Positions 1-64,000 of a DNA stretch of 64,000 nt are shown here, piece after piece; within the stretch, counting starts at the first letter, position 1; every line of letters starts with the position of its first letter. A program made the translations under genes and the position numbers. Origin of the DNA: Pseudomonas viridiflava (GTDB taxonomy: Bacteria; Pseudomonadota; Gammaproteobacteria; Pseudomonadales; Pseudomonadaceae); assembly GCF_900580675.1 (NCBI RefSeq), contig NZ_UTBG01000186.1, positions 248,001 to 312,000 on the forward strand, given 5' to 3'. The notes under the pieces are model-generated. The model worked only from the letters and a program-made list of their open reading frames with translations, ran no database searches and had not been told where the DNA came from.

Positions 1-1
1 G

Positions 2-607
2 TTTACCGGCTCCAACCGCGACAAGCTCGCGCACTTGGTCCTTGGCAAAAGCCAGCCGTTTTTCGGCTCCAGCATCACGCCGTTCCCCTTGCTCGGCAAA
101 GAGTTCACCCAGGCGTACACGCTGCATTTGAATGCCCATCTGGCCAAGACCAACCAATTCAACGCGGCCGATATCGACGAAGCCTTTGAACTGGTGGGCC
201 GTCGCCCCGAGATGCTGCGCACCATCATCGGCGAAGTGGCGCTGGAGTTGGGCGAGGCAAACAACCTGGGCCAATTGCTGCACAGCCGCGCCGAACTGCT
301 GCGCGCCGGCGTTTGGACCGAGTTCGAAAGCGCCTGGAACGCCCTCACCATCCCCCAGCGCGCCGTGCTGGAAGTCATGGTTGCACGCTCGCAGAACAAC
401 GAACCCTTTGCACCCTTCACCGACAGCACCCTCACGGCGGTCAGCAAGGCGCTGGAGGACATGGGCAGCGACATGGTGCCGGGCACCCAGACCATCCAGG
501 CCTGTATCGACGCCCTGCGCGACAAGGAACTGGTGTGGAAGTCGAGCCGGGGTGGCTATGCCCTGGAAGACAAAACCTTTGGGGATTGGCTGCTGCACAA
601 GCGCTGA
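2..607 (+). CDS. ATP-binding protein of the archaeal-type/AAA ATPase family, 3' part only
   Basis: The reading frame is open from the first bases of the window, so the start and the Walker motifs lie outside it. The visible 200 residues begin FTGSNRDKLAHLV, matching the strand after the ATPase core that ends in a sensor-type TGS, followed by a region on a small protein partner or target and an all-helical C-terminal part rich in winged-helix-like segments (LTIPQRAVLEVMVARS to the end). This layout is common in stand-alone bacterial AAA/STAND-like ATPases of unknown function. It converges on the DUF3010 gene with a gap of 38 bases. Family assignment rests on pattern only. Confidence 0.6.
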   Translation, partial: FTGSNRDKLAHLVLGKSQPFFGSSITPFPLLGKEFTQAYTLHLNAHLAKTNQFNAADIDEAFELVGRRPEMLRTIIGEVALELGEANNLGQLLHSRAELLRAGVWTEFESAWNALTIPQRAVLEVMVARSQNNEPFAPFTDSTLTAVSKALEDMGSDMVPGTQTIQACIDALRDKELVWKSSRGGYALEDKTFGDWLLHKR

Positions 608-645
608 AGGGCAGCACAGGTCAAATGTGGGAGCTCCGGTGTGGC

Positions 646-1062
646 TTATTTCTTTACCAGTGCCGAACACGCCGCCTTATAGGCCTCATGCTGGTACTTG
701 TTCAGCGTGGCCGGCAGCTCAAAGGTGTGTTTCTTGTTCTGCGCATTGATGGTCTGCGGCGACAGCAATGTCACCTCAACGCCGTCGAGCAACTGAAACA
801 CGCCTTCAATCTTGAACGTAGTCGGGCCACCGGCGAACTCGCCTTTCTTGCTGCGCTTCTTGATCGCGATACGGGTAATCGCGTTTGCCTGCACAAAGGC
901 CTTCACCTGGGCGGCGAAGGCTTTGACGTTGGCCGCTTCATCGTCGTCTTCGAGGGCGATTTTCTTGGTGGCCAGCGCCATGTGGGCCGGCGCCTGGTTG
1001 TCCAGGGAGGCGACGGCGATGATGGCTTCGCTGCCTTTGATTTCGATGCCGCAGATAGTCAT
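646..1062 (-). CDS. DUF3010 family protein
   Basis: This 138-residue cytoplasmic protein starts MTICGIEIKGSEAIIAV and contains an ASLDNQAPAHM segment, as in the DUF3010 family of small proteobacterial proteins with an RNase H/actin-like beta-strand start. Its function is unknown. It has no signal peptide and no membrane segment. It is transcribed alone; the neighbour at 1104-1505 is on the same strand, 41 bases upstream, and could share a transcript. The start codon is ATG and the length is typical for the family. Confidence 0.75.
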   Translation of the reverse strand: MTICGIEIKGSEAIIAVASLDNQAPAHMALATKKIALEDDDEAANVKAFAAQVKAFVQANAITRIAIKKRSKKGEFAGGPTTFKIEGVFQLLDGVEVTLLSPQTINAQNKKHTFELPATLNKYQHEAYKAACSALVKK

Positions 1063-1103
1063 GAATGGCCTTGGTTCAGAGGGAAAGTGGCGGGGATTGT
1101 CGC

Positions 1104-1505
1104 TTATTCCTGCCCAATCGACTCCAGAAACTCCGACCGCTCATCGCTCATCCGTGCCAGGCAGTCGTTCTGCGCAATCGCATAGGCCTTGGAACCTGTG
1201 ACTGCCGGGAAGGTGTCCACCGCGCAATCGGCGTCACGCAGCTTCTCCCACTTCTGCTGGGCATCCTTCAGACGAGCGGTAATGTCGGCCAGTTGCGACT
1301 TGTTGCTGGCGTAGGTCGACGCCATGCGCTCCAGCAGCCCCTGGTAGTTATCCTTGAGCAATTGCTCGGCGGTGGTTTTGTTGTAAGTGGCGCATTCCAG
1401 GGTTTGCTTGTCGTTTTCGATGCCATCGCACGGCGTGCTGTCGGTGTCTTCGGCCGCGTGGACGCCGGTTGCGATGAGTGCCAAAGCCAGGAAAATCGAT
1501 TTCAT
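1104..1505 (-). CDS. LprI/DUF1311-type periplasmic protein
   Basis: The 133-residue product has a clear signal peptide (MKSIFLALALIATGVHA, cleaved before AEDTD) and a secreted helical part with four regularly placed cysteines (TPCDGI, LECATY, DADCAV, QNDCLA). That pattern is typical of the lysozyme-inhibitor LprI-like/DUF1311 family, which includes periplasmic inhibitors of lysozyme. The cysteines probably form two disulfides. The start is supported by GAGA eight bases before ATG. A role in lysozyme inhibition is known only for some family members and is not proven by this sequence. Confidence 0.7.
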   Translation of the reverse strand: MKSIFLALALIATGVHAAEDTDSTPCDGIENDKQTLECATYNKTTAEQLLKDNYQGLLERMASTYASNKSQLADITARLKDAQQKWEKLRDADCAVDTFPAVTGSKAYAIAQNDCLARMSDERSEFLESIGQE

Positions 1506-1724
1506 TGCGCCGTCTCATATCAGGTGATGCGGGAATTCTGGCTCAAGCGTAAGACAAAGAACAGCCGCCAGTCAGACCTCTCTTAACAGCCTTTGTCGCG
1601 GATTGACGCTTTCGGCAATTCCCCTGTCGTTTTTGCACCCGGTTCGTTCAGCCCCTGGGCATATGCTGGCCCCAAAGCGCCGGCAGACGATTCGGCGCAT
1701 GAATCGCCAATAAGGGGACGCCTG

Positions 1725-2702
1725 ATGAGCCCAGCCGAATTGCACGCCGACAGCATCGTTATCGACGGGCTGATCATTGCCAAGTGGAACCGCGACCTGT
1801 TCGAAGACATGCGCAAAGGCGGCCTCACCGCCGCCAACTGCACCGTGTCGGTGTGGGAAGGCTTCCAGGCCACGATCAATAACATCGTGGCCAGCCAGAC
1901 CCTGATCCGTGAGAACAGCGACCTGGTGATCCCGGTGAAAACCACCGCCGATATCCGCAAGGCCAAGGAACTGGGCAAGACCGGCATCATCTTCGGCTTC
2001 CAGAACGCCCATGCGTTTGAAGACCAGTTGGGCTACGTCGAGATCTTCAAGCAGCTCGGCGTGGGCGTGGTGCAGATGTGCTACAACACCCAGAACTTGG
2101 TGGGTACCGGCTGCTACGAGCGCGACGGCGGCCTGTCCGGTTTCGGCCGCGAGGTTGTAGGCGAAATGAACCGCGTCGGCATCATGTGCGACCTGTCCCA
2201 CGTCGGTTCCAAGACGTCCGAAGAAGTTATCCTCGAATCGAAAAAGCCGGTGTGCTACTCCCACTGCCTGCCCTCGGGCCTCAAAGAGCACCCGCGTAAC
2301 AAATCCGATGAAGAACTCAAGTTCATCGCCGACCACGGCGGCTTTGTCGGCGTGACCATGTTCGCGCCGTTCCTGGCCAAGGGTATCGATTCGACCATCG
2401 ACGACTATGCCGAAGCCATCGAATACACCATGAACATTGTCGGCGAAGACGCCATCGGCATCGGCACCGACTTCACCCAGGGCCATGGCCAGGATTTCTT
2501 CGAAATGCTGACCCATGACAAGGGCTACGCGCGCCGCCTGACCAGCTTCGGCAAGATCATCAACCCGCTGGGCATCCGCACCGTGGGCGAGTTCCCCAAC
2601 CTCACCGAGACCCTGCTCAAGCGCGGCCACCCTGAGCGTGTGGTGCGCAAGATCATGGGCGAAAACTGGGTCAGCGTCTTGAAAGACGTTTGGGGCGAAT
2701 AA
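1725..2702 (+). CDS. Membrane dipeptidase-like (peptidase M19 family) protein of the betaine island
   Basis: The 325-residue protein has the M19 renal-dipeptidase barrel, with the later metal motifs CDLSHVG and CYSHC (the two conserved histidines) and GIGTDF near the end. The usual N-terminal zinc motif DGHNDLPW reads DGLIIAKW here (residues 14-21), so both ligands of the HxD pair are missing and true dipeptidase activity is doubtful. It is the first gene of the dimethylglycine cluster, 55 bases before the V4R-domain gene, the same order as PA5396-PA5399 in P. aeruginosa. The start at 1725 follows a GGGGA ribosome site; longer in-frame versions lack one. Confidence 0.85.
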   Translation: MSPAELHADSIVIDGLIIAKWNRDLFEDMRKGGLTAANCTVSVWEGFQATINNIVASQTLIRENSDLVIPVKTTADIRKAKELGKTGIIFGFQNAHAFEDQLGYVEIFKQLGVGVVQMCYNTQNLVGTGCYERDGGLSGFGREVVGEMNRVGIMCDLSHVGSKTSEEVILESKKPVCYSHCLPSGLKEHPRNKSDEELKFIADHGGFVGVTMFAPFLAKGIDSTIDDYAEAIEYTMNIVGEDAIGIGTDFTQGHGQDFFEMLTHDKGYARRLTSFGKIINPLGIRTVGEFPNLTETLLKRGHPERVVRKIMGENWVSVLKDVWGE

Positions 2703-2757
2703 GCCACCGCACTCTCGCGGAACATCAACACAACGAATTTTCTGGAGTTAAATTTCC

Positions 2758-3288
2758 ATGGCCAAGATCGCCCCGCAATTGCCAATCGAAGTCGACAGCG
2801 AAACCGGTGTCTGGACCTCCGACGCCCTGCCGATGCTGTACGTGCCGCGCCATTTCTTCGTCAATAACCACATGGGGATTGAAGAAGTATTGGGCGCCGA
2901 CGCCTACGCCGAAATCCTCTACAAGGCCGGCTACAAATCCGCCTGGCACTGGTGTGAAAAAGAAGCTGAATGCCACGGCCTGGAAGGCGTCGCGGTGTTT
3001 GAGCACTACATGAAGCGCCTGTCGCAACGCGGCTGGGGCCTGTTCAAGATCCAGGACATCGACCTCGACAAAGGCACCGCCAGCGTCAAGCTTGAGCACT
3101 CGGCTTTCGTCTATGTGTACGGCAAGGTCGGACGCAAAGTGGACTACATGTTCACCGGCTGGTTTGCCGGTGCGATGGACCAGATTCTGCAGGCGCGCGG
3201 CAGCACTATTCGCACCGTAGCCGAGCAAGTTTACGGAGGCTCCGAAGAGGGCCACGACGACGGCTTGTTCACCGTCAAGCCGTTGTAA
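2758..3288 (+). CDS. DUF5943/4-vinyl-reductase (V4R) domain protein
   Basis: This 176-residue soluble protein carries a V4R-like domain, with HWCEKEAECHG around residues 64-74 and a C-terminal WFAGAMDQI/EEGHDD part. V4R domains bind small hydrophobic ligands or metal in other systems. The gene always sits between the dipeptidase-like gene and dgcA in pseudomonad betaine clusters, so a supporting role in dimethylglycine or betaine metabolism is inferred; the biochemical role is not known. The start ATG follows GGAGTTAAATTTCC. It lies 16 bases before dgcA and is clearly co-transcribed with it. Confidence 0.8.
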   Translation: MAKIAPQLPIEVDSETGVWTSDALPMLYVPRHFFVNNHMGIEEVLGADAYAEILYKAGYKSAWHWCEKEAECHGLEGVAVFEHYMKRLSQRGWGLFKIQDIDLDKGTASVKLEHSAFVYVYGKVGRKVDYMFTGWFAGAMDQILQARGSTIRTVAEQVYGGSEEGHDDGLFTVKPL

Positions 3289-3304
3289 GTCGAGGAACCG
3301 TGCC

Positions 3305-5365
3305 ATGGCTTTCGAAGCAATGTTTGCGCCGATCCAGATCGGCAAGCTGACCATCCGCAACCGCGTGCTCAGTACCGCCCACGCCGAGGTGTATGCCACC
3401 GACGGCGGCATGACCACCGACCGCTATGTGAAGTATTACGAAGAGAAAGCCAAGGGCGGGATCGGCCTGGCGATCTGCGGCGGGTCTTCCAGTGTGGCCA
3501 TCGACAGCCCGCAAGGCTGGTGGAAATCGGTGAACCTGGCCGATGACCGGATCATCCCGCACTTCCAGAACCTGGCGGATGCCATGCACAAGCATGGCGC
3601 CAAGATCATGATCCAGATTACCCACATGGGCCGCCGCTCGCGCTGGGACGGCGAGCACTGGCCGACCCTGCTGTCGCCGTCGGGCATCCGCGAGCCGGTG
3701 CACCGTGCGACGTGCAAGACCATCGAGCCGGAAGAAATCTGGCGTGTGATCGGCAACTACGCCTCGGCTGCGGCGCGCGCCAAGGCCGGTGGCCTGGACG
3801 GCGTGGAATTGTCGGCGGTGCACCAGCACATGATTGACCAGTTCTGGAGCCCGCGGGTCAACAAGCGCACCGACGAATGGGGCGGCAGCTTTGAAAACCG
3901 CATGCGGTTCGGCCTGGAAGTGCTCAAGGCCGTGCGCGCCGAAGTCGGCCCGGATTTCTGCGTGGGCATTCGGCTGTGCGGTGACGAATTCCACCCGGAC
4001 GGCCTGTCCCACGAGGACATGAAACAGATCGCCAAGTACTACGACGACACCGGCATGCTCGATTTCATCGGCGTGGTGGGCTCGGGCTGTGATACCCACA
4101 ACACCCTGGCCAACGTCATCCCGAACATGAGTTATCCACCGGAGCCCTTCCTGCACCTGGCGGCCGGGATCAAGGAAGTGGTCAAGGCCCCGGTGCTGCA
4201 CGCGCAGAACATCAAGGACCCGAACCAGGCCACGCGCATTCTGGAAGGCGGCTACGTGGACATGGTCGGCATGACCCGTGCGCACATCGCCGATCCGCAC
4301 CTGATCGCCAAGATCAAGATGGGCCAGATCGACCAGATCAAACAGTGCGTCGGTGCCAACTACTGCATCGACCGCCAGTACCAAGGGCTGGACGTGCTCT
4401 GCATCCAGAACGCCGCGACCTCCCGTGAATACATGGGCGTGCCGCACATCATCGAGAAATCCACCGGGCCCAAACGCAAAGTCGTGGTGGTGGGGGCCGG
4501 CCCTGCCGGGATGGAAGCTGCGCGGGTTGCTGCTGAGCGCGGCCACGACGTGACGCTGTTCGAGAAGAAAGAATTCATCGGCGGGCAAATCACGACCGCC
4601 TCCAAAGCCCCGCAACGTGACCAGATTGCCGGGATCACCCGCTGGTTCCAGCTGGAACTGGCACGCCTGAACGTCGACCTGCGCCTGGGCGTGGCGGCGA
4701 ATGCCGACGCGATCCTCGACCTGCGCCCGGACGTGGTGGTGCTGGCCGTCGGCGGGCATCCGTTCCTGGAGCAGAACGAACACTGGGGCGCGGCTGAAGG
4801 CCTGGTGGTCAGCAGCTGGGACGTGCTCGACGGCAAAGTCGCACCGGGCAAGAACGTGCTGGTCTACGACACCATCTGCGAATTCACCGGCATGTCGGTG
4901 GCCGACTTTTTGGCCGACAAAGGCAGTCAGGTCGAGATCGTCACCGACGACATCAAGCCGGGCGTGGCCGTCGGCGGTACGTCGTTCCCGACCTACTACC
5001 GCAGCATGTACCCGAAGGAAGTGATCATGACCGGCGACATGATGCTGGAGAAGGTCTACCGCGAAGGCGACAAGCTGGTGGCGGTGCTGGAGAACGAATA
5101 CACCGGTGCCAAAGAGGAGCGGGTAGTCGACCAGGTGGTCGTCGAGAACGGCGTGCGCCCGGATGAGGAAATCTACTACGCCCTCAAGCCCGGCTCGCGC
5201 AACAAGGGCCAGATGGACATCGAAGCCTTGTTCGCGATCAAGCCGCAGCCGTGCCTGAGCGAGGCGGGTGACGGGTACTTGCTGTTCCGCATTGGTGACT
5301 GTGTGGCGCAGCGTAATACCCACGCCGCGATCTACGACGCCCTGCGCCTGTGCAAGGATTTCTGA
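3305..5365 (+). CDS. dgcA: Dimethylglycine demethylation protein DgcA (NADH:flavin oxidoreductase family)
   Basis: DgcA oxidatively demethylates dimethylglycine to sarcosine, together with DgcB. The 686-residue protein has an N-terminal old-yellow-enzyme FMN barrel (about 1-345), a cysteine cluster for an Fe-S centre, and a C-terminal FAD/NAD-type half starting with VVVVGAGPAGMEAA at about residue 395. This is the trimethylamine dehydrogenase layout. The Fe-S motif keeps C348, C354 and C366 but has Ala at 351, where trimethylamine dehydrogenase has its second cysteine ligand. The start is preceded by GAGGAACC. It lies between the V4R gene and dgcB, matching PA5398 of P. aeruginosa. Confidence 0.93.
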   Translation: MAFEAMFAPIQIGKLTIRNRVLSTAHAEVYATDGGMTTDRYVKYYEEKAKGGIGLAICGGSSSVAIDSPQGWWKSVNLADDRIIPHFQNLADAMHKHGAKIMIQITHMGRRSRWDGEHWPTLLSPSGIREPVHRATCKTIEPEEIWRVIGNYASAAARAKAGGLDGVELSAVHQHMIDQFWSPRVNKRTDEWGGSFENRMRFGLEVLKAVRAEVGPDFCVGIRLCGDEFHPDGLSHEDMKQIAKYYDDTGMLDFIGVVGSGCDTHNTLANVIPNMSYPPEPFLHLAAGIKEVVKAPVLHAQNIKDPNQATRILEGGYVDMVGMTRAHIADPHLIAKIKMGQIDQIKQCVGANYCIDRQYQGLDVLCIQNAATSREYMGVPHIIEKSTGPKRKVVVVGAGPAGMEAARVAAERGHDVTLFEKKEFIGGQITTASKAPQRDQIAGITRWFQLELARLNVDLRLGVAANADAILDLRPDVVVLAVGGHPFLEQNEHWGAAEGLVVSSWDVLDGKVAPGKNVLVYDTICEFTGMSVADFLADKGSQVEIVTDDIKPGVAVGGTSFPTYYRSMYPKEVIMTGDMMLEKVYREGDKLVAVLENEYTGAKEERVVDQVVVENGVRPDEEIYYALKPGSRNKGQMDIEALFAIKPQPCLSEAGDGYLLFRIGDCVAQRNTHAAIYDALRLCKDF

Positions 5366-5400
5366 CCCAACACCGAACCAATGTGGACTCGGTCAAAAAT

Positions 5401-5488
5401 GTGGGAGCGGGCTTGCTCGCGAAAGCGGTGTGTCAGTCGATGCATCCGGTGGCTGATTCTCCGCCTTCGCGAGCAAGCCCGCTCCCAC
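5401..5488. repeat. REPIN (two inverted REP sequences)
   Basis: A 23-base REP arm (5401-5423) and its exact inverted copy (5466-5488) enclose a 42-base spacer. The arms are of the GTGGGAGCGGGCTTGCTCGCG type. It separates dgcA from dgcB inside one operon and ends 32 bases before dgcB. Confidence 0.95.
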
Positions 5489-5520
5489 ATTAGACCTGTG
5501 TGGTCTGTGGGAGCTTCACC

Positions 5521-7464
5521 ATGTTGAACACCTTGCTGCCTGTTCTTTTGTTCGCCGCCCTGGGACTTGCCGTCCTCGGCGCCCTGCGCCGGGTAAACAT
5601 GTGGCGACGCGGCCGTGCGTCCAAAGTCGACCTGCTCGGCGGCCTGCTGGCCATGCCCAAGCGCTACATGGTCGACCTGCACCACGTGGTCGCGCGCGAC
5701 AAATACATCGCCAACACCCACGTCGCCACTGCGCTGGGCTTTGTGCTGTCGGCGCTGCTGGCGATTCTGGTGCATGGCTTCGGCCTGCATAACCGCATCC
5801 TCGGCTACGCCTTGCTGCTCGCCTCGGTGCTGATGTTTGTCGGCGCCACCTTCGTCTACCTGCGTCGACGCAACCCGCCTGCGCGCCTGTCGAAAGGCCC
5901 GTGGATGCGCCTGCCGAAAAGCCTGATGGCGTTCTCGGTGAGTTTCTTCCTGGTGACCTTGCCGGTGGCCGGGATTCTGCCGGCTGACTTCGGCGGCTGG
6001 CTGCTGGCCGCATTGCTGAGTGTGGGCGTGCTGTGGGGCGTGTCGGAAATGTTCTTCGGCATGACCTGGGGCGGCCCGATGAAACACGCCTTCGCCGGTG
6101 CCCTGCACCTGGCCTGGCACCGCCGCGCCGAGCGCTTTGGCGGGGGCCGTTCCACCGGTTTGAAACCGCTGGACCTCACCGACAAATCCGCGCCATTGGG
6201 CGTGGAAAAACCCAAGGATTTCACCTGGAACCAACTGCTCGGCTTCGACGCCTGCGTGCAGTGCGGCAAGTGCGAAGCAGCCTGCCCGGCGTTTGCCGCC
6301 GGCCAGCCGCTGAACCCGAAAAAACTGATCCAGGACATGGTGGTCGGCCTGGCCGGCGGCACCGACGCCAAATTCGCCGGCAGCCCCTACCCGGGCAAGC
6401 CAGTCGGCGAACACAGCGGCAACCCGCACCAGCCGATCGTCAACGGCCTGGTGGACGCCGAAACCCTGTGGTCCTGCACCACCTGCCGCGCCTGCGTGGA
6501 AGAGTGCCCGATGATGATCGAGCACGTGGACGCCATCGTCGACATGCGCCGCCACCTCACCCTGGAAAAAGGCGCCACGCCAAACAAGGGCGCTGAAGTC
6601 CTGGAAAACCTGATCGCCACCGACAACCCCGGCGGTTTCGCACCGGGTGGTCGCCTGAACTGGGCGGCGGACTTGAACCTGCCGTTGCTGAGCGACAAAG
6701 GCAGCTGCGACGTGCTGTTCTGGGTCGGCGACGGTGCCTTCGACATGCGTAACCAACGCACCTTGCGCGCTTTCGTCAAAGTGCTCAAAGCCGCCAACGT
6801 CGACTTCGCGGTGCTCGGCCTGGAAGAACGCGACAGCGGCGACGTCGCCCGCCGCCTGGGCGATGAGGCCACGTTCCAGCTGCTGGCCACGCGCAATATC
6901 CAGACCCTGGCCAAATACAGCTTCAAGCGCATCGTCACCTGCGACCCGCACAGTTTCCATGTGCTGAAAAACGAATACGGTGCCTTCAACGGCGACTATG
7001 TGGTGCAGCACCACAGCACCTTCATGGCCGAGCTGATCGGCGAGGGCGCGCTGAACCTGGGCCAGCACAAGGGCAACAGCGTGACTTATCACGACCCGTG
7101 CTACCTGGGCCGTTACAACGGCGAATACGAGGCGCCGCGCCAAGTGCTGCGCGCGCTGGGTATCGAGGTCAAGGAGATGCAGCGCTCGGGCTTCCGCTCA
7201 CGCTGCTGCGGCGGCGGTGGCGGCGCGCCGATCACCGACATTCCCGGCAAGCAACGTATCCCGGACATGCGCATGGACGACATCCGCGAAACCGGCGCCG
7301 AGCTGGTAGCCGTGGGCTGCCCGCAGTGCACCGCGATGCTCGAAGGTGTGGTCGAGCCTCGCCCATTGATCAAAGACATTGCCGAACTGGTGGCCGACGC
7401 GTTGCTTGAAGATGCCGCACCGGTCAAAACCCCGATCAAACGTGAACCTGCGGAGGTGCACTGA
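5521..7464 (+). CDS. dgcB: Dimethylglycine demethylation protein DgcB (membrane Fe-S oxidoreductase)
   Basis: DgcB is taken to pass electrons from DgcA towards the dedicated ETF and the respiratory chain. The 647-residue protein has several N-terminal membrane segments (about 1-20, 75-110, 135-180), then a ferredoxin-like pair of [4Fe-4S] motifs, CVQCGKCEAACP near residue 245 and CTTCRACVEECP near 320. Two CCG cysteine-rich modules of the heterodisulfide-reductase type follow (DPCYLGRYN and RCCGGGGG ... CPQCTAML). The start at 5521 has GGGAGC before it; the longer in-frame start has none. The stop overlaps the etfA start (TGATG), showing translational coupling. Confidence 0.92.
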   Translation: MLNTLLPVLLFAALGLAVLGALRRVNMWRRGRASKVDLLGGLLAMPKRYMVDLHHVVARDKYIANTHVATALGFVLSALLAILVHGFGLHNRILGYALLLASVLMFVGATFVYLRRRNPPARLSKGPWMRLPKSLMAFSVSFFLVTLPVAGILPADFGGWLLAALLSVGVLWGVSEMFFGMTWGGPMKHAFAGALHLAWHRRAERFGGGRSTGLKPLDLTDKSAPLGVEKPKDFTWNQLLGFDACVQCGKCEAACPAFAAGQPLNPKKLIQDMVVGLAGGTDAKFAGSPYPGKPVGEHSGNPHQPIVNGLVDAETLWSCTTCRACVEECPMMIEHVDAIVDMRRHLTLEKGATPNKGAEVLENLIATDNPGGFAPGGRLNWAADLNLPLLSDKGSCDVLFWVGDGAFDMRNQRTLRAFVKVLKAANVDFAVLGLEERDSGDVARRLGDEATFQLLATRNIQTLAKYSFKRIVTCDPHSFHVLKNEYGAFNGDYVVQHHSTFMAELIGEGALNLGQHKGNSVTYHDPCYLGRYNGEYEAPRQVLRALGIEVKEMQRSGFRSRCCGGGGGAPITDIPGKQRIPDMRMDDIRETGAELVAVGCPQCTAMLEGVVEPRPLIKDIAELVADALLEDAAPVKTPIKREPAEVH

Positions 7465-8684
7465 TGAGCGACATTATCCGCCGCGACCCACGGGCCGAAT
7501 GGATCGCCCGCAACCGCCTGCACCCGCTGCATGCGGCGATGCAGCCGGTGCAGCACAGCTGGATGGGGCCCAATGGGGTCATCCGCAAAAATGTACATGG
7601 CGTCGGTTTTATCGGCCCCAACGGCATCAAGCGCATCGACCGCAGCGGTGCCCAGCAGGGCGGCGCGGCCAAACGTTCGGCGGCAGTGGAAGTGCAGTTG
7701 CCGCTGCATCAAGTACCGGCGCCTGCGTTCTACATCAACGTGGTGCCCGACATGGTTGGCGGCCGCCTGAGCAGCCACGACCGCGACCTACTGGGGCTGG
7801 CGCGCCAGTTGGCCGGCAGCGACGGCGCGGTGCTGGCGGTGGTGTTTGGCGAACACAAGGAAGGTGCGTTTGCCACGGCGGGCGTGGATCGCCTGCTGGT
7901 GCTGGAAGGCCATGAATTCGAAGGTTATGCACCGGAACAACGGGTCCAGGGCCTGCGGGCTGTGGATAACCAGTTCAACCCGCGCCACTGGTTGCTGCCC
8001 GATAGCCGCAGCGGCGGCGGCGAACTTGGGCGGCGTTTTGCCGCGAGCCTCAAGGAACGCCCGGCCACGCGAGTCTGGCAGATCAAGGGTCAGGAGTGCA
8101 TCGGCCGCGCCGGTGCGGGCCAGGAAGATTTGGCCCGGCCGCTGCCGCGCCTGATCCTGGCCGCTGCCGAGTGTGCCGAGCCGGTCAGCGAGACTCGCCA
8201 CGAAGTCTTGCCGGTGGAGTTATCCACAAGCCTGGCGCGCAGCCTGCCGCGTATCGAAGATCTGGGCGCGGTGGCGGTCGACCCGGCAGCGATCCCAATG
8301 GCCGAGGCCGAGTTTATTTTCTCCGGCGGCAATGGCGTGAAGGACTGGGCACTGTTCCACCAGGCCGCCGCTGCCTTGGGCGCCACCGAAGGCGCCTCGC
8401 GGGTAGCGGTGGACGACGGCTACATGGCGCGTGATCGCCAGGTCGGCGCCAGCGGCACCTGGGTCACGGCGCGGGTGTATGTGGCCGTGGGCATTTCCGG
8501 GGCGATCCAGCACCTGCAGGGCATCGGCGCCTGCGACAAGGTGGTGGCGATCAACCTCGACCCGGGCTGCGACATGATCAAGCGTGCCGACCTGTCGGTG
8601 ATCGGCGAAAGCGCCGCGATTCTGCAAGCCTTGATCGATGCGGTCGAGTTGTACCGCAACGGCGCCAAGCGCGATGCGGCTTAA
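7464..8684 (+). CDS. etfA: Electron transfer flavoprotein alpha subunit, betaine-cluster type
   Basis: This 406-residue EtfA has an extra N-terminal segment of about 85 residues (WMGPNGVIRKNVHGVGFIGPNG) before the usual alpha/beta domain. The conserved C-terminal FAD-binding domain contains VGASGTWVTARVYVAVGISGAIQH and AINLDPGCDMIKRADLSVIG. It forms a heterodimer with the next gene product and probably accepts electrons from DgcA/DgcB. It is distinct from the housekeeping EtfA and corresponds to PA5400. Its ATG overlaps the dgcB stop by one base. Confidence 0.9.
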   Translation: MSDIIRRDPRAEWIARNRLHPLHAAMQPVQHSWMGPNGVIRKNVHGVGFIGPNGIKRIDRSGAQQGGAAKRSAAVEVQLPLHQVPAPAFYINVVPDMVGGRLSSHDRDLLGLARQLAGSDGAVLAVVFGEHKEGAFATAGVDRLLVLEGHEFEGYAPEQRVQGLRAVDNQFNPRHWLLPDSRSGGGELGRRFAASLKERPATRVWQIKGQECIGRAGAGQEDLARPLPRLILAAAECAEPVSETRHEVLPVELSTSLARSLPRIEDLGAVAVDPAAIPMAEAEFIFSGGNGVKDWALFHQAAAALGATEGASRVAVDDGYMARDRQVGASGTWVTARVYVAVGISGAIQHLQGIGACDKVVAINLDPGCDMIKRADLSVIGESAAILQALIDAVELYRNGAKRDAA

Positions 8685-8694
8685 GGATATGGCC

Positions 8695-9465
8695 ATGACC
8701 ACGAATGTAATCAGCCTGGTGTCCATCGGTGCCCACCCGACGTCCGGCCGGCCACGCCGCGCCGAGCAAGACGCGCGCGCCGTCGAACTGGGCCTGCAAA
8801 TGGCAGGGGATAAGTTGCAGGTGCTGCACGCCGGCGACATCCACGAGCCGACCTTGCGCAGCTACCTGGGCATGGGCTTGCCGCAGTTGCATGTGCTGGA
8901 ACAGCCGGCGGGCAGCGATGCCTTGCCGGTGCTCAGCGACTACCTGCGCGAGGCCGGTGCCCACGTGGTGCTTACCGGCAGCCAGGCGGAAACCGGCGAA
9001 GGCTCGGGCATGCTGCCATTCCTGCTGGCCGAGCAGCTGGGCTGGCCGCTGATCGTCGGGCTGGCGCACGTGGAGTCCATCGACGGCGGCGTGGCTCATG
9101 TGCTGCAAGCCTTGCCCCGTGGTCAGCGGCGCCGCCTGAAAGTGCGCCTGCCGTTTCTGGCGACTGTGGATAACGCCGCGCCCAAGCCACGGCAAAGCGC
9201 CTATGGCCCGGCGCAACGCGGTGAACTCGCGGCGCATGAGGTGGCGATCGAAGAAGATGAGTTATTCACAGGCGCGCTGTTGCAACCGGCCAAGCCTCGG
9301 CCCAAGCGCCTCAAGGTGATCAAGGCCAAGAGCGGCGCTGACCGCATGAAGGCCGCGACGGCCAAGGCCAGCGGCGGCGGAGGGCAGGTGCTCAAGGGGC
9401 TTAGCCCGGAAGACGGTGCCCAAGCCATTCTCAAGCTGCTCATAGAAGAAGGCGTCGTACGCTAA
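8695..9465 (+). CDS. etfB: Electron transfer flavoprotein beta subunit, betaine-cluster type
   Basis: The 256-residue product matches EtfB, with an ISLVSIGAHPTSGRPRRAEQDARAVELGLQ start, a VVLTGSQAETGEGSGMLPFLLAEQLGWP core and a lysine-rich C-terminal arm (PKRLKVIKAKSG). It pairs with the preceding EtfA. Two ATG codons are possible (8689 and 8695); the second sits seven bases after AAGGA and is preferred. It is the last gene of the dimethylglycine operon and is followed by a hairpin with a T run. Confidence 0.88.
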   Translation: MTTNVISLVSIGAHPTSGRPRRAEQDARAVELGLQMAGDKLQVLHAGDIHEPTLRSYLGMGLPQLHVLEQPAGSDALPVLSDYLREAGAHVVLTGSQAETGEGSGMLPFLLAEQLGWPLIVGLAHVESIDGGVAHVLQALPRGQRRRLKVRLPFLATVDNAAPKPRQSAYGPAQRGELAAHEVAIEEDELFTGALLQPAKPRPKRLKVIKAKSGADRMKAATAKASGGGGQVLKGLSPEDGAQAILKLLIEEGVVR

Positions 9466-9471
9466 CAAAAT

Positions 9472-9501
9472 GTGGGACGGGGCTTGCCCCTCCCACTTTT
9501 T
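9472..9501 (+). terminator. Probable intrinsic terminator of the dgc-etf operon
   Basis: The hairpin GTGGGACGGGG-CTTG-CCCCTCCCAC, with one bulged base, is followed by TTTTTACT. It looks like a half-REP turned into a terminator, seven bases after the etfB stop. Confidence 0.75.
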
Positions 9502-9525
9502 ACTCACAATGCCTGTGAGCCTGCA

Positions 9526-9600
9526 TGTGGATAAGATGTTTGCTACCTGCTACAAGCCACGTAGATAAAGGCTTGTAGAGTTTTGTTTAAAAAGTGATCA
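9526..9600 (+). repeat. DnaA-box/hairpin/TGATCA element, copy A
   Basis: A perfect DnaA box (TGTGGATAA, 9526-9534) is followed by a perfect 9-base-pair stem, CTACAAGCC (9550-9558) with GGCTTGTAG (9570-9578), and then TGATCA (9595-9600). Offsets from box start to left arm, left arm to right arm and right arm to TGATCA are 24, 20 and 25. The copy near 44.6 kb has exactly the same offsets. It lies in the gap between the convergent genes etfB and gbcA. Confidence 0.7.
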
Positions 9601-9707
9601 ATTCTGCCTTTTTCCCTCAATATCCCTCTGAAACCCTCGGTTTTACTAATCCGCGCACGGTTTTCCACAGCGCTGCCAAAGTTGCCCCCAAAGTCTGTTG
9701 GCGCTTC

Positions 9708-9771
9708 TGTGGATAAGGTGTTTGCGCTCCTCTGCAGGCTATGAAAACCGTGGCTTGCAGGCTTTTGATCA
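9708..9771 (+). repeat. DnaA-box/hairpin/TGATCA element, copy B
   Basis: A perfect DnaA box lies at 9708-9716. The left arm CTGCAGGCT (9732-9740) starts again 24 bases after the box start, and the right arm GGCTTGCAG (9752-9760) is again 20 bases further. The stem pairs with two G-U type wobbles. TGATCA (9766-9771) follows 14 bases after the right-arm start, an 11-base shortening compared with copy A. A one-mismatch box TTTTCCACA lies just upstream at 9661-9669. Confidence 0.65.
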
Positions 9772-9879
9772 AAAAACAACCAATAGAGGGTAAAACCCCT
9801 GACTTTGAATAAGTCACGGATTTTCTTGAGTTTATTTAGTGATAAACAAGCACTTGCCCACAATTGCTGTGGGTGGCTC

Positions 9880-9944
9880 TGTGGATAAGTTGTTGGGCGA
9901 AGGCTGGAGGGCAGGGCGGTAAAGGGTTGCAAAGGGGTTGATCA
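9880..9944 (+). repeat. DnaA-box/TGATCA element, degenerate copy C
   Basis: A perfect DnaA box (9880-9888) and TGATCA (9939-9944) are present with spacing close to copy B, but the hairpin arms at the matching positions (9904 and 9924) pair poorly. The rest of the 616-base gap 9466-10081 holds only this element family, the terminator and a REPIN; I see no gene in it. Confidence 0.5.
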
Positions 9945-9971
9945 ATTCTTGAACAATGTAGGGATCTAAAA

Positions 9972-10059
9972 GTGGGAGCGGGCTTGCTCGCGAAGGCGGT
10001 GTGTCAGTTGCCAGATGTGCTGGCTGATCCACTTCATTCGCCAGCAAGCCCGCTCCCAC
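9972..10059. repeat. REPIN between etfB and gbcA
   Basis: REP arms GTGGGAGCGGGCTTGCTCGCG (from 9972) and the inverted arm 10037-10059 (one difference) flank a 42-base spacer whose centre (GGTGTGTCAGT) resembles that of the 5401 REPIN. Confidence 0.93.
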
Positions 10060-10081
10060 ATTTTGATCTGTGGTGTAGCCG

Positions 10082-11377
10082 TTATTCGTGTACGGCCACG
10101 CCCTTGAGGTACGGCGCCGGTGCCGCCCCCAGGTTGCTCAGCATGCGTTCGCTGTACCAATCCACAAAGTTGACCACACCAAACTCATAAGTCTTGGAAT
10201 ACGGCCCTGGCTGGTACGCGGTGGAGTTGATGCCGCGCTGGTTCTCTTCGGCCAGGCGACGGTCCTGGTCGTTGGTGGCGTCCCACACCTTGCGCATGCG
10301 CTCGACGTCGTAGTCCACGCCTTCCACCGCGTCCTTGTGCACGATCCACTTGGTGGTGACCATGGTTTCCTGGGCGCTGATCGGCCACACGGTGAATACG
10401 ATGATGTGATCGCCCATGCAGTGGTTCCACGAGTGCGGCAAATGCAGGATGCGCATCGAGCCCAGGTCCGGGTTCTTGATGCGGCCCATCAGCTTGTTGC
10501 AGCCCTGCTTGCCGTCCAGGGTCATCGACACGGTGCCCTTGAGCAGCGGCATGCGCACGATGCGGTTGCGCAGGCCGAAGCTGGCGTGGGCGTAGGGGAT
10601 CTTCTCCGCGTCCCAGGCCGCGGCCGAGGCGGCGACGTGGTCCTTGAAGGCCTGGTCGGCGCGCGGGTCGGTGACGTCGTCCCATTCCAGCAGGGTTTTC
10701 AACAGCTCCGGGTGCGACGCGTTGCAGTGGTAGCACTCGCGGTTGTTTTCCAGCACCAGCTTCCAGTTGGCCTTTTCGAACAAGGTGGTCTGGATCGCCA
10801 CCTTGGTGTTCTCCATGTCGTACGGTTCCATGTAATGGTTCAGCGTCGACAGGAAGTCATCAATCGCCGGCGGGTTTTCCGACAGGCTGATGAAGATGTA
10901 GCCACCGGCGGTCTTCACGTTCACCGGTTTGAGGCCGTATTGCTTCATGTCGAAGTCGGCGCCCATCTCGGTGCCGGCGAACAGCAGGCGGCCGTCCAGC
11001 TCGTAGGTCCACTGGTGGTAGTGGCAGACCAGTTTGGCAACCTTGCCCTTGTCGCTGGTGCACAGGCGCGAGCCACGGTGGCGGCACACGTTGTGGAACG
11101 CATGCACCACACCTTCGGCGCCACGGATCACGATGATCGGGTTCTTGCCCACTTGCAGGGTCAGGTAGTTGCCCTTGGTGGGGATTTCGCAGGTCATGCC
11201 GGCGATCAACCACTCTTTCTGGAAAATCTCCTGCATGTCGATATCGAACAGCCGCTCATCAGAGTAGAACGGCTGCGGCAGCGAAAAGGTGCGCTCGCGC
11301 TCTTGCAGCATTTGCGCGGTGGCCTTGCGTGCGGGTTCCAGCGGATCGCCCAAGCTTAAGGTTGCGGTGACGTCCAT
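10082..11377 (-). CDS. gbcA: Glycine betaine demethylase oxygenase subunit GbcA (Rieske)
   Basis: GbcA is the Rieske non-haem iron monooxygenase that removes one methyl group from glycine betaine, giving dimethylglycine and formaldehyde. The 431-residue protein has the Rieske motif CRHRG...CHYHQW (CxH-x17-CxxH, around residues 95-120) and the mononuclear iron site region NNRECYHCNASHPEL. The start at 11377 gives MDVTATLSLGDPLE and is preceded by GAGGA at good spacing; an ATG 21 bases upstream is less likely. It is divergent from its reductase gene gbcB, across a 282-base control region, as in P. aeruginosa PA5410-PA5411. Confidence 0.94.
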   Translation of the reverse strand: MDVTATLSLGDPLEPARKATAQMLQERERTFSLPQPFYSDERLFDIDMQEIFQKEWLIAGMTCEIPTKGNYLTLQVGKNPIIVIRGAEGVVHAFHNVCRHRGSRLCTSDKGKVAKLVCHYHQWTYELDGRLLFAGTEMGADFDMKQYGLKPVNVKTAGGYIFISLSENPPAIDDFLSTLNHYMEPYDMENTKVAIQTTLFEKANWKLVLENNRECYHCNASHPELLKTLLEWDDVTDPRADQAFKDHVAASAAAWDAEKIPYAHASFGLRNRIVRMPLLKGTVSMTLDGKQGCNKLMGRIKNPDLGSMRILHLPHSWNHCMGDHIIVFTVWPISAQETMVTTKWIVHKDAVEGVDYDVERMRKVWDATNDQDRRLAEENQRGINSTAYQPGPYSKTYEFGVVNFVDWYSERMLSNLGAAPAPYLKGVAVHE

Positions 11378-11659
11378 CGTGTGTGTCCTCATGGCCATTC
11401 TGTGTGGCCGCGATAAGTGGCTGATCAGGTTTGCAGCAAGGCGTAAAGAAAGCGTCGTTGTTGGGAGCGAGTGTGGGGCCGCAGAACAGCAGAACCTTGT
11501 CCATTAACGACATGGCCCACTCTGATCCCGACGCGCAACCCCCGTGGTATGGGGGCTGGTCGCGATAAGTATGTGAATGTCGCAGATAGGTAAATGGGTG
11601 GTTCTCGCGTTACGCAGAATCGCCACCATAAGGCCGAACATCGGCGGTGGAGAATCAGC
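11378..11659. promoter_or_regulatory. Divergent gbcA/gbcB control region with repeated CGCGATAAGT
   Basis: The ten-base word CGCGATAAGT occurs twice, at 11407-11416 and 11561-11570. The second copy, extended TCGCGATAAGT (11560-11570), has a near direct repeat TCGCAGATAGGT (11580-11591) exactly 20 bases further on. Direct half-sites two helical turns apart are typical for AraC-family activators. In pseudomonads the AraC-type regulator GbdR activates gbcA and gbcB, so these are candidate GbdR sites. No GbdR gene is in the window. Confidence 0.45.
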
Positions 11660-12760
11660 ATGTCCAACAGCTTCCTGAACCCGGTAACTACCCAGACCTG
11701 GGCCAATGGTCGGCACATCGTCCGTTGCGTCAAAGTCATCCAGGAAACCTGGGACGTGCGCACCTTCTGCTTTATGGCCGACCAGCCGATCCTGTTCTTT
11801 TTCAAGCCGGGGCAGTTCGTCACCCTGGAGCTGGAAATCGAAGGCCAGCCGATCATGCGCTCCTACACGATTTCCAGCTCACCGTCGGTGCCTTACAGCT
11901 TCTCGGTGACCATCAAGCGCGTGCCGGGCGGCAAGGTCTCCAACTGGCTGCACGACACCCTGCACGAAGGCCAGGAGCTGGCGGTGCACGGGCCGGTCGG
12001 GCTGTTCAATGCCATCGACTTCAGCAACCCGAAAGTGCTGTACCTCAGCGGCGGCGTCGGCATTACGCCGGTGATGTCCATGGCGCGCTGGTATTACGAC
12101 ACCAACGCCAACGTCGACATGACGTTTATCCACAGCGCGCGCTCGCCCAAAGACATCATCTACCACCGCGAGCTGGAGCACATGGCCTCGCGGATCGACA
12201 ACTTCAGCCTGCACCTGATCTGTGAAAAACACGGCCTGGGCGAGCCCTGGGCCGGTTATCGCGGCTACCTGAACCACAAGATGCTCGAACTGATGGTGCC
12301 GGACTTCCTCGAGCGCGAAGTGTTCTGCTGCGGCCCTACGCCATACATGAACGCGGTGAAGCGCCTGCTGGAAGCGGCCGGGTTCGACATGACGCGTTAT
12401 CACGAGGAATCTTTCGGCGCCACGCCACCGGAAGCGCGTGCCGATGCGGTTGAGCAGGCAGAGCAAGCGGCCGACGCGCCGGAAATCGACCTGGCGGATC
12501 TGCATCAGGTGGAATTTATCGCCTCGGGCAAGAGTATTCGCGTGGCGCCGGGCGAAACCGTGCATGCGGCGGCGGCCAAGCTTGGCCTGCTGATCCCGAA
12601 AGCCTGCGGCATGGGCATCTGCGGCACGTGCAAGGTGATGAAGCTGGGCGGGGAGGTCGAGATGGAGCACAACGGCGGGATTACCGAGGAAGACGAGGCC
12701 GAAGGCTACATCCTGTCGTGCTGCAGTGTGCCGAAGGGTGATGTGCGTATCGAGTTCTGA
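11660..12760 (+). CDS. gbcB: Glycine betaine demethylase reductase subunit GbcB
   Basis: GbcB supplies electrons from NAD(P)H to the GbcA Rieske centre. The 366-residue protein has an FAD-binding ferredoxin-reductase domain (RSYTISSSP around residues 78-86), an NAD(P) domain (LSGGVGITPVMSM, CCGPTPYM) and a C-terminal plant-type [2Fe-2S] domain (CGMGICGTC with a distant CC near the end). It starts at an ATG after GGTGGAGA; the longer frame upstream is not needed. It is transcribed away from gbcA. Confidence 0.94.
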   Translation: MSNSFLNPVTTQTWANGRHIVRCVKVIQETWDVRTFCFMADQPILFFFKPGQFVTLELEIEGQPIMRSYTISSSPSVPYSFSVTIKRVPGGKVSNWLHDTLHEGQELAVHGPVGLFNAIDFSNPKVLYLSGGVGITPVMSMARWYYDTNANVDMTFIHSARSPKDIIYHRELEHMASRIDNFSLHLICEKHGLGEPWAGYRGYLNHKMLELMVPDFLEREVFCCGPTPYMNAVKRLLEAAGFDMTRYHEESFGATPPEARADAVEQAEQAADAPEIDLADLHQVEFIASGKSIRVAPGETVHAAAAKLGLLIPKACGMGICGTCKVMKLGGEVEMEHNGGITEEDEAEGYILSCCSVPKGDVRIEF

Positions 12761-12775
12761 TAGACCGAGTGGGCC

Positions 12776-12849
12776 GCATCGCAGGCAAGCCAGCTCCCAC
12801 ATTTGAATGTATTTACACATCAAAATGTGGGAGCGGGCTTGCCCGCGAT
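12776..12849. repeat. Inverted pair of REP sequences of mixed type
   Basis: The arm GCATCGCAGGCAAGCCAGCTC (from 12776 to 12800) and the opposite arm of the GTGGGAGCGGGCTTGCCCGCG type (12827-12849) lie between the convergent genes gbcB and the threonine aldolase gene. Confidence 0.9.
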
Positions 12850-12871
12850 TGGCTGCGAAGCAGCCTGAAAA

Positions 12872-13912
12872 TCAGGCGCCCATGACTTCGCGGATGTCTG
12901 CCGCCAATTCCCGCACACGCTCTTCCTCGGTGTCCCACGCACACATGAACCGCGCGCCGCCTTTGCCGATGAAGGTGTAGAAGCGCCAGCCCTTGGCCGT
13001 CAGCGCTTCGATGGCCGCTTCCGAGAGCTGCAGGAACACGCCGTTGGCCTGCACCGGGAACATCAATTCCACACCTGGAATGTCGGCCACCAGGCTGCTC
13101 AGCAATTGCGCGCAGCGGTTGGCGTGGCGGGCGTGTTTGAGCCACGCGTCGTTTTCCAGCAAGCCGACCCAGGGGGCGGACAGGAAGCGCATCTTCGACG
13201 CCAGTTGGCCGGCCTGTTTGCAGCGGTAATCGAAGTCTTCAGCCAGTTTGTGGTTGAAGAACAGGATTGCTTCGCCCACCGCCATGCCGTTCTTGGTGCC
13301 GCCAAAGCACAGCACGTCGACCCCGGCTTTCCAGGTCAGGTCGGCCGGCGAGCAGCCGAGGAACGCGCAGGCGTTGGAGAAGCGCGCGCCGTCCATGTGC
13401 AGGTTCAGGCCCAGCTCCTTGCAGGTGGCGCTGATGGCGCGGATTTCTTCCGGGGTGTACACGCTGCCGACTTCGGTGGCCTGGGTCAGGGTGACCACGC
13501 GCGGCTTGGGGTAGTGGATATCCTGGCGCTTGAGGGCTATTTCGCGGATCGATTCCGGGGTCAGCTTGCCGTTTTCGGTGCGTGCGGTGAGCAGCTTCGA
13601 GCCATTGGAGAAAAATTCCGGCGCGCCGCATTCGTCGGTTTCGACGTGGGCGGTTTCCGAACAAATCACGCTATGGTAGCTCTGGCACAGGGAGGACAGC
13701 GCCAGGGAGTTGGCTGCCGTGCCGTTGAAGGCGAAGAACACTTCGCAGTCGGTTTCGAACAAGTTGCGGAAACCGTCGGCGGCGCGGTGGGTCCATTCAT
13801 CATCGCCGTAGGCGCGCTGGTGGCCCTGGTTGGCTTGTTCCATGGCGGCCCAGGCTTCCGGGCAGATGCCGGAATAGTTGTCACTGGCGAATTGTTGGCT
13901 CTTGTCGGTCAT
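12872..13912 (-). CDS. ltaE: Low-specificity L-threonine aldolase
   Basis: The PLP enzyme cleaves L-threonine or allo-threonine to glycine and acetaldehyde, or runs in reverse. The 346-residue protein has the fold-type I aldolase pattern, with HMDGARFSNA and the PLP lysine K207 in FGGTKNGMAVGEA. The start at 13912 gives MTDKSQQFASDNYSG after AGGAATGGGCC; the frame upstream to 14359 is only an antisense artefact over the TraX-like gene. A glycine-linked enzyme next to betaine-to-glycine genes fits the pathway and matches PA5413. Confidence 0.92.
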   Translation of the reverse strand: MTDKSQQFASDNYSGICPEAWAAMEQANQGHQRAYGDDEWTHRAADGFRNLFETDCEVFFAFNGTAANSLALSSLCQSYHSVICSETAHVETDECGAPEFFSNGSKLLTARTENGKLTPESIREIALKRQDIHYPKPRVVTLTQATEVGSVYTPEEIRAISATCKELGLNLHMDGARFSNACAFLGCSPADLTWKAGVDVLCFGGTKNGMAVGEAILFFNHKLAEDFDYRCKQAGQLASKMRFLSAPWVGLLENDAWLKHARHANRCAQLLSSLVADIPGVELMFPVQANGVFLQLSEAAIEALTAKGWRFYTFIGKGGARFMCAWDTEEERVRELAADIREVMGA

Positions 13913-14002
13913 GGCCCATTCCTGTGGTCGATGTTGGTGCGCACTGTACCCAAGATTGTAAGGAGGGCGCACGCACTGTAAATGCAAAGTCACTGGGGAA
14001 TT

Positions 14003-14731
14003 ATGCACGGTACTGAAACGATTCCTGTCGGACGCGTCCGCGATGGCGCTTTGGATTTGCTCAAGTGGCTGGCGCTGCTGAGCATGGTGCTGGACCACCT
14101 GCGCTATGTCGGCCTGAGCCTCGATGGCCTGTATGTGCCGGGGCGCCTGGCATTCCCGTGGTTCTGCCTGGCGATTGCGGCCAACCTGCATCGGGTCAGA
14201 AACGCCCCCGTGAGCGGCCAGTGGCGTTACCTCGGCTGGCTGGCGCTGTTCAGTGTGATCAGCGAAGTGCCGTATCGGCTGTTTATCGACGATGCCGACA
14301 CATTGAACGTGCTGCCGACTCTGGCGCTGGGCCTGCTCGTTGCCAGAGGATGGCAGCAAAAGGCGATTTTTGATCGAGGATTGGCGTTAATCGCGCTCAT
14401 GCTTGGCGCGGTGTTTTCCACTCAGCTGATGTTCGGGTTTTTCGGTGTATTGCTGCCGCTGGCAATGCTGCTGGTGTTCAGTCGGCCATGGTATTTCAGC
14501 GTGTTGCCGGGGTTGGTCTGCGTGGCAGCTAATCAGTGGCAGATTTTGCTCAACAGCGGCTCGATTGTGGCGCTGACCGGGTTGGCCGCCTGCCTGATTG
14601 CGCCATTGGCCGGATTGGTCTTGTTGCGACATGCCAAAAACGTCTCGCCGCCAGCCATGCGCCGCTGGGCGTATGCGCTCTATCCTCTGCATTTTCTGCT
14701 GCTGCTACTCGTGCGCCAGATCATCGCCTAA
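14003..14731 (+). CDS. TraX family integral membrane protein
   Basis: The 242-residue protein has about seven to eight hydrophobic segments from residue 20 on (LLKWLALLSMVLDHLRYVG) and a WFCLAIAANLHR motif. These mark the TraX family, an acyltransferase-3-like fold named after the F-plasmid protein that acetylates pilin. Its chromosomal role in Pseudomonas is unknown. The start at 14003 follows CTGGGGA; the ATG at 13982 has no ribosome site. It is divergent from the aldolase gene and stands before glyA1, as PA5414 does. Confidence 0.8.
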   Translation: MHGTETIPVGRVRDGALDLLKWLALLSMVLDHLRYVGLSLDGLYVPGRLAFPWFCLAIAANLHRVRNAPVSGQWRYLGWLALFSVISEVPYRLFIDDADTLNVLPTLALGLLVARGWQQKAIFDRGLALIALMLGAVFSTQLMFGFFGVLLPLAMLLVFSRPWYFSVLPGLVCVAANQWQILLNSGSIVALTGLAACLIAPLAGLVLLRHAKNVSPPAMRRWAYALYPLHFLLLLLVRQIIA

Positions 14732-14736
14732 CCCCT

Positions 14737-14837
14737 GTGGGAGCTGGCTTGTGTGGGAGCTGGCTTGCCTGCGATGGAATCAACTCGATCCAACTGACAC
14801 ACCGAGTCGCCTGCATCGCAGGCAAGCCAGCTCCCAC
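14737..14837. repeat. REPIN with a duplicated 5' piece
   Basis: A partial REP GTGGGAGCTGGCTT (14737-14750) is followed directly by a full REP (14753-14775) and its inverted copy (14815-14837). The extra short piece looks like a slippage or recombination product. A further degenerate piece, CAAGCCCATTCCCAC, follows to about 14853. Confidence 0.9.
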
Positions 14838-14997
14838 ACAAGCCCATTCCCACATTTGTTTCGGTGTTGTTCACGCTATGTCGTAAACGCACCTTTGCGT
14901 GGCGTCCGTAGGCATTTGACCTGTCTGCGCCAGCCCTACCATCGCATCAAAGGGCCCTGCACGGGCCTCAACAATACGAAAGGCTGGGAGAGACGCG

Positions 14998-16251
14998 ATG
15001 TTCAGCAAAAAAGACCAGATCCAGGGATATGACGACGCACTGCTGGCGGCGATGAATGCCGAAGAGCAGCGTCAGGAAGATCATATCGAGCTGATCGCGT
15101 CGGAGAACTACACCAGCAAACGCGTGATGGAAGCTCAGGGCAGCGGCCTCACCAACAAATACGCCGAAGGCTACCCGGGCAAGCGCTACTACGGCGGCTG
15201 CGAGCATGTGGACAAGGTTGAAGCCCTGGCCATCGAGCGCGCCAAGCAGCTGTTCGGCGCCGATTACGCCAACGTGCAGCCGCATTCCGGTTCGTCCGCC
15301 AACAGTGCGGTGTACCTGGCGCTGATCAATGCCGGCGACACCATCCTCGGCATGAGCCTGGCTCACGGCGGCCACCTGACCCACGGCGCCAAAGTGTCGT
15401 CCTCGGGCAAGCTGTACAACGCGGTGCAGTACGGCATCAACACCGACACCGGCCTGATCGACTACGACGAAGTCGAACGCCTGGCCGTCGAGCACAAGCC
15501 GAAAATGGTCGTCGCGGGTTTCTCCGCCTACTCCAAGACCCTGGATTTCCCACGCTTTCGCGCGATTGCCGACAAGGTTGGCGCACTGCTGTTCGTCGAC
15601 ATGGCCCACGTCGCCGGCCTGGTCGCCGCCGGCCTGTACCCGAACCCGCTGCCGTACGCCGACGTGGTCACCACCACCACCCACAAGACCCTGCGCGGCC
15701 CGCGTGGCGGTTTGATCCTGGCCAAGGCCAACGAAGAGATTGAGAAAAAACTCAATTCCGCGGTGTTCCCCGGCGCCCAGGGCGGCCCGCTGATGCACGT
15801 GATCGCCGGCAAGGCGGTGTGCTTCAAGGAAGCGGCGGAGCCCGGCTTCAAGGTTTATCAGCAACAAGTGATCGACAACGCCCAGGCCATGGCCGACGTG
15901 TTCATCAAGCGTGGTTATGACGTGGTCTCCGGCGGCACCGACAACCACCTGTTCCTGGTCAGCCTGATCCGCCAGGGCCTCACCGGCAAAGACGCGGACG
16001 CCGCCCTCGGTCGCGCCCACATCACCGTCAACAAAAACGCCGTGCCGAATGACCCGCAGTCACCGTTCGTGACCTCGGGCCTGCGCATCGGCACCCCGGC
16101 GGTGACCACGCGCGGTTTCAAAGTGCCGCAGTGCATCGAATTGGCCGGCTGGATCTGCGACATCCTCGACAACCTCGGCGACGCCGACGTCGAGGCCAAC
16201 GTGGCCAAGCACGTGTCTGCCCTGTGCGCTGATTTCCCGGTTTATCGCTGA
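14998..16251 (+). CDS. glyA: Serine hydroxymethyltransferase GlyA1
   Basis: This PLP enzyme interconverts glycine plus methylene-THF with serine. It removes the glycine and C1 units made by sarcosine oxidase. The 417-residue length is normal. HSGSSAN near residue 98 and the PLP lysine K230 in [14 protein letters not shown] are seen. The start ATG has GGGAGAGACGCG before it. The sox genes follow after 22 bases, so glyA1-soxBDAG-purU is one catabolic unit, distinct from a housekeeping glyA. The 260-base upstream gap holds a REPIN and presumably the promoter. Confidence 0.96.
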
Positions 16252-16273
16252 GCGCGGTTTTGGAGTAATGACT

Positions 16274-17524
16274 ATGCAACGCTACTCGGGCTTCGGCCTC
16301 TTCAAGCACTCCCTCAGCCACCACGAAAATTGGCAGAAGATGTGGCGCACGCCGACCCCTAAAAAGGTCTACGACGTGGTCATCGTCGGCGGCGGCGGGC
16401 ATGGTCTGGCGACGGCTTACTACCTGGCGAAAGAGCACGGCATCACCAACGTGGCCGTGGTCGAGAAAGGCTGGCTGGGCGGCGGTAACACCGCGCGCAA
16501 CACCACCATCGTGCGTTCCAACTACCTCTGGGACGAGTCGGCGCACCTGTACGAACACGCGATGAAGCTCTGGGAAGGTTTGTCCCAGGACCTGAACTAC
16601 AACGTGATGTTCTCCCAGCGCGGCGTCTACAACCTGTGCCACACCCTGCAGGACATTCGTGATTCCGAGCGTCGCGTCAGCGCCAACCGCCTCAATGGCG
16701 TCGACGGCGAACTGCTCAACGCCAAACAGGTTGCCGACGAGATCCCGTACCTCGACTGCTCGAAAAACACCCGCTACCCGGTGCTCGGCGCCACCGTGCA
16801 ACGGCGCGGCGGCGTGGCTCGTCACGATGCCGTGGCCTGGGGCTTTGCCCGCGCGGCGGACGCACTCGGTGTGGACCTGATCCAGCAGACCGAAGTGATC
16901 GGCTTCCGCAAGGAAAACGGCGTGTGCATCGGCGTGGAAACCAACAAGGGCTTCATCGGCGCCAAGCGCGTCGGTGTGGTCACAGCGGGTAACTCCGGCC
17001 ATATGGCTTCGCTGGCCGGCTTCCGCCTGCCGATCGAATCCCACCCGCTGCAAGCGCTCGTGTCCGAGCCGATCAAGCCGATTATCGACAGCGTGATCAT
17101 GTCCAACGCCGTGCACGGTTACATCAGCCAGTCCGACAAGGGCGACCTGGTGATCGGCGCCGGTATCGACGGCTACAACGGCTACGGCCAGCGCGGCTCG
17201 TACCCGGTGATCGAACACACCATCCAGGCCATCGTCGAGATGTTCCCCGTGCTGTCGCGCGTACGCATGAACCGCCAGTGGGGCGGCATCGTCGACACCA
17301 CGCCGGATGCGTGCCCGATCATCTCCAAGACGCCAGTGCCGAACATGTTCTTCAACTGCGGTTGGGGCACCGGTGGCTTCAAGGCCACGCCGGGCTCAGG
17401 CAACGTGTTTGCCGCGAGCCTCGCCAAGGGTGAAATGCACCCATTGGCCGCGCCTTTCTCCATCGACCGTTTCCACAACGGTGCGTTGATCGACGAACAC
17501 GGCGCCGCGGCCGTCGCCCACTAA
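16274..17524 (+). CDS. soxB: Sarcosine oxidase beta subunit
   Basis: SoxB is the FAD/FMN-binding catalytic subunit of heterotetrameric sarcosine oxidase, which converts sarcosine to glycine and methylene-THF with formation of H2O2. The 416-residue protein has the dinucleotide motif [15 protein letters not shown] (about residues 36-50) and [13 protein letters not shown], which holds the histidine expected to bind FMN covalently. ATG 16274 is chosen over ATG 16268 because GGAG lies eight bases upstream of the former and only two bases from the latter. Confidence 0.95.
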
Positions 17525-17539
17525 CAGGAGAAATTCCCT

Positions 17540-17842
17540 ATGTTGCATATCTTCTGTCCTCACTGTGGCGAACTGCGCTCCGAAGAGGAATTCCACGCGT
17601 CCGGCCAAGCGCACGTCCCGCGCCCGCTGGACCCGAATGCCTGCACCGATGAAGAGTGGGGCGACTACATGTTCTTCCGCGACAACCCGCGCGGCCTGCA
17701 CCACGAGCTGTGGATTCACGCCGCCGGTTGCCGCCAGTACTTCAACGCCACGCGCGACACCGTGACCTACGAAATTCTTGAAACCTACAAGATAGGCACC
17801 AAGCCGCAATTCACCGCCAAGGCTTCTGGAGAGAAGGTATGA
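17540..17842 (+). CDS. soxD: Sarcosine oxidase delta subunit
   Basis: The 100-residue zinc-binding subunit of sarcosine oxidase starts MLHIFCPHCGELRSE. Its CPHCG, the following histidine and GCRQYF supply the expected zinc ligands. It follows soxB after 15 bases with an AGGAG site and overlaps soxA by four bases (ATGA), so the two are translationally coupled. Confidence 0.95.
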   Translation: MLHIFCPHCGELRSEEEFHASGQAHVPRPLDPNACTDEEWGDYMFFRDNPRGLHHELWIHAAGCRQYFNATRDTVTYEILETYKIGTKPQFTAKASGEKV

Positions 17843-20800
17843 GCCAGATCAATCGCCTGTCCAACGGTGGCCGCATCGACCGTAACAAGGTCCTGACGTT
17901 TACCTTCAACGGCCAGAGCTACAAAGGCTTTGAAGGCGACACCCTGGCCGCAGCACTGCTAGCCAACGGCGTCGACATCATCGGCCGCAGCTTCAAGTAT
18001 TCGCGCCCACGCGGCATCTTTGCTGCCGGCGCCGAAGAGCCGAACGCGGTGCTGCAGATCGGCGCCACCGAAGCCACCCAGATTCCCAACGTGCGCGCCA
18101 CGCAACAGGCGCTGTACCAGGGTTTGGTCGCCACCAGCACCAACGGCTGGCCGAGCGTCAACAACGACATGATGGGCATTCTCGGCAAGGTCGGCGGCAA
18201 GCTGATGCCGCCGGGTTTCTACTACAAAACCTTCATGTACCCGCAATCGTTCTGGATGACGTACGAGAAGTACATCCGCAAGGCCGCAGGCCTTGGCCGT
18301 TCGCCGACCGAGAACGACCCGGACACCTACGACAACTTCAACCGCCATTGCGACGTGCTGGTGGTGGGCGCAGGCCCTGCCGGCTTGGCGGCTGCACTGG
18401 CGGCTGCACGCAGTGGCGCTCGGGTGATCATCGCCGACGAGCAGGAAGAATTCGGCGGTTCGCTGCTCGATTCCCGCGAAAGCCTCGACGGCAAGCCGGC
18501 CACCGAATGGGTCGCCAGCGTGATCGCCGAGCTCAAAGCCCTGCCGGACGTGGTGCTGCTGCCCCGCGCCACCGTCAACGGCTACCACGACCATAACTTC
18601 CTGACCATCCACGAGCGCCTCACCGATCACCTCGGCGACCGTGCGCCGGTTGGCGTGGTGCGTCAGCGTATCCACCGTGTACGCGCCAAGCGTGTGGTGC
18701 TGGCGACCGGTGCCTGCGAGCGCCCGCTGGTGTACGGCAACAACGACGTGCCGGGCAACATGCTCGCCGGCGCAGTCTCGACGTACGTGCGCCGCTACGG
18801 CGTGGCGCCGGGCAAGAAACTGCTGCTGTCGACCAACAACGATCACGCCTACCGCGTGGCGCTGGACTGGTTCGACGCCGGCCTGCAAGTGGTCGCCGTG
18901 GCTGATGCACGCCACAACCCACGTGGCGCACTGGTTGAAGAAGCGCGCGCCAAAGGCATTCGCATCCTCACCGGCAGCGCCGTGATCGAAGCACGCGGCA
19001 GCAAACACGTGACCGCTGCTCGCGTCGCAGCCATTGACGTTAAAGCCCACAAAGTCACCAGCCCCGGCGAATGGCTGGACTGCGACCTGGTGGCCACGTC
19101 CGGCGGCTACAGCCCGGTGGTCCACCTGGCTTCGCACTTGGGCGGCAAACCGACCTGGCGTGAAGACATCCTCGGTTTTGTACCGGGCGAAGCACCGCAG
19201 AAACGCGTGTGCGTCGGCGGCATCAATGGCGTCTACGGCCTTGGCGATTCCCTGGCGGATGGTTTTGAGGGCGGCGTGCGCGCCGCCAGCGAAGCCGGTT
19301 TTGCGCCGGTCGAAGGCACGCTGCCAAAAGCCCTGAGCCGTCTCGAAGAGCCGACCCTGGCGCTGTTCCAGGTGCCGCACGAGAAAGCCACCGCACGGGC
19401 GCCGAAGCAATTTGTCGACCTGCAAAACGACGTCACCGCGGCCGCCATCGAACTCGCGACCCGCGAAGGTTTCGAGTCGGTCGAGCACGTCAAACGCTAC
19501 ACCGCGCTGGGCTTCGGCACCGACCAGGGCAAGCTGGGTAACGTCAACGGCCTGGCCATCGCGGCCCGTTCGCTGAACGTGACCATCCCGCAGATGGGCA
19601 CCACCATGTTCCGTCCCAACTACACGCCGGTAACGTTCGGCGCGATAGCGGGCCGTCACTGTGGGCACATCTTCGAACCGGTGCGCTACACCGCCCTGCA
19701 AGCCTGGCACGTGAAAAACGGCGCCGAGTTTGAAGACGTTGGCCAGTGGAAGCGCCCGTGGTACTTCCCGCGCAACGGTGAAGACCTGCATGCCGCCGTC
19801 AAACGCGAATGCCTGGCGGTGCGCGACAGCGTCGGCCTGTTGGATGCGTCGACCCTCGGCAAGATCGACATCCAGGGCCCGGATGCCCGCGAGTTCCTCA
19901 ACCGCATCTACAGCAACGCCTGGACCAAACTCGACGTGGGCAAGGCGCGCTACGGCTTGATGTGCAAGGAAGACGGCATGGTCTTCGACGACGGCGTCAC
20001 CGCCTGCCTCGCCGACAACCACTTCCTGATGACCACCACCACCGGCGGCGCCGCCCGCGTGTTGCAGTGGCTGGAAATCTACCAACAGACCGAATGGCCG
20101 GACCTCAAGGTGTACTTCACCTCGGTCACCGACCACTGGGCGACCATGACCCTGTCCGGCCCCAACAGCCGCAAGCTGCTGGCGGAAGTGACCGACATCG
20201 ACCTGGACAAGGACGGCTTCCCGTTCATGACCTGGAAAGAAGGCTTGGTTGGCGGCGTACCGGCACGGGTGTTCCGTATCTCGTTTACCGGCGAGCTGTC
20301 GTACGAAGTGAACGTGCAGGCCGACTACGCGATGGGCGTGCTCGAACAGATCGTCGAAGCCGGCAAGAAGTACAACCTGACCCCGTACGGCACCGAAACC
20401 ATGCATGTACTGCGGGCCGAGAAGGGCTTCATCATCGTTGGCCAGGACACTGACGGCTCGATGACCCCGGACGACCTGAACATGGGCTGGTGCGTCGGCC
20501 GCACCAAACCGTTCTCGTGGATCGGCTGGCGCGGGATGAACCGTGAAGACTGCGTGCGTGAAGAGCGCAAGCAGCTGGTGGGGCTCAAGCCGATTGATCC
20601 GAATGTGTGGCTGCCGGAAGGCGCGCAGCTGGTGTTCGATCCGAAGCAGACCATTCCGATGAAGATGGTCGGCCACGTCACCTCAAGCTATGCGCACAAC
20701 TCCCTCGGCTACTCGTTTGCGATGGCGGTGGTGAAGGGCGGCTTGAAGCGTATCGGCGAGCGGGTGTTTTCGCCGCAAGCGGATGGCAGCGTGATCGAGG

Positions 20801-20856
20801 CGGAGATCGTGTCCTCGGTGTTCTTTGACCCGAAAGGTGAGCGGCAGAACATCTGA
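17839..20856 (+). CDS. soxA: Sarcosine oxidase alpha subunit
   Basis: SoxA (1005 residues) is the large subunit. The N-terminal part (about 15-105) resembles a Fer2_4 ferredoxin-like domain. A dinucleotide-binding domain follows, with LVVGAGPAGLAAALAAARSG near residue 175, which holds NAD+. The C-terminal 400 residues are homologous to the glycine-cleavage T protein and bind tetrahydrofolate (GPDAREFLNRIYSNAW, LSGPNSRKLL, RAEKGFIIVGQDTDGS). The length is typical. It overlaps soxD by four bases and is followed by a REP pair before soxG. Confidence 0.96.
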   Translation: MSQINRLSNGGRIDRNKVLTFTFNGQSYKGFEGDTLAAALLANGVDIIGRSFKYSRPRGIFAAGAEEPNAVLQIGATEATQIPNVRATQQALYQGLVATSTNGWPSVNNDMMGILGKVGGKLMPPGFYYKTFMYPQSFWMTYEKYIRKAAGLGRSPTENDPDTYDNFNRHCDVLVVGAGPAGLAAALAAARSGARVIIADEQEEFGGSLLDSRESLDGKPATEWVASVIAELKALPDVVLLPRATVNGYHDHNFLTIHERLTDHLGDRAPVGVVRQRIHRVRAKRVVLATGACERPLVYGNNDVPGNMLAGAVSTYVRRYGVAPGKKLLLSTNNDHAYRVALDWFDAGLQVVAVADARHNPRGALVEEARAKGIRILTGSAVIEARGSKHVTAARVAAIDVKAHKVTSPGEWLDCDLVATSGGYSPVVHLASHLGGKPTWREDILGFVPGEAPQKRVCVGGINGVYGLGDSLADGFEGGVRAASEAGFAPVEGTLPKALSRLEEPTLALFQVPHEKATARAPKQFVDLQNDVTAAAIELATREGFESVEHVKRYTALGFGTDQGKLGNVNGLAIAARSLNVTIPQMGTTMFRPNYTPVTFGAIAGRHCGHIFEPVRYTALQAWHVKNGAEFEDVGQWKRPWYFPRNGEDLHAAVKRECLAVRDSVGLLDASTLGKIDIQGPDAREFLNRIYSNAWTKLDVGKARYGLMCKEDGMVFDDGVTACLADNHFLMTTTTGGAARVLQWLEIYQQTEWPDLKVYFTSVTDHWATMTLSGPNSRKLLAEVTDIDLDKDGFPFMTWKEGLVGGVPARVFRISFTGELSYEVNVQADYAMGVLEQIVEAGKKYNLTPYGTETMHVLRAEKGFIIVGQDTDGSMTPDDLNMGWCVGRTKPFSWIGWRGMNREDCVREERKQLVGLKPIDPNVWLPEGAQLVFDPKQTIPMKMVGHVTSSYAHNSLGYSFAMAVVKGGLKRIGERVFSPQADGSVIEAEIVSSVFFDPKGERQNI

Positions 20857-20871
20857 TAGACCGAGTCGCCT

Positions 20872-20939
20872 GCATCGCAGGCAAGCCAGCTCCCACAGGG
20901 GAATGCATTCCAAGTGTGGGAGGGGGCTTGCTCCCGATG
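20872..20939. repeat. REP pair between soxA and soxG
   Basis: An inverted pair lies inside the sox operon: arm GCATCGCAGGCAAGCCAGCT (20872-20896) and a diverged arm GTGGGAGGGGGCTTGCTCCC (20916-20939). The sequence before the first arm, CTGATAGACCGAGT, also precedes the REP pair at 12776. Confidence 0.9.
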
Positions 20940-20979
20940 AGGCCATCAGCCTCACAACAGAATTCAGGAAAGGTGCTTT

Positions 20980-21612
20980 ATGACAGCAGCCAATGTTTAC
21001 CAACAACGCCCCACCACCGGCGCCAAGGCCGAGTCGTCGCTGCACCATGCCGACCTCGCCAGCCTGGTGGGCAAGGGACGCAAGAACGCCGGCGTCACCG
21101 TGCGTGAAAAGAAACTCCTCGGCCACCTGACCCTCCGCGGTGACGGCCATGACGCCGCCTTCGCCGCCGGCGTGCACAAAGCCCTCGGCATCGAGTTGCC
21201 CGGCGCCCTGCAGGTCATCATCAAAGGCGAAACCAGCCTGCAATGGCTCGGCCCGGATGAGTGGCTGCTGGTGGTGCCAAGCGGTGAAGAATTCGCCGCC
21301 GAACAAAACCTGCGTGCCGCGCTGGGCGAGCTGCACATCCAGATCGTCAACGTCAGCGGCGGCCAGCAGATCCTCGAACTCAGCGGCCCGAACGTGCGCG
21401 ACGTGCTGATGAAGTCCACCAGCTACGACGTGCACCCCGACAACTTCCCGGTGGGCAAGGCGGTGGGCACGGTGTTCGCCAAGTCGCAACTGGTGATCCG
21501 TCATACGGCTGAAGACACCTGGGAGCTGGTGATTCGTCGCAGCTTCTCGGATTACTGGTGGTTGTGGCTGCAGGATGCCTCGGCTGAATTCGGCCTGAGC
21601 GTCCAAGCCTGA
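20980..21612 (+). CDS. soxG: Sarcosine oxidase gamma subunit
   Basis: SoxG (210 residues) is the smaller T-protein-like subunit that completes the SoxBDAG tetramer and helps form the channel between the flavins and the folate site. LQWLGPDEWLLVVP and ILELSGPNVRDVLMK are family landmarks. Its start ATG follows CAGGAAAGGTGCTTT. It lies 123 bases after soxA, separated by a REP pair, and 10 bases before purU. Confidence 0.94.
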   Translation: MTAANVYQQRPTTGAKAESSLHHADLASLVGKGRKNAGVTVREKKLLGHLTLRGDGHDAAFAAGVHKALGIELPGALQVIIKGETSLQWLGPDEWLLVVPSGEEFAAEQNLRAALGELHIQIVNVSGGQQILELSGPNVRDVLMKSTSYDVHPDNFPVGKAVGTVFAKSQLVIRHTAEDTWELVIRRSFSDYWWLWLQDASAEFGLSVQA

Positions 21613-21622
21613 GGAATGACCC

Positions 21623-22480
21623 ATGAGCCGCGCACCCGATACATGGATTTTGACCGCCGACTGCCCCAGCGTGCTCGGCACGGTGGACGCGGTCACCCGC
21701 TACCTGTTCGAGCAGGGTTGCTACGTCACCGAGCACCATTCGTTCGATGACCGCCTTTCCGGCCGATTTTTTATCCGCGTGGAATTCCGGCAACCCGACG
21801 GCTTCGACGAGCAGGGTTTCCGTGATGGCCTGGCCACCCGCGGCGAAGCCTTTGGCATGATCTTCGAGCTGACGGCGCCGAACTACCGGCCAAAAGTGGT
21901 GATCATGGTCTCAAAGGCCGACCACTGCCTGAACGACCTGTTGTACCGCCAGCGCATCGGCCAGCTCTCCATGGACGTGGTCGCGGTGGTCTCAAACCAC
22001 CCCGATCTCAAACCTTTGGCCGACTGGCACCAGATTCCCTACTACCATTTCCCCCTCGACCCCAACGACAAACCGTCCCAGGAGCGGCAGGTGTGGCAGG
22101 TGGTGGAAGATACAGGTGCTGAACTGGTGATCCTTGCGCGTTACATGCAAGTGCTGTCGCCGGAGCTGTGCCGCAAGCTGGATGGCAAGGCGATCAACAT
22201 TCACCACTCGTTGCTGCCGGGATTCAAGGGCGCCAAGCCCTACCACCAGGCGTACAACAAAGGCGTGAAATTGGTCGGCGCCACGGCGCATTACATCAAC
22301 AACGATTTGGATGAAGGCCCGATCATCGCCCAGGGCGTGGAGGTGGTGGATCACAGCCACTATCCCGAGGACTTGATTGCCAAGGGGCGCGATATCGAAG
22401 GGCTGACATTGGCCCGGGCGGTGGGGTATCACATTGAGCGGCGGGTGTTTCTCAACGCCAATCGCACGGTCGTTCTTTAG
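21623..22480 (+). CDS. purU: Formyltetrahydrofolate deformylase
   Basis: PurU hydrolyses 10-formyl-THF to formate and THF, freeing folate that sarcosine oxidase loads with C1 units. The 285-residue protein has an N-terminal ACT domain (WILTADCPSVLGTVDAVTRYL) and a formyltransferase domain with the catalytic asparagine-histidine pair in INIHHSLLPGF and the aspartate in NNDLDEGPIIAQ. GAGGAATGACCC precedes the ATG. It is the last gene of the glyA1-sox unit. Confidence 0.95.
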   Translation: MSRAPDTWILTADCPSVLGTVDAVTRYLFEQGCYVTEHHSFDDRLSGRFFIRVEFRQPDGFDEQGFRDGLATRGEAFGMIFELTAPNYRPKVVIMVSKADHCLNDLLYRQRIGQLSMDVVAVVSNHPDLKPLADWHQIPYYHFPLDPNDKPSQERQVWQVVEDTGAELVILARYMQVLSPELCRKLDGKAINIHHSLLPGFKGAKPYHQAYNKGVKLVGATAHYINNDLDEGPIIAQGVEVVDHSHYPEDLIAKGRDIEGLTLARAVGYHIERRVFLNANRTVVL

Positions 22481-22485
22481 ATCGC

Positions 22486-22559
22486 TATCGCAGGCAAGCC
22501 AGCTCCCACATTTTGAATGTGTGAACCCAATCAAATGTGGGAGCTGGCTTGCCTGCGAA
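22486..22559. repeat. REPIN between purU and fdhA
   Basis: The inverted REP arms 22486-22509 and 22537-22559 share the AGCTGGCTTGCCTGCGA core and have a 27-base spacer. Confidence 0.93.
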
Positions 22560-22664
22560 GAGGCCATCAGCAACAACACATGAAACAGCATCTGTACCCG
22601 AGCACTTTACGCGCTGCCTACCAAGGGCAACGCGGTTCCATAAAAACAACAGCGAGGTGAAAGC

Positions 22665-23864
22665 ATGTCTGGTAATCGTGGTGTCGTGTATCTCGGCAGC
22701 GGCAAGGTCGAAGTACAGAAAATCGACTATCCCAAAATGCAGGACCCCCGCGGCAGGAAGATTGAGCACGGTGTCATCCTGCGCGTGGTCTCCACCAACA
22801 TCTGCGGCTCCGACCAACACATGGTGCGCGGCCGCACCACCGCCCAGACCGGCCTGGTGCTCGGTCATGAGATCACCGGTGAAGTGATCGAGAAGGGCAG
22901 CGACGTCGAAAACCTGAAAATCGGCGACCTGGTCTCGGTGCCATTCAACGTCGCCTGCGGCCGCTGCCGCTCGTGCAAAGAGCAACACACCGGCGTGTGC
23001 CTGACCGTCAACCCGGCCCGTGCCGGTGGTGCCTACGGCTATGTCGACATGGGTGACTGGACCGGCGGCCAGGCCGAATACGTGCTGGTGCCGTACGCCG
23101 ACTTCAACCTGCTGAAACTGCCGGACCGCGACAAGGCCATGGAGAAAATCCGCGACCTGACCTGCCTCTCCGACATCCTGCCGACCGGTTACCACGGCGC
23201 CGTCACGGCCGGTGTCGGCCCTGGCAGCACCGTGTACATCGCCGGTGCCGGCCCGGTCGGCCTGGCCGCTGCCGCTTCCGCTCGCCTGCTGGGCGCGGCG
23301 GTGGTGATCATCGGCGACGTCAATTCGATCCGCCTGGCGCACGCCAAGGCCCAGGGTTTTGAAGTGGTCGACCTGTCCACCGACACCCCGCTGCACGAAC
23401 AGATCGCCGCGCTCTTGGGCGAGCCGGAAGTGGACTGCGCGGTTGACTGCGTGGGCTTCGAAGCCCGTGGCCACGGGCACGACGGCGCCAAGGCGGAGGC
23501 CCCCGCCACCGTGCTCAACTCGCTGATGGGCGTGGTACGCGTGGCGGGCAAGATCGGTATCCCCGGCCTGTACGTCACCGAAGACCCAGGCGCCGTCGAC
23601 GCGGCCGCGAAAATGGGCAGCCTGAGCATTCGCTTCGGGTTGGGCTGGGCTAAATCCCACAGCTTCCACACCGGGCAAACCCCGGTCATGAAGTACAACC
23701 GCCAGCTGATGCAGGCGATCATGTGGGACCGCATTCACATTGCCGATATCGTCGGCGTCGAGGTGATCAGCCTGGATGACGCGCCGCGTGGGTATGGCGA
23801 GTTCGATGCGGGCGTGCCGAAGAAGTTTGTGATCGACCCGCATAAGCTGTTCAGCGCGGCGTAA
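22665..23864 (+). CDS. fdhA: Glutathione-independent formaldehyde dehydrogenase
   Basis: This zinc-dependent medium-chain dehydrogenase oxidises formaldehyde to formate with NAD+ and no glutathione. It disposes of the formaldehyde released by Gbc and Dgc. The 399-residue protein has the catalytic zinc motif NICGSDQHMVRG with GHEITGE, the structural zinc motif CGRCRSCKEQHTGVC, and the Rossmann motif GAGPVGLAAAASARLLG near residue 195. GAGGTGAAAGC precedes the ATG. It ends at a bidirectional hairpin. Confidence 0.95.
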   Translation: MSGNRGVVYLGSGKVEVQKIDYPKMQDPRGRKIEHGVILRVVSTNICGSDQHMVRGRTTAQTGLVLGHEITGEVIEKGSDVENLKIGDLVSVPFNVACGRCRSCKEQHTGVCLTVNPARAGGAYGYVDMGDWTGGQAEYVLVPYADFNLLKLPDRDKAMEKIRDLTCLSDILPTGYHGAVTAGVGPGSTVYIAGAGPVGLAAAASARLLGAAVVIIGDVNSIRLAHAKAQGFEVVDLSTDTPLHEQIAALLGEPEVDCAVDCVGFEARGHGHDGAKAEAPATVLNSLMGVVRVAGKIGIPGLYVTEDPGAVDAAAKMGSLSIRFGLGWAKSHSFHTGQTPVMKYNRQLMQAIMWDRIHIADIVGVEVISLDDAPRGYGEFDAGVPKKFVIDPHKLFSAA

Positions 23865-23887
23865 ATCCCAGGCACACAGCGATCCAA

Positions 23888-23917
23888 ATGTGGGAGGGGG
23901 CAAACCCCTCCCACATG
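23888..23917. terminator. Bidirectional hairpin between convergent genes
   Basis: ATGTGGGAGGGGG-CAAA-CCCCTCCCACAT forms a long stem with a GGTTTT tail on the plus side. It separates fdhA from the convergent anti-sigma-like gene and is REP-derived. Confidence 0.7.
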
Positions 23918-23928
23918 GTTTTGGGGTC

Positions 23929-24387
23929 TCAGCGATAGGCCAGCGCGCCCTGATACACCGTCGGCCCGGTCGGCTGCTTGCTCAACGAGCCGCCCTTGGT
24001 CTCCGAACTCACCAGCAACTCCACCGGCTTACTGATGCTTTCCTGCTGGCGCGGGTTGAGGCCGATGATGCCTTTGCCATCCTCCGGCAACAGCCCCAGG
24101 GACACCGGTTTGCCACCTTCGGGCATGGCCCACAGTTCCAGGCTCTGGTCCGGTGCCGGGGCCGCCGTGGCGATAGGCTCCACTTCGAGGTAATCCTTGT
24201 GCGCCATGATTTGCGCGGCCGGCTGCTGGGTGGTGGTCACCAGGGTGGCGGCGGATTTGACGTTGTCCTGAGTGTAGAACGCGCCTGCGAGGCCGGCGAC
24301 AACGGCGACGCAGACGCCAGCAAACACTCGAGGGCGGCTCCAGAAAGGGGGCTTGGGCTCAATCACTTTGGGGCGTGTCGCGCTCAT
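23929..24387 (-). CDS. RskA-domain protein: truncated paralogue of the neighbouring anti-sigma factor
   Basis: The 152-residue protein has a 20-residue N-terminal tail, one membrane segment (about 20-42, VFAGVCVAVVAGLAGAF) and a periplasmic RskA-type domain. That domain closely resembles the C-terminal half of the upstream anti-sigma protein: TTTQQPAAQI against AANQQPALQV, LELWAMPEGGKPVSLG against LELWAIPAGGKPISLG, and QPTGPTVYQGALA against QPTGPVLYKGELA. The cytoplasmic sigma-binding part is absent. The start has AGGAATAGCCCC before ATG. It lies 76 bases after the anti-sigma gene, with its own GGAAC/GTC promoter candidate in the gap. It may modulate the sensing of the full-length protein; that is inference. 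Confidence 0.75.
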   Translation of the reverse strand: MSATRPKVIEPKPPFWSRPRVFAGVCVAVVAGLAGAFYTQDNVKSAATLVTTTQQPAAQIMAHKDYLEVEPIATAAPAPDQSLELWAMPEGGKPVSLGLLPEDGKGIIGLNPRQQESISKPVELLVSSETKGGSLSKQPTGPTVYQGALAYR

Positions 24388-24423
24388 GGGGCTATTCCTG
24401 ACAAGGCTTGAAGTCCTGTCATG

Positions 24424-24448
24424 GACTCTGGTTTACGCGATGGGTTCC
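24424..24448 (-). promoter_or_regulatory. Candidate ECF-type promoter before the RskA-domain gene
   Basis: On the minus strand GGAACCC, 15 bases, then GTCCAT matches the sigma-E-like pattern GGAAC-N17-GTC. It ends 37 bases before the start codon. Confidence 0.5.
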
Positions 24449-24463
24449 TGCGCCCATCGTCGC

Positions 24464-25141
24464 TCAAAGTGATGCCAATTCGCCCTTATACAGCACCGGT
24501 CCGGTCGGTTGGCCGGAGGGCGAACCGCCGCGCGGCTCCAGGGTCACCGCGAGGGTGAGTGGCGCGGTGAGCAAGGCTCGCTGCGCTTCGCTCAGCTGAA
24601 TTCGGCCCTTGCCGGCAGATGGAACCACGCCCAGGGAAATCGGCTTGCCGCCGGCTGGGATGGCCCACAACTCAAGGTCACGTGCTGCTTCCACTGCCGC
24701 CAGGGTCAAGGGCTCGATTTGCAAGTGATCGGCAAACGCCTTGACCTGCAACGCCGGTTGCTGGTTGGCGGCGACCAGTGTGGCGTTGTATTCCACGCCG
24801 TAATTGCGCTGGTACAGCACGCCCACGAATATCGCGACGACCACCGCGCAGGCGGCGGCCAGAACGCGAAACTGCTTCCAGAACGGTTTCTTGGCCGGCA
24901 GATGCAGCACTTGCGGCTCAATCCGCGCCTGGATGCCTTGCCACACACGCTCGGGCACCGGGCGCTCGGGCAGGGCGCCGGTCAGGCTGGCCAGGGCTGT
25001 TTGCCAATGGCCGAGCTCCACGCGCAGTGCGGGATCGTCCAGCAGCAGGGCATCAAAGCGCCGACGGGCGGTAGCGGGCATCAGGCCGATGGCGTAGTCG
25101 GCGGCCAGGGCGCGGCGCAGGGCGGTGGTCTGGTAGTTCAT
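24464..25141 (-). CDS. Anti-sigma factor of the RskA type
   Basis: The 225-residue protein has a cytoplasmic anti-sigma part (about 1-80: LRRALAADYAIGLMPATARRRFDALL, then RVELGHWQTALASL and VPERVWQGIQ), one membrane segment (about 92-110) and a periplasmic RskA domain ending in QPTGPVLYKGEL. It should hold the ECF sigma factor encoded just upstream inactive at the membrane. The genes overlap by four bases (ATGA), so the pair is made together. The family is known from SigK-RskA systems; the signal here is unknown. Confidence 0.85.
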   Translation of the reverse strand: MNYQTTALRRALAADYAIGLMPATARRRFDALLLDDPALRVELGHWQTALASLTGALPERPVPERVWQGIQARIEPQVLHLPAKKPFWKQFRVLAAACAVVVAIFVGVLYQRNYGVEYNATLVAANQQPALQVKAFADHLQIEPLTLAAVEAARDLELWAIPAGGKPISLGVVPSAGKGRIQLSEAQRALLTAPLTLAVTLEPRGGSPSGQPTGPVLYKGELASL

Positions 25142-25764
25142 GATTCAAGGCACCTGCGCAGGCGTTCCATGCCGCGGCGAATCCAGGATTTGACCGAACC
25201 CAGCGGCGCCGCCAAATGCTCGGCCAACTCCGAGCACGACAGGCCTTGGAAGTAAGCCACGCTGATCGATTGGCGCTGCATGCCGTCGAGGCTGTCCAGG
25301 CAGCGGTTCAGTGCGCGGGCCTCGCGTTCACTGTCGAGCTGTTCGTCGGCGCTGGGGCCGTCATCGAGCAAGGCTTCCTGCTGACCGTCTGCCAAGGGCT
25401 GTTCGCGGTGTTTGCGCAGTTGGTCGATGGCCAGGTTGCGGGTGATGTTCACCATCCAGGTCATCGGCGCCGCCAGGTGGGCCTCGTAGCGCGAGGCGTT
25501 GTACCAGATACGCACGAAGGCTTCCTGCAACACCTCTTCGGCCAAGTCCGAGCGGCCCATGAATCGAAAGGCAACACCGTGCAACTTCGGCGAAACGCTG
25601 CGATAAAGGGTCTCGAACGCCTGGCGATTGCCCAGCGCACATTGGGCCAGCAACGGCCGCAAGGGGTCAGCATCGTGGATCGAAATAGGGCCTCTCCAAG
25701 CACTCGAACGAGGGCGACGGGACTGCGCACGGTAGGCAGAGGGTAGTTCAGCTTGTGCGTTCAT
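25138..25764 (-). CDS. ECF RNA polymerase sigma factor
   Basis: The 208-residue ECF factor has sigma region 2 (ALGNRQAFETLYRSV to ITRNLAIDQLRKH, with AEEVLQEAFVRIW) and region 4 (LNRCLDSLDGMQRQSISVAYFQGLSCSELAE, PLGSVKSWIRRGMERL). It belongs to the SigK-like ECF group by its RskA partner. The start at 25764 gives MNAQAELPS and was chosen for a GGA-rich stretch upstream; a longer form from 25803 is possible. It is divergent from the DUF2780 gene across about 150 bases. Confidence 0.85.
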   Translation of the reverse strand: MNAQAELPSAYRAQSRRPRSSAWRGPISIHDADPLRPLLAQCALGNRQAFETLYRSVSPKLHGVAFRFMGRSDLAEEVLQEAFVRIWYNASRYEAHLAAPMTWMVNITRNLAIDQLRKHREQPLADGQQEALLDDGPSADEQLDSEREARALNRCLDSLDGMQRQSISVAYFQGLSCSELAEHLAAPLGSVKSWIRRGMERLRRCLES

Positions 25765-25849
25765 TCCATCCAACTCCGAGCGGCGCATGCTGGATATACG
25801 CACGAGGCGGTCATTTGGACGCAGTGTTTTCCGAACGCAGTGGCAGGTG

Positions 25850-25878
25850 GGAACAATCCCTCCGAGCAGCCAGTCAAA
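25850..25878 (+). promoter_or_regulatory. Candidate ECF-type promoter before the DUF2780 gene
   Basis: GGAACAA (25850-25856), 16 bases, then GTCAAA (25873-25878) is close to the sigma-E consensus GGAACTT-N15/16-GTCTAA. It lies 38 bases before the start codon. The same pattern precedes the RskA-domain gene at 24387, suggesting a shared sigma factor. Confidence 0.55.
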
Positions 25879-25915
25879 CGCCTGCTTTTACCCCTACACC
25901 CCAGAGGTTGTTTCG

Positions 25916-26488
25916 ATGAAGATTTCACGCGGTTTCGCCCTTTCCTGCCTGATGGCCCTGGCGGCCGGCCCGGTGTTCGCCGCAGGCTTCAGCCTTGGCG
26001 ATGCGGCCAATGCCATTTCCGGCATGCAGGGTGGCAACAACAAAGCCGCTGCCGCCGCACCGTCGTCCGAGACGGCCGGCCTGCTGAGCGCATTGACCTC
26101 GCAACTCAACATCACCCCTGAACAAGCGGTCGGCGGTACGGGCGCCATGCTCGGCCTGGCCAAGAACAAACTGAGCGGCACCGATTATTCGCAACTGGGC
26201 AAAAGCGTGCCCGGCCTGGATCAACTCTCGGGGAGCAATTCCCTGGGCAGCCTCGGGGCCTTGAGCGGGATGCTCGGCCAGAGCGGCGGCAGCAAGACGT
26301 CTGGCCTGGACGGCCTGCTGGGCAACGTCAAAAACACTAACGACCTGAACACCGCGTTCAGCGCCTTGGGCATGGACAGTGGCATGGTCAGCCAGTTTGC
26401 CCCGGTGATCCTGCAATACCTGGGCGGCCAGGGCGCCAACAGCTCGGTGCTGGGCAAACTGGCCCAGGCCTGGGGCACCGGCGGCTAA
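25916..26488 (+). CDS. DUF2780 (VcgC/VcgE-like) secreted protein
   Basis: The 190-residue protein has a signal peptide (MKISRGFALSCLMALAAGPVFA, cleaved before AGFSL). The mature part is small-residue rich, with LLSALTSQLNITPEQAVGGTGAMLGLAKNKL near residue 55, the DUF2780 hallmark. The Gly/Ser-rich middle (SGSNSLGSLGALSGMLGQSGGS) is probably flexible. Function is unknown. It is divergent from the ECF sigma gene and may be its target. It converges on the acyltransferase gene, with stop codons overlapping by four bases. Confidence 0.8.
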   Translation: MKISRGFALSCLMALAAGPVFAAGFSLGDAANAISGMQGGNNKAAAAAPSSETAGLLSALTSQLNITPEQAVGGTGAMLGLAKNKLSGTDYSQLGKSVPGLDQLSGSNSLGSLGALSGMLGQSGGSKTSGLDGLLGNVKNTNDLNTAFSALGMDSGMVSQFAPVILQYLGGQGANSSVLGKLAQAWGTGG

Positions 26489-27372
26489 CTAGGTTCCGCG
26501 CGCAGCTGTTCGATGCGCGCATCCTTCTCGGTCCAGAGCTGGTTGACCCAGTTCTGGAAGGTCTGGCGAAACACCGGATCGTTCTCGTAATCCCCTTGCC
26601 ACAACGCCGGGTCCAGCTCGCGGGTCTGGATATCAATGATCACTTTAGGCACCGTGCCGCTGATCAAATCCCAGAACCCCGGGATCTTCTGTTGCGGATA
26701 GACGACCGTCACGTCGAGCACCGCGTCCAACTGCTCACCCATCGCCGCCAGCACAAACGCCACGCCACCGGCCTTGGGCTTAAGCAACCGCGCGAACGGT
26801 GACGCCTGCTGCGCCCGTTTACCTTCGGTGAACCGCGTGCCTTCCAGGTAATTGACCACCGTGACCGGCTGACGCTTGAACAGCTCGCAGGCCTCTTTGG
26901 TGATTTTCAGGTCCTGCCCCGCCAGCTCGGGGTGCTTGGCCAGGAACGCCTTGGTGTAGCGCTTCATGAACGGGTAATCCAGCGCCCACCAGGCGAGGCC
27001 CAGGAACGGCACCCAGATCAGCTCTTTTTTCAGGAAAAACTTGAAGAACGGCGTGCGGCGGTTGAGGGCCTGGATCAGCGCCGGGATATCCACCCAGGAT
27101 TGGTGGTTGCTGATCACCAGGTAGCTGGTGTCGCTGCGCAGGTCGCCGCCGCCACGGATGTCCCATTGGGTCGGGATGCACAGCGAAAAGATCAGCTTGT
27201 CGATCTCGGCCCAGGTCTCGGCGATCCACATCACCGCCCCGGAGGCGTAGTCCCGATAGCGACCGGGGGCCACCAGCTTGAGCAGGGCAAACACCATCAG
27301 CGGTCCGATCAGAACCAGCGTGTTGAGCAACAGCAGCAGTGAAACGAAACAGCCGGTGAGCAGGCGGCGCAT
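26485..27372 (-). CDS. 1-acyl-glycerol-3-phosphate acyltransferase family membrane protein
   Basis: This 295-residue PlsC-family protein has a hydrophobic N-terminus (LLTGCFVSLLLLLNTLVLIGPLMVFALL). It carries the acyltransferase motif SNHQSWVD (HX4D) near residue 85, FLKKELIWVPFLGLAWWAL, and the acceptor motif YLEGTRFT. It should transfer acyl chains to a lysophospholipid at the inner membrane; the closest characterised relatives are the YihG/LPAAT group. The start at 27372 (MRRLLTGCF) fits the family length; the longer frame upstream lacks a signal-anchor start. Confidence 0.85.
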   Translation of the reverse strand: MRRLLTGCFVSLLLLLNTLVLIGPLMVFALLKLVAPGRYRDYASGAVMWIAETWAEIDKLIFSLCIPTQWDIRGGGDLRSDTSYLVISNHQSWVDIPALIQALNRRTPFFKFFLKKELIWVPFLGLAWWALDYPFMKRYTKAFLAKHPELAGQDLKITKEACELFKRQPVTVVNYLEGTRFTEGKRAQQASPFARLLKPKAGGVAFVLAAMGEQLDAVLDVTVVYPQQKIPGFWDLISGTVPKVIIDIQTRELDPALWQGDYENDPVFRQTFQNWVNQLWTEKDARIEQLRAEPS

Positions 27373-27543
27373 AAGTAACTCTTGGAATCTTGTGGGCAGG
27401 TCATCATAAGAGAGCGGCGTCCAGAGGCCAAATCGCAAATCGCCAGACGAATGTTTCACAATGTGCCTGCTAGGGTTGAGAACTAACTAACGATGGCTTT
27501 TGCGGTCTAGAATCCGCCTACTTCTTTCCGAGGAAATCGCTTC

Positions 27544-28044
27544 GTGAAACTGCTCCTTGCCTCCCTCGCCCTGGCGGCGCTGCCGGTCATGGCCGCCGAA
27601 CCGACCCTCTACGGTCGCTACGAATATATCCAGTTGCCGGAGATCGGCGAAACCTTCAAGGCCAAGATGGACACCGGCGCGCTGACCGCCTCGCTGTCGG
27701 CCCGTGACATCGAGACCTTCACCCGCGACGGCGACGACTGGGTGCGCTTCCGCCTCGGCGGCAAAGACGCCACCAACAAGGTCTATGAACACAAAGTGTC
27801 GCGCATCAGCAAGATCAAAAGCCGCGCCGACGAAGACGACGACAAGGACGAAGCCACTGTGGCCAAGCGCCCGGTGATCGACCTGGAAATGTGCCTGGGC
27901 GACGTCAAGCGCACGGTCGAGGTCAACCTCACCGACCGCAGCAGTTTCAACTACCCGTTGCTGATCGGCGCCAAGGCCCTGCGTGAATTTGGCGCTGCGG
28001 TGAACCCGGCCCGCCGTTACACTGCGGACAAACCGGACTGCTGA
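27544..28044 (+). CDS. Retropepsin-like protease of the RimB/zinc-protease family
   Basis: The 166-residue protein has a signal peptide (KLLLASLALAALPVMA) and a retropepsin-like fold with the aspartic motif MDTGALTASL near residue 41, plus RSSFNYPLLIGAKAL. It belongs to the group annotated ATP-dependent zinc protease or RimB-like, which often sits next to RimK-type ligases. The start is GTG after GAGGAAATCGCTTC. It lies nine bases before creB, so it may share the cre transcript; a link to Cre signalling is only inferred from position. Confidence 0.75.
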   Translation: MKLLLASLALAALPVMAAEPTLYGRYEYIQLPEIGETFKAKMDTGALTASLSARDIETFTRDGDDWVRFRLGGKDATNKVYEHKVSRISKIKSRADEDDDKDEATVAKRPVIDLEMCLGDVKRTVEVNLTDRSSFNYPLLIGAKALREFGAAVNPARRYTADKPDC

Positions 28045-28053
28045 CGGACCACC

Positions 28054-28722
28054 ATGCCGCATATCCTGATTGTCGAAGATGAAGCGGCGATAGCCGACAC
28101 GCTGATTTTCGCCCTGCAAGGCGAGGGCTTTGCCACCACTTGGCTGAGCCTCGGCCAGGAGGCACTGACCCATCAGCGCCAGACCCCGGCCGACCTGATC
28201 ATCCTGGATATCGGCCTGCCGGATATCAGCGGCTTTGAAACCTGCAAGCAACTGCGCCGTTTCAGTGAAGTGCCGGTGATGTTCCTCAGCGCGCGGGATG
28301 GGGAGATCGACCGCGTAGTGGGACTGGAAATCGGCGCGGACGATTACGTGGTCAAGCCGTTCAGCCCACGCGAGGTGGCGGCGCGGGTGCGGGCGATCCT
28401 CAAGCGCGTGGGGCCAGCCACGGCGCCTGCGTTGTTCCAGGTCGACCTGGAACGCATGCAAATCAGCTATCGCGGCCAAGCCCTGAGCCTCACGCGCCAC
28501 GAATTCCGCCTGCTGCAAAGCCTGCTCGAGCAACCCGAGCGGGTGTTCAGTCGCGAGCAGTTGCTGGATGCGGTGGGCGTGGCGGCGGATGCCGGCTACG
28601 AGCGCAATATCGACAGCCATATCAAAAGTCTGCGTGGCAAACTGCGCAGCGTGGCGGCGGATGCCGAGCCTATCCAGACCCATCGCGGCCTCGGCTACAG
28701 CTACAGCCCGAGCCACAGCTGA
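28054..28722 (+). CDS. creB: Two-component response regulator CreB
   Basis: The 222-residue OmpR/PhoB-type regulator has a receiver domain with phospho-acceptor D52 (LIILDIGLPDISG), acidic residues EDE near position 9, the lysine in YVVKPFSP, and a C-terminal winged helix (LTRHEFRLLQSLLEQPERVFSREQLL). CreBC responds to carbon source and growth conditions and in Pseudomonas to penicillin-binding-protein inhibition, activating creD. Its stop overlaps the creC start by one base. The order creBCD is the standard one. Confidence 0.93.
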   Translation: MPHILIVEDEAAIADTLIFALQGEGFATTWLSLGQEALTHQRQTPADLIILDIGLPDISGFETCKQLRRFSEVPVMFLSARDGEIDRVVGLEIGADDYVVKPFSPREVAARVRAILKRVGPATAPALFQVDLERMQISYRGQALSLTRHEFRLLQSLLEQPERVFSREQLLDAVGVAADAGYERNIDSHIKSLRGKLRSVAADAEPIQTHRGLGYSYSPSHS

Positions 28723-30161
28723 TGCGCCTGGGGCTGCGGATTTTCCTGGTGTATGCGCTGTTTATCGGCCTGACCGGTTACTTTGTGCTCAGCACCGTGA
28801 TGAAGGAAATCCGCCCCGGCGTGCGCCAGTCCACCGAAGAAACCCTGGTGGACACCGCCAACCTGCTGGCGGAAATCCTGCGTGACGACGTGAAAAACCA
28901 CACCCTTGGCCAAAGCCACTGGCCGGAATTGCTCAAGGCCTACGGCAATCGCCAGCCCGGCGCGACCATATGGGGTCTGCCGAAAAACCAGGTCAACCAC
29001 CGTATCTATGTGACCGACGCCAAGGGCATCGTGCTGCTCGACTCCAGCGGCGAAGCGGTAGGCCAGGACTACTCCAAATGGAATGACGTGTACCTGACCC
29101 TGCGCGGCGAATACGGCGCGCGCTCCACCCGCAGCGACGCTGACGACGCCACTTCCTCGGTGATGCACGTGGGCGCGCCGATCCGCGACAACGGCCAGAT
29201 CATCGGTGTGGTCACGGTGGCCAAGCCCAACAGCTCGTTGCAGCCGTATGTCGACCGTACCGAGCGGCGCTTGCTCTGGTATGGCGCCGGGTTGGTCAGC
29301 CTCGGCTTATTGCTCGGCGCGTTGTTGTCGTGGTGGCTGAGCGTGGCCCTGCACCGGCTGACGGCGTACGCACAGGCCGTCAGCGAAGGCCGACGCGCCG
29401 AGTTGCCGCATTACCGCGGCGGTGAACTCAAGCAACTGTCCACCGCTGTAGAGCACATGCGCACGCAGCTGGAGGGCAAGGCTTACGTCGAGCATTACGT
29501 GCACACCCTGACCCACGAACTGAAAAGCCCGCTGGCGGCGATTCGTGGTGCGGCGGAGCTGTTGCAGGGCGAGATGAGCCGCGAGCAGCAGCAGCGCTTC
29601 GTGGGCAATATCGACAGCGAAAGCGCGCGCCTGCAACAATTGATCGAACGCCTGCTGAACCTGGCGCAAGTCGAACAGCGCCAGGGCCTGGAAGAACAAA
29701 CCAGCATGCCCCTGGCCGCGTTGGTCGAGGACGTGCTCAAGGCCCAATGCGCACGCATCGAAGGCGCCCGCTTGCACATCGAACAGACGATTGCTGCGGA
29801 TGTGCAGGTGTTCGGCGAGCCTTTCCTGCTGCGCCAGGCCTTGGGCAATCTGCTGGAAAATGCCCTGGACTTCACCCCGCCCGGCGGCGTGTTGCGGTTC
29901 AGCGCGCAGGCCTGGCACCACGACGTGCAGGTCAGCCTGTTCAACCAGGCCGCGCCGATTCCCGACTATGCCTTGCCGCGTTTGAGCGAGCGTTTCTATT
30001 CGCTGCCGCGCCCGGCCAGCGGGCGCAAAAGCACCGGGCTCGGTCTCAACTTTGTCGAGGAAGTGATGAAGCTGCACGGCGGCGCGTTGCAGATTGGCAA
30101 TGTGCAAGGCGGCGTGCAAGTGGTGCTGCATCTCCACACAGTCTCCACACTGCCCACATAA
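28722..30161 (+). CDS. creC: Sensor histidine kinase CreC
   Basis: The 479-residue kinase has a membrane segment at 5-25, a periplasmic sensor part (about 30-185), a second membrane segment near 186-207, a HAMP-like linker, the HisKA motif THELKSPLAAI with the phospho-acceptor histidine near residue 265, and a HATPase domain (NLLENALDFTPPGG, STGLGLNFVEEV). It phosphorylates CreB. The ATG overlaps the creB stop (TGATG). Confidence 0.93.
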   Translation: MRLGLRIFLVYALFIGLTGYFVLSTVMKEIRPGVRQSTEETLVDTANLLAEILRDDVKNHTLGQSHWPELLKAYGNRQPGATIWGLPKNQVNHRIYVTDAKGIVLLDSSGEAVGQDYSKWNDVYLTLRGEYGARSTRSDADDATSSVMHVGAPIRDNGQIIGVVTVAKPNSSLQPYVDRTERRLLWYGAGLVSLGLLLGALLSWWLSVALHRLTAYAQAVSEGRRAELPHYRGGELKQLSTAVEHMRTQLEGKAYVEHYVHTLTHELKSPLAAIRGAAELLQGEMSREQQQRFVGNIDSESARLQQLIERLLNLAQVEQRQGLEEQTSMPLAALVEDVLKAQCARIEGARLHIEQTIAADVQVFGEPFLLRQALGNLLENALDFTPPGGVLRFSAQAWHHDVQVSLFNQAAPIPDYALPRLSERFYSLPRPASGRKSTGLGLNFVEEVMKLHGGALQIGNVQGGVQVVLHLHTVSTLPT

Positions 30162-30212
30162 ATCCCCCACACGCGCGGTTCACGCTCTGCCCATCAAAAC
30201 AGGGAGAGACCC

Positions 30213-31559
30213 ATGAACCGCAGCCTGCTTTTCAAACTTGGCGCGATCGCGCTGCTGATCCTGCTGTTGCTGATTCCGTTGCTGATGATCAACGGCATCA
30301 TCAGCGACCGCCAGCAACTGCGCGACGGCGTATTGATGGACATCGCCCGCAGCTCCAGCTACGCCCAGCGGCTGACCGGACCGGTGATGGTGGTGCCGTA
30401 TCGCAAGACCGTGCGCGAGTGGAAACTCAATGAGAAGCTCAACAAACGCTACGAAGAAACCCGCGAAGAGCGCGGTCGTCTGTATTTCCTGCCGGAGCGT
30501 TTTGAGCTCGACGGCAAGGTGCAGACCGAACTGCGTGCACGCGGCATCTACCAGGCGCGGCTGTTCCATGCGGACAACCGCATCAGCGGGCGTTTCGAGC
30601 TGCCTGCGCAGTTGGGCATCACTGAGAACTTCGCCGATTACCGCTTTGAACCGGCGTTTCTGGCGGTGGGCATCAGCGATATTCGCGGCATTGAAAATGC
30701 GCTGAAACTCGAGCTGGGTACTCAGCGCCTGGAATTCTCGCCAGGCTCCCAGGTCGACTGGCTGGGGGAGGGCGTGCACGTGGCACTGCCGGAGCTGGAC
30801 AGCAAAAAGCCGGCGGTTTTCGATTTCGCTTTCGACCTGCGCCTGCAAGGCACCGAGCAACTGCAAGTGGTGCCGGTGGGCAAGACCAGCCAGGTCTCGC
30901 TGGCCTCCAACTGGCCGCACCCGAGTTTTATCGGCAACTTCCTGCCGGCTCAGCGTGAAGTGACCGACACAGGCTTTACCGCCAACTGGCAGACCACGTT
31001 CTTTTCCACCAACCTCGAACAAGCCCTGCAAACTTGCCTGGACCGCCAGGGCTGCGACGACTTCAACAACCGCAGCTTCGGCGTGAATTTCATCGACCCG
31101 GTGGACCAGTACCTCAAGAGCGACCGCGCGATCAAATACGCGCTGCTGTTTATCGCGCTGACGTTTGCCGGCTTCTTCCTGTTCGAAGTGCTGAAAAGCC
31201 TGGCGGTGCACCCGATTCAATATGCCTTGGTGGGGGTTGCGTTGGCGTTCTTCTACTTGCTGCTGTTGTCGCTGTCCGAGCACCTGGGCTTTGCGCCGGC
31301 TTACCTGATATCGGCGAGTGCCTGCGTGTTGCTGATCGGTTTCTACGTGTGCCACGTGCTGCGCAGCGTCGCCCATGGCCTGGGCTTCTCGGCGGGGTTG
31401 GCGGCGTTGTATGGCTTGTTGTACGGGCTGTTGAGCGCCGAGGACTACGCGCTGCTGATGGGCTCGCTGCTGCTGTTCGGCCTGTTGGGCACGGTGATGG
31501 TGCTGACCCGCAAGCTGGACTGGTATGGCGTTGGCAAGCGCAAGGCGGTGGAGCAATGA
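30213..31559 (+). CDS. creD: Inner membrane protein CreD
   Basis: CreD (448 residues) is the main output of CreBC and helps envelope integrity and beta-lactam tolerance in Pseudomonas. It has one N-terminal membrane segment (FKLGAIALLILLLLIPLLMI), a large periplasmic domain to about residue 300, and five to six C-terminal membrane segments (YALLFIALTFAGFFLFEVLKSLAVHPIQY is diagnostic). The start follows GGGAGAGACCC. Only one half of a Cre tag (TTCAC at 30179) is seen upstream. Confidence 0.93.
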   Translation: MNRSLLFKLGAIALLILLLLIPLLMINGIISDRQQLRDGVLMDIARSSSYAQRLTGPVMVVPYRKTVREWKLNEKLNKRYEETREERGRLYFLPERFELDGKVQTELRARGIYQARLFHADNRISGRFELPAQLGITENFADYRFEPAFLAVGISDIRGIENALKLELGTQRLEFSPGSQVDWLGEGVHVALPELDSKKPAVFDFAFDLRLQGTEQLQVVPVGKTSQVSLASNWPHPSFIGNFLPAQREVTDTGFTANWQTTFFSTNLEQALQTCLDRQGCDDFNNRSFGVNFIDPVDQYLKSDRAIKYALLFIALTFAGFFLFEVLKSLAVHPIQYALVGVALAFFYLLLLSLSEHLGFAPAYLISASACVLLIGFYVCHVLRSVAHGLGFSAGLAALYGLLYGLLSAEDYALLMGSLLLFGLLGTVMVLTRKLDWYGVGKRKAVEQ

Positions 31560-31640
31560 TCGGCTTGCGGGAGGACCATCAGCTAAGGGCGCAATTGGTC
31601 GCGAGTATTGCCGCATTCCTCAATTCCACCGCGGGCCAAT

Positions 31641-31756
31641 GTGGGAGCGGGCTTGCCCGCGATGCAGGCACCTCGGTAGGTAGTTACACCGCAGTGATGC
31701 TATCGCAGGCAAGCCAGCTCCCACACAAGCCAGCTCCCACACAAGCCAGCTCCCAC
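31641..31756. repeat. REPIN with tandem 16-base expansion
   Basis: REP arm 31641-31663 faces arm 31701-31724. The second arm is followed by two exact extra copies of ACAAGCCAGCTCCCAC (31725-31740 and 31741-31756), so the arm end is present three times in a row. Confidence 0.93.
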
Positions 31757-31775
31757 AGGGGAGTGAGGGTGAACG

Positions 31776-32405
31776 TTAGGTTGGCGGCTGGGTTTCCAGC
31801 ATCGAAGGCCGCTGGCTGACCTCGGCGTACCAGGCGGCAAGCTGGGGGTTGGCCGAGCGCCATTGCATGTCCGGGTGGCGGAAGTCGAGGTAACCCAGGG
31901 CGCAGGCCACACTGATCGAGGCGATGTCGAAACGGCTGGTCAGCTCGGCGATGGCCTCCTGTTCCAGCTCGGCCAGGGTGCGACGGATCTTGTTGCGCTG
32001 TTCGTCGAGCCATTGGTCCCAGTGTTTTTCCACCGGGCGCAGGGCTGACTCGTAACGCACCAGCACGGCGGCATCCATGATGCCGTCGGCCATCGAGGCC
32101 AGGGTCAGGCGGCGCCAGCGGGCAGAGCCGTCGCGGGGGATCAACGGGTTGCCGACGTGCTGGTAGTCGAAGTAATCGAGGATCACCCGGCTGTCGTGGA
32201 GCACCGAGCCATCGGCCAGGCGCAGGGCCGGGATCTTGCCGACGGGGTTGCCTTGCACCAGTTGTGCATCGGGGTTGACCGGTGTCGGCATGCAGACTTG
32301 CAGGGCTACACGGTCCTGCTGGCCGGTCTCGATCAGCAGCACGCGGACTTTGCGAACAAAGGGTGAAGCGGGGTTGTGGAACAAGGTCAGGCTGGGAGCG
32401 GACAT
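31776..32405 (-). CDS. Glutathione S-transferase family protein
   Basis: The 209-residue protein has a thioredoxin-like N-terminal domain (LTLFHNPASPFVRKVRVLLIETG, with the active-site serine in SPFVRK; GKIPALRLADGSVLHDSRVILDY for glutathione binding) and an all-helical C-terminal domain. The ATG at 32405 has GGAGG seven bases upstream; an in-frame TTG at 32411 is less likely. A GST gene also lies near creD and the fiu genes in P. aeruginosa (PA0473). The substrate is unknown. Confidence 0.87.
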   Translation of the reverse strand: MSAPSLTLFHNPASPFVRKVRVLLIETGQQDRVALQVCMPTPVNPDAQLVQGNPVGKIPALRLADGSVLHDSRVILDYFDYQHVGNPLIPRDGSARWRRLTLASMADGIMDAAVLVRYESALRPVEKHWDQWLDEQRNKIRRTLAELEQEAIAELTSRFDIASISVACALGYLDFRHPDMQWRSANPQLAAWYAEVSQRPSMLETQPPT

Positions 32406-32440
32406 GGACAAACCTCCAGAAAGGGCCGGGCTAATCTATC

Positions 32441-32617
32441 TCACCGCTTGAACAAGGCCCAAGCACCAATTGCAGCCGGTATGCCCAACCCCACCCAACT
32501 CAGCGAATCCCACCCACCATCCCCCAGCAGCGCGGCAAACAATCCGGCCGCACTGAGCAGGCCAATCCCCAGCGGAATCCCAAACACTTTCCAGAAATTC
32601 GACTGACGCGGCTTCAT
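32441..32617 (-). CDS. Small membrane protein coupled to the PepSY protein
   Basis: This 58-residue ORF starts MKPRQSNFWKVFGIPLGI and has two hydrophobic segments (about 10-30 and 38-55). It overlaps the upstream PepSY gene by four bases (ATGA), so it is translated by coupling. I infer a small accessory subunit of the PepSY membrane protein; small proteins of this kind (often annotated DUF3649- or iron-uptake-associated) follow PepSY genes in other pseudomonads. Confidence 0.7.
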   Translation of the reverse strand: MKPRQSNFWKVFGIPLGIGLLSAAGLFAALLGDGGWDSLSWVGLGIPAAIGAWALFKR

Positions 32618-33717
32618 GCCTTGGCCGCCTTGCGCCGCACGATCCACAGGTAAATCCCGCTGCCGAGCACGATGATGGTCAACACATCCATGACCGCCCA
32701 CAGGATCTTCATCGGCATGCCGCCGTAGTCGCCAAAGTGCAGCGGTTGGGACATGCCCATGGCGTCCATGTACCACGGCCGTTCGGCGATGGCAGTGACG
32801 GCCAGGGTGCTGGCGTCGATCAGCACCGGCGTGAGCAGGTGCGAGGTCAGGTGGGTGCTGCCCTTCATGAACACCGCGTAGTGATGCTCGCTGGAAAAGC
32901 GTGTGCCGGGGAAGGCGATAAAGTCCGGCTGCATGCCCGGCGCGGCCTTGGCGGCGATGCTCAGCAGCTCGGTGGCCGGGGCGCGTTGGGTCAGCGGCGG
33001 CGCGTTTTTGTAGGGCTCGATCATCGCGCTGAGGCTGTCCTGGCGCCAGGCGGCGATGATCAAGTCGGCACACGCGCTGATCACTCCGGTCACGCCCACC
33101 ACCAGCGCCCAGGTCAGCGTGACTACGCCGATCAGGTTATGCAGGTCGAGCCAGCGCAGGCGTGTGGATTTGTCCTGGCGCACGGTGGCGAACTTCAGCC
33201 GGCGCATGAACGGCAGGTACAGCACCGTGCCCGAGACAATCGCCACCACAAACAGAAGGCCCATGAACGCCAGCAGCAACTTGCCCGGCAGCCCGGCGAA
33301 CATATCCACATGCAGGCGCAGCAGGAACAGGGTGAAGCCGCCGTTCGCCGACGGCATCTCCACCGCATCACCGGTGCGCGCATCCAGCATGAACGTGTGC
33401 GACGAATTAGGCTCGGTACCGGCCGTGGCGGCCATGATCGCGATCACGCCGTTCTTGTCGTCTTCGTCCCACGCCAGGTATTGCATGGCTTCGCCGGGGC
33501 GATAGGCCTGGGCCTTGGCGACCAGTTGCTCAAGGTTCAACTGCGGCGTATCGGCCGGCATCTGCACCAGTTCCGGCTCGTTGCCCAGCAAGTGGTCGAT
33601 CTCGTGGTGAAACACCAACGGCAGCCCGGTGAGGGCCAGCATCAGCAGGAATACCGTGCAGATCAGGCTGGTCCAGGTGTGGACGAAGGACCAGCGGCGG
33701 ATGGTTTTGCTTTTCAT
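32614..33717 (-). CDS. PepSY-associated transmembrane protein, probable siderophore-iron reductase type
   Basis: The 367-residue inner-membrane protein has an N-terminal segment WSFVHTWTSLICTVFLLMLALTG, a PepSY-like periplasmic part, and further membrane segments (LLAFMGLLFVVAIVSGTVLYLPF, WLDLHNLIGVVTLTWALVVGVTGV, ILGSGIYLWIV). The membrane histidines (HTW, LHNLIG) could bind haem. Proteins of this type (PiuB/FoxB group) release iron from siderophores. It lies downstream of the TonB receptor gene, separated by a terminator hairpin, which fits an iron role. The ATG at 33717 follows GGAGCCGTG. Confidence 0.8.
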   Translation of the reverse strand: MKSKTIRRWSFVHTWTSLICTVFLLMLALTGLPLVFHHEIDHLLGNEPELVQMPADTPQLNLEQLVAKAQAYRPGEAMQYLAWDEDDKNGVIAIMAATAGTEPNSSHTFMLDARTGDAVEMPSANGGFTLFLLRLHVDMFAGLPGKLLLAFMGLLFVVAIVSGTVLYLPFMRRLKFATVRQDKSTRLRWLDLHNLIGVVTLTWALVVGVTGVISACADLIIAAWRQDSLSAMIEPYKNAPPLTQRAPATELLSIAAKAAPGMQPDFIAFPGTRFSSEHHYAVFMKGSTHLTSHLLTPVLIDASTLAVTAIAERPWYMDAMGMSQPLHFGDYGGMPMKILWAVMDVLTIIVLGSGIYLWIVRRKAAKA

Positions 33718-33730
33718 CACGGCTCCATGG

Positions 33731-33759
33731 CAAAAAGGGCCGCGGTTCAGGCGGCCCTT
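33731..33759 (-). terminator. Intrinsic terminator after the TonB receptor gene
   Basis: Read on the minus strand, AAGGGCCGC-CTGAACC-GCGGCCCTT is followed by a T run. It ends the receptor transcript 20 bases after its stop codon. Confidence 0.75.
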
Positions 33760-33779
33760 CGTTAGCGGTTTTTACCGTC

Positions 33780-36218
33780 TTAGAATTTGTAGTTCACGCT
33801 GGCCACCACGTTGCGCTGGTCGCCGTAGTAGCAGTAGAAACCGTCGCAGGTGGACAGGTAGTCCTTGTTGAAGATGTTCTTGGCATCGACCGCTACTGTC
33901 ACGCCTTTCATGGAGCTGTTTACGCGGCCAAGGTCGTAGTGCACCGAGGCGTCGTAAACGGTGTAGGAACCTACGTGACCAAGGTCAGTGTTAGCGGCGT
34001 TGCCGTAGGTATCGCCGACGTAGCGTACGCCCGCGCCTACCCCGAAACCATCCAGCGGACCGCTGCGCCAAGTGTAGTCGGCCCAACCTGTGGCTTGGTT
34101 GCGTGGAAGCTGATTCATACGATTGCCTTCTTCACCGGTTGCGCCCTTGGTGATTTCGCTGTCGTTATAGGTATAGGAACCTACCAGCTTCAGGCTTTCG
34201 GTGACGTCGGCGCTGGCTTCCAGTTCCAGGCCGCGAACGCGCACTTCACCGACTTGCCGGGTGATGCTGCCTTCGGTCACCGTCGAGTTCTGTTGGGTCA
34301 GGTCGAACACTGCAGCCGTGAACAGCGCTTTGGTGCCCGGCGGCTGATATTTAATGCCCGCCTCGTACTGTTTGCCTTCTGTCGGTTTGAATGCCCCGGT
34401 GGTACCCACTTGGGTGCCGGAGCCTGCCTGGAATGATTCGGCATAGGACAAGTAGGGCGTGATGCCGTTATCGAACACATAGCTGAGTGCGGCGTTGCCA
34501 CTGAAATGTTTATCGCGCTGGGTGTTAGTGGCGTCGTTCGCGTTGTGGAAAGTGGTGCCGGTGTGTACCCAGTCTTCACGTCCGCCGAGCGTCAGGCTCC
34601 AGTTGTCCAAAGCCATCTGGTCCTGGACGTACAGACCGGTTTGCTGGGTCTTTTGGGTGTAGTCGTACATGGTGAAATACTGGACGTTGGAGAAGTCCTG
34701 CCCGTACACCGGACGATTGAAGTTGATGGTTGGCACACCTGCCGAACCCCACAACCAGCGCGCGTCGCTGGTGGAGCGCTGATGGTCGAGGCCCAGTAGC
34801 AGCGTGTGGCTCACAGCGCCAGTCTGGAAGTCGGCCTGGAAGTTGTTGTCGACGGCGAACTGGCCAATGTTTTCATCCACCTTGCCGGCCGAGCGACTTA
34901 CGTTGCCGTCGGCGTCTACTGCGACTTCAGGGCCGTTCGGGAAGAAGGCACCACCGGCGGTGATGCCTTGGAACGACAGGTCGTTCTTGGTGTAACGCAG
35001 GTTCTGGTGGAATTGCCAGGTATCGTTCAAACGGGTTTCGAAGGCATAGCCCAGCGCATGGTAGGTGCGGTCGTAGAATTCCCAGTCCGGATCCCCCAGG
35101 TTTTTGTGATGGGAGATTTTGCCGGCTGGTGAGCTCAACTTAGTACCTTGCAACGGCAGAAATTGCCCAGTGATACCGGTATCGTCCCGGGTGAACTGGG
35201 TCAGCAACGTCAGCTTGGTGTCGTCGTTGATATTCCAGGTCAGGCTTGGGGCGATGTTGTAGCGCTTGTCCGGGATGTGATCCACTGCGGTATTGCTGTC
35301 GCGCACCACGCCGCTGACGCGATAGAGGAACTGGCCTTCGTCGTCAATCTTGCCGGTGCTGTCAAAGTTGATCTGCTTGTGGTTGTTACTGCCGGCCTGT
35401 ACTTCGATTTCATTCGAGCTTTCAGCCTGGGGACGACGGCTTACCATGTCCAGCAGGCCGCCGGGTGGGGTTTGCCCGTAAACCGACGATGCGGGGCCGC
35501 GCAGCACGGCGATGCGTTCAAGGTTCCAGGTGTCGATCTTCGGTGTGGCGTAGTTGCCCTTTGGCAGCGGCAGGCCGTCGAGGAATTGAGTCGGGACAAA
35601 ACCACGCACCAGCAACCAGTCACTGCGCGAGTCGGAGCCGTAGCCCGAGCTCTGTACGCCAGCGGTATAGCGCAGCGCATCGTTAAGGTTGAGAACCGAG
35701 CGGTCGTCCATTTGCTCGCGCGTAATCACGGTGACCGAACGGGGTAGTTCGGCAATCGGTGTATCCGTTTTGGTGCCTGCAGCGGTGCGCGTTGCGACGT
35801 AACCCTCCACCGGGCCCCATGCGCTTTCATAGCTGCCTTGGCCGGTGATGCTGGTTTCGGGCAGGGCTACAACGCCATCCGGAACCGCCACCAACGTAAA
35901 CGTCCCCGCACTGCTCTGCTCCAACTGCAACCCGGTGCCCCGCAACGCTTCACGCAGCGCGCCTTGGGCATCGAACTGGCCCTGTACCGGTGCCGAGGTT
36001 TTACCCGAGGCCAGCGCCGGGTTGAGGGTCAGCGCGAGGCCGGCCTGGCTGGCGATCTGGTTCAGGGTACTGGCCAGCGGTGCGGCCGGCAGGTTGTAGG
36101 CGCGCACGCTGGAAGCCTGCTCGGCGGCGAACAGCGAGGTGCTGGCCAGCGGGGCGCTGAGGGCTATGGCCATGGCTAACAGGCTGGGGCGCAACAGGGT
36201 GTCTAGCGTGCGGGACAT
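33780..36218 (-). CDS. fiuA: TonB-dependent hydroxamate siderophore receptor (FiuA-like)
   Basis: The 812-residue outer-membrane transporter has a signal peptide to about residue 33, an STN signalling domain (YNLPAAPLASTLNQIASQAGLALTL), a plug domain (IAELPRSVTVITREQMDD, RGFVPTQFLDGLPLP, SSVYGQTPPGGLLDMVSRRP) and a 22-strand barrel ending in YKF. The C-terminal STCDGFYCYYGDQRNV pattern is typical of ferrichrome/ferrioxamine-type receptors. The STN domain fits control by the FecR/FecI pair encoded upstream. The ATG at 36218 follows AGGAGCCGCCCT. FiuA is assigned from the signature and the P. aeruginosa PA0470-PA0472 order; the ligand is not proven. Confidence 0.82.
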   Translation of the reverse strand: MSRTLDTLLRPSLLAMAIALSAPLASTSLFAAEQASSVRAYNLPAAPLASTLNQIASQAGLALTLNPALASGKTSAPVQGQFDAQGALREALRGTGLQLEQSSAGTFTLVAVPDGVVALPETSITGQGSYESAWGPVEGYVATRTAAGTKTDTPIAELPRSVTVITREQMDDRSVLNLNDALRYTAGVQSSGYGSDSRSDWLLVRGFVPTQFLDGLPLPKGNYATPKIDTWNLERIAVLRGPASSVYGQTPPGGLLDMVSRRPQAESSNEIEVQAGSNNHKQINFDSTGKIDDEGQFLYRVSGVVRDSNTAVDHIPDKRYNIAPSLTWNINDDTKLTLLTQFTRDDTGITGQFLPLQGTKLSSPAGKISHHKNLGDPDWEFYDRTYHALGYAFETRLNDTWQFHQNLRYTKNDLSFQGITAGGAFFPNGPEVAVDADGNVSRSAGKVDENIGQFAVDNNFQADFQTGAVSHTLLLGLDHQRSTSDARWLWGSAGVPTINFNRPVYGQDFSNVQYFTMYDYTQKTQQTGLYVQDQMALDNWSLTLGGREDWVHTGTTFHNANDATNTQRDKHFSGNAALSYVFDNGITPYLSYAESFQAGSGTQVGTTGAFKPTEGKQYEAGIKYQPPGTKALFTAAVFDLTQQNSTVTEGSITRQVGEVRVRGLELEASADVTESLKLVGSYTYNDSEITKGATGEEGNRMNQLPRNQATGWADYTWRSGPLDGFGVGAGVRYVGDTYGNAANTDLGHVGSYTVYDASVHYDLGRVNSSMKGVTVAVDAKNIFNKDYLSTCDGFYCYYGDQRNVVASVNYKF

Positions 36219-36336
36219 AGGGCGGCTCCTGAATGGAAGTAATTCGCAATTGCCTATGTGCCGAACGAGATTTGAAAAGTGATAGGGCCGGATGAAAATA
36301 TTTTTTATTTGGGACCCTGCGGTGTTCATGAGGGCG

Positions 36337-36410
36337 TCATCGCAGGCAAGCCAGCTCCCACCTTTTGATCTGTGAATACCTTCAAAGGTGGGAGCTGGCT
36401 TGCCTGCGAA
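36337..36410. repeat. REPIN between the anti-sigma (FecR) and receptor genes
   Basis: The inverted arms 36337-36362 and 36387-36410 have the AGCTGGCTTGCCTGCGA core. The pair lies in the 216-base gap of this iron-uptake locus. Confidence 0.93.
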
Positions 36411-36434
36411 AGCAATTGCCCAGTCACCGCAGAC

Positions 36435-37403
36435 CTAAGGTTTGGCACTCACGGTCACCCACCACGGCGTGTGTTGCTCGATCTGCACCGGCAGGGTCGG
36501 CAGCAGGGCGTTGAGCGCCAGGGTGGTGTCGTGTAACGGGAAGCTGCCGGTGATGCGCAGGTCGGCGACGTTTTTATCCACACCCAGGTGCCCGGTGCGG
36601 TAGCGGCTGAGTTCGTCGACCACATCGCCCAGGCGGGCGTTGTCGACCACCAGCATGCCGCGCGTCCAGGCGTCGGTCGCAGGGGTGAAGGCCAGCGCCG
36701 GGCCGAGGCCGTCGCTGCGCATCAGCACTTGCTGGCCCTCCTTGAAGATCTGTTCGCGCTGCAGCGCTTCGGGCTGGGCGCCGACGGCCGACTGCAGCAC
36801 GCTCAGGCGGGTGGCGTCGTCTTCGCGCTTGACGATAAACCGCGTGCCCAGTGCGCGCAGGCTTCCGTCGCGGGTTTGCACGTAGAACGGCCGCGCATCG
36901 TTGTGGCCGGTCTCGACGAGGATTTCGCCTTCCTGCAACACGATCAGCCGGCGCTTTTCATCGAAACGCACGTCGATGGCGCTGTGGGTATTGAGATTGA
37001 TCACCGTGCCGTCCGCCAGCTTCAGCGTGCGCTGCTCGCCGGTCGCGGTGCGTTGGTCGGCCAGCCAATAGTGGATCGGCACGTAGCGTTCGCCGGCAAA
37101 CAGTGCCAGGCCGCAGACCAGCGCAATGCTCGCCAGGCCGCTGCCCAGCTTGCGCACGCGCTGGCGAATGCCTTCGCGCGACTGCAATAACGCCGCCCGT
37201 GCCGGACCTGAGGCCACGCTGAAACGCTGGTCGAGCATGCCCAGCTGGCGCCATGCACGGGCGTGCTCTTCATGGCTGGCCAGCCATTTGCTGAATTCTT
37301 CGCGCTCAATGGGGCTGCCGTCGCCTGAATCCAGGGACAGCTGCCAGGCAATCGCGGCATCGAGCACGCGGGCCGACACTGGCTTGGAGCTGATCCTGTT
37401 CAC
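36435..37403 (-). CDS. fiuR: FecR-family transmembrane sigma regulator
   Basis: The 322-residue protein has an N-terminal DUF4880 part (AIAWQLSLDSGDGSPIEREEFSKWLASHEEHARAW), a membrane segment near residues 78-98, and a periplasmic FecR domain (RTLKLADGTVINLNTHSAIDVRF, ILVETGH) followed by an STN-like C-terminal end. It relays receptor occupancy to the sigma factor. The start is GTG at 37403, overlapping the sigma gene stop by four bases (GTGA). Confidence 0.85.
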   Translation of the reverse strand: MNRISSKPVSARVLDAAIAWQLSLDSGDGSPIEREEFSKWLASHEEHARAWRQLGMLDQRFSVASGPARAALLQSREGIRQRVRKLGSGLASIALVCGLALFAGERYVPIHYWLADQRTATGEQRTLKLADGTVINLNTHSAIDVRFDEKRRLIVLQEGEILVETGHNDARPFYVQTRDGSLRALGTRFIVKREDDATRLSVLQSAVGAQPEALQREQIFKEGQQVLMRSDGLGPALAFTPATDAWTRGMLVVDNARLGDVVDELSRYRTGHLGVDKNVADLRITGSFPLHDTTLALNALLPTLPVQIEQHTPWWVTVSAKP

Positions 37404-37918
37404 AGCGGCTCGCCATACAGCGCGATGTAGCACTGGCGAATGCCCTGGGCCAGGTACTGCCGTACGCGAGGCACGGATACACCGAGGCGCTGGGCGATTT
37501 CCGCGTGGCCCAGGCCGTCGAGGCGGTTGTACAGGAACGCCGCGCGGGCCTTGCTCGAGAGCTTGCCGAGCAGGCGGTCGATGGCCTTGAGGTCTTCGAG
37601 GATCAGTTGCTGTTCTTCGGGCGAGGGGTGTTCGCTTTCCGGGATCAGCATCAGTTCGGTGAGGTAGGCCTGTTCCAGGGCGGCGCGACGGAAATAGTCG
37701 AACAGCAAGCCTTTGGCGATCGCCACCAGAAACGCGCGAGGCTCACGCGGTTCGCGCAGCTCGTCACGGCCGAGCAGGCGCATGAAGGTGTCCTGGCTCA
37801 GGTCTTCCGCGCGGCTCGGGCAGGCCACGTTGCGGCGCAGCCAGGCCAACAGCCAGCCGCGATGGTCGCGATACAACGCGCCAACAAGCTCACTGTGTGG
37901 GTTCTGGACCGACGACAA
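37400..37918 (-). CDS. fiuI: FecI-family iron-starvation ECF sigma factor
   Basis: The 172-residue ECF sigma factor has region 2 (LVGALYRDHRGWLLAWLRRNVACPSRAEDLSQDTFMRLL) and region 4 (KARAAFLYNRLDGLGHAEIAQRLGVSVPRVRQYLAQGIRQC). It should drive transcription of the siderophore receptor when the ligand is present. The start is TTG at 37918; no in-frame ATG exists upstream. A Fur-box-like sequence lies 32 bases before it. Confidence 0.87.
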   Translation of the reverse strand: MSSVQNPHSELVGALYRDHRGWLLAWLRRNVACPSRAEDLSQDTFMRLLGRDELREPREPRAFLVAIAKGLLFDYFRRAALEQAYLTELMLIPESEHPSPEEQQLILEDLKAIDRLLGKLSSKARAAFLYNRLDGLGHAEIAQRLGVSVPRVRQYLAQGIRQCYIALYGEPL

Positions 37919-37949
37919 GGCATCACCGAATAAACAAGAGGTTTAAACT

Positions 37950-37968
37950 AACGAGAATTATTCGCGAT
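37950..37968 (-). promoter_or_regulatory. Candidate Fur box upstream of the FecI-type sigma gene
   Basis: AACGAGAATTATTCGCGAT matches 15 of 19 positions of the AATGAGAATTATTCTCATT form of the Fur site. It is placed where the promoter of the sigma gene is expected, so iron repression is likely. Confidence 0.6.
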
Positions 37969-38018
37969 TGTGGCAGAGGCGTGGGGCCGGCGCAATTGGC
38001 GTCTGTCGGGAGATGAGA

Positions 38019-38726
38019 TTAAAACGATGGCGCTTGTTTACGCCGTTTCCATTGGCCCAAACGCGCTTGCAGCGCTTGCGGCGAGTCGACTTGCTGCTGG
38101 CGTGCGCGGCTGAACAGAATCAGCATCAGCTCCGCCGTGGCCAAGGCATCGGCGCTGGCGTGGTGGCGCTCGCCCACTTGCAGGTTGAAGTAATGGATCC
38201 AGTCGTCCAGCCCGGCTTCGCGGATATGCGCCTCGGGGCACAGCAGTGGGGCGATATCGGCAACATCGAGAAACGAATGCGCCAGGCGGTAACCCAGGCT
38301 GTCCTTCAGCGCGCGGCAAAGCATGTGTTGATCGAACGGCGCATGAAAGGCCAGCAGCGGGCTATCGCCGACAAACTGCATAAAGTCCAGCAACGCTTCC
38401 ACCGGGTCGCTGCCGGCAGCAATCGCGCTGGGCCCCAGGCCGTGGATCAGTACGCTGGGGCTGAGTTTGGTTTCGGCGCGATGCAAGGTGCGCTCGAACA
38501 GTTGCGAGAAATCCACCGCGCCGTCCTCGATCACCACTGCGCCGATGGAGAGCACCTGGTCGCGGTTGAGGTTCAGGCCGCTGGTTTCCAGGTCCACCAC
38601 TACCCAGCGCTGGCTTCGCAGCGAGCCATCGCCCAGCACGGCGGGTTTGGGCAACTGCTCCAGGCGCCGTTGTTGCGCCGCATTCAGCCGGGGTTTGGCT
38701 GCGCGCAGCCAGCCGAACAGGCTCAC
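38019..38726 (-). CDS. DnaQ-like 3'-5' exonuclease
   Basis: The 235-residue protein has the DEDDh exonuclease motifs: WVVVDLETSGLN (Exo I, D and E near residues 45-47), LAFHAPFDQHML (Exo II) and ERHHASADALATAELML (Exo III, with the H and D). It resembles DNA polymerase III epsilon but is a separate paralogue. The start is GTG and overlaps the stop of the upstream cNMP/CBS gene by four bases (GTGA). That tight coupling suggests the two proteins act together; the substrate is unknown. Confidence 0.88.
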   Translation of the reverse strand: MSLFGWLRAAKPRLNAAQQRRLEQLPKPAVLGDGSLRSQRWVVVDLETSGLNLNRDQVLSIGAVVIEDGAVDFSQLFERTLHRAETKLSPSVLIHGLGPSAIAAGSDPVEALLDFMQFVGDSPLLAFHAPFDQHMLCRALKDSLGYRLAHSFLDVADIAPLLCPEAHIREAGLDDWIHYFNLQVGERHHASADALATAELMLILFSRARQQQVDSPQALQARLGQWKRRKQAPSF

Positions 38727-40696
38727 AGCTGGTACCGCAGGGTCAGGCTGCTTTGCAGGCGCTGGGCCTGGCGCAGGGATTCACGCAGGATGCGTCGGTC
38801 GAGGTGGTTGAGGCTGTCGGGGTCGACGCGGTTGGAGTACGGCTGGTTTTCCCGGGTCTGCAACTGATGCTGCTGCATGCGGGTTTGCTGGATAAAGTGG
38901 TAAGCCTCTTCATAGGCGGCGCCGTCCAGCGGTTCGATGACTTCCTTGACCACCAGTTGGCGCAGGCGCTCCAGGGTGTTGTTGGCGTGGATGCCATTGG
39001 CCAGGGCCAGCAGGCGCGCGCCGTCCACAAAAGGTGTAAGGCCTTGCACCTTGAGGTCCAGGGTGGCCTTTTCGCCACCTTTACGCGTCAGCACAAATTC
39101 GCGGAAACGTCCTACCGGCGGGCGCTGGCGCAAGGCATTCTCGGCCAGCATGCGCTGGAACAGCCGGTTATCCGCGACTTGATCCAGAATGCCCTGACGC
39201 AACTGTTCGCAACCCTGCTCGTCGCCCCAGACCACGCGCAAGTCGAAATAGATGCTCGACCCCAGCAGGTTCTCCGGCGTCGCCTCGCGGATAAACGAAC
39301 CGAAGCGCCGCGCCCACTCGGCCCGCGACAGGCACAGCTCGGGGTTGCCGGCCATGATATTGCCCTTGCACAGGCTGAAACCGCACAGCGCCAGGCTCTG
39401 GTTGATCTGCTGCGCCAGGGGCAGCAGGCGCCCACGGATCATGGCGGCGTCGACGGCGTCCTCGGCGTCGAACAGGATGCCGTTGTCCTGGTCGGTAAAC
39501 AGCGTTTGCTCGCGGCGGCCCTCGCTGCCGAAACACAGCCAGCTGAACGGCACGCCGGGGTCGCCTTTTTCGGCCAGGGTCAGCTCGATCACCCGGCACA
39601 CGGTGTGATCGTTCAGCAAGGTAATGATGTGGGTGATCTGGGTCGACGACGCGCCATGCGCGAGCATCCGCTCGACCAACTGGCCGATCTCCCCGCGAAT
39701 CGCCACCAGGTTTTCCACGCGGGGCGCATTGCGGATGGTGCGGGCCAGGTGCACCAGGTCGACCCGTTGCAGGGAAAACAGGTCGCGCTCGGACACCACG
39801 CCGCACAGGCGCTGGTCTTTGACCAGGCAGACGTGGGCGATATGCCGCTCGGTCATGGCGATGGCGGCGTCGAAGGCGCTGTGGTCCGGGGTCAGAAAGA
39901 ACGGCGCCTGGGTCATGTGGTCGTCGATGCGTCGGCTGAAATCACTGGTGCCGTCCGCCACCACCTGGCGCAAGTCGCGCAGGGTGAAAATCCCCAGCGG
40001 CGCCTTGTGCTCGTCGACGATCACAATGCTGCCGACCTGCTGCTCGTGCATCTGCGTGACCGCCTCGCGCAGTGGTGTGTCCGGGCTGCAGGTGACCGGG
40101 TGGCGCATGGCCAATTCGCCGAGGCGGGTGTTCAGGGAATATTGCGTGCCAAGGGTTTCCACGGCCTTTTGCTGGACCTGCTGGTTGACCTGGTCCAACA
40201 GGCTGCTGACGCCGCGCAGGGCAAAGTCGCGAAACGGGCTGGACAGCGCGAACAGTTTTATAAAGGCCGGCTTGTTCAGTTGCAGGCAGAAGGTGTCTTC
40301 GGCGGCCTTGTGCTCGGTGCGGGTTGCCCTTTCACCGAGTAGCGCCGCGAGGGGGAAACACTCGCCGGTGGTGATTTCGAAGGTGGTTTGCGTCCCTTCT
40401 TGATTTAACCCAGGCCGCTCCCCCACGACCCGGCCCTGCTTGACGATATAAAAGTGTTCGACCGGCCCACCCGACGGCTTGAGAATGCTCTCACCGGGGC
40501 CGAAGAAGCGTAATTGACACTGTTCGACCAGAAACGCCAGGTGCGCGTGTTCCATCTGGTTGAACGGCGGGAAACGCTGCAGGAATTGCAGAGTGCCGTG
40601 GATGTTCTGCAATACGGCAGTTTTTCCCGCCTGGGCGAAGGCATCAGCTTTACTCATAACAGTGACCGCAATTTTTTTGTCGTTATCGTCCCTCAT
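38723..40696 (-). CDS. cNMP-binding/CBS/DUF294 nucleotidyltransferase-like protein
   Basis: The 657-residue cytoplasmic protein has a cyclic-nucleotide-binding-like domain (about 40-160; FFGPGESILKPSG), two CBS domains (about 200-330; TPLREAVTQMHEQQVGSIVIVDEH, HIAHVCLVKDQRLCGVVSERDL), a DUF294 nucleotidyltransferase-like domain (GSEGRREQTLFTDQDNGILF near 395) and its C-terminal helical domain. Related proteins are thought to be signal-controlled nucleotidyltransferases. ATG 40696 has AGGAG six bases upstream. It is coupled to the exonuclease gene. Confidence 0.85.
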   Translation of the reverse strand: MRDDNDKKIAVTVMSKADAFAQAGKTAVLQNIHGTLQFLQRFPPFNQMEHAHLAFLVEQCQLRFFGPGESILKPSGGPVEHFYIVKQGRVVGERPGLNQEGTQTTFEITTGECFPLAALLGERATRTEHKAAEDTFCLQLNKPAFIKLFALSSPFRDFALRGVSSLLDQVNQQVQQKAVETLGTQYSLNTRLGELAMRHPVTCSPDTPLREAVTQMHEQQVGSIVIVDEHKAPLGIFTLRDLRQVVADGTSDFSRRIDDHMTQAPFFLTPDHSAFDAAIAMTERHIAHVCLVKDQRLCGVVSERDLFSLQRVDLVHLARTIRNAPRVENLVAIRGEIGQLVERMLAHGASSTQITHIITLLNDHTVCRVIELTLAEKGDPGVPFSWLCFGSEGRREQTLFTDQDNGILFDAEDAVDAAMIRGRLLPLAQQINQSLALCGFSLCKGNIMAGNPELCLSRAEWARRFGSFIREATPENLLGSSIYFDLRVVWGDEQGCEQLRQGILDQVADNRLFQRMLAENALRQRPPVGRFREFVLTRKGGEKATLDLKVQGLTPFVDGARLLALANGIHANNTLERLRQLVVKEVIEPLDGAAYEEAYHFIQQTRMQQHQLQTRENQPYSNRVDPDSLNHLDRRILRESLRQAQRLQSSLTLRYQL

Positions 40697-40881
40697 GGTC
40701 GACTCCTGCGCGGCGGGTGCCCATTGGACGTAAGTCTAGGTCGCTGAAAACGCCGCAAACTAAGGAAAAACCTTACATGACTATCGTCCAAACCCCGTAG
40801 AACACCCACTAGGCAAACTTTCCGACGAAGTGCACATTGTTCGCCCTTCCGCAGATGTCTGACGAGTGTGCTGGGAGATTG

Positions 40882-41349
40882 ATGAGAACTGCTGAGAACC
40901 GTATGTCCGACCACGATATTTTGAGTGATGCCGAGCGCGAGGCGCTGAGCGCCGTAATGCTGGAGCCTGATCTACCGCCACAACGCGTACTGATTGTTGA
41001 CGACGACAAGGACGCGCGTGAGTTGCTGGCGGAGATCCTGGGGCTGGACGGTATTCGCTGCATGACTGCCGACAGTGGCAAGACAGCGTGGGAGTTGTTG
41101 AGCTCCAGCAGCTCTATCGGTTTGCTGATCACCGACCTGCGCATGGCGCCGAGCAATGGCCTGGAACTGATCCGAAAAGTCCGCAGCTCCACCCGGGCAG
41201 CCTTGCCGATCATCATTATGTCGGGCGACGCTGAAGCTCCTGATGTGATCGATGCAATGCATTTGAGCGTGGTGGACTTTTTGCTCAAGCCGATTGATAG
41301 CGTGAAGCTGGCCAAGATGGTGAAGCGGGAATTGGGGATGGCTTCCTGA
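40882..41349 (+). CDS. Single-domain response regulator
   Basis: The 155-residue protein has a 30-residue N-terminal arm (SDHDILSDAEREALSAVML) and one receiver domain: acidic pair DDD in LIVDDDKDAREL, phospho-acceptor D85 in LLITDLRMAPSNG, and the lysine in FLLKPIDSVKLA. There is no output domain and no kinase gene beside it. The start at 40882 has GGGAG upstream at short spacing; ATG 40903 (MSDHDI) is an alternative. It is divergent from the cNMP/CBS gene. Confidence 0.82.
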   Translation: MRTAENRMSDHDILSDAEREALSAVMLEPDLPPQRVLIVDDDKDARELLAEILGLDGIRCMTADSGKTAWELLSSSSSIGLLITDLRMAPSNGLELIRKVRSSTRAALPIIIMSGDAEAPDVIDAMHLSVVDFLLKPIDSVKLAKMVKRELGMAS

Positions 41350-41374
41350 CTTTTGTGTTGAGTCTGCCGGCCCC

Positions 41375-41440
41375 ATCGCGGGCAAGCCCGGCTCCCACAT
41401 TTGAAATGCATTTCCCTGTGGGAGCTGGCTTGCCTGCGAT
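41375..41440. repeat. REP pair
   Basis: The inverted arms 41375-41398 (ATCGCGGGCAAGCCCGGCTC) and 41418-41440 lie between the convergent response regulator and malate synthase genes. Confidence 0.9.
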
Positions 41441-41458
41441 GCTGTCGACAGCCCCAAT

Positions 41459-41493
41459 AAAAAGGCCCTGATCTCACGATCAGGGCCTTTTCA
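41459..41493. terminator. Bidirectional intrinsic terminator
   Basis: AAAGGCCCTGATC-TCAC-GATCAGGGCCTTT has a 13-base-pair perfect stem with an A run on one side and a T run on the other. It serves both the response regulator gene and glcB. Confidence 0.9.
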
Positions 41494-41494
41494 T

Positions 41495-43672
41495 TTACAG
41501 GCCGTTTTTAGCCTTGAACTCCCGACGCCTGCGGTGCAACACCGGCTCGGTATAACCGTTAGGCTGCCTGGTGCCTTCAATCACCAGCTCGACCGCCGCC
41601 TGGAAGGCGATGTTGCTGTCGAAATCCGGTGCCAGTGGGCGGTACAGCGCGTCCCCCGCATTCTGACGGTCGACCACCGGCGCCATGCGCTTGAGGCTCT
41701 CCATCACCTGGTCTTGGTTGACGATGCCGTGGCGCAACCAGTTGGCGATGTGCTGGCTGGAGATGCGCAGGGTGGCGCGGTCTTCCATCAGGCCGACGTC
41801 GTTGATGTCCGGGACTTTCGAGCAACCGACACCCTGGTCGATCCAGCGCACCACGTAACCGAGGATGCCCTGGGCGTTGTTGTCTAGCTCGTTACGGATT
41901 TCTTCGTCGGACCAATCGGTGTTGCTGGCCAGAGGAATCGTCAGGATGTCATCCACCGACGCGCGCTCGCGCTTGGCCAGTTCGGCCTGCCGCGCGAACA
42001 CGTCGACCTTGTGGTAGTGCAGCGCGTGCAGCGCAGCGGCGGTGGGCGAGGGCACCCAGGCGGTGTTGGCACCGGCCAGTGGGTGGGCGATTTTCTGTTC
42101 GAGCATTGCCGCCATCAGGTCGGGCATGGCCCACATGCCTTTACCGATCTGCGCACGGCCTTGCAGGCCGGTGCTCAGGCCGATATCGACGTTCCAGTTC
42201 TCATACGCGCCGATCCATTTTTCAGCCTTCATCGCGGCCTTGCGCACCATCGCGCCGGCTTCCATGGAGGTGTGGATTTCGTCGCCGGTACGGTCGAGGA
42301 AGCCGGTGTTGATAAACACCACACGCTCGCTGGCCGCCTTGATGCACGCCTTGAGGTTGACCGTGGTGCGGCGCTCCTCGTCCATGATCCCGACCTTGAG
42401 GGTGTTGCGCGGCAGGTTCAGCACGTCTTCGATGCGGCCGAACAGCTCGTTGGTGAACGCCGCTTCTTCGGGGCCATGCATTTTCGGTTTCACGATGTAC
42501 ACGGAACCGGTGCGGCTGTTTTTGCGCGTGCTGTTGCCGTTGAGGCTGTGGATCGCCGCCAGGCTGGTGAGCAGGCCGTCGAGGATGCCTTCCGGCACTT
42601 CGTTGCCGTCTTTGTCGAGGATCGCGTCGATGGTCATCAAGTGGCCAACGTTGCGCACGAACAGCAGCGAGCGACCGTGCAGGGTCACGTCCTGGCCATC
42701 CACGCCGGTGTACACGCGGTCGGCGTTCATGGTGCGGGTGAAGGTCTTGCCGCCCTTGGCCACTTCTTCGGCGAGGTCGCCCTTCATCAGGCCCAGCCAG
42801 TTGCGGTAGATCACCACTTTGTCATCGGCATCGACGGCGGCGACGGAGTCTTCGCAATCCATGATGGTGGTCAGCGCCGCTTCCATCAGCACGTCTTTGA
42901 CGCCGGCGGCGTCGGTCTGGCCGACCGGGGTGCTGGCGTCGATCTGGATTTCGAAGTGCAGGCCGTTGTGTTTCAGCAGGATCGCGATGGGCTGGGCCGC
43001 AGGACCCTGGAAGCCGATCAACTGCGCGTCATCGCGCAGGCCGCTGTTGCTGCCGCCCTTGAGGCTGACGATCAGCACGCCATCGACAATCTTGTAGCCG
43101 GTCGAGTCGACGTGGCTGCCGGCGCTGAGCGGCGCGGCCTCATCGAGGAAAGCACGGGCAAAGGCGATGACTTTGTCGCCACGCACCTTGTTGTAGCCCT
43201 TGCCCTTCTCGGCGCCGTCGGCTTCGCTGATGGCGTCGGTGCCATACAACGCGTCATACAGTGAGCCCCAGCGCGCATTGGAGGCGTTGAGGGCGAAACG
43301 TGCGTTCATCACCGGCACCACCAGCTGTGGGCCGGCCATGCGCGCGATTTCGTCATCGACGTTTTGCGTCGAGGCCTGGAAGTCTGCGGCTTCTGGCAGC
43401 AGGTATCCGATGTCTTGCAGGAAGGCTTTGTAGGCCACCGGGTCGTGGGCCTGGCCGGCGTGAGTCTGGTGCCAGGTATCGATCCGCGCCTGGAAATCGT
43501 CGCGTTTGGCGAGTAGGGCTTTATTCTTCGGTGCCAGGTCGTGGATGACCTTGTCGGCGCCGGCCCAGAACTGGTCGGCAGTGATGCCGGTACCGGGAAT
43601 GGCTTCGTTGTTCACGAAGTCGAACAGGACTTTGGCGACCTGCAGGCCACCGACTTGAACGTGTTCAGTCAT
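41495..43672 (-). CDS. glcB: Malate synthase G
   Basis: GlcB condenses glyoxylate with acetyl-CoA to malate, in the glyoxylate shunt and glycolate use. The 725-residue length is exact for the G isoform. Landmarks are [23 protein letters not shown], the catalytic region [37 protein letters not shown] and the C-terminal [17 protein letters not shown] with the general base aspartate nearby. The start at 43672 (MTEHVQVGG) has GTGAGGCAAGCA before it. It is divergent from gcvR. Confidence 0.96.
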
Positions 43673-43714
43673 TGCTTGCCTCACTCTGCGGAGCTATGCG
43701 CTTTTTCAGATTTT

Positions 43715-43750
43715 CATTATGTAGTGCACGGTTGGGCATACTACATGATG
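43715..43750. promoter_or_regulatory. Inverted repeat upstream of glcB, possible operator
   Basis: CATTATGTAGT (43715-43725) and ACTACATGATG (43740-43750) form an 11-base inverted repeat with one mismatch around a 14-base centre, 43 bases upstream of glcB in the 265-base divergent region shared with gcvR. It is AT-rich and looks like a dimer binding site rather than a terminator. Confidence 0.5.
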
Positions 43751-43937
43751 ACTTGCGGTTGTGAAAATTAGACTAAATACGTCGTTTAGCGACCCACTTT
43801 GGTCGTACGGTCACAGCGGAGAACCGGATGTTCTCAAAAAACTATTGGATTGTTCCAGATAAATATAAAAATGGTACACGATTTGTTTTCGAGGGCTTGC
43901 GAGTCCACCTTATAGATTGAATTCAGAGGGCTTCGCC

Positions 43938-44450
43938 ATGGACCATCTTGTACTCACAATTATCGCCGCCGACAAACCCGGCCTGGTTGAACGCATCGCG
44001 CAGAACATTGCCGCGCATGGCGGCAACTGGCTGGAAAGCCGCATGGCCCATATGGCTGGGCAGTTTGCCGGAATTTTGCGCGTCAGCGTGCCTGGCGAAA
44101 GCCGTCAGGCCCTGGTGGCTGCACTTGAGGATTTATCCACACATGGCATTCGTGTGCTGGTGGCTGAGGGCAGTACCGGGCAGGCCGCGGCCTCCAAATC
44201 GATCATGATGACCCTGGTGGGCAATGACCGTGCGGGCATCGTGCGCGAAATCACGGCGCTGCTGAGCCAGCAAGGCGTGAACCTGGAAAGCCTGAGCACG
44301 GATGTGCGCCCGGCGCCCATGAGCGGTGATCCATTGTTTAGCGCCGAGGCGCTGTTGCGGGTGCCGGCGGCGTTATCCCTGGATACCTTGCAGCTGTCCC
44401 TCGAAACCCTGGCCGATGATTTGATGGTGGAACTGCACCACGAGGAATAA
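43938..44450 (+). CDS. gcvR: Glycine cleavage system transcriptional regulator GcvR-like (two ACT domains)
   Basis: The 170-residue protein consists of two ACT domains (LVLTIIAADKPGLVERIAQNIAAHGGNW and SIMMTLVGNDRAGIVREITALLSQQGVNLESL). In enterobacteria GcvR binds glycine and antagonises the activator GcvA. Many pseudomonad copies are annotated as glycine cleavage regulators without proof. The start at 43938 follows GAGGGCTTCGCC. It is divergent from glcB and converges on rarD. Confidence 0.8.
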   Translation: MDHLVLTIIAADKPGLVERIAQNIAAHGGNWLESRMAHMAGQFAGILRVSVPGESRQALVAALEDLSTHGIRVLVAEGSTGQAAASKSIMMTLVGNDRAGIVREITALLSQQGVNLESLSTDVRPAPMSGDPLFSAEALLRVPAALSLDTLQLSLETLADDLMVELHHEE

Positions 44451-44489
44451 TCGGCCCACAAGGTTATGCATGGAAATCTTGCATGGGCC

Positions 44490-44498
44490 TGTGGATAA
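44490..44498 (+). repeat. Isolated perfect DnaA box
   Basis: TGTGGATAA lies 112 bases before the box of copy D. No clear hairpin of the shared type follows it. A further box, TTATCCACA, lies inside gcvR at 44133-44141. Confidence 0.5.
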
Positions 44499-44601
44499 CC
44501 TGTAGAGACCCGGCGCCAGGCCACACCGGCCGGGCTTCTTCGCCAGCTGAGCAAAAAACGAGCAGTTTCAAGGGCTTGTGCACAAACGGCGGGGATGAGG
44601 C

Positions 44602-44676
44602 TGTGGATAACCATGGGGTGGATGTCTGCAAGCCAGGCTGGCCGTGGCTTGCAGGGCTTTGTACGTTATTTGATCA
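44602..44676 (+). repeat. DnaA-box/hairpin/TGATCA element, copy D
   Basis: A perfect DnaA box (44602-44610), a perfect stem CTGCAAGCCA (44626-44635) with TGGCTTGCAG (44645-44654) and TGATCA (44671-44676) are spaced 24, 20 and 25, identical to copy A 35 kb away. The third stem base pair is G-C here and A-T in copy A, a compensatory change. It lies between the convergent genes gcvR and rarD and touches the rarD stop codon. Confidence 0.7.
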
Positions 44677-45558
44677 GCGTTTGCGGACGGTCAGCCACGC
44701 GTCCAGGCTGTAGACCACCAGCCCCGCCCAGATGAACGCAAAGGCAATCAGCGTGCTTTGCGCCAAGTGCTCACCGAACAGCAGCACGGCTTCCAGCAGC
44801 ACCAGCGTCGGCGCCACGTACTGCAAAAAGCCCAGCGCGGTGTAGGGCAAGTGCCGTGCGGCGGCGTTGAAACACACCAGCGGGATCAGCGTGACCGGGC
44901 CCGCCGCGACCAGCCACCAGGCTTCGGTGGTGCTCCAGAATTCCAGCTGAGCGCTATGGGCCGACGGGTTGAACAGCAACCACGCCACGGCAATCGGCAC
45001 CAGCATCCAGGTTTCCACCACCAGCCCCGGCAGCGCCTTGACTGGCGCCTGCTTGCGGATCAACCCGTAGAAACCGAAGGTCAGCGCCAGCACCAGCGAC
45101 ACCCACGGCAAGCTGCCCACCTGCCACACCTGTTGCGCCACACCGACCGCCGCCAACCCTACGGCGAACCATTGCAAACGCCGCAGGCGTTCGCCGAGGA
45201 TCAGCATGCCCAGCAGCACATTCACCAGCGGGTTGATGTAGTAACCCAGGCTTGCTTCGAGCATGCGCCCGCTGTTCACCGACCACACGTAAGTCAGCCA
45301 GTTACCCGCAATCAACGAGCCGCTGAGCGCCAGGATCGCCAGGCGCTTGGGGTTGTCACGCAGCTCGCGGAACCAGCCTGGGTGTTTCCACACCATCAAC
45401 AGCAAACCGCCGAACAGCGCCGACCACAACACGCGGTGCACGATGATTTCGGCGGCGGGAACGCTGGCGATAGCCTTGAAATAAATGGGGAACAAACCCC
45501 AGATGACATAGGCGCTCAGGCCCAGAATGTAACCCTTGCGGGGGTTGGCGGCTTGCAT
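44674..45558 (-). CDS. rarD: RarD protein (EamA-family transporter)
   Basis: The 294-residue inner-membrane protein has about ten membrane segments and two EamA repeats. KGYILGLSAYVIWGLFPIYFKAI and VPAAEIIVHRVLWSALFG near the N-terminus are diagnostic of RarD. RarD-type proteins are drug/metabolite exporters; the substrate is not known. It is transcribed alone, opposite to gcvR. Confidence 0.92.
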   Translation of the reverse strand: MQAANPRKGYILGLSAYVIWGLFPIYFKAIASVPAAEIIVHRVLWSALFGGLLLMVWKHPGWFRELRDNPKRLAILALSGSLIAGNWLTYVWSVNSGRMLEASLGYYINPLVNVLLGMLILGERLRRLQWFAVGLAAVGVAQQVWQVGSLPWVSLVLALTFGFYGLIRKQAPVKALPGLVVETWMLVPIAVAWLLFNPSAHSAQLEFWSTTEAWWLVAAGPVTLIPLVCFNAAARHLPYTALGFLQYVAPTLVLLEAVLLFGEHLAQSTLIAFAFIWAGLVVYSLDAWLTVRKR

Positions 45559-45616
45559 GCGAAATCCTTGCTTAGGCAGCTAACAAAGCCGCGATTGTAA
45601 GGATATTTGTCAGGAA

Positions 45617-45662
45617 GTGGGACCTGCTTTGCTCTATGTGTGAGGGAGCAAGCCCCTCCCAC
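45617..45662. repeat. Degenerate REP pair
   Basis: GTGGGACCTGCTTTGCT and TGAGGGAGCAAGCCCCTCCCAC are eroded REP sequences between rarD and srkA. Confidence 0.6.
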
Positions 45663-45679
45663 ATTCAAAGCAAAAGCGG

Positions 45680-46654
45680 TCAGAACAGTTTCAGCGGTTC
45701 TTCATTGAGGGCCGACAGCTGCTCGCGCAAAGCCAGCACCTGGTCGCCCCAATACCGCTCGCTGCCGAACCACGGGAAGCTGTGGGGGAACGCCGGGTCA
45801 TCCCAGCGCCGCGCCAGCCACGCGCTGTAGTGCATCAGGCGCAAGGCGCGCAGCGGTTCGATCAGCGCCAGTTCGCGCGGGTCGAAGTCGTGGAATTCCT
45901 GGTAGCCGTCCATCAATTCCGAGAGCTGGCCCAGGCATTCCTGGCGGTCACCGGCAAGCATCATCCACAGGTCCTGTACGGCCGGGCCCATGCGGCAGTC
46001 ATCCAGGTCGACGATATGGAACATCTCGTCGCGGCACATCATGTTGCCGGGGTGGCAATCGCCGTGCATGCGGATGTTCTTGTGCGGCGTGGCCTTGTAC
46101 ACCTCTTCCACGCGCTTGAGCAGGTCGCGGGCCACGGACTCGTAGGCCGGCAGCAGGCTTTTGGGAATGAAGTTGCCTTCGAGCAAGGTGTTGAGGGAAT
46201 CGTGACCGAAGTTCTTCACCCCCAGGGCTTCGCGGTGTTCGAACGGGCGGGTGGAACCCACTGCGTGCAACCGGCCAAGCAACTGCCCAAGGCGATAGAG
46301 CTGGTCAAGATTGCCCGGCTCCGGCGCACGGCCGCCACGGCGTGGGAACAAGGTGAAACGGAAACCGGCGTGTTCGAACAGGCTTTCGCCGTTATGAATC
46401 ATCGGCGCGACCACCGGTACTTCGCATTCGGCCAGCTCGAAGGTGAAACGGTGTTCTTCGAGGATCGCTTCGTTGGTCCAGCGCTGAGGGCGATAGAACT
46501 TGGCGATCAGCGGTTCGGCGTCTTCGATGCCCACCTGATAGACGCGGTTTTCGTAGCTGTTGAGCGCCAGGACGCGAGCATCGCTGAGGAAACCGATGCT
46601 TTCGACCGCGTCGAGTACCAGGTCTGGGGTGAGTGTTTCAAACGGATGGGCCAT
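45680..46654 (-). CDS. srkA: Stress response kinase A (YihE/RdoA-like)
   Basis: The 324-residue protein kinase of the APH fold opens with HPFETLTPDLVLDAVESIG. It has ENRVYQVGIEDAEPLIAKFYRP with the ATP lysine, the catalytic loop IRMHGDCHPGNMMC and the metal aspartate in HIVDLDDCRMGPAVQDLWMML. SrkA phosphorylates serine/threonine and protects against stress-induced death in E. coli. The start at 46654 has AGGAGTTCGC before ATG; the longer frame upstream runs through a REPIN and is rejected. Confidence 0.93.
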   Translation of the reverse strand: MAHPFETLTPDLVLDAVESIGFLSDARVLALNSYENRVYQVGIEDAEPLIAKFYRPQRWTNEAILEEHRFTFELAECEVPVVAPMIHNGESLFEHAGFRFTLFPRRGGRAPEPGNLDQLYRLGQLLGRLHAVGSTRPFEHREALGVKNFGHDSLNTLLEGNFIPKSLLPAYESVARDLLKRVEEVYKATPHKNIRMHGDCHPGNMMCRDEMFHIVDLDDCRMGPAVQDLWMMLAGDRQECLGQLSELMDGYQEFHDFDPRELALIEPLRALRLMHYSAWLARRWDDPAFPHSFPWFGSERYWGDQVLALREQLSALNEEPLKLF

Positions 46655-46741
46655 GCGAACTCCTGCGCGCAGCAGGGCGCCGCGTCCGGCCCGGTATGGT
46701 AACGCACCCGAGCATAGATAGGGGGTGGCTGTGCGGACGCC

Positions 46742-46823
46742 TTCGCGAGCAAGCCCGCTCTCACATTCGATCGGGTTCCACGGTTGGAATGCGGTCGAAT
46801 GTGGGAGCGGGCTTGCTCGCGAA
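46742..46823. repeat. REPIN between srkA and phoX
   Basis: The inverted arms 46742-46764 (one difference) and 46801-46823 are of the GTGGGAGCGGGCTTGCTCGCG type, as at 5401. Confidence 0.93.
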
Positions 46824-46832
46824 TACGGTCTA

Positions 46833-48731
46833 TCAGGCGCCGACGATCCCGCCGTCATCGCGCCGAATCGCCATCACCGACGACCGCGGCTTGCCATTCG
46901 GCAAATGCTCCGGCCAGGTCGACCCGCCGGTTTCCCCCGGATGCTGAATCCCCACAAACAACGTCTTCTGATCCGGCGAGAAGCTGATGCCCGTGACCTC
47001 ACACGCGACCGGCCCGACCATGAATCGACGAATTTCCCCGGTAGAAGGATCTGCACACAGCATCTGGTTATTGCCCATTCCCGCGAAATCGCCGGCGTTG
47101 CTGTAGTCGCCATCGGTGAGAATCCACAGGCGCCCGGCCTTGTCGAAACCCAGGCCATCCGGGCTGTTGAACATGTTCTGCGGGTTGATGTTGGATGAGC
47201 CACCCTTGGGCGTACCGGCATGCACGCCGGGGTTGCCGGCGACCACGAATAAATCCCAGCTGAACGTCATGGCGCCGTGGTTATCGGCATCGGCTTTCCA
47301 GCGCAGGATCTGCCCATAGACGTTTTTCTCGCGGGGGTTGGGCCCACCCACCGGCTGGCCGTCTTCGCCGCGCTTGGCGTTGTTGGTCAGGGTGCAATAG
47401 ACCTGGCCGTCGGCAGGGCTGACCACGATCCATTCCGGGCGGTCCATGCGCGTGGCTTTCACCACACTGGCAGCCAGGCGCGCGTGGATCAGCACTTCGG
47501 CCTGGCTGGCAAAGCCTGTGCTGGCGTCGATACCGTTTTTGCCATGGGTCAGCTCGACCCATTGGCCCTTGCCCTTGGGGTGGTCGGCGTTGCCGTCGCC
47601 GGCGTCGAAAATCGCCACGTACAAGGTACCGTGGTCGAGCAGGTCTTTGTTGGCCTTGGGGTTCTTGTGGTTGATCTTGTCGCGGCTGACGAATTTGTAG
47701 ATGAACTCCCCGCGTTCGTCGTCGCCCATGTACACCACGGCGCGGCCGTCACGGGTTTCGGCGAGGGCGGCGTTTTCGTGCTTGAAGCGGCCGAGGGCGG
47801 TGCGCTTGACCGGTGTGGACTGCGGGTCGAACGGGTCGATTTCCACCACCCAGCCATGGCGATTGAGTTCATTGGGGTTCTTGGCGATATCGAAGCGCGG
47901 GTCGTGCTGGTGCCAGTTGATCTCTTTGCTGGCCGCCACTACGCCGTAGCGCTTCTGCCCGGCGTCGAAGCTTTGCTGTGGGTTGCTGCTGCCAAAGCAG
48001 TCAGTGAAGTTCTCTTCGCACGTCAGATAAGTGCCCCATGGGGTCTGGCCGTTGGCGCAGTTCTGGAAGGTGCCGAGGACGTTTGTGCCGGTCTTGTCGG
48101 CGCCTGTTTTCAGCCAGGCGTGGCCAGCCGCGGGGCCGCTCAAGCGGATCGGCGAGTTGCCGTGGATGCGCCGGTTGTAGCGCGAGTCCTGCACGAACTG
48201 CCAGGTGTCGCCGGTGCGCCGCACTTCGATCACCGACACACCTTCGCTGGCCTGGGCCTTGTGCACGTCCTCGGCCGATTGCGGCGCGCCGCCGTGGGCG
48301 AACAGGTAGCGGTAGTTGGTGTATTCGTTGTTGATCGCCATCAGCGCGCGGTTGTCGTCGCCGGGGAAGGCGAACAGGCTCATGCCGTCGTTGTTGTCAC
48401 CAAACTGCTGTTCCTGGGCTTTGGCGGTGCCGTTGCCGGACGGGTCGAAGGCGGGCGCATTCTTATGCAGCGGCTGGCCCCAACTGATCAGCACCGAAGC
48501 GCTGTAGCCCGGCGGCAGGGTGATGGCATCGCTGGTGGCGGCGGCGATGCTGGTGAAACCCAGCAAGGGGCTGGCGTTCGCGGCATTCACGGCCATCGCG
48601 CTGCGGGTCAGCAGGTTGCCGCCCAGGAACATCGCAGCGCCGCACAGGGCGCCCGCGCCGATAAAGCGGCGGCGGGTCAGGCCGACCATCTGTTCGAGGT
48701 CGGTGGCTTGGTTTTCTTCTAATAGGCTCAT
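46833..48731 (-). CDS. phoX: PhoX-family (DUF839) alkaline phosphatase
   Basis: The 632-residue protein carries a Tat signal (LTRRRFIGAGALCGAAMFLGG at about residues 18-38), so it is exported folded. The rest is the PhoX beta-propeller: FPGDDNRALMAINNEYTNY, WGTYLTCEENFTDCFG, YMGDDERGEFIYKFVS and SPDGLGFDKAGRLWILTDGD hold the acidic metal ligands for calcium and iron. PhoX releases phosphate from organic phosphates in the periplasm. A weak Pho-box-like sequence lies 46 bases upstream. The start ATG fits the Tat signal. Confidence 0.88.
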   Translation of the reverse strand: MSLLEENQATDLEQMVGLTRRRFIGAGALCGAAMFLGGNLLTRSAMAVNAANASPLLGFTSIAAATSDAITLPPGYSASVLISWGQPLHKNAPAFDPSGNGTAKAQEQQFGDNNDGMSLFAFPGDDNRALMAINNEYTNYRYLFAHGGAPQSAEDVHKAQASEGVSVIEVRRTGDTWQFVQDSRYNRRIHGNSPIRLSGPAAGHAWLKTGADKTGTNVLGTFQNCANGQTPWGTYLTCEENFTDCFGSSNPQQSFDAGQKRYGVVAASKEINWHQHDPRFDIAKNPNELNRHGWVVEIDPFDPQSTPVKRTALGRFKHENAALAETRDGRAVVYMGDDERGEFIYKFVSRDKINHKNPKANKDLLDHGTLYVAIFDAGDGNADHPKGKGQWVELTHGKNGIDASTGFASQAEVLIHARLAASVVKATRMDRPEWIVVSPADGQVYCTLTNNAKRGEDGQPVGGPNPREKNVYGQILRWKADADNHGAMTFSWDLFVVAGNPGVHAGTPKGGSSNINPQNMFNSPDGLGFDKAGRLWILTDGDYSNAGDFAGMGNNQMLCADPSTGEIRRFMVGPVACEVTGISFSPDQKTLFVGIQHPGETGGSTWPEHLPNGKPRSSVMAIRRDDGGIVGA

Positions 48732-48776
48732 ATCAGGCTCCTTGCGTGCTTTTTGCGAACACCATAAGGAGCGGGC

Positions 48777-48794
48777 GTGACGAAATTGTTGCAG
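48777..48794 (-). promoter_or_regulatory. Weak Pho-box-like sequence upstream of phoX
   Basis: On the minus strand CTGCAACAATTTCGTCAC matches 11-12 of 18 positions of the Pho box pattern CTGTCAT-N4-CTGTCAC, at a suitable distance from the phoX start. Confidence 0.3.
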
Positions 48795-48811
48795 TTAGAA
48801 GAGGGGCGGGC

Positions 48812-49576
48812 CTAGACCGGGGTTCCTAGCAGCACATTGCTCGGTGCAAACTGCACTTGGATGGCTGCACCTTCAGCGGCGCCGAGCGCCTTGAGTGCGG
48901 CGGGCTGCGCCAGGGCGCATAACACCAGGCCGTTTGGCAGGGCGATGCGCACTTCGCTGGGGCCGTCGTCGGCCTCGAGAATCGCGTCGAGAGTGCCGGC
49001 CAGGCAATTGTGTCCAGGTGTTGCGGCCTGCTCCGGGGTGAGCAGTTCCAGCCAGCCGGCCTTGATCAGCGCAACCACTTCCACACCCATTTCCAGCTCC
49101 AGACGGTGCGTGCTGTCGTGGGTAATCTGCGCTTCCAGCGTCAGCCCGCCAGCCAGTTGCAGGCGAATCAAATCGTTGCGGCCATGCTGCTCAATGGCAA
49201 CCACCTGCCCATGCAACTGGTTGCGCGCGCTGGTGCGCAGCATCAAGCGGCCGAGCAAGTTGAAATCACTGGCCGCTTCATCCGAACCCAGCACCTCGGC
49301 CTGCAACATTTGCAGGCGTTGATAGAGGCGCAATACCCGTTCACCTTCAGCGGTCAGCTTGGCGCCGCCACCGCCCTTGCCGCCCACGCTGCGTTCTACC
49401 AGCGGTTTCTGCGCCAGATTGTTCAGCTCGTCTATGGCGTCCCAGGCGGCCTTGTAACTCAAGCCGGCGCTTTTCGCGGCGCGGGTGATGGAGCCCTGTT
49501 CGGCGATGTGCCCCAGCAAGGCGATGCGCTGGGGGCGGCGGATGATGTGTTGGCTGAGGGACGGCGGCAGAGACAT
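48812..49576 (-). CDS. modE: ModE-like molybdate-dependent regulator
   Basis: The 254-residue protein has an N-terminal LysR-type winged helix (RIALLGHIAEQGSITRAAKSAGLSYKAAWDAIDELN, then GGKGGGGAKLTAEGERVL) and C-terminal TOBE/MOP parts (RNQLHGQVVAIEQHGRNDLIRLQLAGG and a second repeat) that bind molybdate. ModE represses molybdate uptake genes. No modABC lies beside it in this window. It stands between phoX and comF, all on the minus strand. Confidence 0.88.
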   Translation of the reverse strand: MSLPPSLSQHIIRRPQRIALLGHIAEQGSITRAAKSAGLSYKAAWDAIDELNNLAQKPLVERSVGGKGGGGAKLTAEGERVLRLYQRLQMLQAEVLGSDEAASDFNLLGRLMLRTSARNQLHGQVVAIEQHGRNDLIRLQLAGGLTLEAQITHDSTHRLELEMGVEVVALIKAGWLELLTPEQAATPGHNCLAGTLDAILEADDGPSEVRIALPNGLVLCALAQPAALKALGAAEGAAIQVQFAPSNVLLGTPV

Positions 49577-49633
49577 GGGGATACGCTTCGATGAGATGCG
49601 CCGACGTTGCAGCCCTGGCGCACGCGAGTCAAG

Positions 49634-50371
49634 TCAGTTGCCCGGTTTGGGCGTGCGTGCCAGGCAATACACATCGACCTGCCGCGCACCGGCCTGCATC
49701 AGCAGGCGCGCGAGGCTGTGGGCGGTGGCGCCGGTGGTGAGCACGTCGTCCACCAGCGCGAAGTGCCGACCGAGTACCGCGGTGCCGGGGGCGAGGGCAA
49801 AGGCGCCGAGCAGATTGCGCTTGCGCGTCTTGGCATCCAGCGCTTGTTGCGCGACGGTTTCATGCGGGCGTAACAACAGGTGTTCATCAACGGCAATATC
49901 CAGGTCCTGGCTGAGCCAGCGCGCCAGCATCTGCGCCTGGTTATAGCCACGCTCGCGCAGGCGCTTGGGCGCCATGGGCACCGGCAGCAGGCAATCGGGA
50001 CGGCTGAGTTCGGCATTCTCGAAGCGATGGCGCAACGCGTGACCCAGCAAGCGGCCGAGCAGATGCCCGAGCGGCCAGCGTGCTTGATGCTTGAAGCGCG
50101 TGATCAAGGTGTCGACGGGAAAGCTGAACGTCCAGGGCGCAATCACCTGTTTAAAGGCCGGCGGTTGTTTCTGGCATTGGCCGCAGATCAAACCCTCCAG
50201 GGCCAAGGGCAGGGCGCACGTCCCGCACTGTTCCATCAGCCAGGGCAGCTCGGTTTCGCAGCAGTTGCACACGGAATCGGGGTTTTCGGTGGGTTCATCA
50301 CAGATTAAACAGGTCTGTGTGTTTTTTAACCAGATGTAAACCTCGTGTTTGTAGTCAGGTTGACAGTGCAT
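49634..50371 (-). CDS. comF: ComF family phosphoribosyltransferase-like protein
   Basis: The 245-residue protein has an N-terminal zinc-ribbon-like part with four CxxC-type motifs (CLICDEP, CNCCETELP, CGTCALPL, CGQCQK) and a C-terminal PRTase fold (FALVDDVLTTGATAHSLARLL). ComF proteins support DNA uptake in competent bacteria and are widespread. The start at 50371 follows AAGGAAGAATC. Unusually, its first dozen codons contain the candidate BirA operator of the divergent bioB. Confidence 0.88.
   Translation of the reverse strand: MHCQPDYKHEVYIWLKNTQTCLICDEPTENPDSVCNCCETELPWLMEQCGTCALPLALEGLICGQCQKQPPAFKQVIAPWTFSFPVDTLITRFKHQARWPLGHLLGRLLGHALRHRFENAELSRPDCLLPVPMAPKRLRERGYNQAQMLARWLSQDLDIAVDEHLLLRPHETVAQQALDAKTRKRNLLGAFALAPGTAVLGRHFALVDDVLTTGATAHSLARLLMQAGARQVDVYCLARTPKPGN
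50335..50365. promoter_or_regulatory. BirA-type biotin operator
   Basis: TGTAAACCT (50335-50343) and AGGTTGACA (50357-50365) form an inverted repeat with one mismatch and a 13-base centre. It resembles the proteobacterial BirA box (TTGTAAACC-N14/16-GGTTTACAA). It overlaps the start of comF and the -35 box of the bioB promoter, so biotin-dependent repression of bioB is expected. Confidence 0.65.
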
Positions 50372-50387
50372 GATTCTTCCTTAAATA
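50360..50387 (+). promoter_or_regulatory. Probable sigma-70 promoter of bioB
   Basis: A consensus -35 TTGACA (50360-50365) and an AT-rich TAAATA (50382-50387) are separated by 16 bases, about 75 bases before bioB. The -35 box lies in the right half of the biotin operator. Confidence 0.45.
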
Positions 50388-50463
50388 TGCCGAGCATCCG
50401 TGTCGTGTCTGTGGGTATTGCCCTTCCCGCAGCGTTAGCCCAAGCATAATCAAGGAAACGCCC

Positions 50464-51519
50464 ATGAGCGCCAGCACCACCGCCACTTTGCGTCACGATT
50501 GGTCCCTCGCCGAAGTCAAAGCGCTGTTTGTGCAGCCGTTCAACGACCTGCTGTTCCAGGCGCAGACCGTGCACCGCGCGCACTTCGACGCCAACCGCGT
50601 GCAAGTGTCGACCCTGCTGTCGATCAAAACCGGCGCCTGCCCGGAAGATTGCAAATATTGTCCGCAGTCGGGCCACTACAACACTGGCCTCGAAAAAGAG
50701 AAGCTGATGGAAGTGCAGAAGGTTCTCGAAGAGGCCGCCCGCGCCAAGGCCATCGGCTCGACGCGTTTCTGCATGGGCGCCGCCTGGAAGCACCCGTCGG
50801 CCAAAGACATGCCGTACGTGCTTGAGATGGTCAAAGGCGTAAAGGCCATGGGCCTGGAAACCTGCATGACCCTCGGCCGCCTCGATCAGGACCAGACCGA
50901 AGCCCTGGCCCAGGCCGGCCTCGATTACTACAACCACAACCTCGACACTTCGCCGGAGTTCTACGGCTCGATCATCACCACCCGCACCTACGGCGAGCGC
51001 CTGCAAACCCTGGCTTACGTACGTGATTCGGGGATGAAGATCTGCTCCGGCGGCATCCTCGGCATGGGCGAGTCGCTGGATGACCGCGCCAACCTGCTGA
51101 TCCAACTGGCCAACCTGCCGGAGCATCCGGAATCGGTGCCGATCAACATGCTGGTGAAAGTCGCCGGCACGCCGCTGGAAAACGCCGAGGATATCGACCC
51201 GTTCGACTTTATCCGCATGCTCGCCGTGGCGCGCATCCTGATGCCGCAATCCCACGTGCGCCTGTCGGCTGGCCGTGAGGCGATGAACGAGCAGATGCAG
51301 GCCCTGGCGTTCTTCGCCGGCGCCAACTCGATCTTCTACGGCGACAAACTGCTGACCACCGCCAACCCGCAGGCCGACAAGGACATGCAACTGTTCTCGC
51401 GCCTGGGCATCCTGCCGGAAGCCCGTGAAGAGCATGCTGATGAAGTGCACCAGGCGGCGATCGAGCAGGCGCTGGTGGAGCAGAAGAGCAGCGAGCAGTT
51501 TTATAACGCCGTGGTTTGA
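50464..51519 (+). CDS. bioB: Biotin synthase
   Basis: BioB inserts sulfur into dethiobiotin by radical-SAM chemistry. The 351-residue protein has the [4Fe-4S] motif CPEDCKYC with C59, C63 and C66. The landmarks [13 protein letters not shown] and GGILGMGES are present, as is the conserved arginine near RLSAGR that touches the [2Fe-2S] cluster. The start ATG follows AAGGAAACGCCC. It is the first gene of the biotin cluster, divergent from comF; bioF follows after a hairpin and a REPIN. Confidence 0.97.
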
Positions 51520-51522
51520 CGC

Positions 51523-51564
51523 CCCACTCCCACATTTGGAATGCAATCCAAATGTGGGAGTGGG
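51523..51564. terminator. Perfect 18-base-pair hairpin after bioB
   Basis: CCCACTCCCACATTTGGA and TCCAAATGTGGGAGTGGG pair perfectly around the loop ATGCAA, four bases after the bioB stop. No T run follows, so it may attenuate or protect the bioB message rather than end it. It overlaps the REP arm that follows. Confidence 0.55.
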
Positions 51565-51640
51565 CTGGCCTGCGATAGCGGTCATTCAGGCACATTGATG
51601 TTGAATGTGACGCCGTCATCGCAGGCAAGCCAGCTCCCAC
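51555..51640. repeat. REPIN between bioB and bioF
   Basis: An altered REP arm GTGGGAGTGGGCTGGCCTGC (from 51555) faces a canonical inverted arm (51618-51640). It stands in the 158-base gap upstream of bioF. Confidence 0.85.
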
Positions 51641-51677
51641 ATTCAGGTTGTGTTCATCCAGACATACCGAGGCCTGC

Positions 51678-52859
51678 ATGTCTTTCGATCTCGCCGCGCG
51701 CCTCGCTGCCCGCCGTGCCGAACACCTTTACCGCCAGCGCCCATTGCTGCAGAGCCCTCAAGGCCCGGAAGTAGTGGTCGACGGTCAGCCGTTGCTGGCG
51801 TTCTGCAATAACGATTACCTCGGCTTGGCCAATCACCCGCAAGTGATCGAAGCCTGGCGCGCCGGCGCGTCCCGTTGGGGTGTGGGCGGTGGCGCTTCGC
51901 ACTTGGTGGTCGGCCATGCCACGCCGCACCATGAACTGGAAGAAGCCCTGGCCGACCTGACCGGTCGCCCGCGCGCGCTGCTGTTTACCACGGGTTACAT
52001 GGCTAACCTCGGCGCGGTCACGGCGTTGGTGGGGCAGGGCGATACGGTGCTCGAAGACCGTCTCAACCACGCCTCGTTGCTCGACGCCGGGTTGCTGTCC
52101 GGGGCGCGTTTCAACCGCTACCTGCACAACGATGCCGCCAGCCTGGCCAAGCGTCTGGAGAAAGCCACCGGCAATACGCTGGTGGTCACCGACGGCGTGT
52201 TCAGCATGGACGGCGACCTCGCCGATTTGCCTGCGCTGGCCCGTGAGACGCGGGCCAAAGGCGCCTGGTTGATGGTGGACGATGCCCATGGCTTTGGCCC
52301 CTTGGGCGCCAATGGCGGCGGCATCGTCGAGCATTTCGGCCTGAGCCAGGACGACGTCCCGGTGCTGGTCGGCACCCTGGGCAAAGCGTTCGGCACCGCC
52401 GGCGCGTTTGTGGCGGGCAGTGAAGAACTGATCGAAAGCCTGATCCAGTTTGCCCGGCCCTACATCTACACCACCAGCCAGCCGCCTGCCCTGGCCTGCG
52501 CCACGCTGAAAAGCCTGGAGCTGTTGCGCACCGAACACTGGCGACGCGAGCATCTCAATGGGCTGATCCGCCAGTTCCGCCAGGGCGCCGAGCAGCTTGG
52601 CCTGGATTTGATGGACAGCTTCACGCCGATCCAGCCGATCCTGATTGGCGACAGTGCCAAGGCCGTGCGCCTGTCACAGATGCTGCGCGAGCGCGGGCTG
52701 ATGGTCACCGCGATCCGCCCGCCCACTGTGCCGGCCGGCAGCGCGCGTTTACGCGTGACGTTGACGGCAGCCCACAGCGCCGCCCAAGTGCAGCTATTGT
52801 TAAACGCATTGGAAGAGTGTTTCCGCTTGCTTGGCGCCACGGAGCCAGACTATGCGTGA
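51678..52859 (+). CDS. bioF: 8-amino-7-oxononanoate synthase
   Basis: BioF condenses pimeloyl-ACP/CoA with alanine to KAPA, using PLP. The 393-residue protein has [40 protein letters not shown] with the PLP aspartate, and the PLP lysine K236 in [16 protein letters not shown] 51678 follows CCGAGGCCTGC; the in-frame extension upstream lies in the REPIN region and is rejected. It overlaps bioH by eight bases. Confidence 0.96.
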
Positions 52860-53583
52860 TCGACTGATATTGCTGCCCGGCTGGGGCCTCGGCGTTTCGC
52901 CGCTGGAGCCTTTGGCGGCCGCCTTGCAGGGGTTTGACGAACACCTGCAGGTGCAGATCGAGCCGTTGCCGGTGCTGGCGTCCAGCGACCTCAACGAATG
53001 GCTCGACGAACTCGACGCCACACTGCCGGACAACGCCTGGCTGGGCGGCTGGTCACTGGGCGGCATGTTGGCTTCCGAGCTGGCAGCGCGGCGCGGCGAG
53101 CGCTGCTGCGGCCTGCTTACCCTGGCCAGCAACCCCTGTTTTGTCGCCCATGACGGCTGGCCGAGCGCAATGCCCGCCGAAACCTTCGACGCCTTTCTCG
53201 CCGGTTGCCATGCCGACTCCCAGGTCACCCTCAAGCGCTTCGGCCTGTTGTGCGCCAAGGGCGCCAAGGACCCGCGCGGGCTGGCGCGACTGCTGGTCAG
53301 CGGTGCACCGAATACGCCTTCCAGTGTCTTGATGACCGGCCTTGAGTTGCTGGCCCAACTGGATACCCGCGAAGCGTTGCTGGCCTATCGCGGCCCGCAA
53401 CTGCACCTGTTTGCCGGGCTGGACGGGCTGGTGCCCGCCGAGGCGGCCAGCGACCTGCTGGCCCTGCTGCCCGATGTAGAAATCGGCCTGATTGAACAGG
53501 CCGGCCACGCTTTTCTTCTGGAGGACCCGCACGGTGTCGCGGGGGCTATCCAGGCTTTTTTGCATGAGTGCGTTGATGACTGA
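52852..53583 (+). CDS. bioH: Pimeloyl-ACP methyl ester carboxylesterase
   Basis: BioH removes the methyl group from pimeloyl-ACP methyl ester, ending the early biotin path. The 243-residue alpha/beta hydrolase has LLPGWGLGV, the nucleophile S68 in [10 protein letters not shown], the aspartate region [13 protein letters not shown] and the histidine in [12 protein letters not shown] 52852 overlaps the bioF stop, with GGAG nine bases upstream. Its end overlaps bioC. Confidence 0.93.
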
Positions 53584-54388
53584 TTTATCCCAGCCCTGCC
53601 TGCCGGGTGGCTTGCCGGACAAGCGCCAGGTAGCGGCATCGTTTTCCCGTGCGGCAGCCAGTTACGACAGCGTCGCCGAGTTGCAGCGCGCGGTGGGCAA
53701 CGAACTGCTGGCACGTCTGCCCGCTTCCATCGCCCCCCGGCGCTGGCTGGACGTGGGCTGTGGCACCGGCTACTTCAGCCGGGTACTCGGCCAGTTGTTA
53801 CCGGCCAGCCAGGGTGTGGCGCTGGACATTGCCGAAGGCATGCTCAACCACGCGCGGCCCTTGGGTGGTGCCGAGCATTTTATCGCCGGGGATGCCGAGC
53901 GCTTGCCGCTGCAGGATGCGAGTTGCGGGCTGATCTTCTCCAGTTTGGCGGTGCAATGGTGTGCGAATTTCGACGCGGTGCTCAGCGAAGCCTGTCGCGT
54001 GCTGCAACCCGGTGGGGTGCTGGCGTTTGCGAGCCTGTGCGTGGGTACTCTGGATGAATTGCGCGAAAGCTGGCGCGCGGCGGATGGGCTGGTGCACGTC
54101 AACCGCTTCCGCACATTCGAAGCCTATCAACAGCTGTGCGCGGCCAGCGATATGCGCGTAGTCAGCCTCGAGCGTCAGCCCCATGTACTGCATTACCCGG
54201 ATGTGCGCAGCCTGACTCACGAACTCAAGGCCTTGGGCGCGCATAACCTCAACCCGGGCCGCCCGGGAGGGTTGACGGGGCGCGCGCGGATTGTTGCACT
54301 GGTGGACGCTTACGAGCAGTTCCGCCAGGCCCAGGGCCTGCCCGCCACTTATCAAGTGGTGTATGCCGTACTGGAGAAACCTCTATGA
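53576..54388 (+). CDS. bioC: Malonyl-ACP O-methyltransferase
   Basis: BioC methylates malonyl-ACP with SAM so that fatty-acid enzymes can elongate it to pimelate. The 270-residue protein has [27 protein letters not shown], the SAM motif [16 protein letters not shown] near residue 65, and [18 protein letters not shown]. The ATG at 53576 overlaps the bioH end by eight bases; ATG 53564 (MSALMTDL) is possible. Its stop overlaps the bioD start. Confidence 0.94.
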
Positions 54389-55065
54389 GCGCCGCTTACT
54401 TCATCACCGGCACCGACACCGATGTGGGCAAGACCACCATTGCCGCCGGGCTGCTGCATGCCGCGCGTCAAGCCGGCAAAAGTACGGCCGCAGGCAAACC
54501 GGTGGCTTCCGGCTGCCAGGTCACGGCCAAGGGTTTGCGCAACGCGGATGCCCTGGCGTTATTGGCCGAATGTTCATTGCCGCTGAGCTATGCCGAGGTC
54601 AACCCGGTGGCGTTCGAGCCTGCCATCGCTCCGCACTTGACGGCGCGGGAGGCGGGCGTGGCGCTGACGGTGCAATCGCTGTTGAAACCGATGCAGCAGA
54701 TCCTGGAGCGCCAGGCCGATTTCACCCTGATCGAAGGCGCGGGCGGCTGGCGTGTGCCGTTGGCCGACCAGGACAACCTGTCGGACCTGGCCATGGCGCT
54801 CAAGCTGCCGGTGATCCTGGTGGTGGGTGTGCGCCTGGGCTGTATCAGCCATGCCTTGCTCACCGCCGAAGCCATCGCCCGGGACGGTTTGCCGCTGGCG
54901 GGCTGGGTGGCGAATATCATCGACCCCAAGACCTCGCGCCTAGAAGAAAACCTTGCCACCCTGGCCGAACGCTTGCCCGCGCCGTGCCTGGGCCGTGTGC
55001 CGAAACTCAAGCACGCCAGTGCCGAAGCGGTGGCCGAATACCTGGAACTCGACCTGCTTGACTGA
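54385..55065 (+). CDS. bioD: Dethiobiotin synthetase
   Basis: BioD closes the ureido ring of dethiobiotin from DAPA, CO2 and ATP. The 226-residue protein has the P-loop [16 protein letters not shown] (residues 8-23), the lysine in GKPVASGC, and [10 protein letters not shown]. It overlaps bioC by four bases (ATGA). It is the last gene of bioFHCD; a small hairpin (GGCATTATGCC) lies soon after it. Confidence 0.95.
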
Positions 55066-55170
55066 TTTTGGCTATCGCTAAGGCATTATGCCATTAGTGT
55101 TTTTGACGGGCGTTTTCGCGCGATCTCTGCTTCAATCACGGTTCACGATTCTCAAAGGCAGGCTTACGCC

Positions 55171-55452
55171 ATGGAAATCTCTGGAAGCAGCGCGTTTTAT
55201 TCGGGCCTGAGCACTATTCAGACCGGGCAGAACCGTGTCGACCTGGCCGCCGGCAAGATCGCCAGCGCCACGACGACCCAGCCATCGGACGCGCAAAGCG
55301 ACCGCCTGCAAGCCAACGATCGGGCCCAACCATCGAATTCGGCGAGCAATATGGTCGAAATGGCCCAAGGCAAGTTTCAAGTGGAGCTGGGTGTGAAAGT
55401 CGCCAAGGCTTCGGATGAAATGCTCGGCACGTTGATCGATACCTACGCTTAA
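55171..55452 (+). CDS. Small conserved hypothetical protein
   Basis: The 93-residue protein starts MEISGSSAFYSGLSTIQTGQNRVDLAAGKIAS and ends VAKASDEMLGTLIDTYA. Both ends look like flagellar rod/hook-type termini (a short heptad-rich helix and a LIDTYA tail), but the body is too short to be a flagellar gene. It has no signal peptide. A small gene at this place (after bioD, before the acyl-CoA dehydrogenase) also exists in P. aeruginosa as PA0505. AGGCAGGCTTACGCC precedes the ATG. Function unknown. Confidence 0.75.
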   Translation: MEISGSSAFYSGLSTIQTGQNRVDLAAGKIASATTTQPSDAQSDRLQANDRAQPSNSASNMVEMAQGKFQVELGVKVAKASDEMLGTLIDTYA

Positions 55453-55483
55453 CTCCTCTCTCTTCAGGTAGGCCAGCTCTTCT

Positions 55484-55568
55484 GTGGGAGCTGGCTTGCC
55501 TGCGATTGCATCTACTCGGTTTGCCTGACGCACCCAGGCGTCTGCATCGCAGGCAAGCCAGCTCCCAC
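55484..55568. repeat. REPIN downstream of the small hypothetical gene
   Basis: The inverted arms 55484-55506 and 55546-55568 have the AGCTGGCTTGCCTGCGAT core. The rest of the 338-base gap 55453-55790 holds the promoter and operator listed next. Confidence 0.93.
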
Positions 55569-55685
55569 ACTTGCTCAGCGTCCCTGCTCGTTAATTTCTA
55601 AACTCCTTTTGCCGTGGCATCTCGCCACAGGCCTCGCCGTGCTTGACGTTGATCCACATCATGACAAACGGCGCCCGGACGACGC

Positions 55686-55714
55686 TTGACATCCCCAGGT
55701 CGTAAACGTATGTT
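55686..55714 (+). promoter_or_regulatory. Sigma-70 promoter of the first acyl-CoA dehydrogenase gene
   Basis: A perfect TTGACA (55686-55691), a 17-base spacer and TATGTT (55709-55714) precede the PsrA-type operator directly. The start codon lies 76 bases downstream. Confidence 0.6.
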
Positions 55715-55715
55715 T

Positions 55716-55729
55716 CAAACACCTGTTTG
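55716..55729. promoter_or_regulatory. PsrA-type operator
   Basis: CAAAC-ACCT-GTTTG is a perfect palindrome fitting the PsrA site (G/C)AAAC-N2-4-GTTT(G/C) of Pseudomonas. It sits on the expected transcription start, just after the -10 box, where a TetR-type repressor would block initiation until fatty acyl signals release it. Confidence 0.65.
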
Positions 55730-55790
55730 ACCGCCACAGCAAATCCCCCGCGGTTGTTCATTCCAGATTCATCAGCAGAGGTTTATCGCT

Positions 55791-57596
55791 ATGCCTGACT
55801 ACAAGGCCCCCTTGCGTGATATTCGCTTCGTTCGTGACGAACTGCTTGGCTATGAAGCGCACTATCAGAGCCTGCCGGCTTGCCAGGACGCTACCCCGGA
55901 CATGGTTGACGCCATTCTCGAGGAAGGCGCCAAGTTCTGTGAGCAAGTGCTGGCCCCGTTGAACCGCGTGGGCGACCTCGAAGGGTGCACTTGGAGCGAG
56001 TCAGGCGTTAAGACCCCTACCGGTTTCAAAGAAGCCTACAAACAGTTCGTCGAAGGCGGCTGGCCAAGCCTGGCCCACGACGTGGAGCACGGTGGCCAGG
56101 GCCTGCCGGAATCCCTGGGCCTGGCGGTCAGCGAAATGGTCGGTGAAGCCAACTGGTCGTGGGGCATGTACCCAGGCCTGTCCCATGGCGCGATGAACAC
56201 CATCTCCGAGCACGGCACCCCTGAGCAGCAAGAGGCCTACCTGACCAAGCTGGTCTCGGGCGAATGGACCGGCACCATGTGCCTGACCGAGCCGCACTGC
56301 GGCACCGATCTGGGCATGCTGCGCACCAAGGCCGAGCCTCAGGCCGACGGGTCCTACAAGGTTTCCGGCACCAAGATCTTCATCTCGGCCGGTGAACACG
56401 ACATGGCCGATAACATCGTCCACATCGTACTGGCCCGCCTGCCGGATGCACCGGCCGGCACCAAAGGCATCTCGCTGTTTATCGTGCCGAAATTCTTGCC
56501 CAATGCAGACGGTTCGATCGGTGAGCGCAACGCGGTGTCCTGTGGCTCGCTGGAACACAAGATGGGCATCCACGGCAACGCGACGTGCGTGATGAACTTC
56601 GACGCGGCCACCGGTTTCCTGATCGGCCCGGCGAACAAAGGCCTGAACTGCATGTTCACCTTTATGAACACCGCTCGCTTGGGGACTGCGCTGCAAGGCC
56701 TGGCCCACGCTGAAATCGGCTTCCAGGGCGGCCTGAAATACGCCCGCGACCGCCTGCAAATGCGCTCCCTGACCGGCCCGAAAGCCCCGGACAAAGCTGC
56801 CGACCCGATCATCGTGCACCCTGACGTGCGCCGCATGCTGCTGACCATGAAAGCCTTCGCAGAAGGCAACCGTGCGATGGTGTACTTCACCGCCAAGCAA
56901 GTGGACATCGTCAAGTACGGCACCGACGACGAAGCCAAGAAACAGGCCGATGGCTTGCTGGCCTTCATGACCCCAATCGCCAAGGCGTTCATGACCGAAG
57001 TCGGTTTTGAATCCGCCAACCACGGCGTGCAAATCTACGGCGGCCACGGTTTTATCGCCGAGTGGGGCATGGAGCAGAACGTTCGCGACAGCCGCATTTC
57101 GATGCTGTACGAAGGCACCACCGGTATCCAGGCACTGGACCTGCTCGGCCGTAAAGTGCTGATGACCCAGGGCGAAGCGCTCAAGGGCTTCACCAGGATC
57201 GTGCACAAGTTCTGCCAGGCCAACGAAGGCGTCGAGGCGGTCCAGGAGTTCGTGACGCCACTGGCGGCACTGAACAAAGAGTGGGGCGAGTTGACCATGA
57301 AGGTCGGCATGGCCGCGATGAAAGACCGTGAAGAAGTCGGCGCCGCTTCGGTGGATTACCTGATGTACTCCGGTTACGCGTGCCTGGCTTACTTCTGGGC
57401 CGACATGGCACGCCTGGCCGCCGAGAAACTGGCTGCCGGCACCTCCGAAGAAGCGTTCTACACTGCCAAGCTGCAAACTGCGCGTTTCTACTTCCAGCGC
57501 ATCCTGCCACGTACCCGTACTCACGTGGCCACCATGCTGTCGGGTGCCAACAACCTGATGGATATGAAAGAAGAAGACTTCGGCCTGGCTTACTAA
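55791..57596 (+). CDS. Acyl-CoA dehydrogenase, 600-residue FadE type (first of three paralogues)
   Basis: This FAD enzyme makes trans-2-enoyl-CoA in beta-oxidation. The 601-residue protein starts [18 protein letters not shown]. It has the acyl-CoA dehydrogenase N-terminal helices, the FAD-binding loop [19 protein letters not shown] with [33 protein letters not shown], and the helical end with [21 protein letters not shown] and the catalytic-glutamate loop [19 protein letters not shown]-terminal extra domain of about 130 residues is typical of this subfamily. The ortholog in P. aeruginosa is PA0506, described as FadE1 with long-chain preference. The upstream PsrA-type site suggests fatty-acid induction. 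Confidence 0.93.
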
Positions 57597-57614
57597 GCTT
57601 CGACGAGTCGATTG

Positions 57615-57650
57615 AAAAGCCGCCGCTCTTTCGGGAGCGGCGGCTTTTTT
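57615..57650 (+). terminator. Intrinsic terminator after the first acyl-CoA dehydrogenase gene
   Basis: AAGCCGCCGCTC-TTTC-GGGAGCGGCGGCTTTTTT is a strong stem with a T run, 20 bases after the stop. On the other strand the preceding A run also allows it to end the convergent gene at 57670. Confidence 0.93.
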
Positions 57651-57669
57651 ATGGGCGCCGGCAAAGAAC

Positions 57670-59265
57670 TTACGGTGCCGGGTTGAACGGCGACCCGTCG
57701 CAATAGGTATCGCCGGGCAGAACGCCTCTGACTGGAATGGCCACGGGTGCAGAGCGCAGCAGTTGGTTTTGGGCATTCGGCGCCGAATAGCTGAAATACA
57801 TCACGCCCCTGCCGATCGCTCCCATGGTGGTGGGGTAGGGCACGTTCACCGTCTGGCCCAGGGTTGGGGCAACCGCTGCCAGCACTGCAGGAACGGTGAC
57901 GGCGGGAGCCATGGGGTTTGAACCATCATCCTGCCGGCTCAATATGCAGCTGACCGTCAACGTTGTGCCGATGATCAACGTGTTCGAAGGTGGGATAAAA
58001 ACTTGAATGAAGCGGTTGGGATAAGGTGTGTTCAAGGGGCGCGGCGAATTGCAGTTGAGGGCACCGTTGTTCAAGTTTTGCACCTGCGGCGGCGCCAGCG
58101 TCATCAAGGTCGAAAGATTGAAGATCAGGTTTCGCGCCGGTCCGTTGAAAAGTGCGCCGCCGCTGGTGATTCTGAACCTGACCGGGGCTGCACTATCATT
58201 GATGGTTGACCCCGTCACCGCGACCTGGATTTGTGTCACCGGGACAATCATCCGTAAGGGTAATGGCTGACCCGCGTAAATCAGGGAAGCGGTCACCGTG
58301 GAGCCCGCGCCCACGAGGACACTGATCAAGTCGCCGATTTGCAAGCCGTCGGCGCTGTCCAGCCACACCTCCATCCCGCCCTGGCCAGCCTGGTTGATAT
58401 CCCCCAGGGTCACGGTATTGTCGGGCGCAGTGGCCTGTGTCACTCGCGGTACGGCAATGTTCGTGGGCGTTATGCGTAACGCCACCAGGACTTCAAGAAT
58501 CAACGAGTCCATAACGCGGCGACTATCCCGGGTAATGCAGCGATAGGTCAGTTGTTGCCGGCCGTTACCACGGGCGCGAATAACGGCCGCAGGCACTGGA
58601 ATAAGGCGGTCGGCCGGAGTGTCAGGCAACAACGCGCCGGACGGTATGACATAGGACACCTGCATGTGGCTGGGGGTGTTTCCGTAGTAGGGAATGAAAA
58701 CCAGGTTCCTCTCACCGTTGATCTCCCGATGCGGGGGGATCCGAAACAAAACCGGGTCGTTGTTGGCGAGGTATTCCTCAGTAATCAGAGCGGTCGCAAG
58801 GTTCGTCGGCAGCAACGGGCGTGGCGGAGTGGGGGTTTCGTAGCCAAACGGTGGCGTTCTTCGCACCCGCATGGGCGTGCTGGCGGTTGCGCGCAAGACG
58901 TTGTTACCGTCTTCGAGGGTATAGGTCAGTTGATAGTCTCCTTCAGCGCCCACCATGCGGCGCGGCACCATCACCTCCATCTCGTCGTCCGGATAACCTG
59001 TGAATTGCCTGAAGGCCACCAATTGGTATTCACCCGGTGCGGGTGATTCAACGAACACTCTGATCGTTGCGCGAGCGCCCGGGGGGGCCGGCTGGGGCAG
59101 TGGCGGAATCGTCAGTATCAGGTCTCTGGCCGCCGTGAACAGAGGGACCAGGCCGTCAGAGCCGTCCAAGGCAGCCCTCACGACCAGCGGCTGCAGCGCG
59201 GGGATTGCGTTGCGAAGCAAAAACAGTGAATTGGTGCGTACCAGATCGTTGGTTGAGGCTTCCAT
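57670..59265 (-). CDS. Unrecognised 531-residue protein with repeated beta-rich segments
   Basis: I do not recognise this protein as a named family. It has no signal peptide and no membrane segment. The sequence is rich in Pro, Val, Thr and Leu and looks like tandem Ig-like beta domains: FRIPPHREINGERNLVFIPYYGNTPSHMQVSYVIP and MEVWLDSADGLQIGDLISVLVGAGSTVTASLIY read as repeats of one theme, each followed by an alternating polar/hydrophobic strand pattern. Two cysteines lie near the C-terminus (NCNSPRP, TYCDGSPF). ATG 59265 has GGGAGTGACC before it; ATG 59280 is possible. It is a clear insertion between paralogous genes, with somewhat lower GC. Horizontal gain is likely. A structural or surface role is only inference. 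Confidence 0.7.
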   Translation of the reverse strand: MEASTNDLVRTNSLFLLRNAIPALQPLVVRAALDGSDGLVPLFTAARDLILTIPPLPQPAPPGARATIRVFVESPAPGEYQLVAFRQFTGYPDDEMEVMVPRRMVGAEGDYQLTYTLEDGNNVLRATASTPMRVRRTPPFGYETPTPPRPLLPTNLATALITEEYLANNDPVLFRIPPHREINGERNLVFIPYYGNTPSHMQVSYVIPSGALLPDTPADRLIPVPAAVIRARGNGRQQLTYRCITRDSRRVMDSLILEVLVALRITPTNIAVPRVTQATAPDNTVTLGDINQAGQGGMEVWLDSADGLQIGDLISVLVGAGSTVTASLIYAGQPLPLRMIVPVTQIQVAVTGSTINDSAAPVRFRITSGGALFNGPARNLIFNLSTLMTLAPPQVQNLNNGALNCNSPRPLNTPYPNRFIQVFIPPSNTLIIGTTLTVSCILSRQDDGSNPMAPAVTVPAVLAAVAPTLGQTVNVPYPTTMGAIGRGVMYFSYSAPNAQNQLLRSAPVAIPVRGVLPGDTYCDGSPFNPAP

Positions 59266-59577
59266 GGCGGTCACTCCCATCGTGGGCAAAGGACACTCCT
59301 TGTCCCGAAAGCCCGCTGGGTGGTGAGTGGTACAGGTGAGTAAACAACGCAGAGCGTTCGATTGAAACTGTGAAAGTTGACAGTTGACGAGGTCTCCGAG
59401 CGTGCAGCATTCGGTTTCTGCTCACTGGGTCGGTAAAAAACCACAGCGCGACACTCAGGGATTGGCCGAACCGGCCGTTAAAGTGATGGCAATGTGATAC
59501 ATGCCAGGCAGCGTGTGCTTAACTGTCCAGGTGAAGGCATAGTGCCATTATCCTTTTTACGGGTCGGAGCTTTACCC
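59266..59577. other. Divergent intergenic region between the 531-residue protein and the diguanylate cyclase
   Basis: This 312-base stretch has no gene. It is less GC-rich than its surroundings and must hold both promoters. A repeated GTTGAC (GTTGACAGTTGACG near 59376) is a possible -35 region. No REP is present. Confidence 0.5.
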
Positions 59578-60867
59578 TTGTCACGCGTGTCCGCTGTACG
59601 TTTCAGTCATTTTCTTCCTTCGTTGCTGCTCCTGCTGGCGGGGCTCTCGGCTGCGTATGTGAAGGACCTCAACGTGTTCTTCACCTCCCTCTTCAATGTG
59701 TTGCCGACCCTGGTGCTATTGCTTGGCGGTTCGTACTGCGCGGTCTATCGCCGCCAGCGCGAGCTGTTCCTGATGATCACGGTGTACGTGGTGTACTTCC
59801 TGCTCGATACCCAGACCGATTACTACCGCGACAACGGGCGTGTCCGCGAAGATGCGGCGGTGGTTTTTCATTTGTGTTGCGTGCTGCTGCCGCTGCTGTT
59901 CAGCATTTATGCGTTGTGGCAGGAAAAGACCCACCTGTTCCGCGACTTCGTCGCACGTGCTGCGGTATTGCTGGCGGTGGGTTGTGTCGCGTTGGCGCTG
60001 GAGCAAAGTTATCCCCAGGGCGTGCTGAACTGGCTGGCCGAGATTCGCTGGCCGGCACTGCATGGCGCCTGGATGAGTTTGGTCCAGTTGTCCTACCCGA
60101 TGTTTCTGATTGGCTTCCTGACCCTGGCCGCGCAGTACTGGTATCAGCCGCGGCCTTTGCACGCCGCGCAGCTGGTCGGTGTGTTGGGGCTGTTCTGGAT
60201 GTTGCCGCAGACCTTCATCCTGCCGTTTACCCTGAACATCATGTGCAGCCAGGTAATGCTGATGATCGCCGCCGGCGTGGCCCACGAGGCGTATCAAATG
60301 GCCTTTCGTGATGAGCTGACCGGCCTGCCGGGGCGCCGTGCGCTCAACGAACGCATGCAGCGGCTGGGCCGCAACTATGTGCTGGCCATGAGTGACGTCG
60401 ACCACTTCAAGCGCTTCAACGACACCCACGGGCACGACGTCGGTGACCAGGTGCTGCGCCTGGTGGCGAGCAAGCTGTCCAAGGTCAACGGCGGCGGGCG
60501 TGCCTACCGCTATGGCGGTGAAGAGTTCGCCGTGGTGTTCGCTGGCAAGACCCTGGATGAATGCATGCCGCACCTGGAGGAAATCCGCGAGATCATCGCC
60601 GACTACGACATCAAGCTGCGCAACTCTGATCGCCCCCAGGACGACCTGCAGGGCCGTCAACGCCGGGCCGGCAGTGGCGCATCGAGTGTGTCGGTGACTA
60701 TCAGCATCGGCGTGGCCGAGCGCCTGATTGATCATCGCAGCCCCGAAGAGGTGCTCAAGACCGCCGACCAGGCGCTGTATGCCGCCAAGGGCGCGGGGCG
60801 TAACTGCGTGGTCGCCGCCGGGCAAACCCGGCGCGGTGCGGTACGTATGGAGCGCGCTGCCGGTTGA
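59578..60867 (+). CDS. Membrane-bound diguanylate cyclase (GGDEF domain)
   Basis: The 429-residue protein has about six membrane segments in its first 235 residues (LPSLLLLLAGLSAAYV, LFNVLPTLVLLLGGSYCAV, FLMITVYVVYFLL and others) and a C-terminal GGDEF domain with DELTGLPGRRALNERM, the metal aspartate in SDVDHFKRFNDTHGHDVGD, the active loop RYGGEEF and SVTISIGVAE. It should make c-di-GMP. An RxxD inhibitory site is not seen before GGEEF. The best start is TTG 59578, with GGAGC upstream; the frame opens at 59494. It ends 90 bases before the next acyl-CoA dehydrogenase gene. Confidence 0.85.
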   Translation: MSRVSAVRFSHFLPSLLLLLAGLSAAYVKDLNVFFTSLFNVLPTLVLLLGGSYCAVYRRQRELFLMITVYVVYFLLDTQTDYYRDNGRVREDAAVVFHLCCVLLPLLFSIYALWQEKTHLFRDFVARAAVLLAVGCVALALEQSYPQGVLNWLAEIRWPALHGAWMSLVQLSYPMFLIGFLTLAAQYWYQPRPLHAAQLVGVLGLFWMLPQTFILPFTLNIMCSQVMLMIAAGVAHEAYQMAFRDELTGLPGRRALNERMQRLGRNYVLAMSDVDHFKRFNDTHGHDVGDQVLRLVASKLSKVNGGGRAYRYGGEEFAVVFAGKTLDECMPHLEEIREIIADYDIKLRNSDRPQDDLQGRQRRAGSGASSVSVTISIGVAERLIDHRSPEEVLKTADQALYAAKGAGRNCVVAAGQTRRGAVRMERAAG

Positions 60868-60957
60868 GTGATGGTGGTGTATTCAGCGGTTCTACAGTGA
60901 TTGTCCGCAGCGTCGGCCGGCAGTAGGTTGGAAACATCTGCTGCCGGAGACAGTGCC

Positions 60958-62730
60958 ATGCCTGAATACAAAGCCCCCCTGCGCGACATGCGCTTTCTGA
61001 TCGACAACGTGTTTGATTTCCACGGCCACTACGCGGCCCTGGGCGCGACGGACGCGAGCCCGGACATGGTCAGCGCGATCCTCGAAGAAGGTGCGAAATT
61101 CTGCGAAAACGTACTCGCGCCGCTCAACCGCAGCGGTGACGAAGAAGGCTGCCATTTCGACAATGGCGTAGTGACTACGCCCAAGGGCTTCAAGGAAGCC
61201 TTCGCCCAGTACGTGGAAGGCGGCTGGCACGGCGTAGCGGCAGACCCGGCCTATGGCGGCCAGGGCCTGCCGCAGTCGCTGGGCCTGGTGCTCAGCGAGA
61301 TGATCGGCTCCAGCAACACCTCCTGGGGCATGTACCCGGGCCTGACCCACGGCGCGATGTCGGCGATCCACGCCCACGGCACCGACGAGCAAAAAACCAC
61401 ATTCCTCAACAAGCTCACCGCAGGCGAATGGACCGGCACCATGTGCCTGACCGAAGCCCACTGCGGCACCGACCTGGGCCTGATCAAGACCCGCGCCGTG
61501 CCCCAGGCGGATGGCAGCTATGCAGTCACCGGCAGCAAGATTTTCATCTCGGCCGGCGAGCACGACATGAGCGCCAATATCATCCACCTGGTGCTGGCCA
61601 AGCTGCCGGATGCGCCGGCGGGTACCAAAGGTATCTCGTTGTTTATCGTGCCCAAGTTCCACGCAGATTCGGGCGAGCGCAACGCGGTGCACTGCGGCTC
61701 CATCGAACACAAGATGGGCATCAAGGGCTCGGCCACCTGTGTGCTGAACTTCGACGGCGCCAAGGGCTTTCTGATTGGCGAGGCGAACAAAGGCCTCAAC
61801 TGCATGTTCACCATGATGAACCACGCACGCCTGGGCACTGGCATGCAGGGGCTGTGCAACGGCGAAGCGAGTTTCCAGGGCGCGATCAAATACGCCAACG
61901 ACCGTCTGCAAATGCGCTCGCTCACCGGCGCCAAGGCCCCGGAGAAAGCCGCCGACCCGATCATCGTGCACGCCGATGTACGCCGCATGCTGCTGACCAT
62001 GAAGGCCTTCAACGAAGGCAACCGTGCGCTGGCCTACTTCACCGCGCAATTGCTCGACACCGCGCATCTGGGTAGCGATGCTGGCCAGCGCCAGGAGGCC
62101 GAGGACCTGCTGGCGTTTCTCACGCCGATCTGCAAAGCCTTCATGACCGACACCGGGCTTGAGGTGACCAACCACGGCATGCAGATTTTCGGCGGCCATG
62201 GCTATATTCGCGAGTGGGGCATGGAGCAACTGGCCCGCGATGCGCGGATCGCGCCGATCTACGAAGGCACCAACGGCATTCAGGCCCTCGACCTGCTGGG
62301 GCGCAAAGTGCTGGGCAGCCAGGGCAAATTGCTGCGCGGGTTTACCAAAATCGTGCATAAGTTCTGCGCAGCGAATGCCGAGCATCCGCAGCTCAAGGCC
62401 CATGTGGCCCAGCTCAATCAACTGAACCAGGAATGGGGCGAGCTGACCACGAAGGTCGGCATGGCCGCCATGAAAAACCCGGACGAAGTGGGCGCCGCCG
62501 CCGTGGATTACCTGATGTACAGCGGTTACATCATCCTCGCCTACCTGTGGTTGCGCATGGCCATCGCGGCTGAAACTCACGACGACGCCGAGTTTGCAAA
62601 GGCCAAGCTGGCCACCTGCGACTTCTATTTCAAGCGCCTGCTCCCGCGTACGGCCACCCATCGCGCGGCGGTGGAAGCGGGCAGCGAATGCCTGATGAGT
62701 CTGCCTGCGGAGGCATTTGCGCTGGAGTGA
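60958..62730 (+). CDS. Acyl-CoA dehydrogenase, second paralogue
   Basis: The 590-residue protein has the same domain order as the first paralogue: [70 protein letters not shown] and [17 protein letters not shown] with the catalytic glutamate. In the P. aeruginosa order it corresponds to PA0507. The start at 60958 is the MPEYK position, with CCGGAGACA upstream. No PsrA site is seen before it. It is followed by the third paralogue after 119 bases. Confidence 0.9.
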   Translation: MPEYKAPLRDMRFLIDNVFDFHGHYAALGATDASPDMVSAILEEGAKFCENVLAPLNRSGDEEGCHFDNGVVTTPKGFKEAFAQYVEGGWHGVAADPAYGGQGLPQSLGLVLSEMIGSSNTSWGMYPGLTHGAMSAIHAHGTDEQKTTFLNKLTAGEWTGTMCLTEAHCGTDLGLIKTRAVPQADGSYAVTGSKIFISAGEHDMSANIIHLVLAKLPDAPAGTKGISLFIVPKFHADSGERNAVHCGSIEHKMGIKGSATCVLNFDGAKGFLIGEANKGLNCMFTMMNHARLGTGMQGLCNGEASFQGAIKYANDRLQMRSLTGAKAPEKAADPIIVHADVRRMLLTMKAFNEGNRALAYFTAQLLDTAHLGSDAGQRQEAEDLLAFLTPICKAFMTDTGLEVTNHGMQIFGGHGYIREWGMEQLARDARIAPIYEGTNGIQALDLLGRKVLGSQGKLLRGFTKIVHKFCAANAEHPQLKAHVAQLNQLNQEWGELTTKVGMAAMKNPDEVGAAAVDYLMYSGYIILAYLWLRMAIAAETHDDAEFAKAKLATCDFYFKRLLPRTATHRAAVEAGSECLMSLPAEAFALE

Positions 62731-62849
62731 CTTAAAAATACCAATCAGTCACAAGTGGACCCTATGTGTCTGAAAAGTTGTTCGGGTACACTCGGAGCCT
62801 GTAAAACCGATCCTACCGAATCACTTTTCACGTTCTCACGAGGTTTGCC

Positions 62850-64000
62850 ATGGCTGATTACAAAGCGCCGCTGCGTGATATGCGCTTCGTCCTCAACGAA
62901 GTCTTTGAGGTCGCCACCACTTGGGCCCAATTGCCGGCATTGGCAGACACCGTCGACGCCGAAACCGTTGAGGCAATCCTCGAAGAGGCCGGCAAGGTCA
63001 CCGCCAAATCCATCGCGCCGATCAGCCGCGGTGGCGATGAGCAGGGTTGCAGTTGGGCGGACACGGTCGTGACCACCCCGGACGGTTATCCACAGGCCTA
63101 CAAAACCTACGCTGAAGGCGGTTGGGTGGGGGTCGGCGGTGACCCGGCATTTGGCGGCATGGGCATGCCCAAGGCGGTGTCGGCGCAGGTTGAAGAGATG
63201 ATCAACTCGTCGAGCCTGGCCTTCGGCCTGTACCCGATGCTGACCTCCGGCGCCTGTGTGTCGATCAACACCCACGCCAGCGAAGCACTCAAGGCCACTT
63301 ACCTGCCGAAGATGTATTCCGGTGAGTGGGCCGGCTCCATGTGCCTGACCGAAGCGCACGCCGGGACCGACCTGGGGATTATCCGCACCAAGGCCGAGCC
63401 TCAGGCGGATGGGTCCTACACAATCAGCGGGACCAAAATCTTCATCACCGGCGGCGAACACGACCTCACCGAAAACATCATCCACCTGGTGCTGGCCAAA
63501 CTGCCGGATGCGCCGGCCGGTCCCAAGGGGATCTCGCTGTTCCTGGTGCCGAAATTCATGGTCAATAGCGACGGCAGCCTGGGCGCGCGCAACCTGGTGA
63601 GCTGTGGGTCGATCGAGCACAAGATGGGCATCCAGGCGTCCGCCACGTGCGTGATGAACTTCGACGCCGCCGTGGGTTACCTGGTGGGCGAGCCCAACCG
63701 TGGCCTGGCGGCGATGTTCACCATGATGAACTACGAGCGTCTGGGCGTGGGTATCCAGGGCCTGGCGTCCGGCGAGCGCTCGTACCAGAACGCAATTGAA
63801 TACGCGCGCGACCGCCTGCAAAGCCGTTCGCCGATGGGCGCCCAGGCCAAGGACAAAGTGGCCGACCCGATCATCGTCCACCCCGACGTGCGCCGTATGC
63901 TGCTGACCATGAAAGCGTCGAACGAAGGCGGCCGTGCGTTCTCCACCTACGTGGCGACGCAGTTGGATATCGCCAAGTTCAGCGAGGACCCGGCAGCCCG
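62850..64000 (+). CDS. Acyl-CoA dehydrogenase, third paralogue (cut by the window end)
   Basis: The open frame starts [21 protein letters not shown] and runs off the window with no stop; 383 codons are visible. It has MCLTEAHAGTDLGIIRTKA, KIFITGGEHDL and MNYERLGVGIQGLASGERSYQN. The second loop has HAGTDLG where the other two have HCGTDLG, and EHDLTEN where they have EHDM. By order it corresponds to PA0508, described as FadE2. The ATG follows a CACGAGGTTTGCC site. The 119 bases upstream hold its own leader and a probable promoter but no PsrA site. Confidence 0.9.
   Translation, partial: MADYKAPLRDMRFVLNEVFEVATTWAQLPALADTVDAETVEAILEEAGKVTAKSIAPISRGGDEQGCSWADTVVTTPDGYPQAYKTYAEGGWVGVGGDPAFGGMGMPKAVSAQVEEMINSSSLAFGLYPMLTSGACVSINTHASEALKATYLPKMYSGEWAGSMCLTEAHAGTDLGIIRTKAEPQADGSYTISGTKIFITGGEHDLTENIIHLVLAKLPDAPAGPKGISLFLVPKFMVNSDGSLGARNLVSCGSIEHKMGIQASATCVMNFDAAVGYLVGEPNRGLAAMFTMMNYERLGVGIQGLASGERSYQNAIEYARDRLQSRSPMGAQAKDKVADPIIVHPDVRRMLLTMKASNEGGRAFSTYVATQLDIAKFSEDPAA

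Follow-up and report, generated by a model that had tools for sequence, protein, structure and literature searches.

A repeated 103-bp DnaA-box module in Pseudomonas and its likeness to the DARS sites of Escherichia coli

Loci and anatomy of the module

The window, i.e., the whole stretch of 64,000 nucleotides of Pseudomonas viridiflava DNA that was analyzed, contains two intergenic gaps in which a DnaA-box element is repeated. The first gap (616 bp), which carries copies A, B, and C, is flanked by the genes for an electron transfer flavoprotein beta subunit (8638..9465, + strand, NF051844) and for the glycine betaine monooxygenase oxygenase subunit GbcA (10082..11398, - strand, NF058607). The second gap (223 bp), with copies D' and D, lies between a gene for a GcvR-like protein with two ACT domains (43917..44450, + strand, a weak NCBIfam match below cut-off) and that of the EamA transporter RarD (44674..45558, - strand), into the end of which copy D reaches by 3 bp, overlapping the stop codon. 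Both gaps separate convergent genes, as pointed out in an earlier note on this DNA, but convergent neighbors are not a rule, since two clusters of the element in genome G010 (L059 and L061) sit between tandem genes. The neighbors annotated at different clusters differ and show no common function.

The repeat element is a 103-bp module with a fixed geometry, larger than the earlier note had it. That note had correctly placed copies A, B, C, and D by their strong DnaA box (starting at 9526, 9708, 9880, and 44602), and the dyad arms could be read directly at +24 and +44; its inventory nevertheless overlooked a fifth copy, D' (strong box starting at 44490), and two further boxes at -26 and -12. 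The alignment of 98 of 106 matches (score of at least 20) on this strong box, hereafter box III, yielded a profile conserved from -28 to +75, with a reverse box I TTGCCCACA at -26, box II TGTGGANCC at -12, box III TGTGGATAA at 0, a weak forward box IV at +11, a 12-5-12 dyad CTGCAGGCCAYG-N5-CRTGGCCTGCAG at 24-52, and a 17-bp palindrome TGRTYR-WWWWW-YRAYCA at 58-74. In these multi-copy elements, boxes I, II, III, and IV match the DnaA consensus at a mean of 5.9, 4.6, 7.9, and 4.4 of 8 positions, respectively, versus 2.2 for control positions; box III is near perfect and box II poor (3 of 8 in copy B). The dyad arms were also considered as DnaA boxes and rejected by eye on the same profile.

All five copies of the window are on the + strand. 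Copy A (9498..9600) consists of box I TTACTCACA (9500-9508, reverse), box II TGTGAGCCT (9514-9522), box III TGTGGATAA (9526-9534), a weak box IV (9537-9545), the dyad (9550-9578), and a predicted Fis site GTTTAAAAAGTGATC (9585-9599) that matches the strict Fis consensus. Copy B (9680..9782) has box I TTGCCCCCA (9682-9690), the poor box II (9696-9704), box III (9708-9716), the dyad (9732-9760), and a Fis-like site GATCAAAAAACAACC (9767-9781). In copy C (9852..9955), box I TTGCCCACA (9854-9862), box II TGTGGGTGG (9868-9876), and box III (9880-9888) are followed by a degenerate dyad (9904-9932) and by a predicted Fis site GATCAATTCTTGAAC (9940-9954) shifted by +1. Copy D' (44462..44564) likewise has a degenerate dyad (44514-44542), together with box I TTATGCATG (44464-44472), box II (44478-44486), box III (44490-44498), and a Fis-like site GAGCAAAAAACGAGC (44549-44563). 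Finally, copy D (44574..44676) comprises box I TTGTGCACA (44576-44584), box II CGGGGATGA (44590-44598), box III (44602-44610), the dyad (44626-44654), and a Fis-like site GTACGTTATTTGATC (44661-44675).

The block at 58-74 fits the Fis consensus GnnYAnnnnnTRnnC with an A/T center, as given in two sources (PMC8682772, PMC4245941). In alignment A2, which holds 88 of the 94 matches that scored 24 or more (six, copy C among them, were left out for shifted or weak tails), the relaxed form of this consensus (Y/R at the inner half-site ends) was found in 84/88 copies and the strict form in 33/88, versus 30 and 5 of 6,864 control positions, in a set that was partly seeded by TGATCA. A Fis gene is present in the same genome (59% identity). 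The TGATCA of the earlier note is half of this predicted Fis-type site. Its offset from the start of box III is 69 in A and D, 58 in B, and 59 in C, which had been taken for a shortening of copy B by 11 bases, about one helical turn. Such a deletion is not required: since the two halves of the Fis-type palindrome lie at 58 and 69, with the perfect TGATCA as the first in B and as the second in A and D, the missing turn of copy B looks like a swap of the perfect half. TGATCA was also considered as an IHF site and rejected, as no IHF consensus was found in the 98 copies.

At the center of the Fis-type site (64-68; A2 columns 93-97), 31/88 copies are A-rich, 50/88 T-rich, and 7 mixed, and the orientation of the A-tract differs between copies. 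Just after copy C, an inverted repeat at 9963-10068, which we take to be a REP/REPIN-like sequence, has 45-nt arms (82% complementary), with a related 22-nt arm at 9466-9487. Weak Rfam miRNA matches over this repeat, far below gathering scores, are probably chance matches to the hairpin. Readings of the element as a mobile repeat of the REP/REPIN type and of the paired GATC as a SeqA/Dam target were also considered; to our knowledge, Pseudomonas has neither SeqA nor Dam.

Conservation and position around the origin

Further copies in related genomes, for which the earlier note had proposed a search, were found. The pattern TGTGGATAAN{38,66}TGATCA, which places TGATCA 47 to 75 bases from the start of a DnaA box, occurred in 25/25 genomes of the same genus (own genome included), where reversed-pattern controls gave 0, and in 30/38 genomes overall, with two control matches, both outside the genus. 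Among the matches listed, the TGATCA offsets pile up at 58 and 69, several copies having both. A first sequence-only model built from 54 copies gave nine matches at E ≤0.0012 in the own genome and 7 to 22 at E ≤0.1 in each of 11 others. Model R2, likewise sequence-only and built from the 88 Pseudomonas copies of A2, matched 296/298 genomes and all 19 of 19 genera of the family, with 4 to at least 13 matches per genome in the same genus and 0 to at least 13 in the other genera of the family; copy B was its best match in the own genome. Matches were found in 220/293 genomes of the order (13 of them from the family) and in 143/274 genomes of the class, mostly at 1 to 4, and up to 7, per genome outside the family.

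The only two family genomes with no R2 match (G078 and G090, 2/298) both belong to genus g26, with genomes of 1.9 to 3.3 Mb, and the other two sampled members of this genus had just 1 to 2 weak matches. A loss of the system in g26 is possible.

The geometry also emerged from an independent set of 122 copies from 117 of the 119 named loci listed, picked by box III and the left arm only (two matches at locus ends were left out). In this set, 109/122 copies had the reverse box at -26, against 14 copies at the next best offset, and 50/122 had TGTGG[AG] at -12, against 7 at the next best offset when box III is not counted. The Fis motif was at +59 in 118/122 copies in its relaxed form (12 at the next best offset) and in 53/122 in its strict form (5 at the next best offset). 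Among the matches listed, the named loci include Pseudomonas fluorescens, P. putida, P. fragi, P. viridiflava, Stutzerimonas stutzeri, and Denitrificimonas caeni. Two loci in bins labeled as unrelated bacteria (L167 and L178) had no box at -26, and their matches are probably due to chance.

A class-wide search was run with the exact box core only, so that neither the dyad nor the Fis part influenced the choice of copies, and gave 34 matches in 29/369 genomes of the class and 0 for the controls. A strict Fis site was present at 59-61 in 21 of these 34 copies, versus a mean of 0.3 per offset. Dyad positions were enriched singly (A28 23/34, C32 23/34, and T48 22/34), and a loose pair of dyad half-sites occurred at the right offset in 7/34 (mean, 0.2); the whole palindrome was not clear in this set, with GCC-N11-GGC in 2/34 and center 38 not among the best. 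Since the class-wide core-only copies keep the Fis site and not the dyad palindrome, the old part of the element would be the box core with the Fis site. The full dyad is clear in Pseudomonadaceae, partial in E. coli DARS1, and weak elsewhere.

The position relative to the origin, another point raised in the earlier note, was mapped in 10 of 11 genomes, those with a mapped dnaA (matches at E ≤1e-6; G001, in pieces, was left out, and only the chromosome contig of G023 was used). Within 1 Mb of dnaA lay 68/70 copies and 38/40 clusters, where 13.4 clusters were expected by chance, although the clusters are not independent since many are orthologous between genomes. Clusters of 1 to 4 copies are found on either side of dnaA, the closest at ~327 kb; 38/40 are at 0.33 to 1.0 Mb, and the two exceptions are at 2.1 and 2.4 Mb.

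On each chromosome arm of G003 to G023, most of the clusters closer to dnaA face away from it and most of those farther off face toward it, G003 departing from this pattern. Given the orthology, the orientation pattern may represent one inherited arrangement.

Likeness to E. coli DARS and nature of the dyad

The earlier note recognized no described family, a statement that fails since E. coli DARS1 has a matching box core and a matching inner dyad. The first three boxes of the module have relative offsets of -14/0/+12, the first one being reversed. In DARS1, TTATCCACT, TGTGGATAA, and TGTGTATTA are found at exactly -14/0/+12 (L119 2608/2622/2634), and the DARS2 region has this layout twice, with weaker boxes (L120 2636/2650/2662 and 2952/2966/2978). 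According to a review, DARS1 and DARS2 share the box spacing, with box I opposed to boxes II and III (PMC5742627). A consensus scan for the -14/0/+12 geometry ranked DARS1 and the two DARS2 placements as the top 3 of 424,530 in 212 kb of E. coli DNA. The same scan of the window ranked D, C, A, and D' first, with copy B at noise level (16 of 24). When 484 geometries were tried on the window, -14/+12 gave four triples scoring at least 18, versus a mean of 0.27; the four geometries that equal or beat it all use -26, and their placements are all inside A, C, D, and D'.

Moreover, R2 aligned with no gap to DARS1 over positions 2-85, dyad included (17.7 bits). DARS1 was its only match with E ≤10 in 212,503 E. 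coli bases at default filters (E 4.1e-4, or ~0.009 if scaled to a whole genome, the E-values of the model being rough). DARS2 was not found by R2 at default filters, and the unfiltered model gave only fragments there (9.9 and 9.1 bits). The inner six dyad pairs of DARS1, GCAAGC-N13-GCTTGC, have the letters, spacing, and offset of those in copy D, whereas its outer pairs are not formed (6/12 pairs only). A Fis motif in the register of the module is absent from both DARS1 and DARS2.

DARS1 (101 bp, upstream of uvrB) thus shares with the module the spacing and orientation of the three boxes, the inner dyad, a similar length, and an intergenic position, but it is a single locus in E. coli and has its perfect box as box II, whereas the Pseudomonas elements have many copies and a perfect box III. 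DARS2 (455 bp) shares the core geometry, and its Fis dependence, as described in PMC4245941, may have a counterpart in the Fis-type site of the Pseudomonas copies; in contrast, DARS2 needs IHF, has extra DnaA boxes, and shows no dyad in the register of the module. The intergenic location between oriC and ter that marks DARS is likewise seen for the Pseudomonas copies, both in the gaps of the window and in the mapped clusters. E. coli has two DARS, while Pseudomonas often has some ten copies, which flank the origin on either side. The DARS2 core is conserved among gammaproteobacteria related to E. coli (PMC4245941), DARS-like sequences are conserved in many proteobacteria (PMC10380432), and the head-to-head pair of boxes I and II is characteristic of and essential for DARS (PMC10380432).

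In addition to the multi-copy elements, the own genome carries a copy with a perfect core, TTATCCACA-5-TGTGGATAA-3-TGTGAACAG (G000:C91:9-, L111), in which boxes I and II are both perfect, the dyad is positioned as in the multi-copy elements, and the Fis-like site is at +60, one base on. By exact pattern, this copy was found in 10/36 genomes of the same genus (L303 to L312 loci included) and in 0/21 others, with a Fis-like site at 60 in 10/10. It lies ~2.0 to 2.1 Mb from dnaA in the three mapped genomes and adjoins an FKBP-type isomerase gene at the two loci examined. The perfect-core copy links the degenerate-box copies to a canonical DARS core.

The changes in the stems had been read in the earlier note as compensatory, with a structured RNA or cruciform part in mind. 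Pairing tests were carried out on 58, 54, and 88 copies. The 58-copy sample was drawn from 91 of the matches listed. Matches of other lengths had been omitted from these 91, and so had most of the orthologous copies of a coding-sequence match of length 75 and several matches of coding type at length 65; this choice of rows favors pairing, and the resulting raw covariation (z 5.8) was not relied on. With the 54-copy set (the 58 minus 4), 0/500 shuffles reached the observed percentage paired or covariation score and 20 to 21/500 reached the values for pairs and pair types. The positive raw covariation was discounted since the copies are related: once thinned to <65% identity (31 sequences), 0.530 of cells were paired versus 0.519 in shuffles (z 0.55), and at <60% identity (19 sequences), 0.513 versus 0.511. 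The Fis palindrome, taken as a pairing control, gave negative pairing. The stems therefore pair because the consensus is palindromic, and the apparent compensatory changes reflect this palindrome; an RNA hairpin is not supported, and the dyad is a putative DNA site.

Proposed function and alternative readings

There is strong support for the earlier view that the repeat is under selection and linked to replication as a DnaA element, and the analysis shows its fixed geometry, conservation, DARS1 homology, Fis-type site, and origin-flanking position. We consider it likely that the copies are multi-copy DARS-type sites, which would regenerate ATP-DnaA under Fis control, and the element probably helps to set the start of chromosome copying. 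In the proposed mechanism, boxes I and II, which are 14 bp apart, would hold DnaA in a head-to-head arrangement, and the complex would extend over box III (+12) and the weak box IV. As in E. coli, this arrangement would distort ADP-DnaA, resulting in the loss of ADP and the rebinding of ATP. The dyad, of the CTGCAGGCC-N11-GGCCTGCAG type, would probably be bound by DnaA itself or by a dimeric factor, and the predicted Fis site, which begins at +59 relative to the box III start, would probably couple the reaction to growth, as at DARS2. A replication fork would pass through the copies soon after initiation, doubling their reactivation capacity and helping to time the next round.

Several points argue against the DARS reading. 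Box II is weak, as its -12 motif is found in fewer than half of the independent copies, although boxes I and II form the essential pair in E. coli; R2 misses DARS2 at default filters, and the 98 copies are devoid of the IHF consensus while DARS2 needs IHF; DARS1 has a partial dyad and no in-register Fis motif, and the dyad is unclear in the class-wide set. The copies with a weak box II, if incapable of nucleotide exchange, may act as titration sites instead.

The weakness of box II in many copies makes passive titration the main rival. The strong box III would soak up DnaA near the origin and delay initiation, the DARS-like layout being inherited and the exchange lost. The contrast between boxes III and II and the many origin-flanking copies speak in its favor, as does the description, in PMC12371093, that DnaA boxes clustered toward oriC favor titration in E. 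coli. However, titration has no need of a fixed 103-bp spacing, a dyad, or a Fis site, all of which are kept across genera. We therefore regard titration, which the earlier note had put beside a replication-linked role, as rather unlikely and keep it as a rival only.

A datA-like site stimulating ATP hydrolysis by DnaA seems improbable. Like the module, E. coli datA is an intergenic DnaA-box cluster, its role is to control the nucleotide state of DnaA, and a cluster that lies in the origin half of the chromosome beside a site for a nucleoid protein would suit this reading; yet, as stated in PMC10380432, datA needs one IHF site, the consensus of which is lacking in the 98 copies, and the boxes are laid out as in DARS: the highest-scoring placement of this geometry at the datA locus has a poor box I and reaches 18 of 24, versus 22 for DARS1. 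It is about as hard to credit that the copies serve DnaA- and Fis-controlled regulation of neighboring genes: E. coli DARS1 overlaps a uvrB promoter, according to PMC6015884, and the clusters between tandem genes (L059 and L061) would fit, but the annotated neighbors vary, with no common function, and both window sites are between convergent genes. Finally, a structured RNA, cruciform, or terminator element is very improbable, for although A and D form perfect nine-pair stems and raw covariation exceeded that of shuffles, the excess is absent once relatedness is reduced, Rfam gave no match at the gathering threshold in the window, and the run at 64-68, where A and T are both accepted, is not a terminator T-run.

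Returning to DARS-type sites as the preferred reading, an extended hypothesis could be that DARS modules distributed as a belt on both flanks of oriC act as a position-coded, fork-dosage timer of ATP-DnaA regeneration in Pseudomonadaceae and that, in addition, the dyad, which is still present in the regulatory region of E. coli DARS1, is the site of a cofactor of DnaA reactivation that both Pseudomonas and E. coli have kept from their common ancestor. We put forward this combination tentatively, as a possibility with a limited chance of being right.

DARS itself is known; the part that appears new is a multi-copy DARS-type family in Pseudomonas, together with a dyad common with DARS1. In the literature searched on Pseudomonas DARS, DnaA-box clusters, and DnaA, oriC, or ChIP, we found no account of these elements, nor of a dyad common to the Pseudomonas copies and DARS1. 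An earlier mention is possible among the published DARS-like sequences of many proteobacteria, the source of which is reportedly Fujimitsu 2009.

If true, the DARS reading would identify the route of ATP-DnaA regeneration in Pseudomonas and would make DARS an old module (core and Fis site, with the dyad) of which one family has made many copies. Through the common inner dyad, there would be a concrete way to approach the ~50-bp regulatory region of DARS1, which, according to PMC5742627, enhances ADP release in vitro and has an undetermined role in vivo. Moreover, the similar distances of the clusters from the origin would make the timing idea directly testable.
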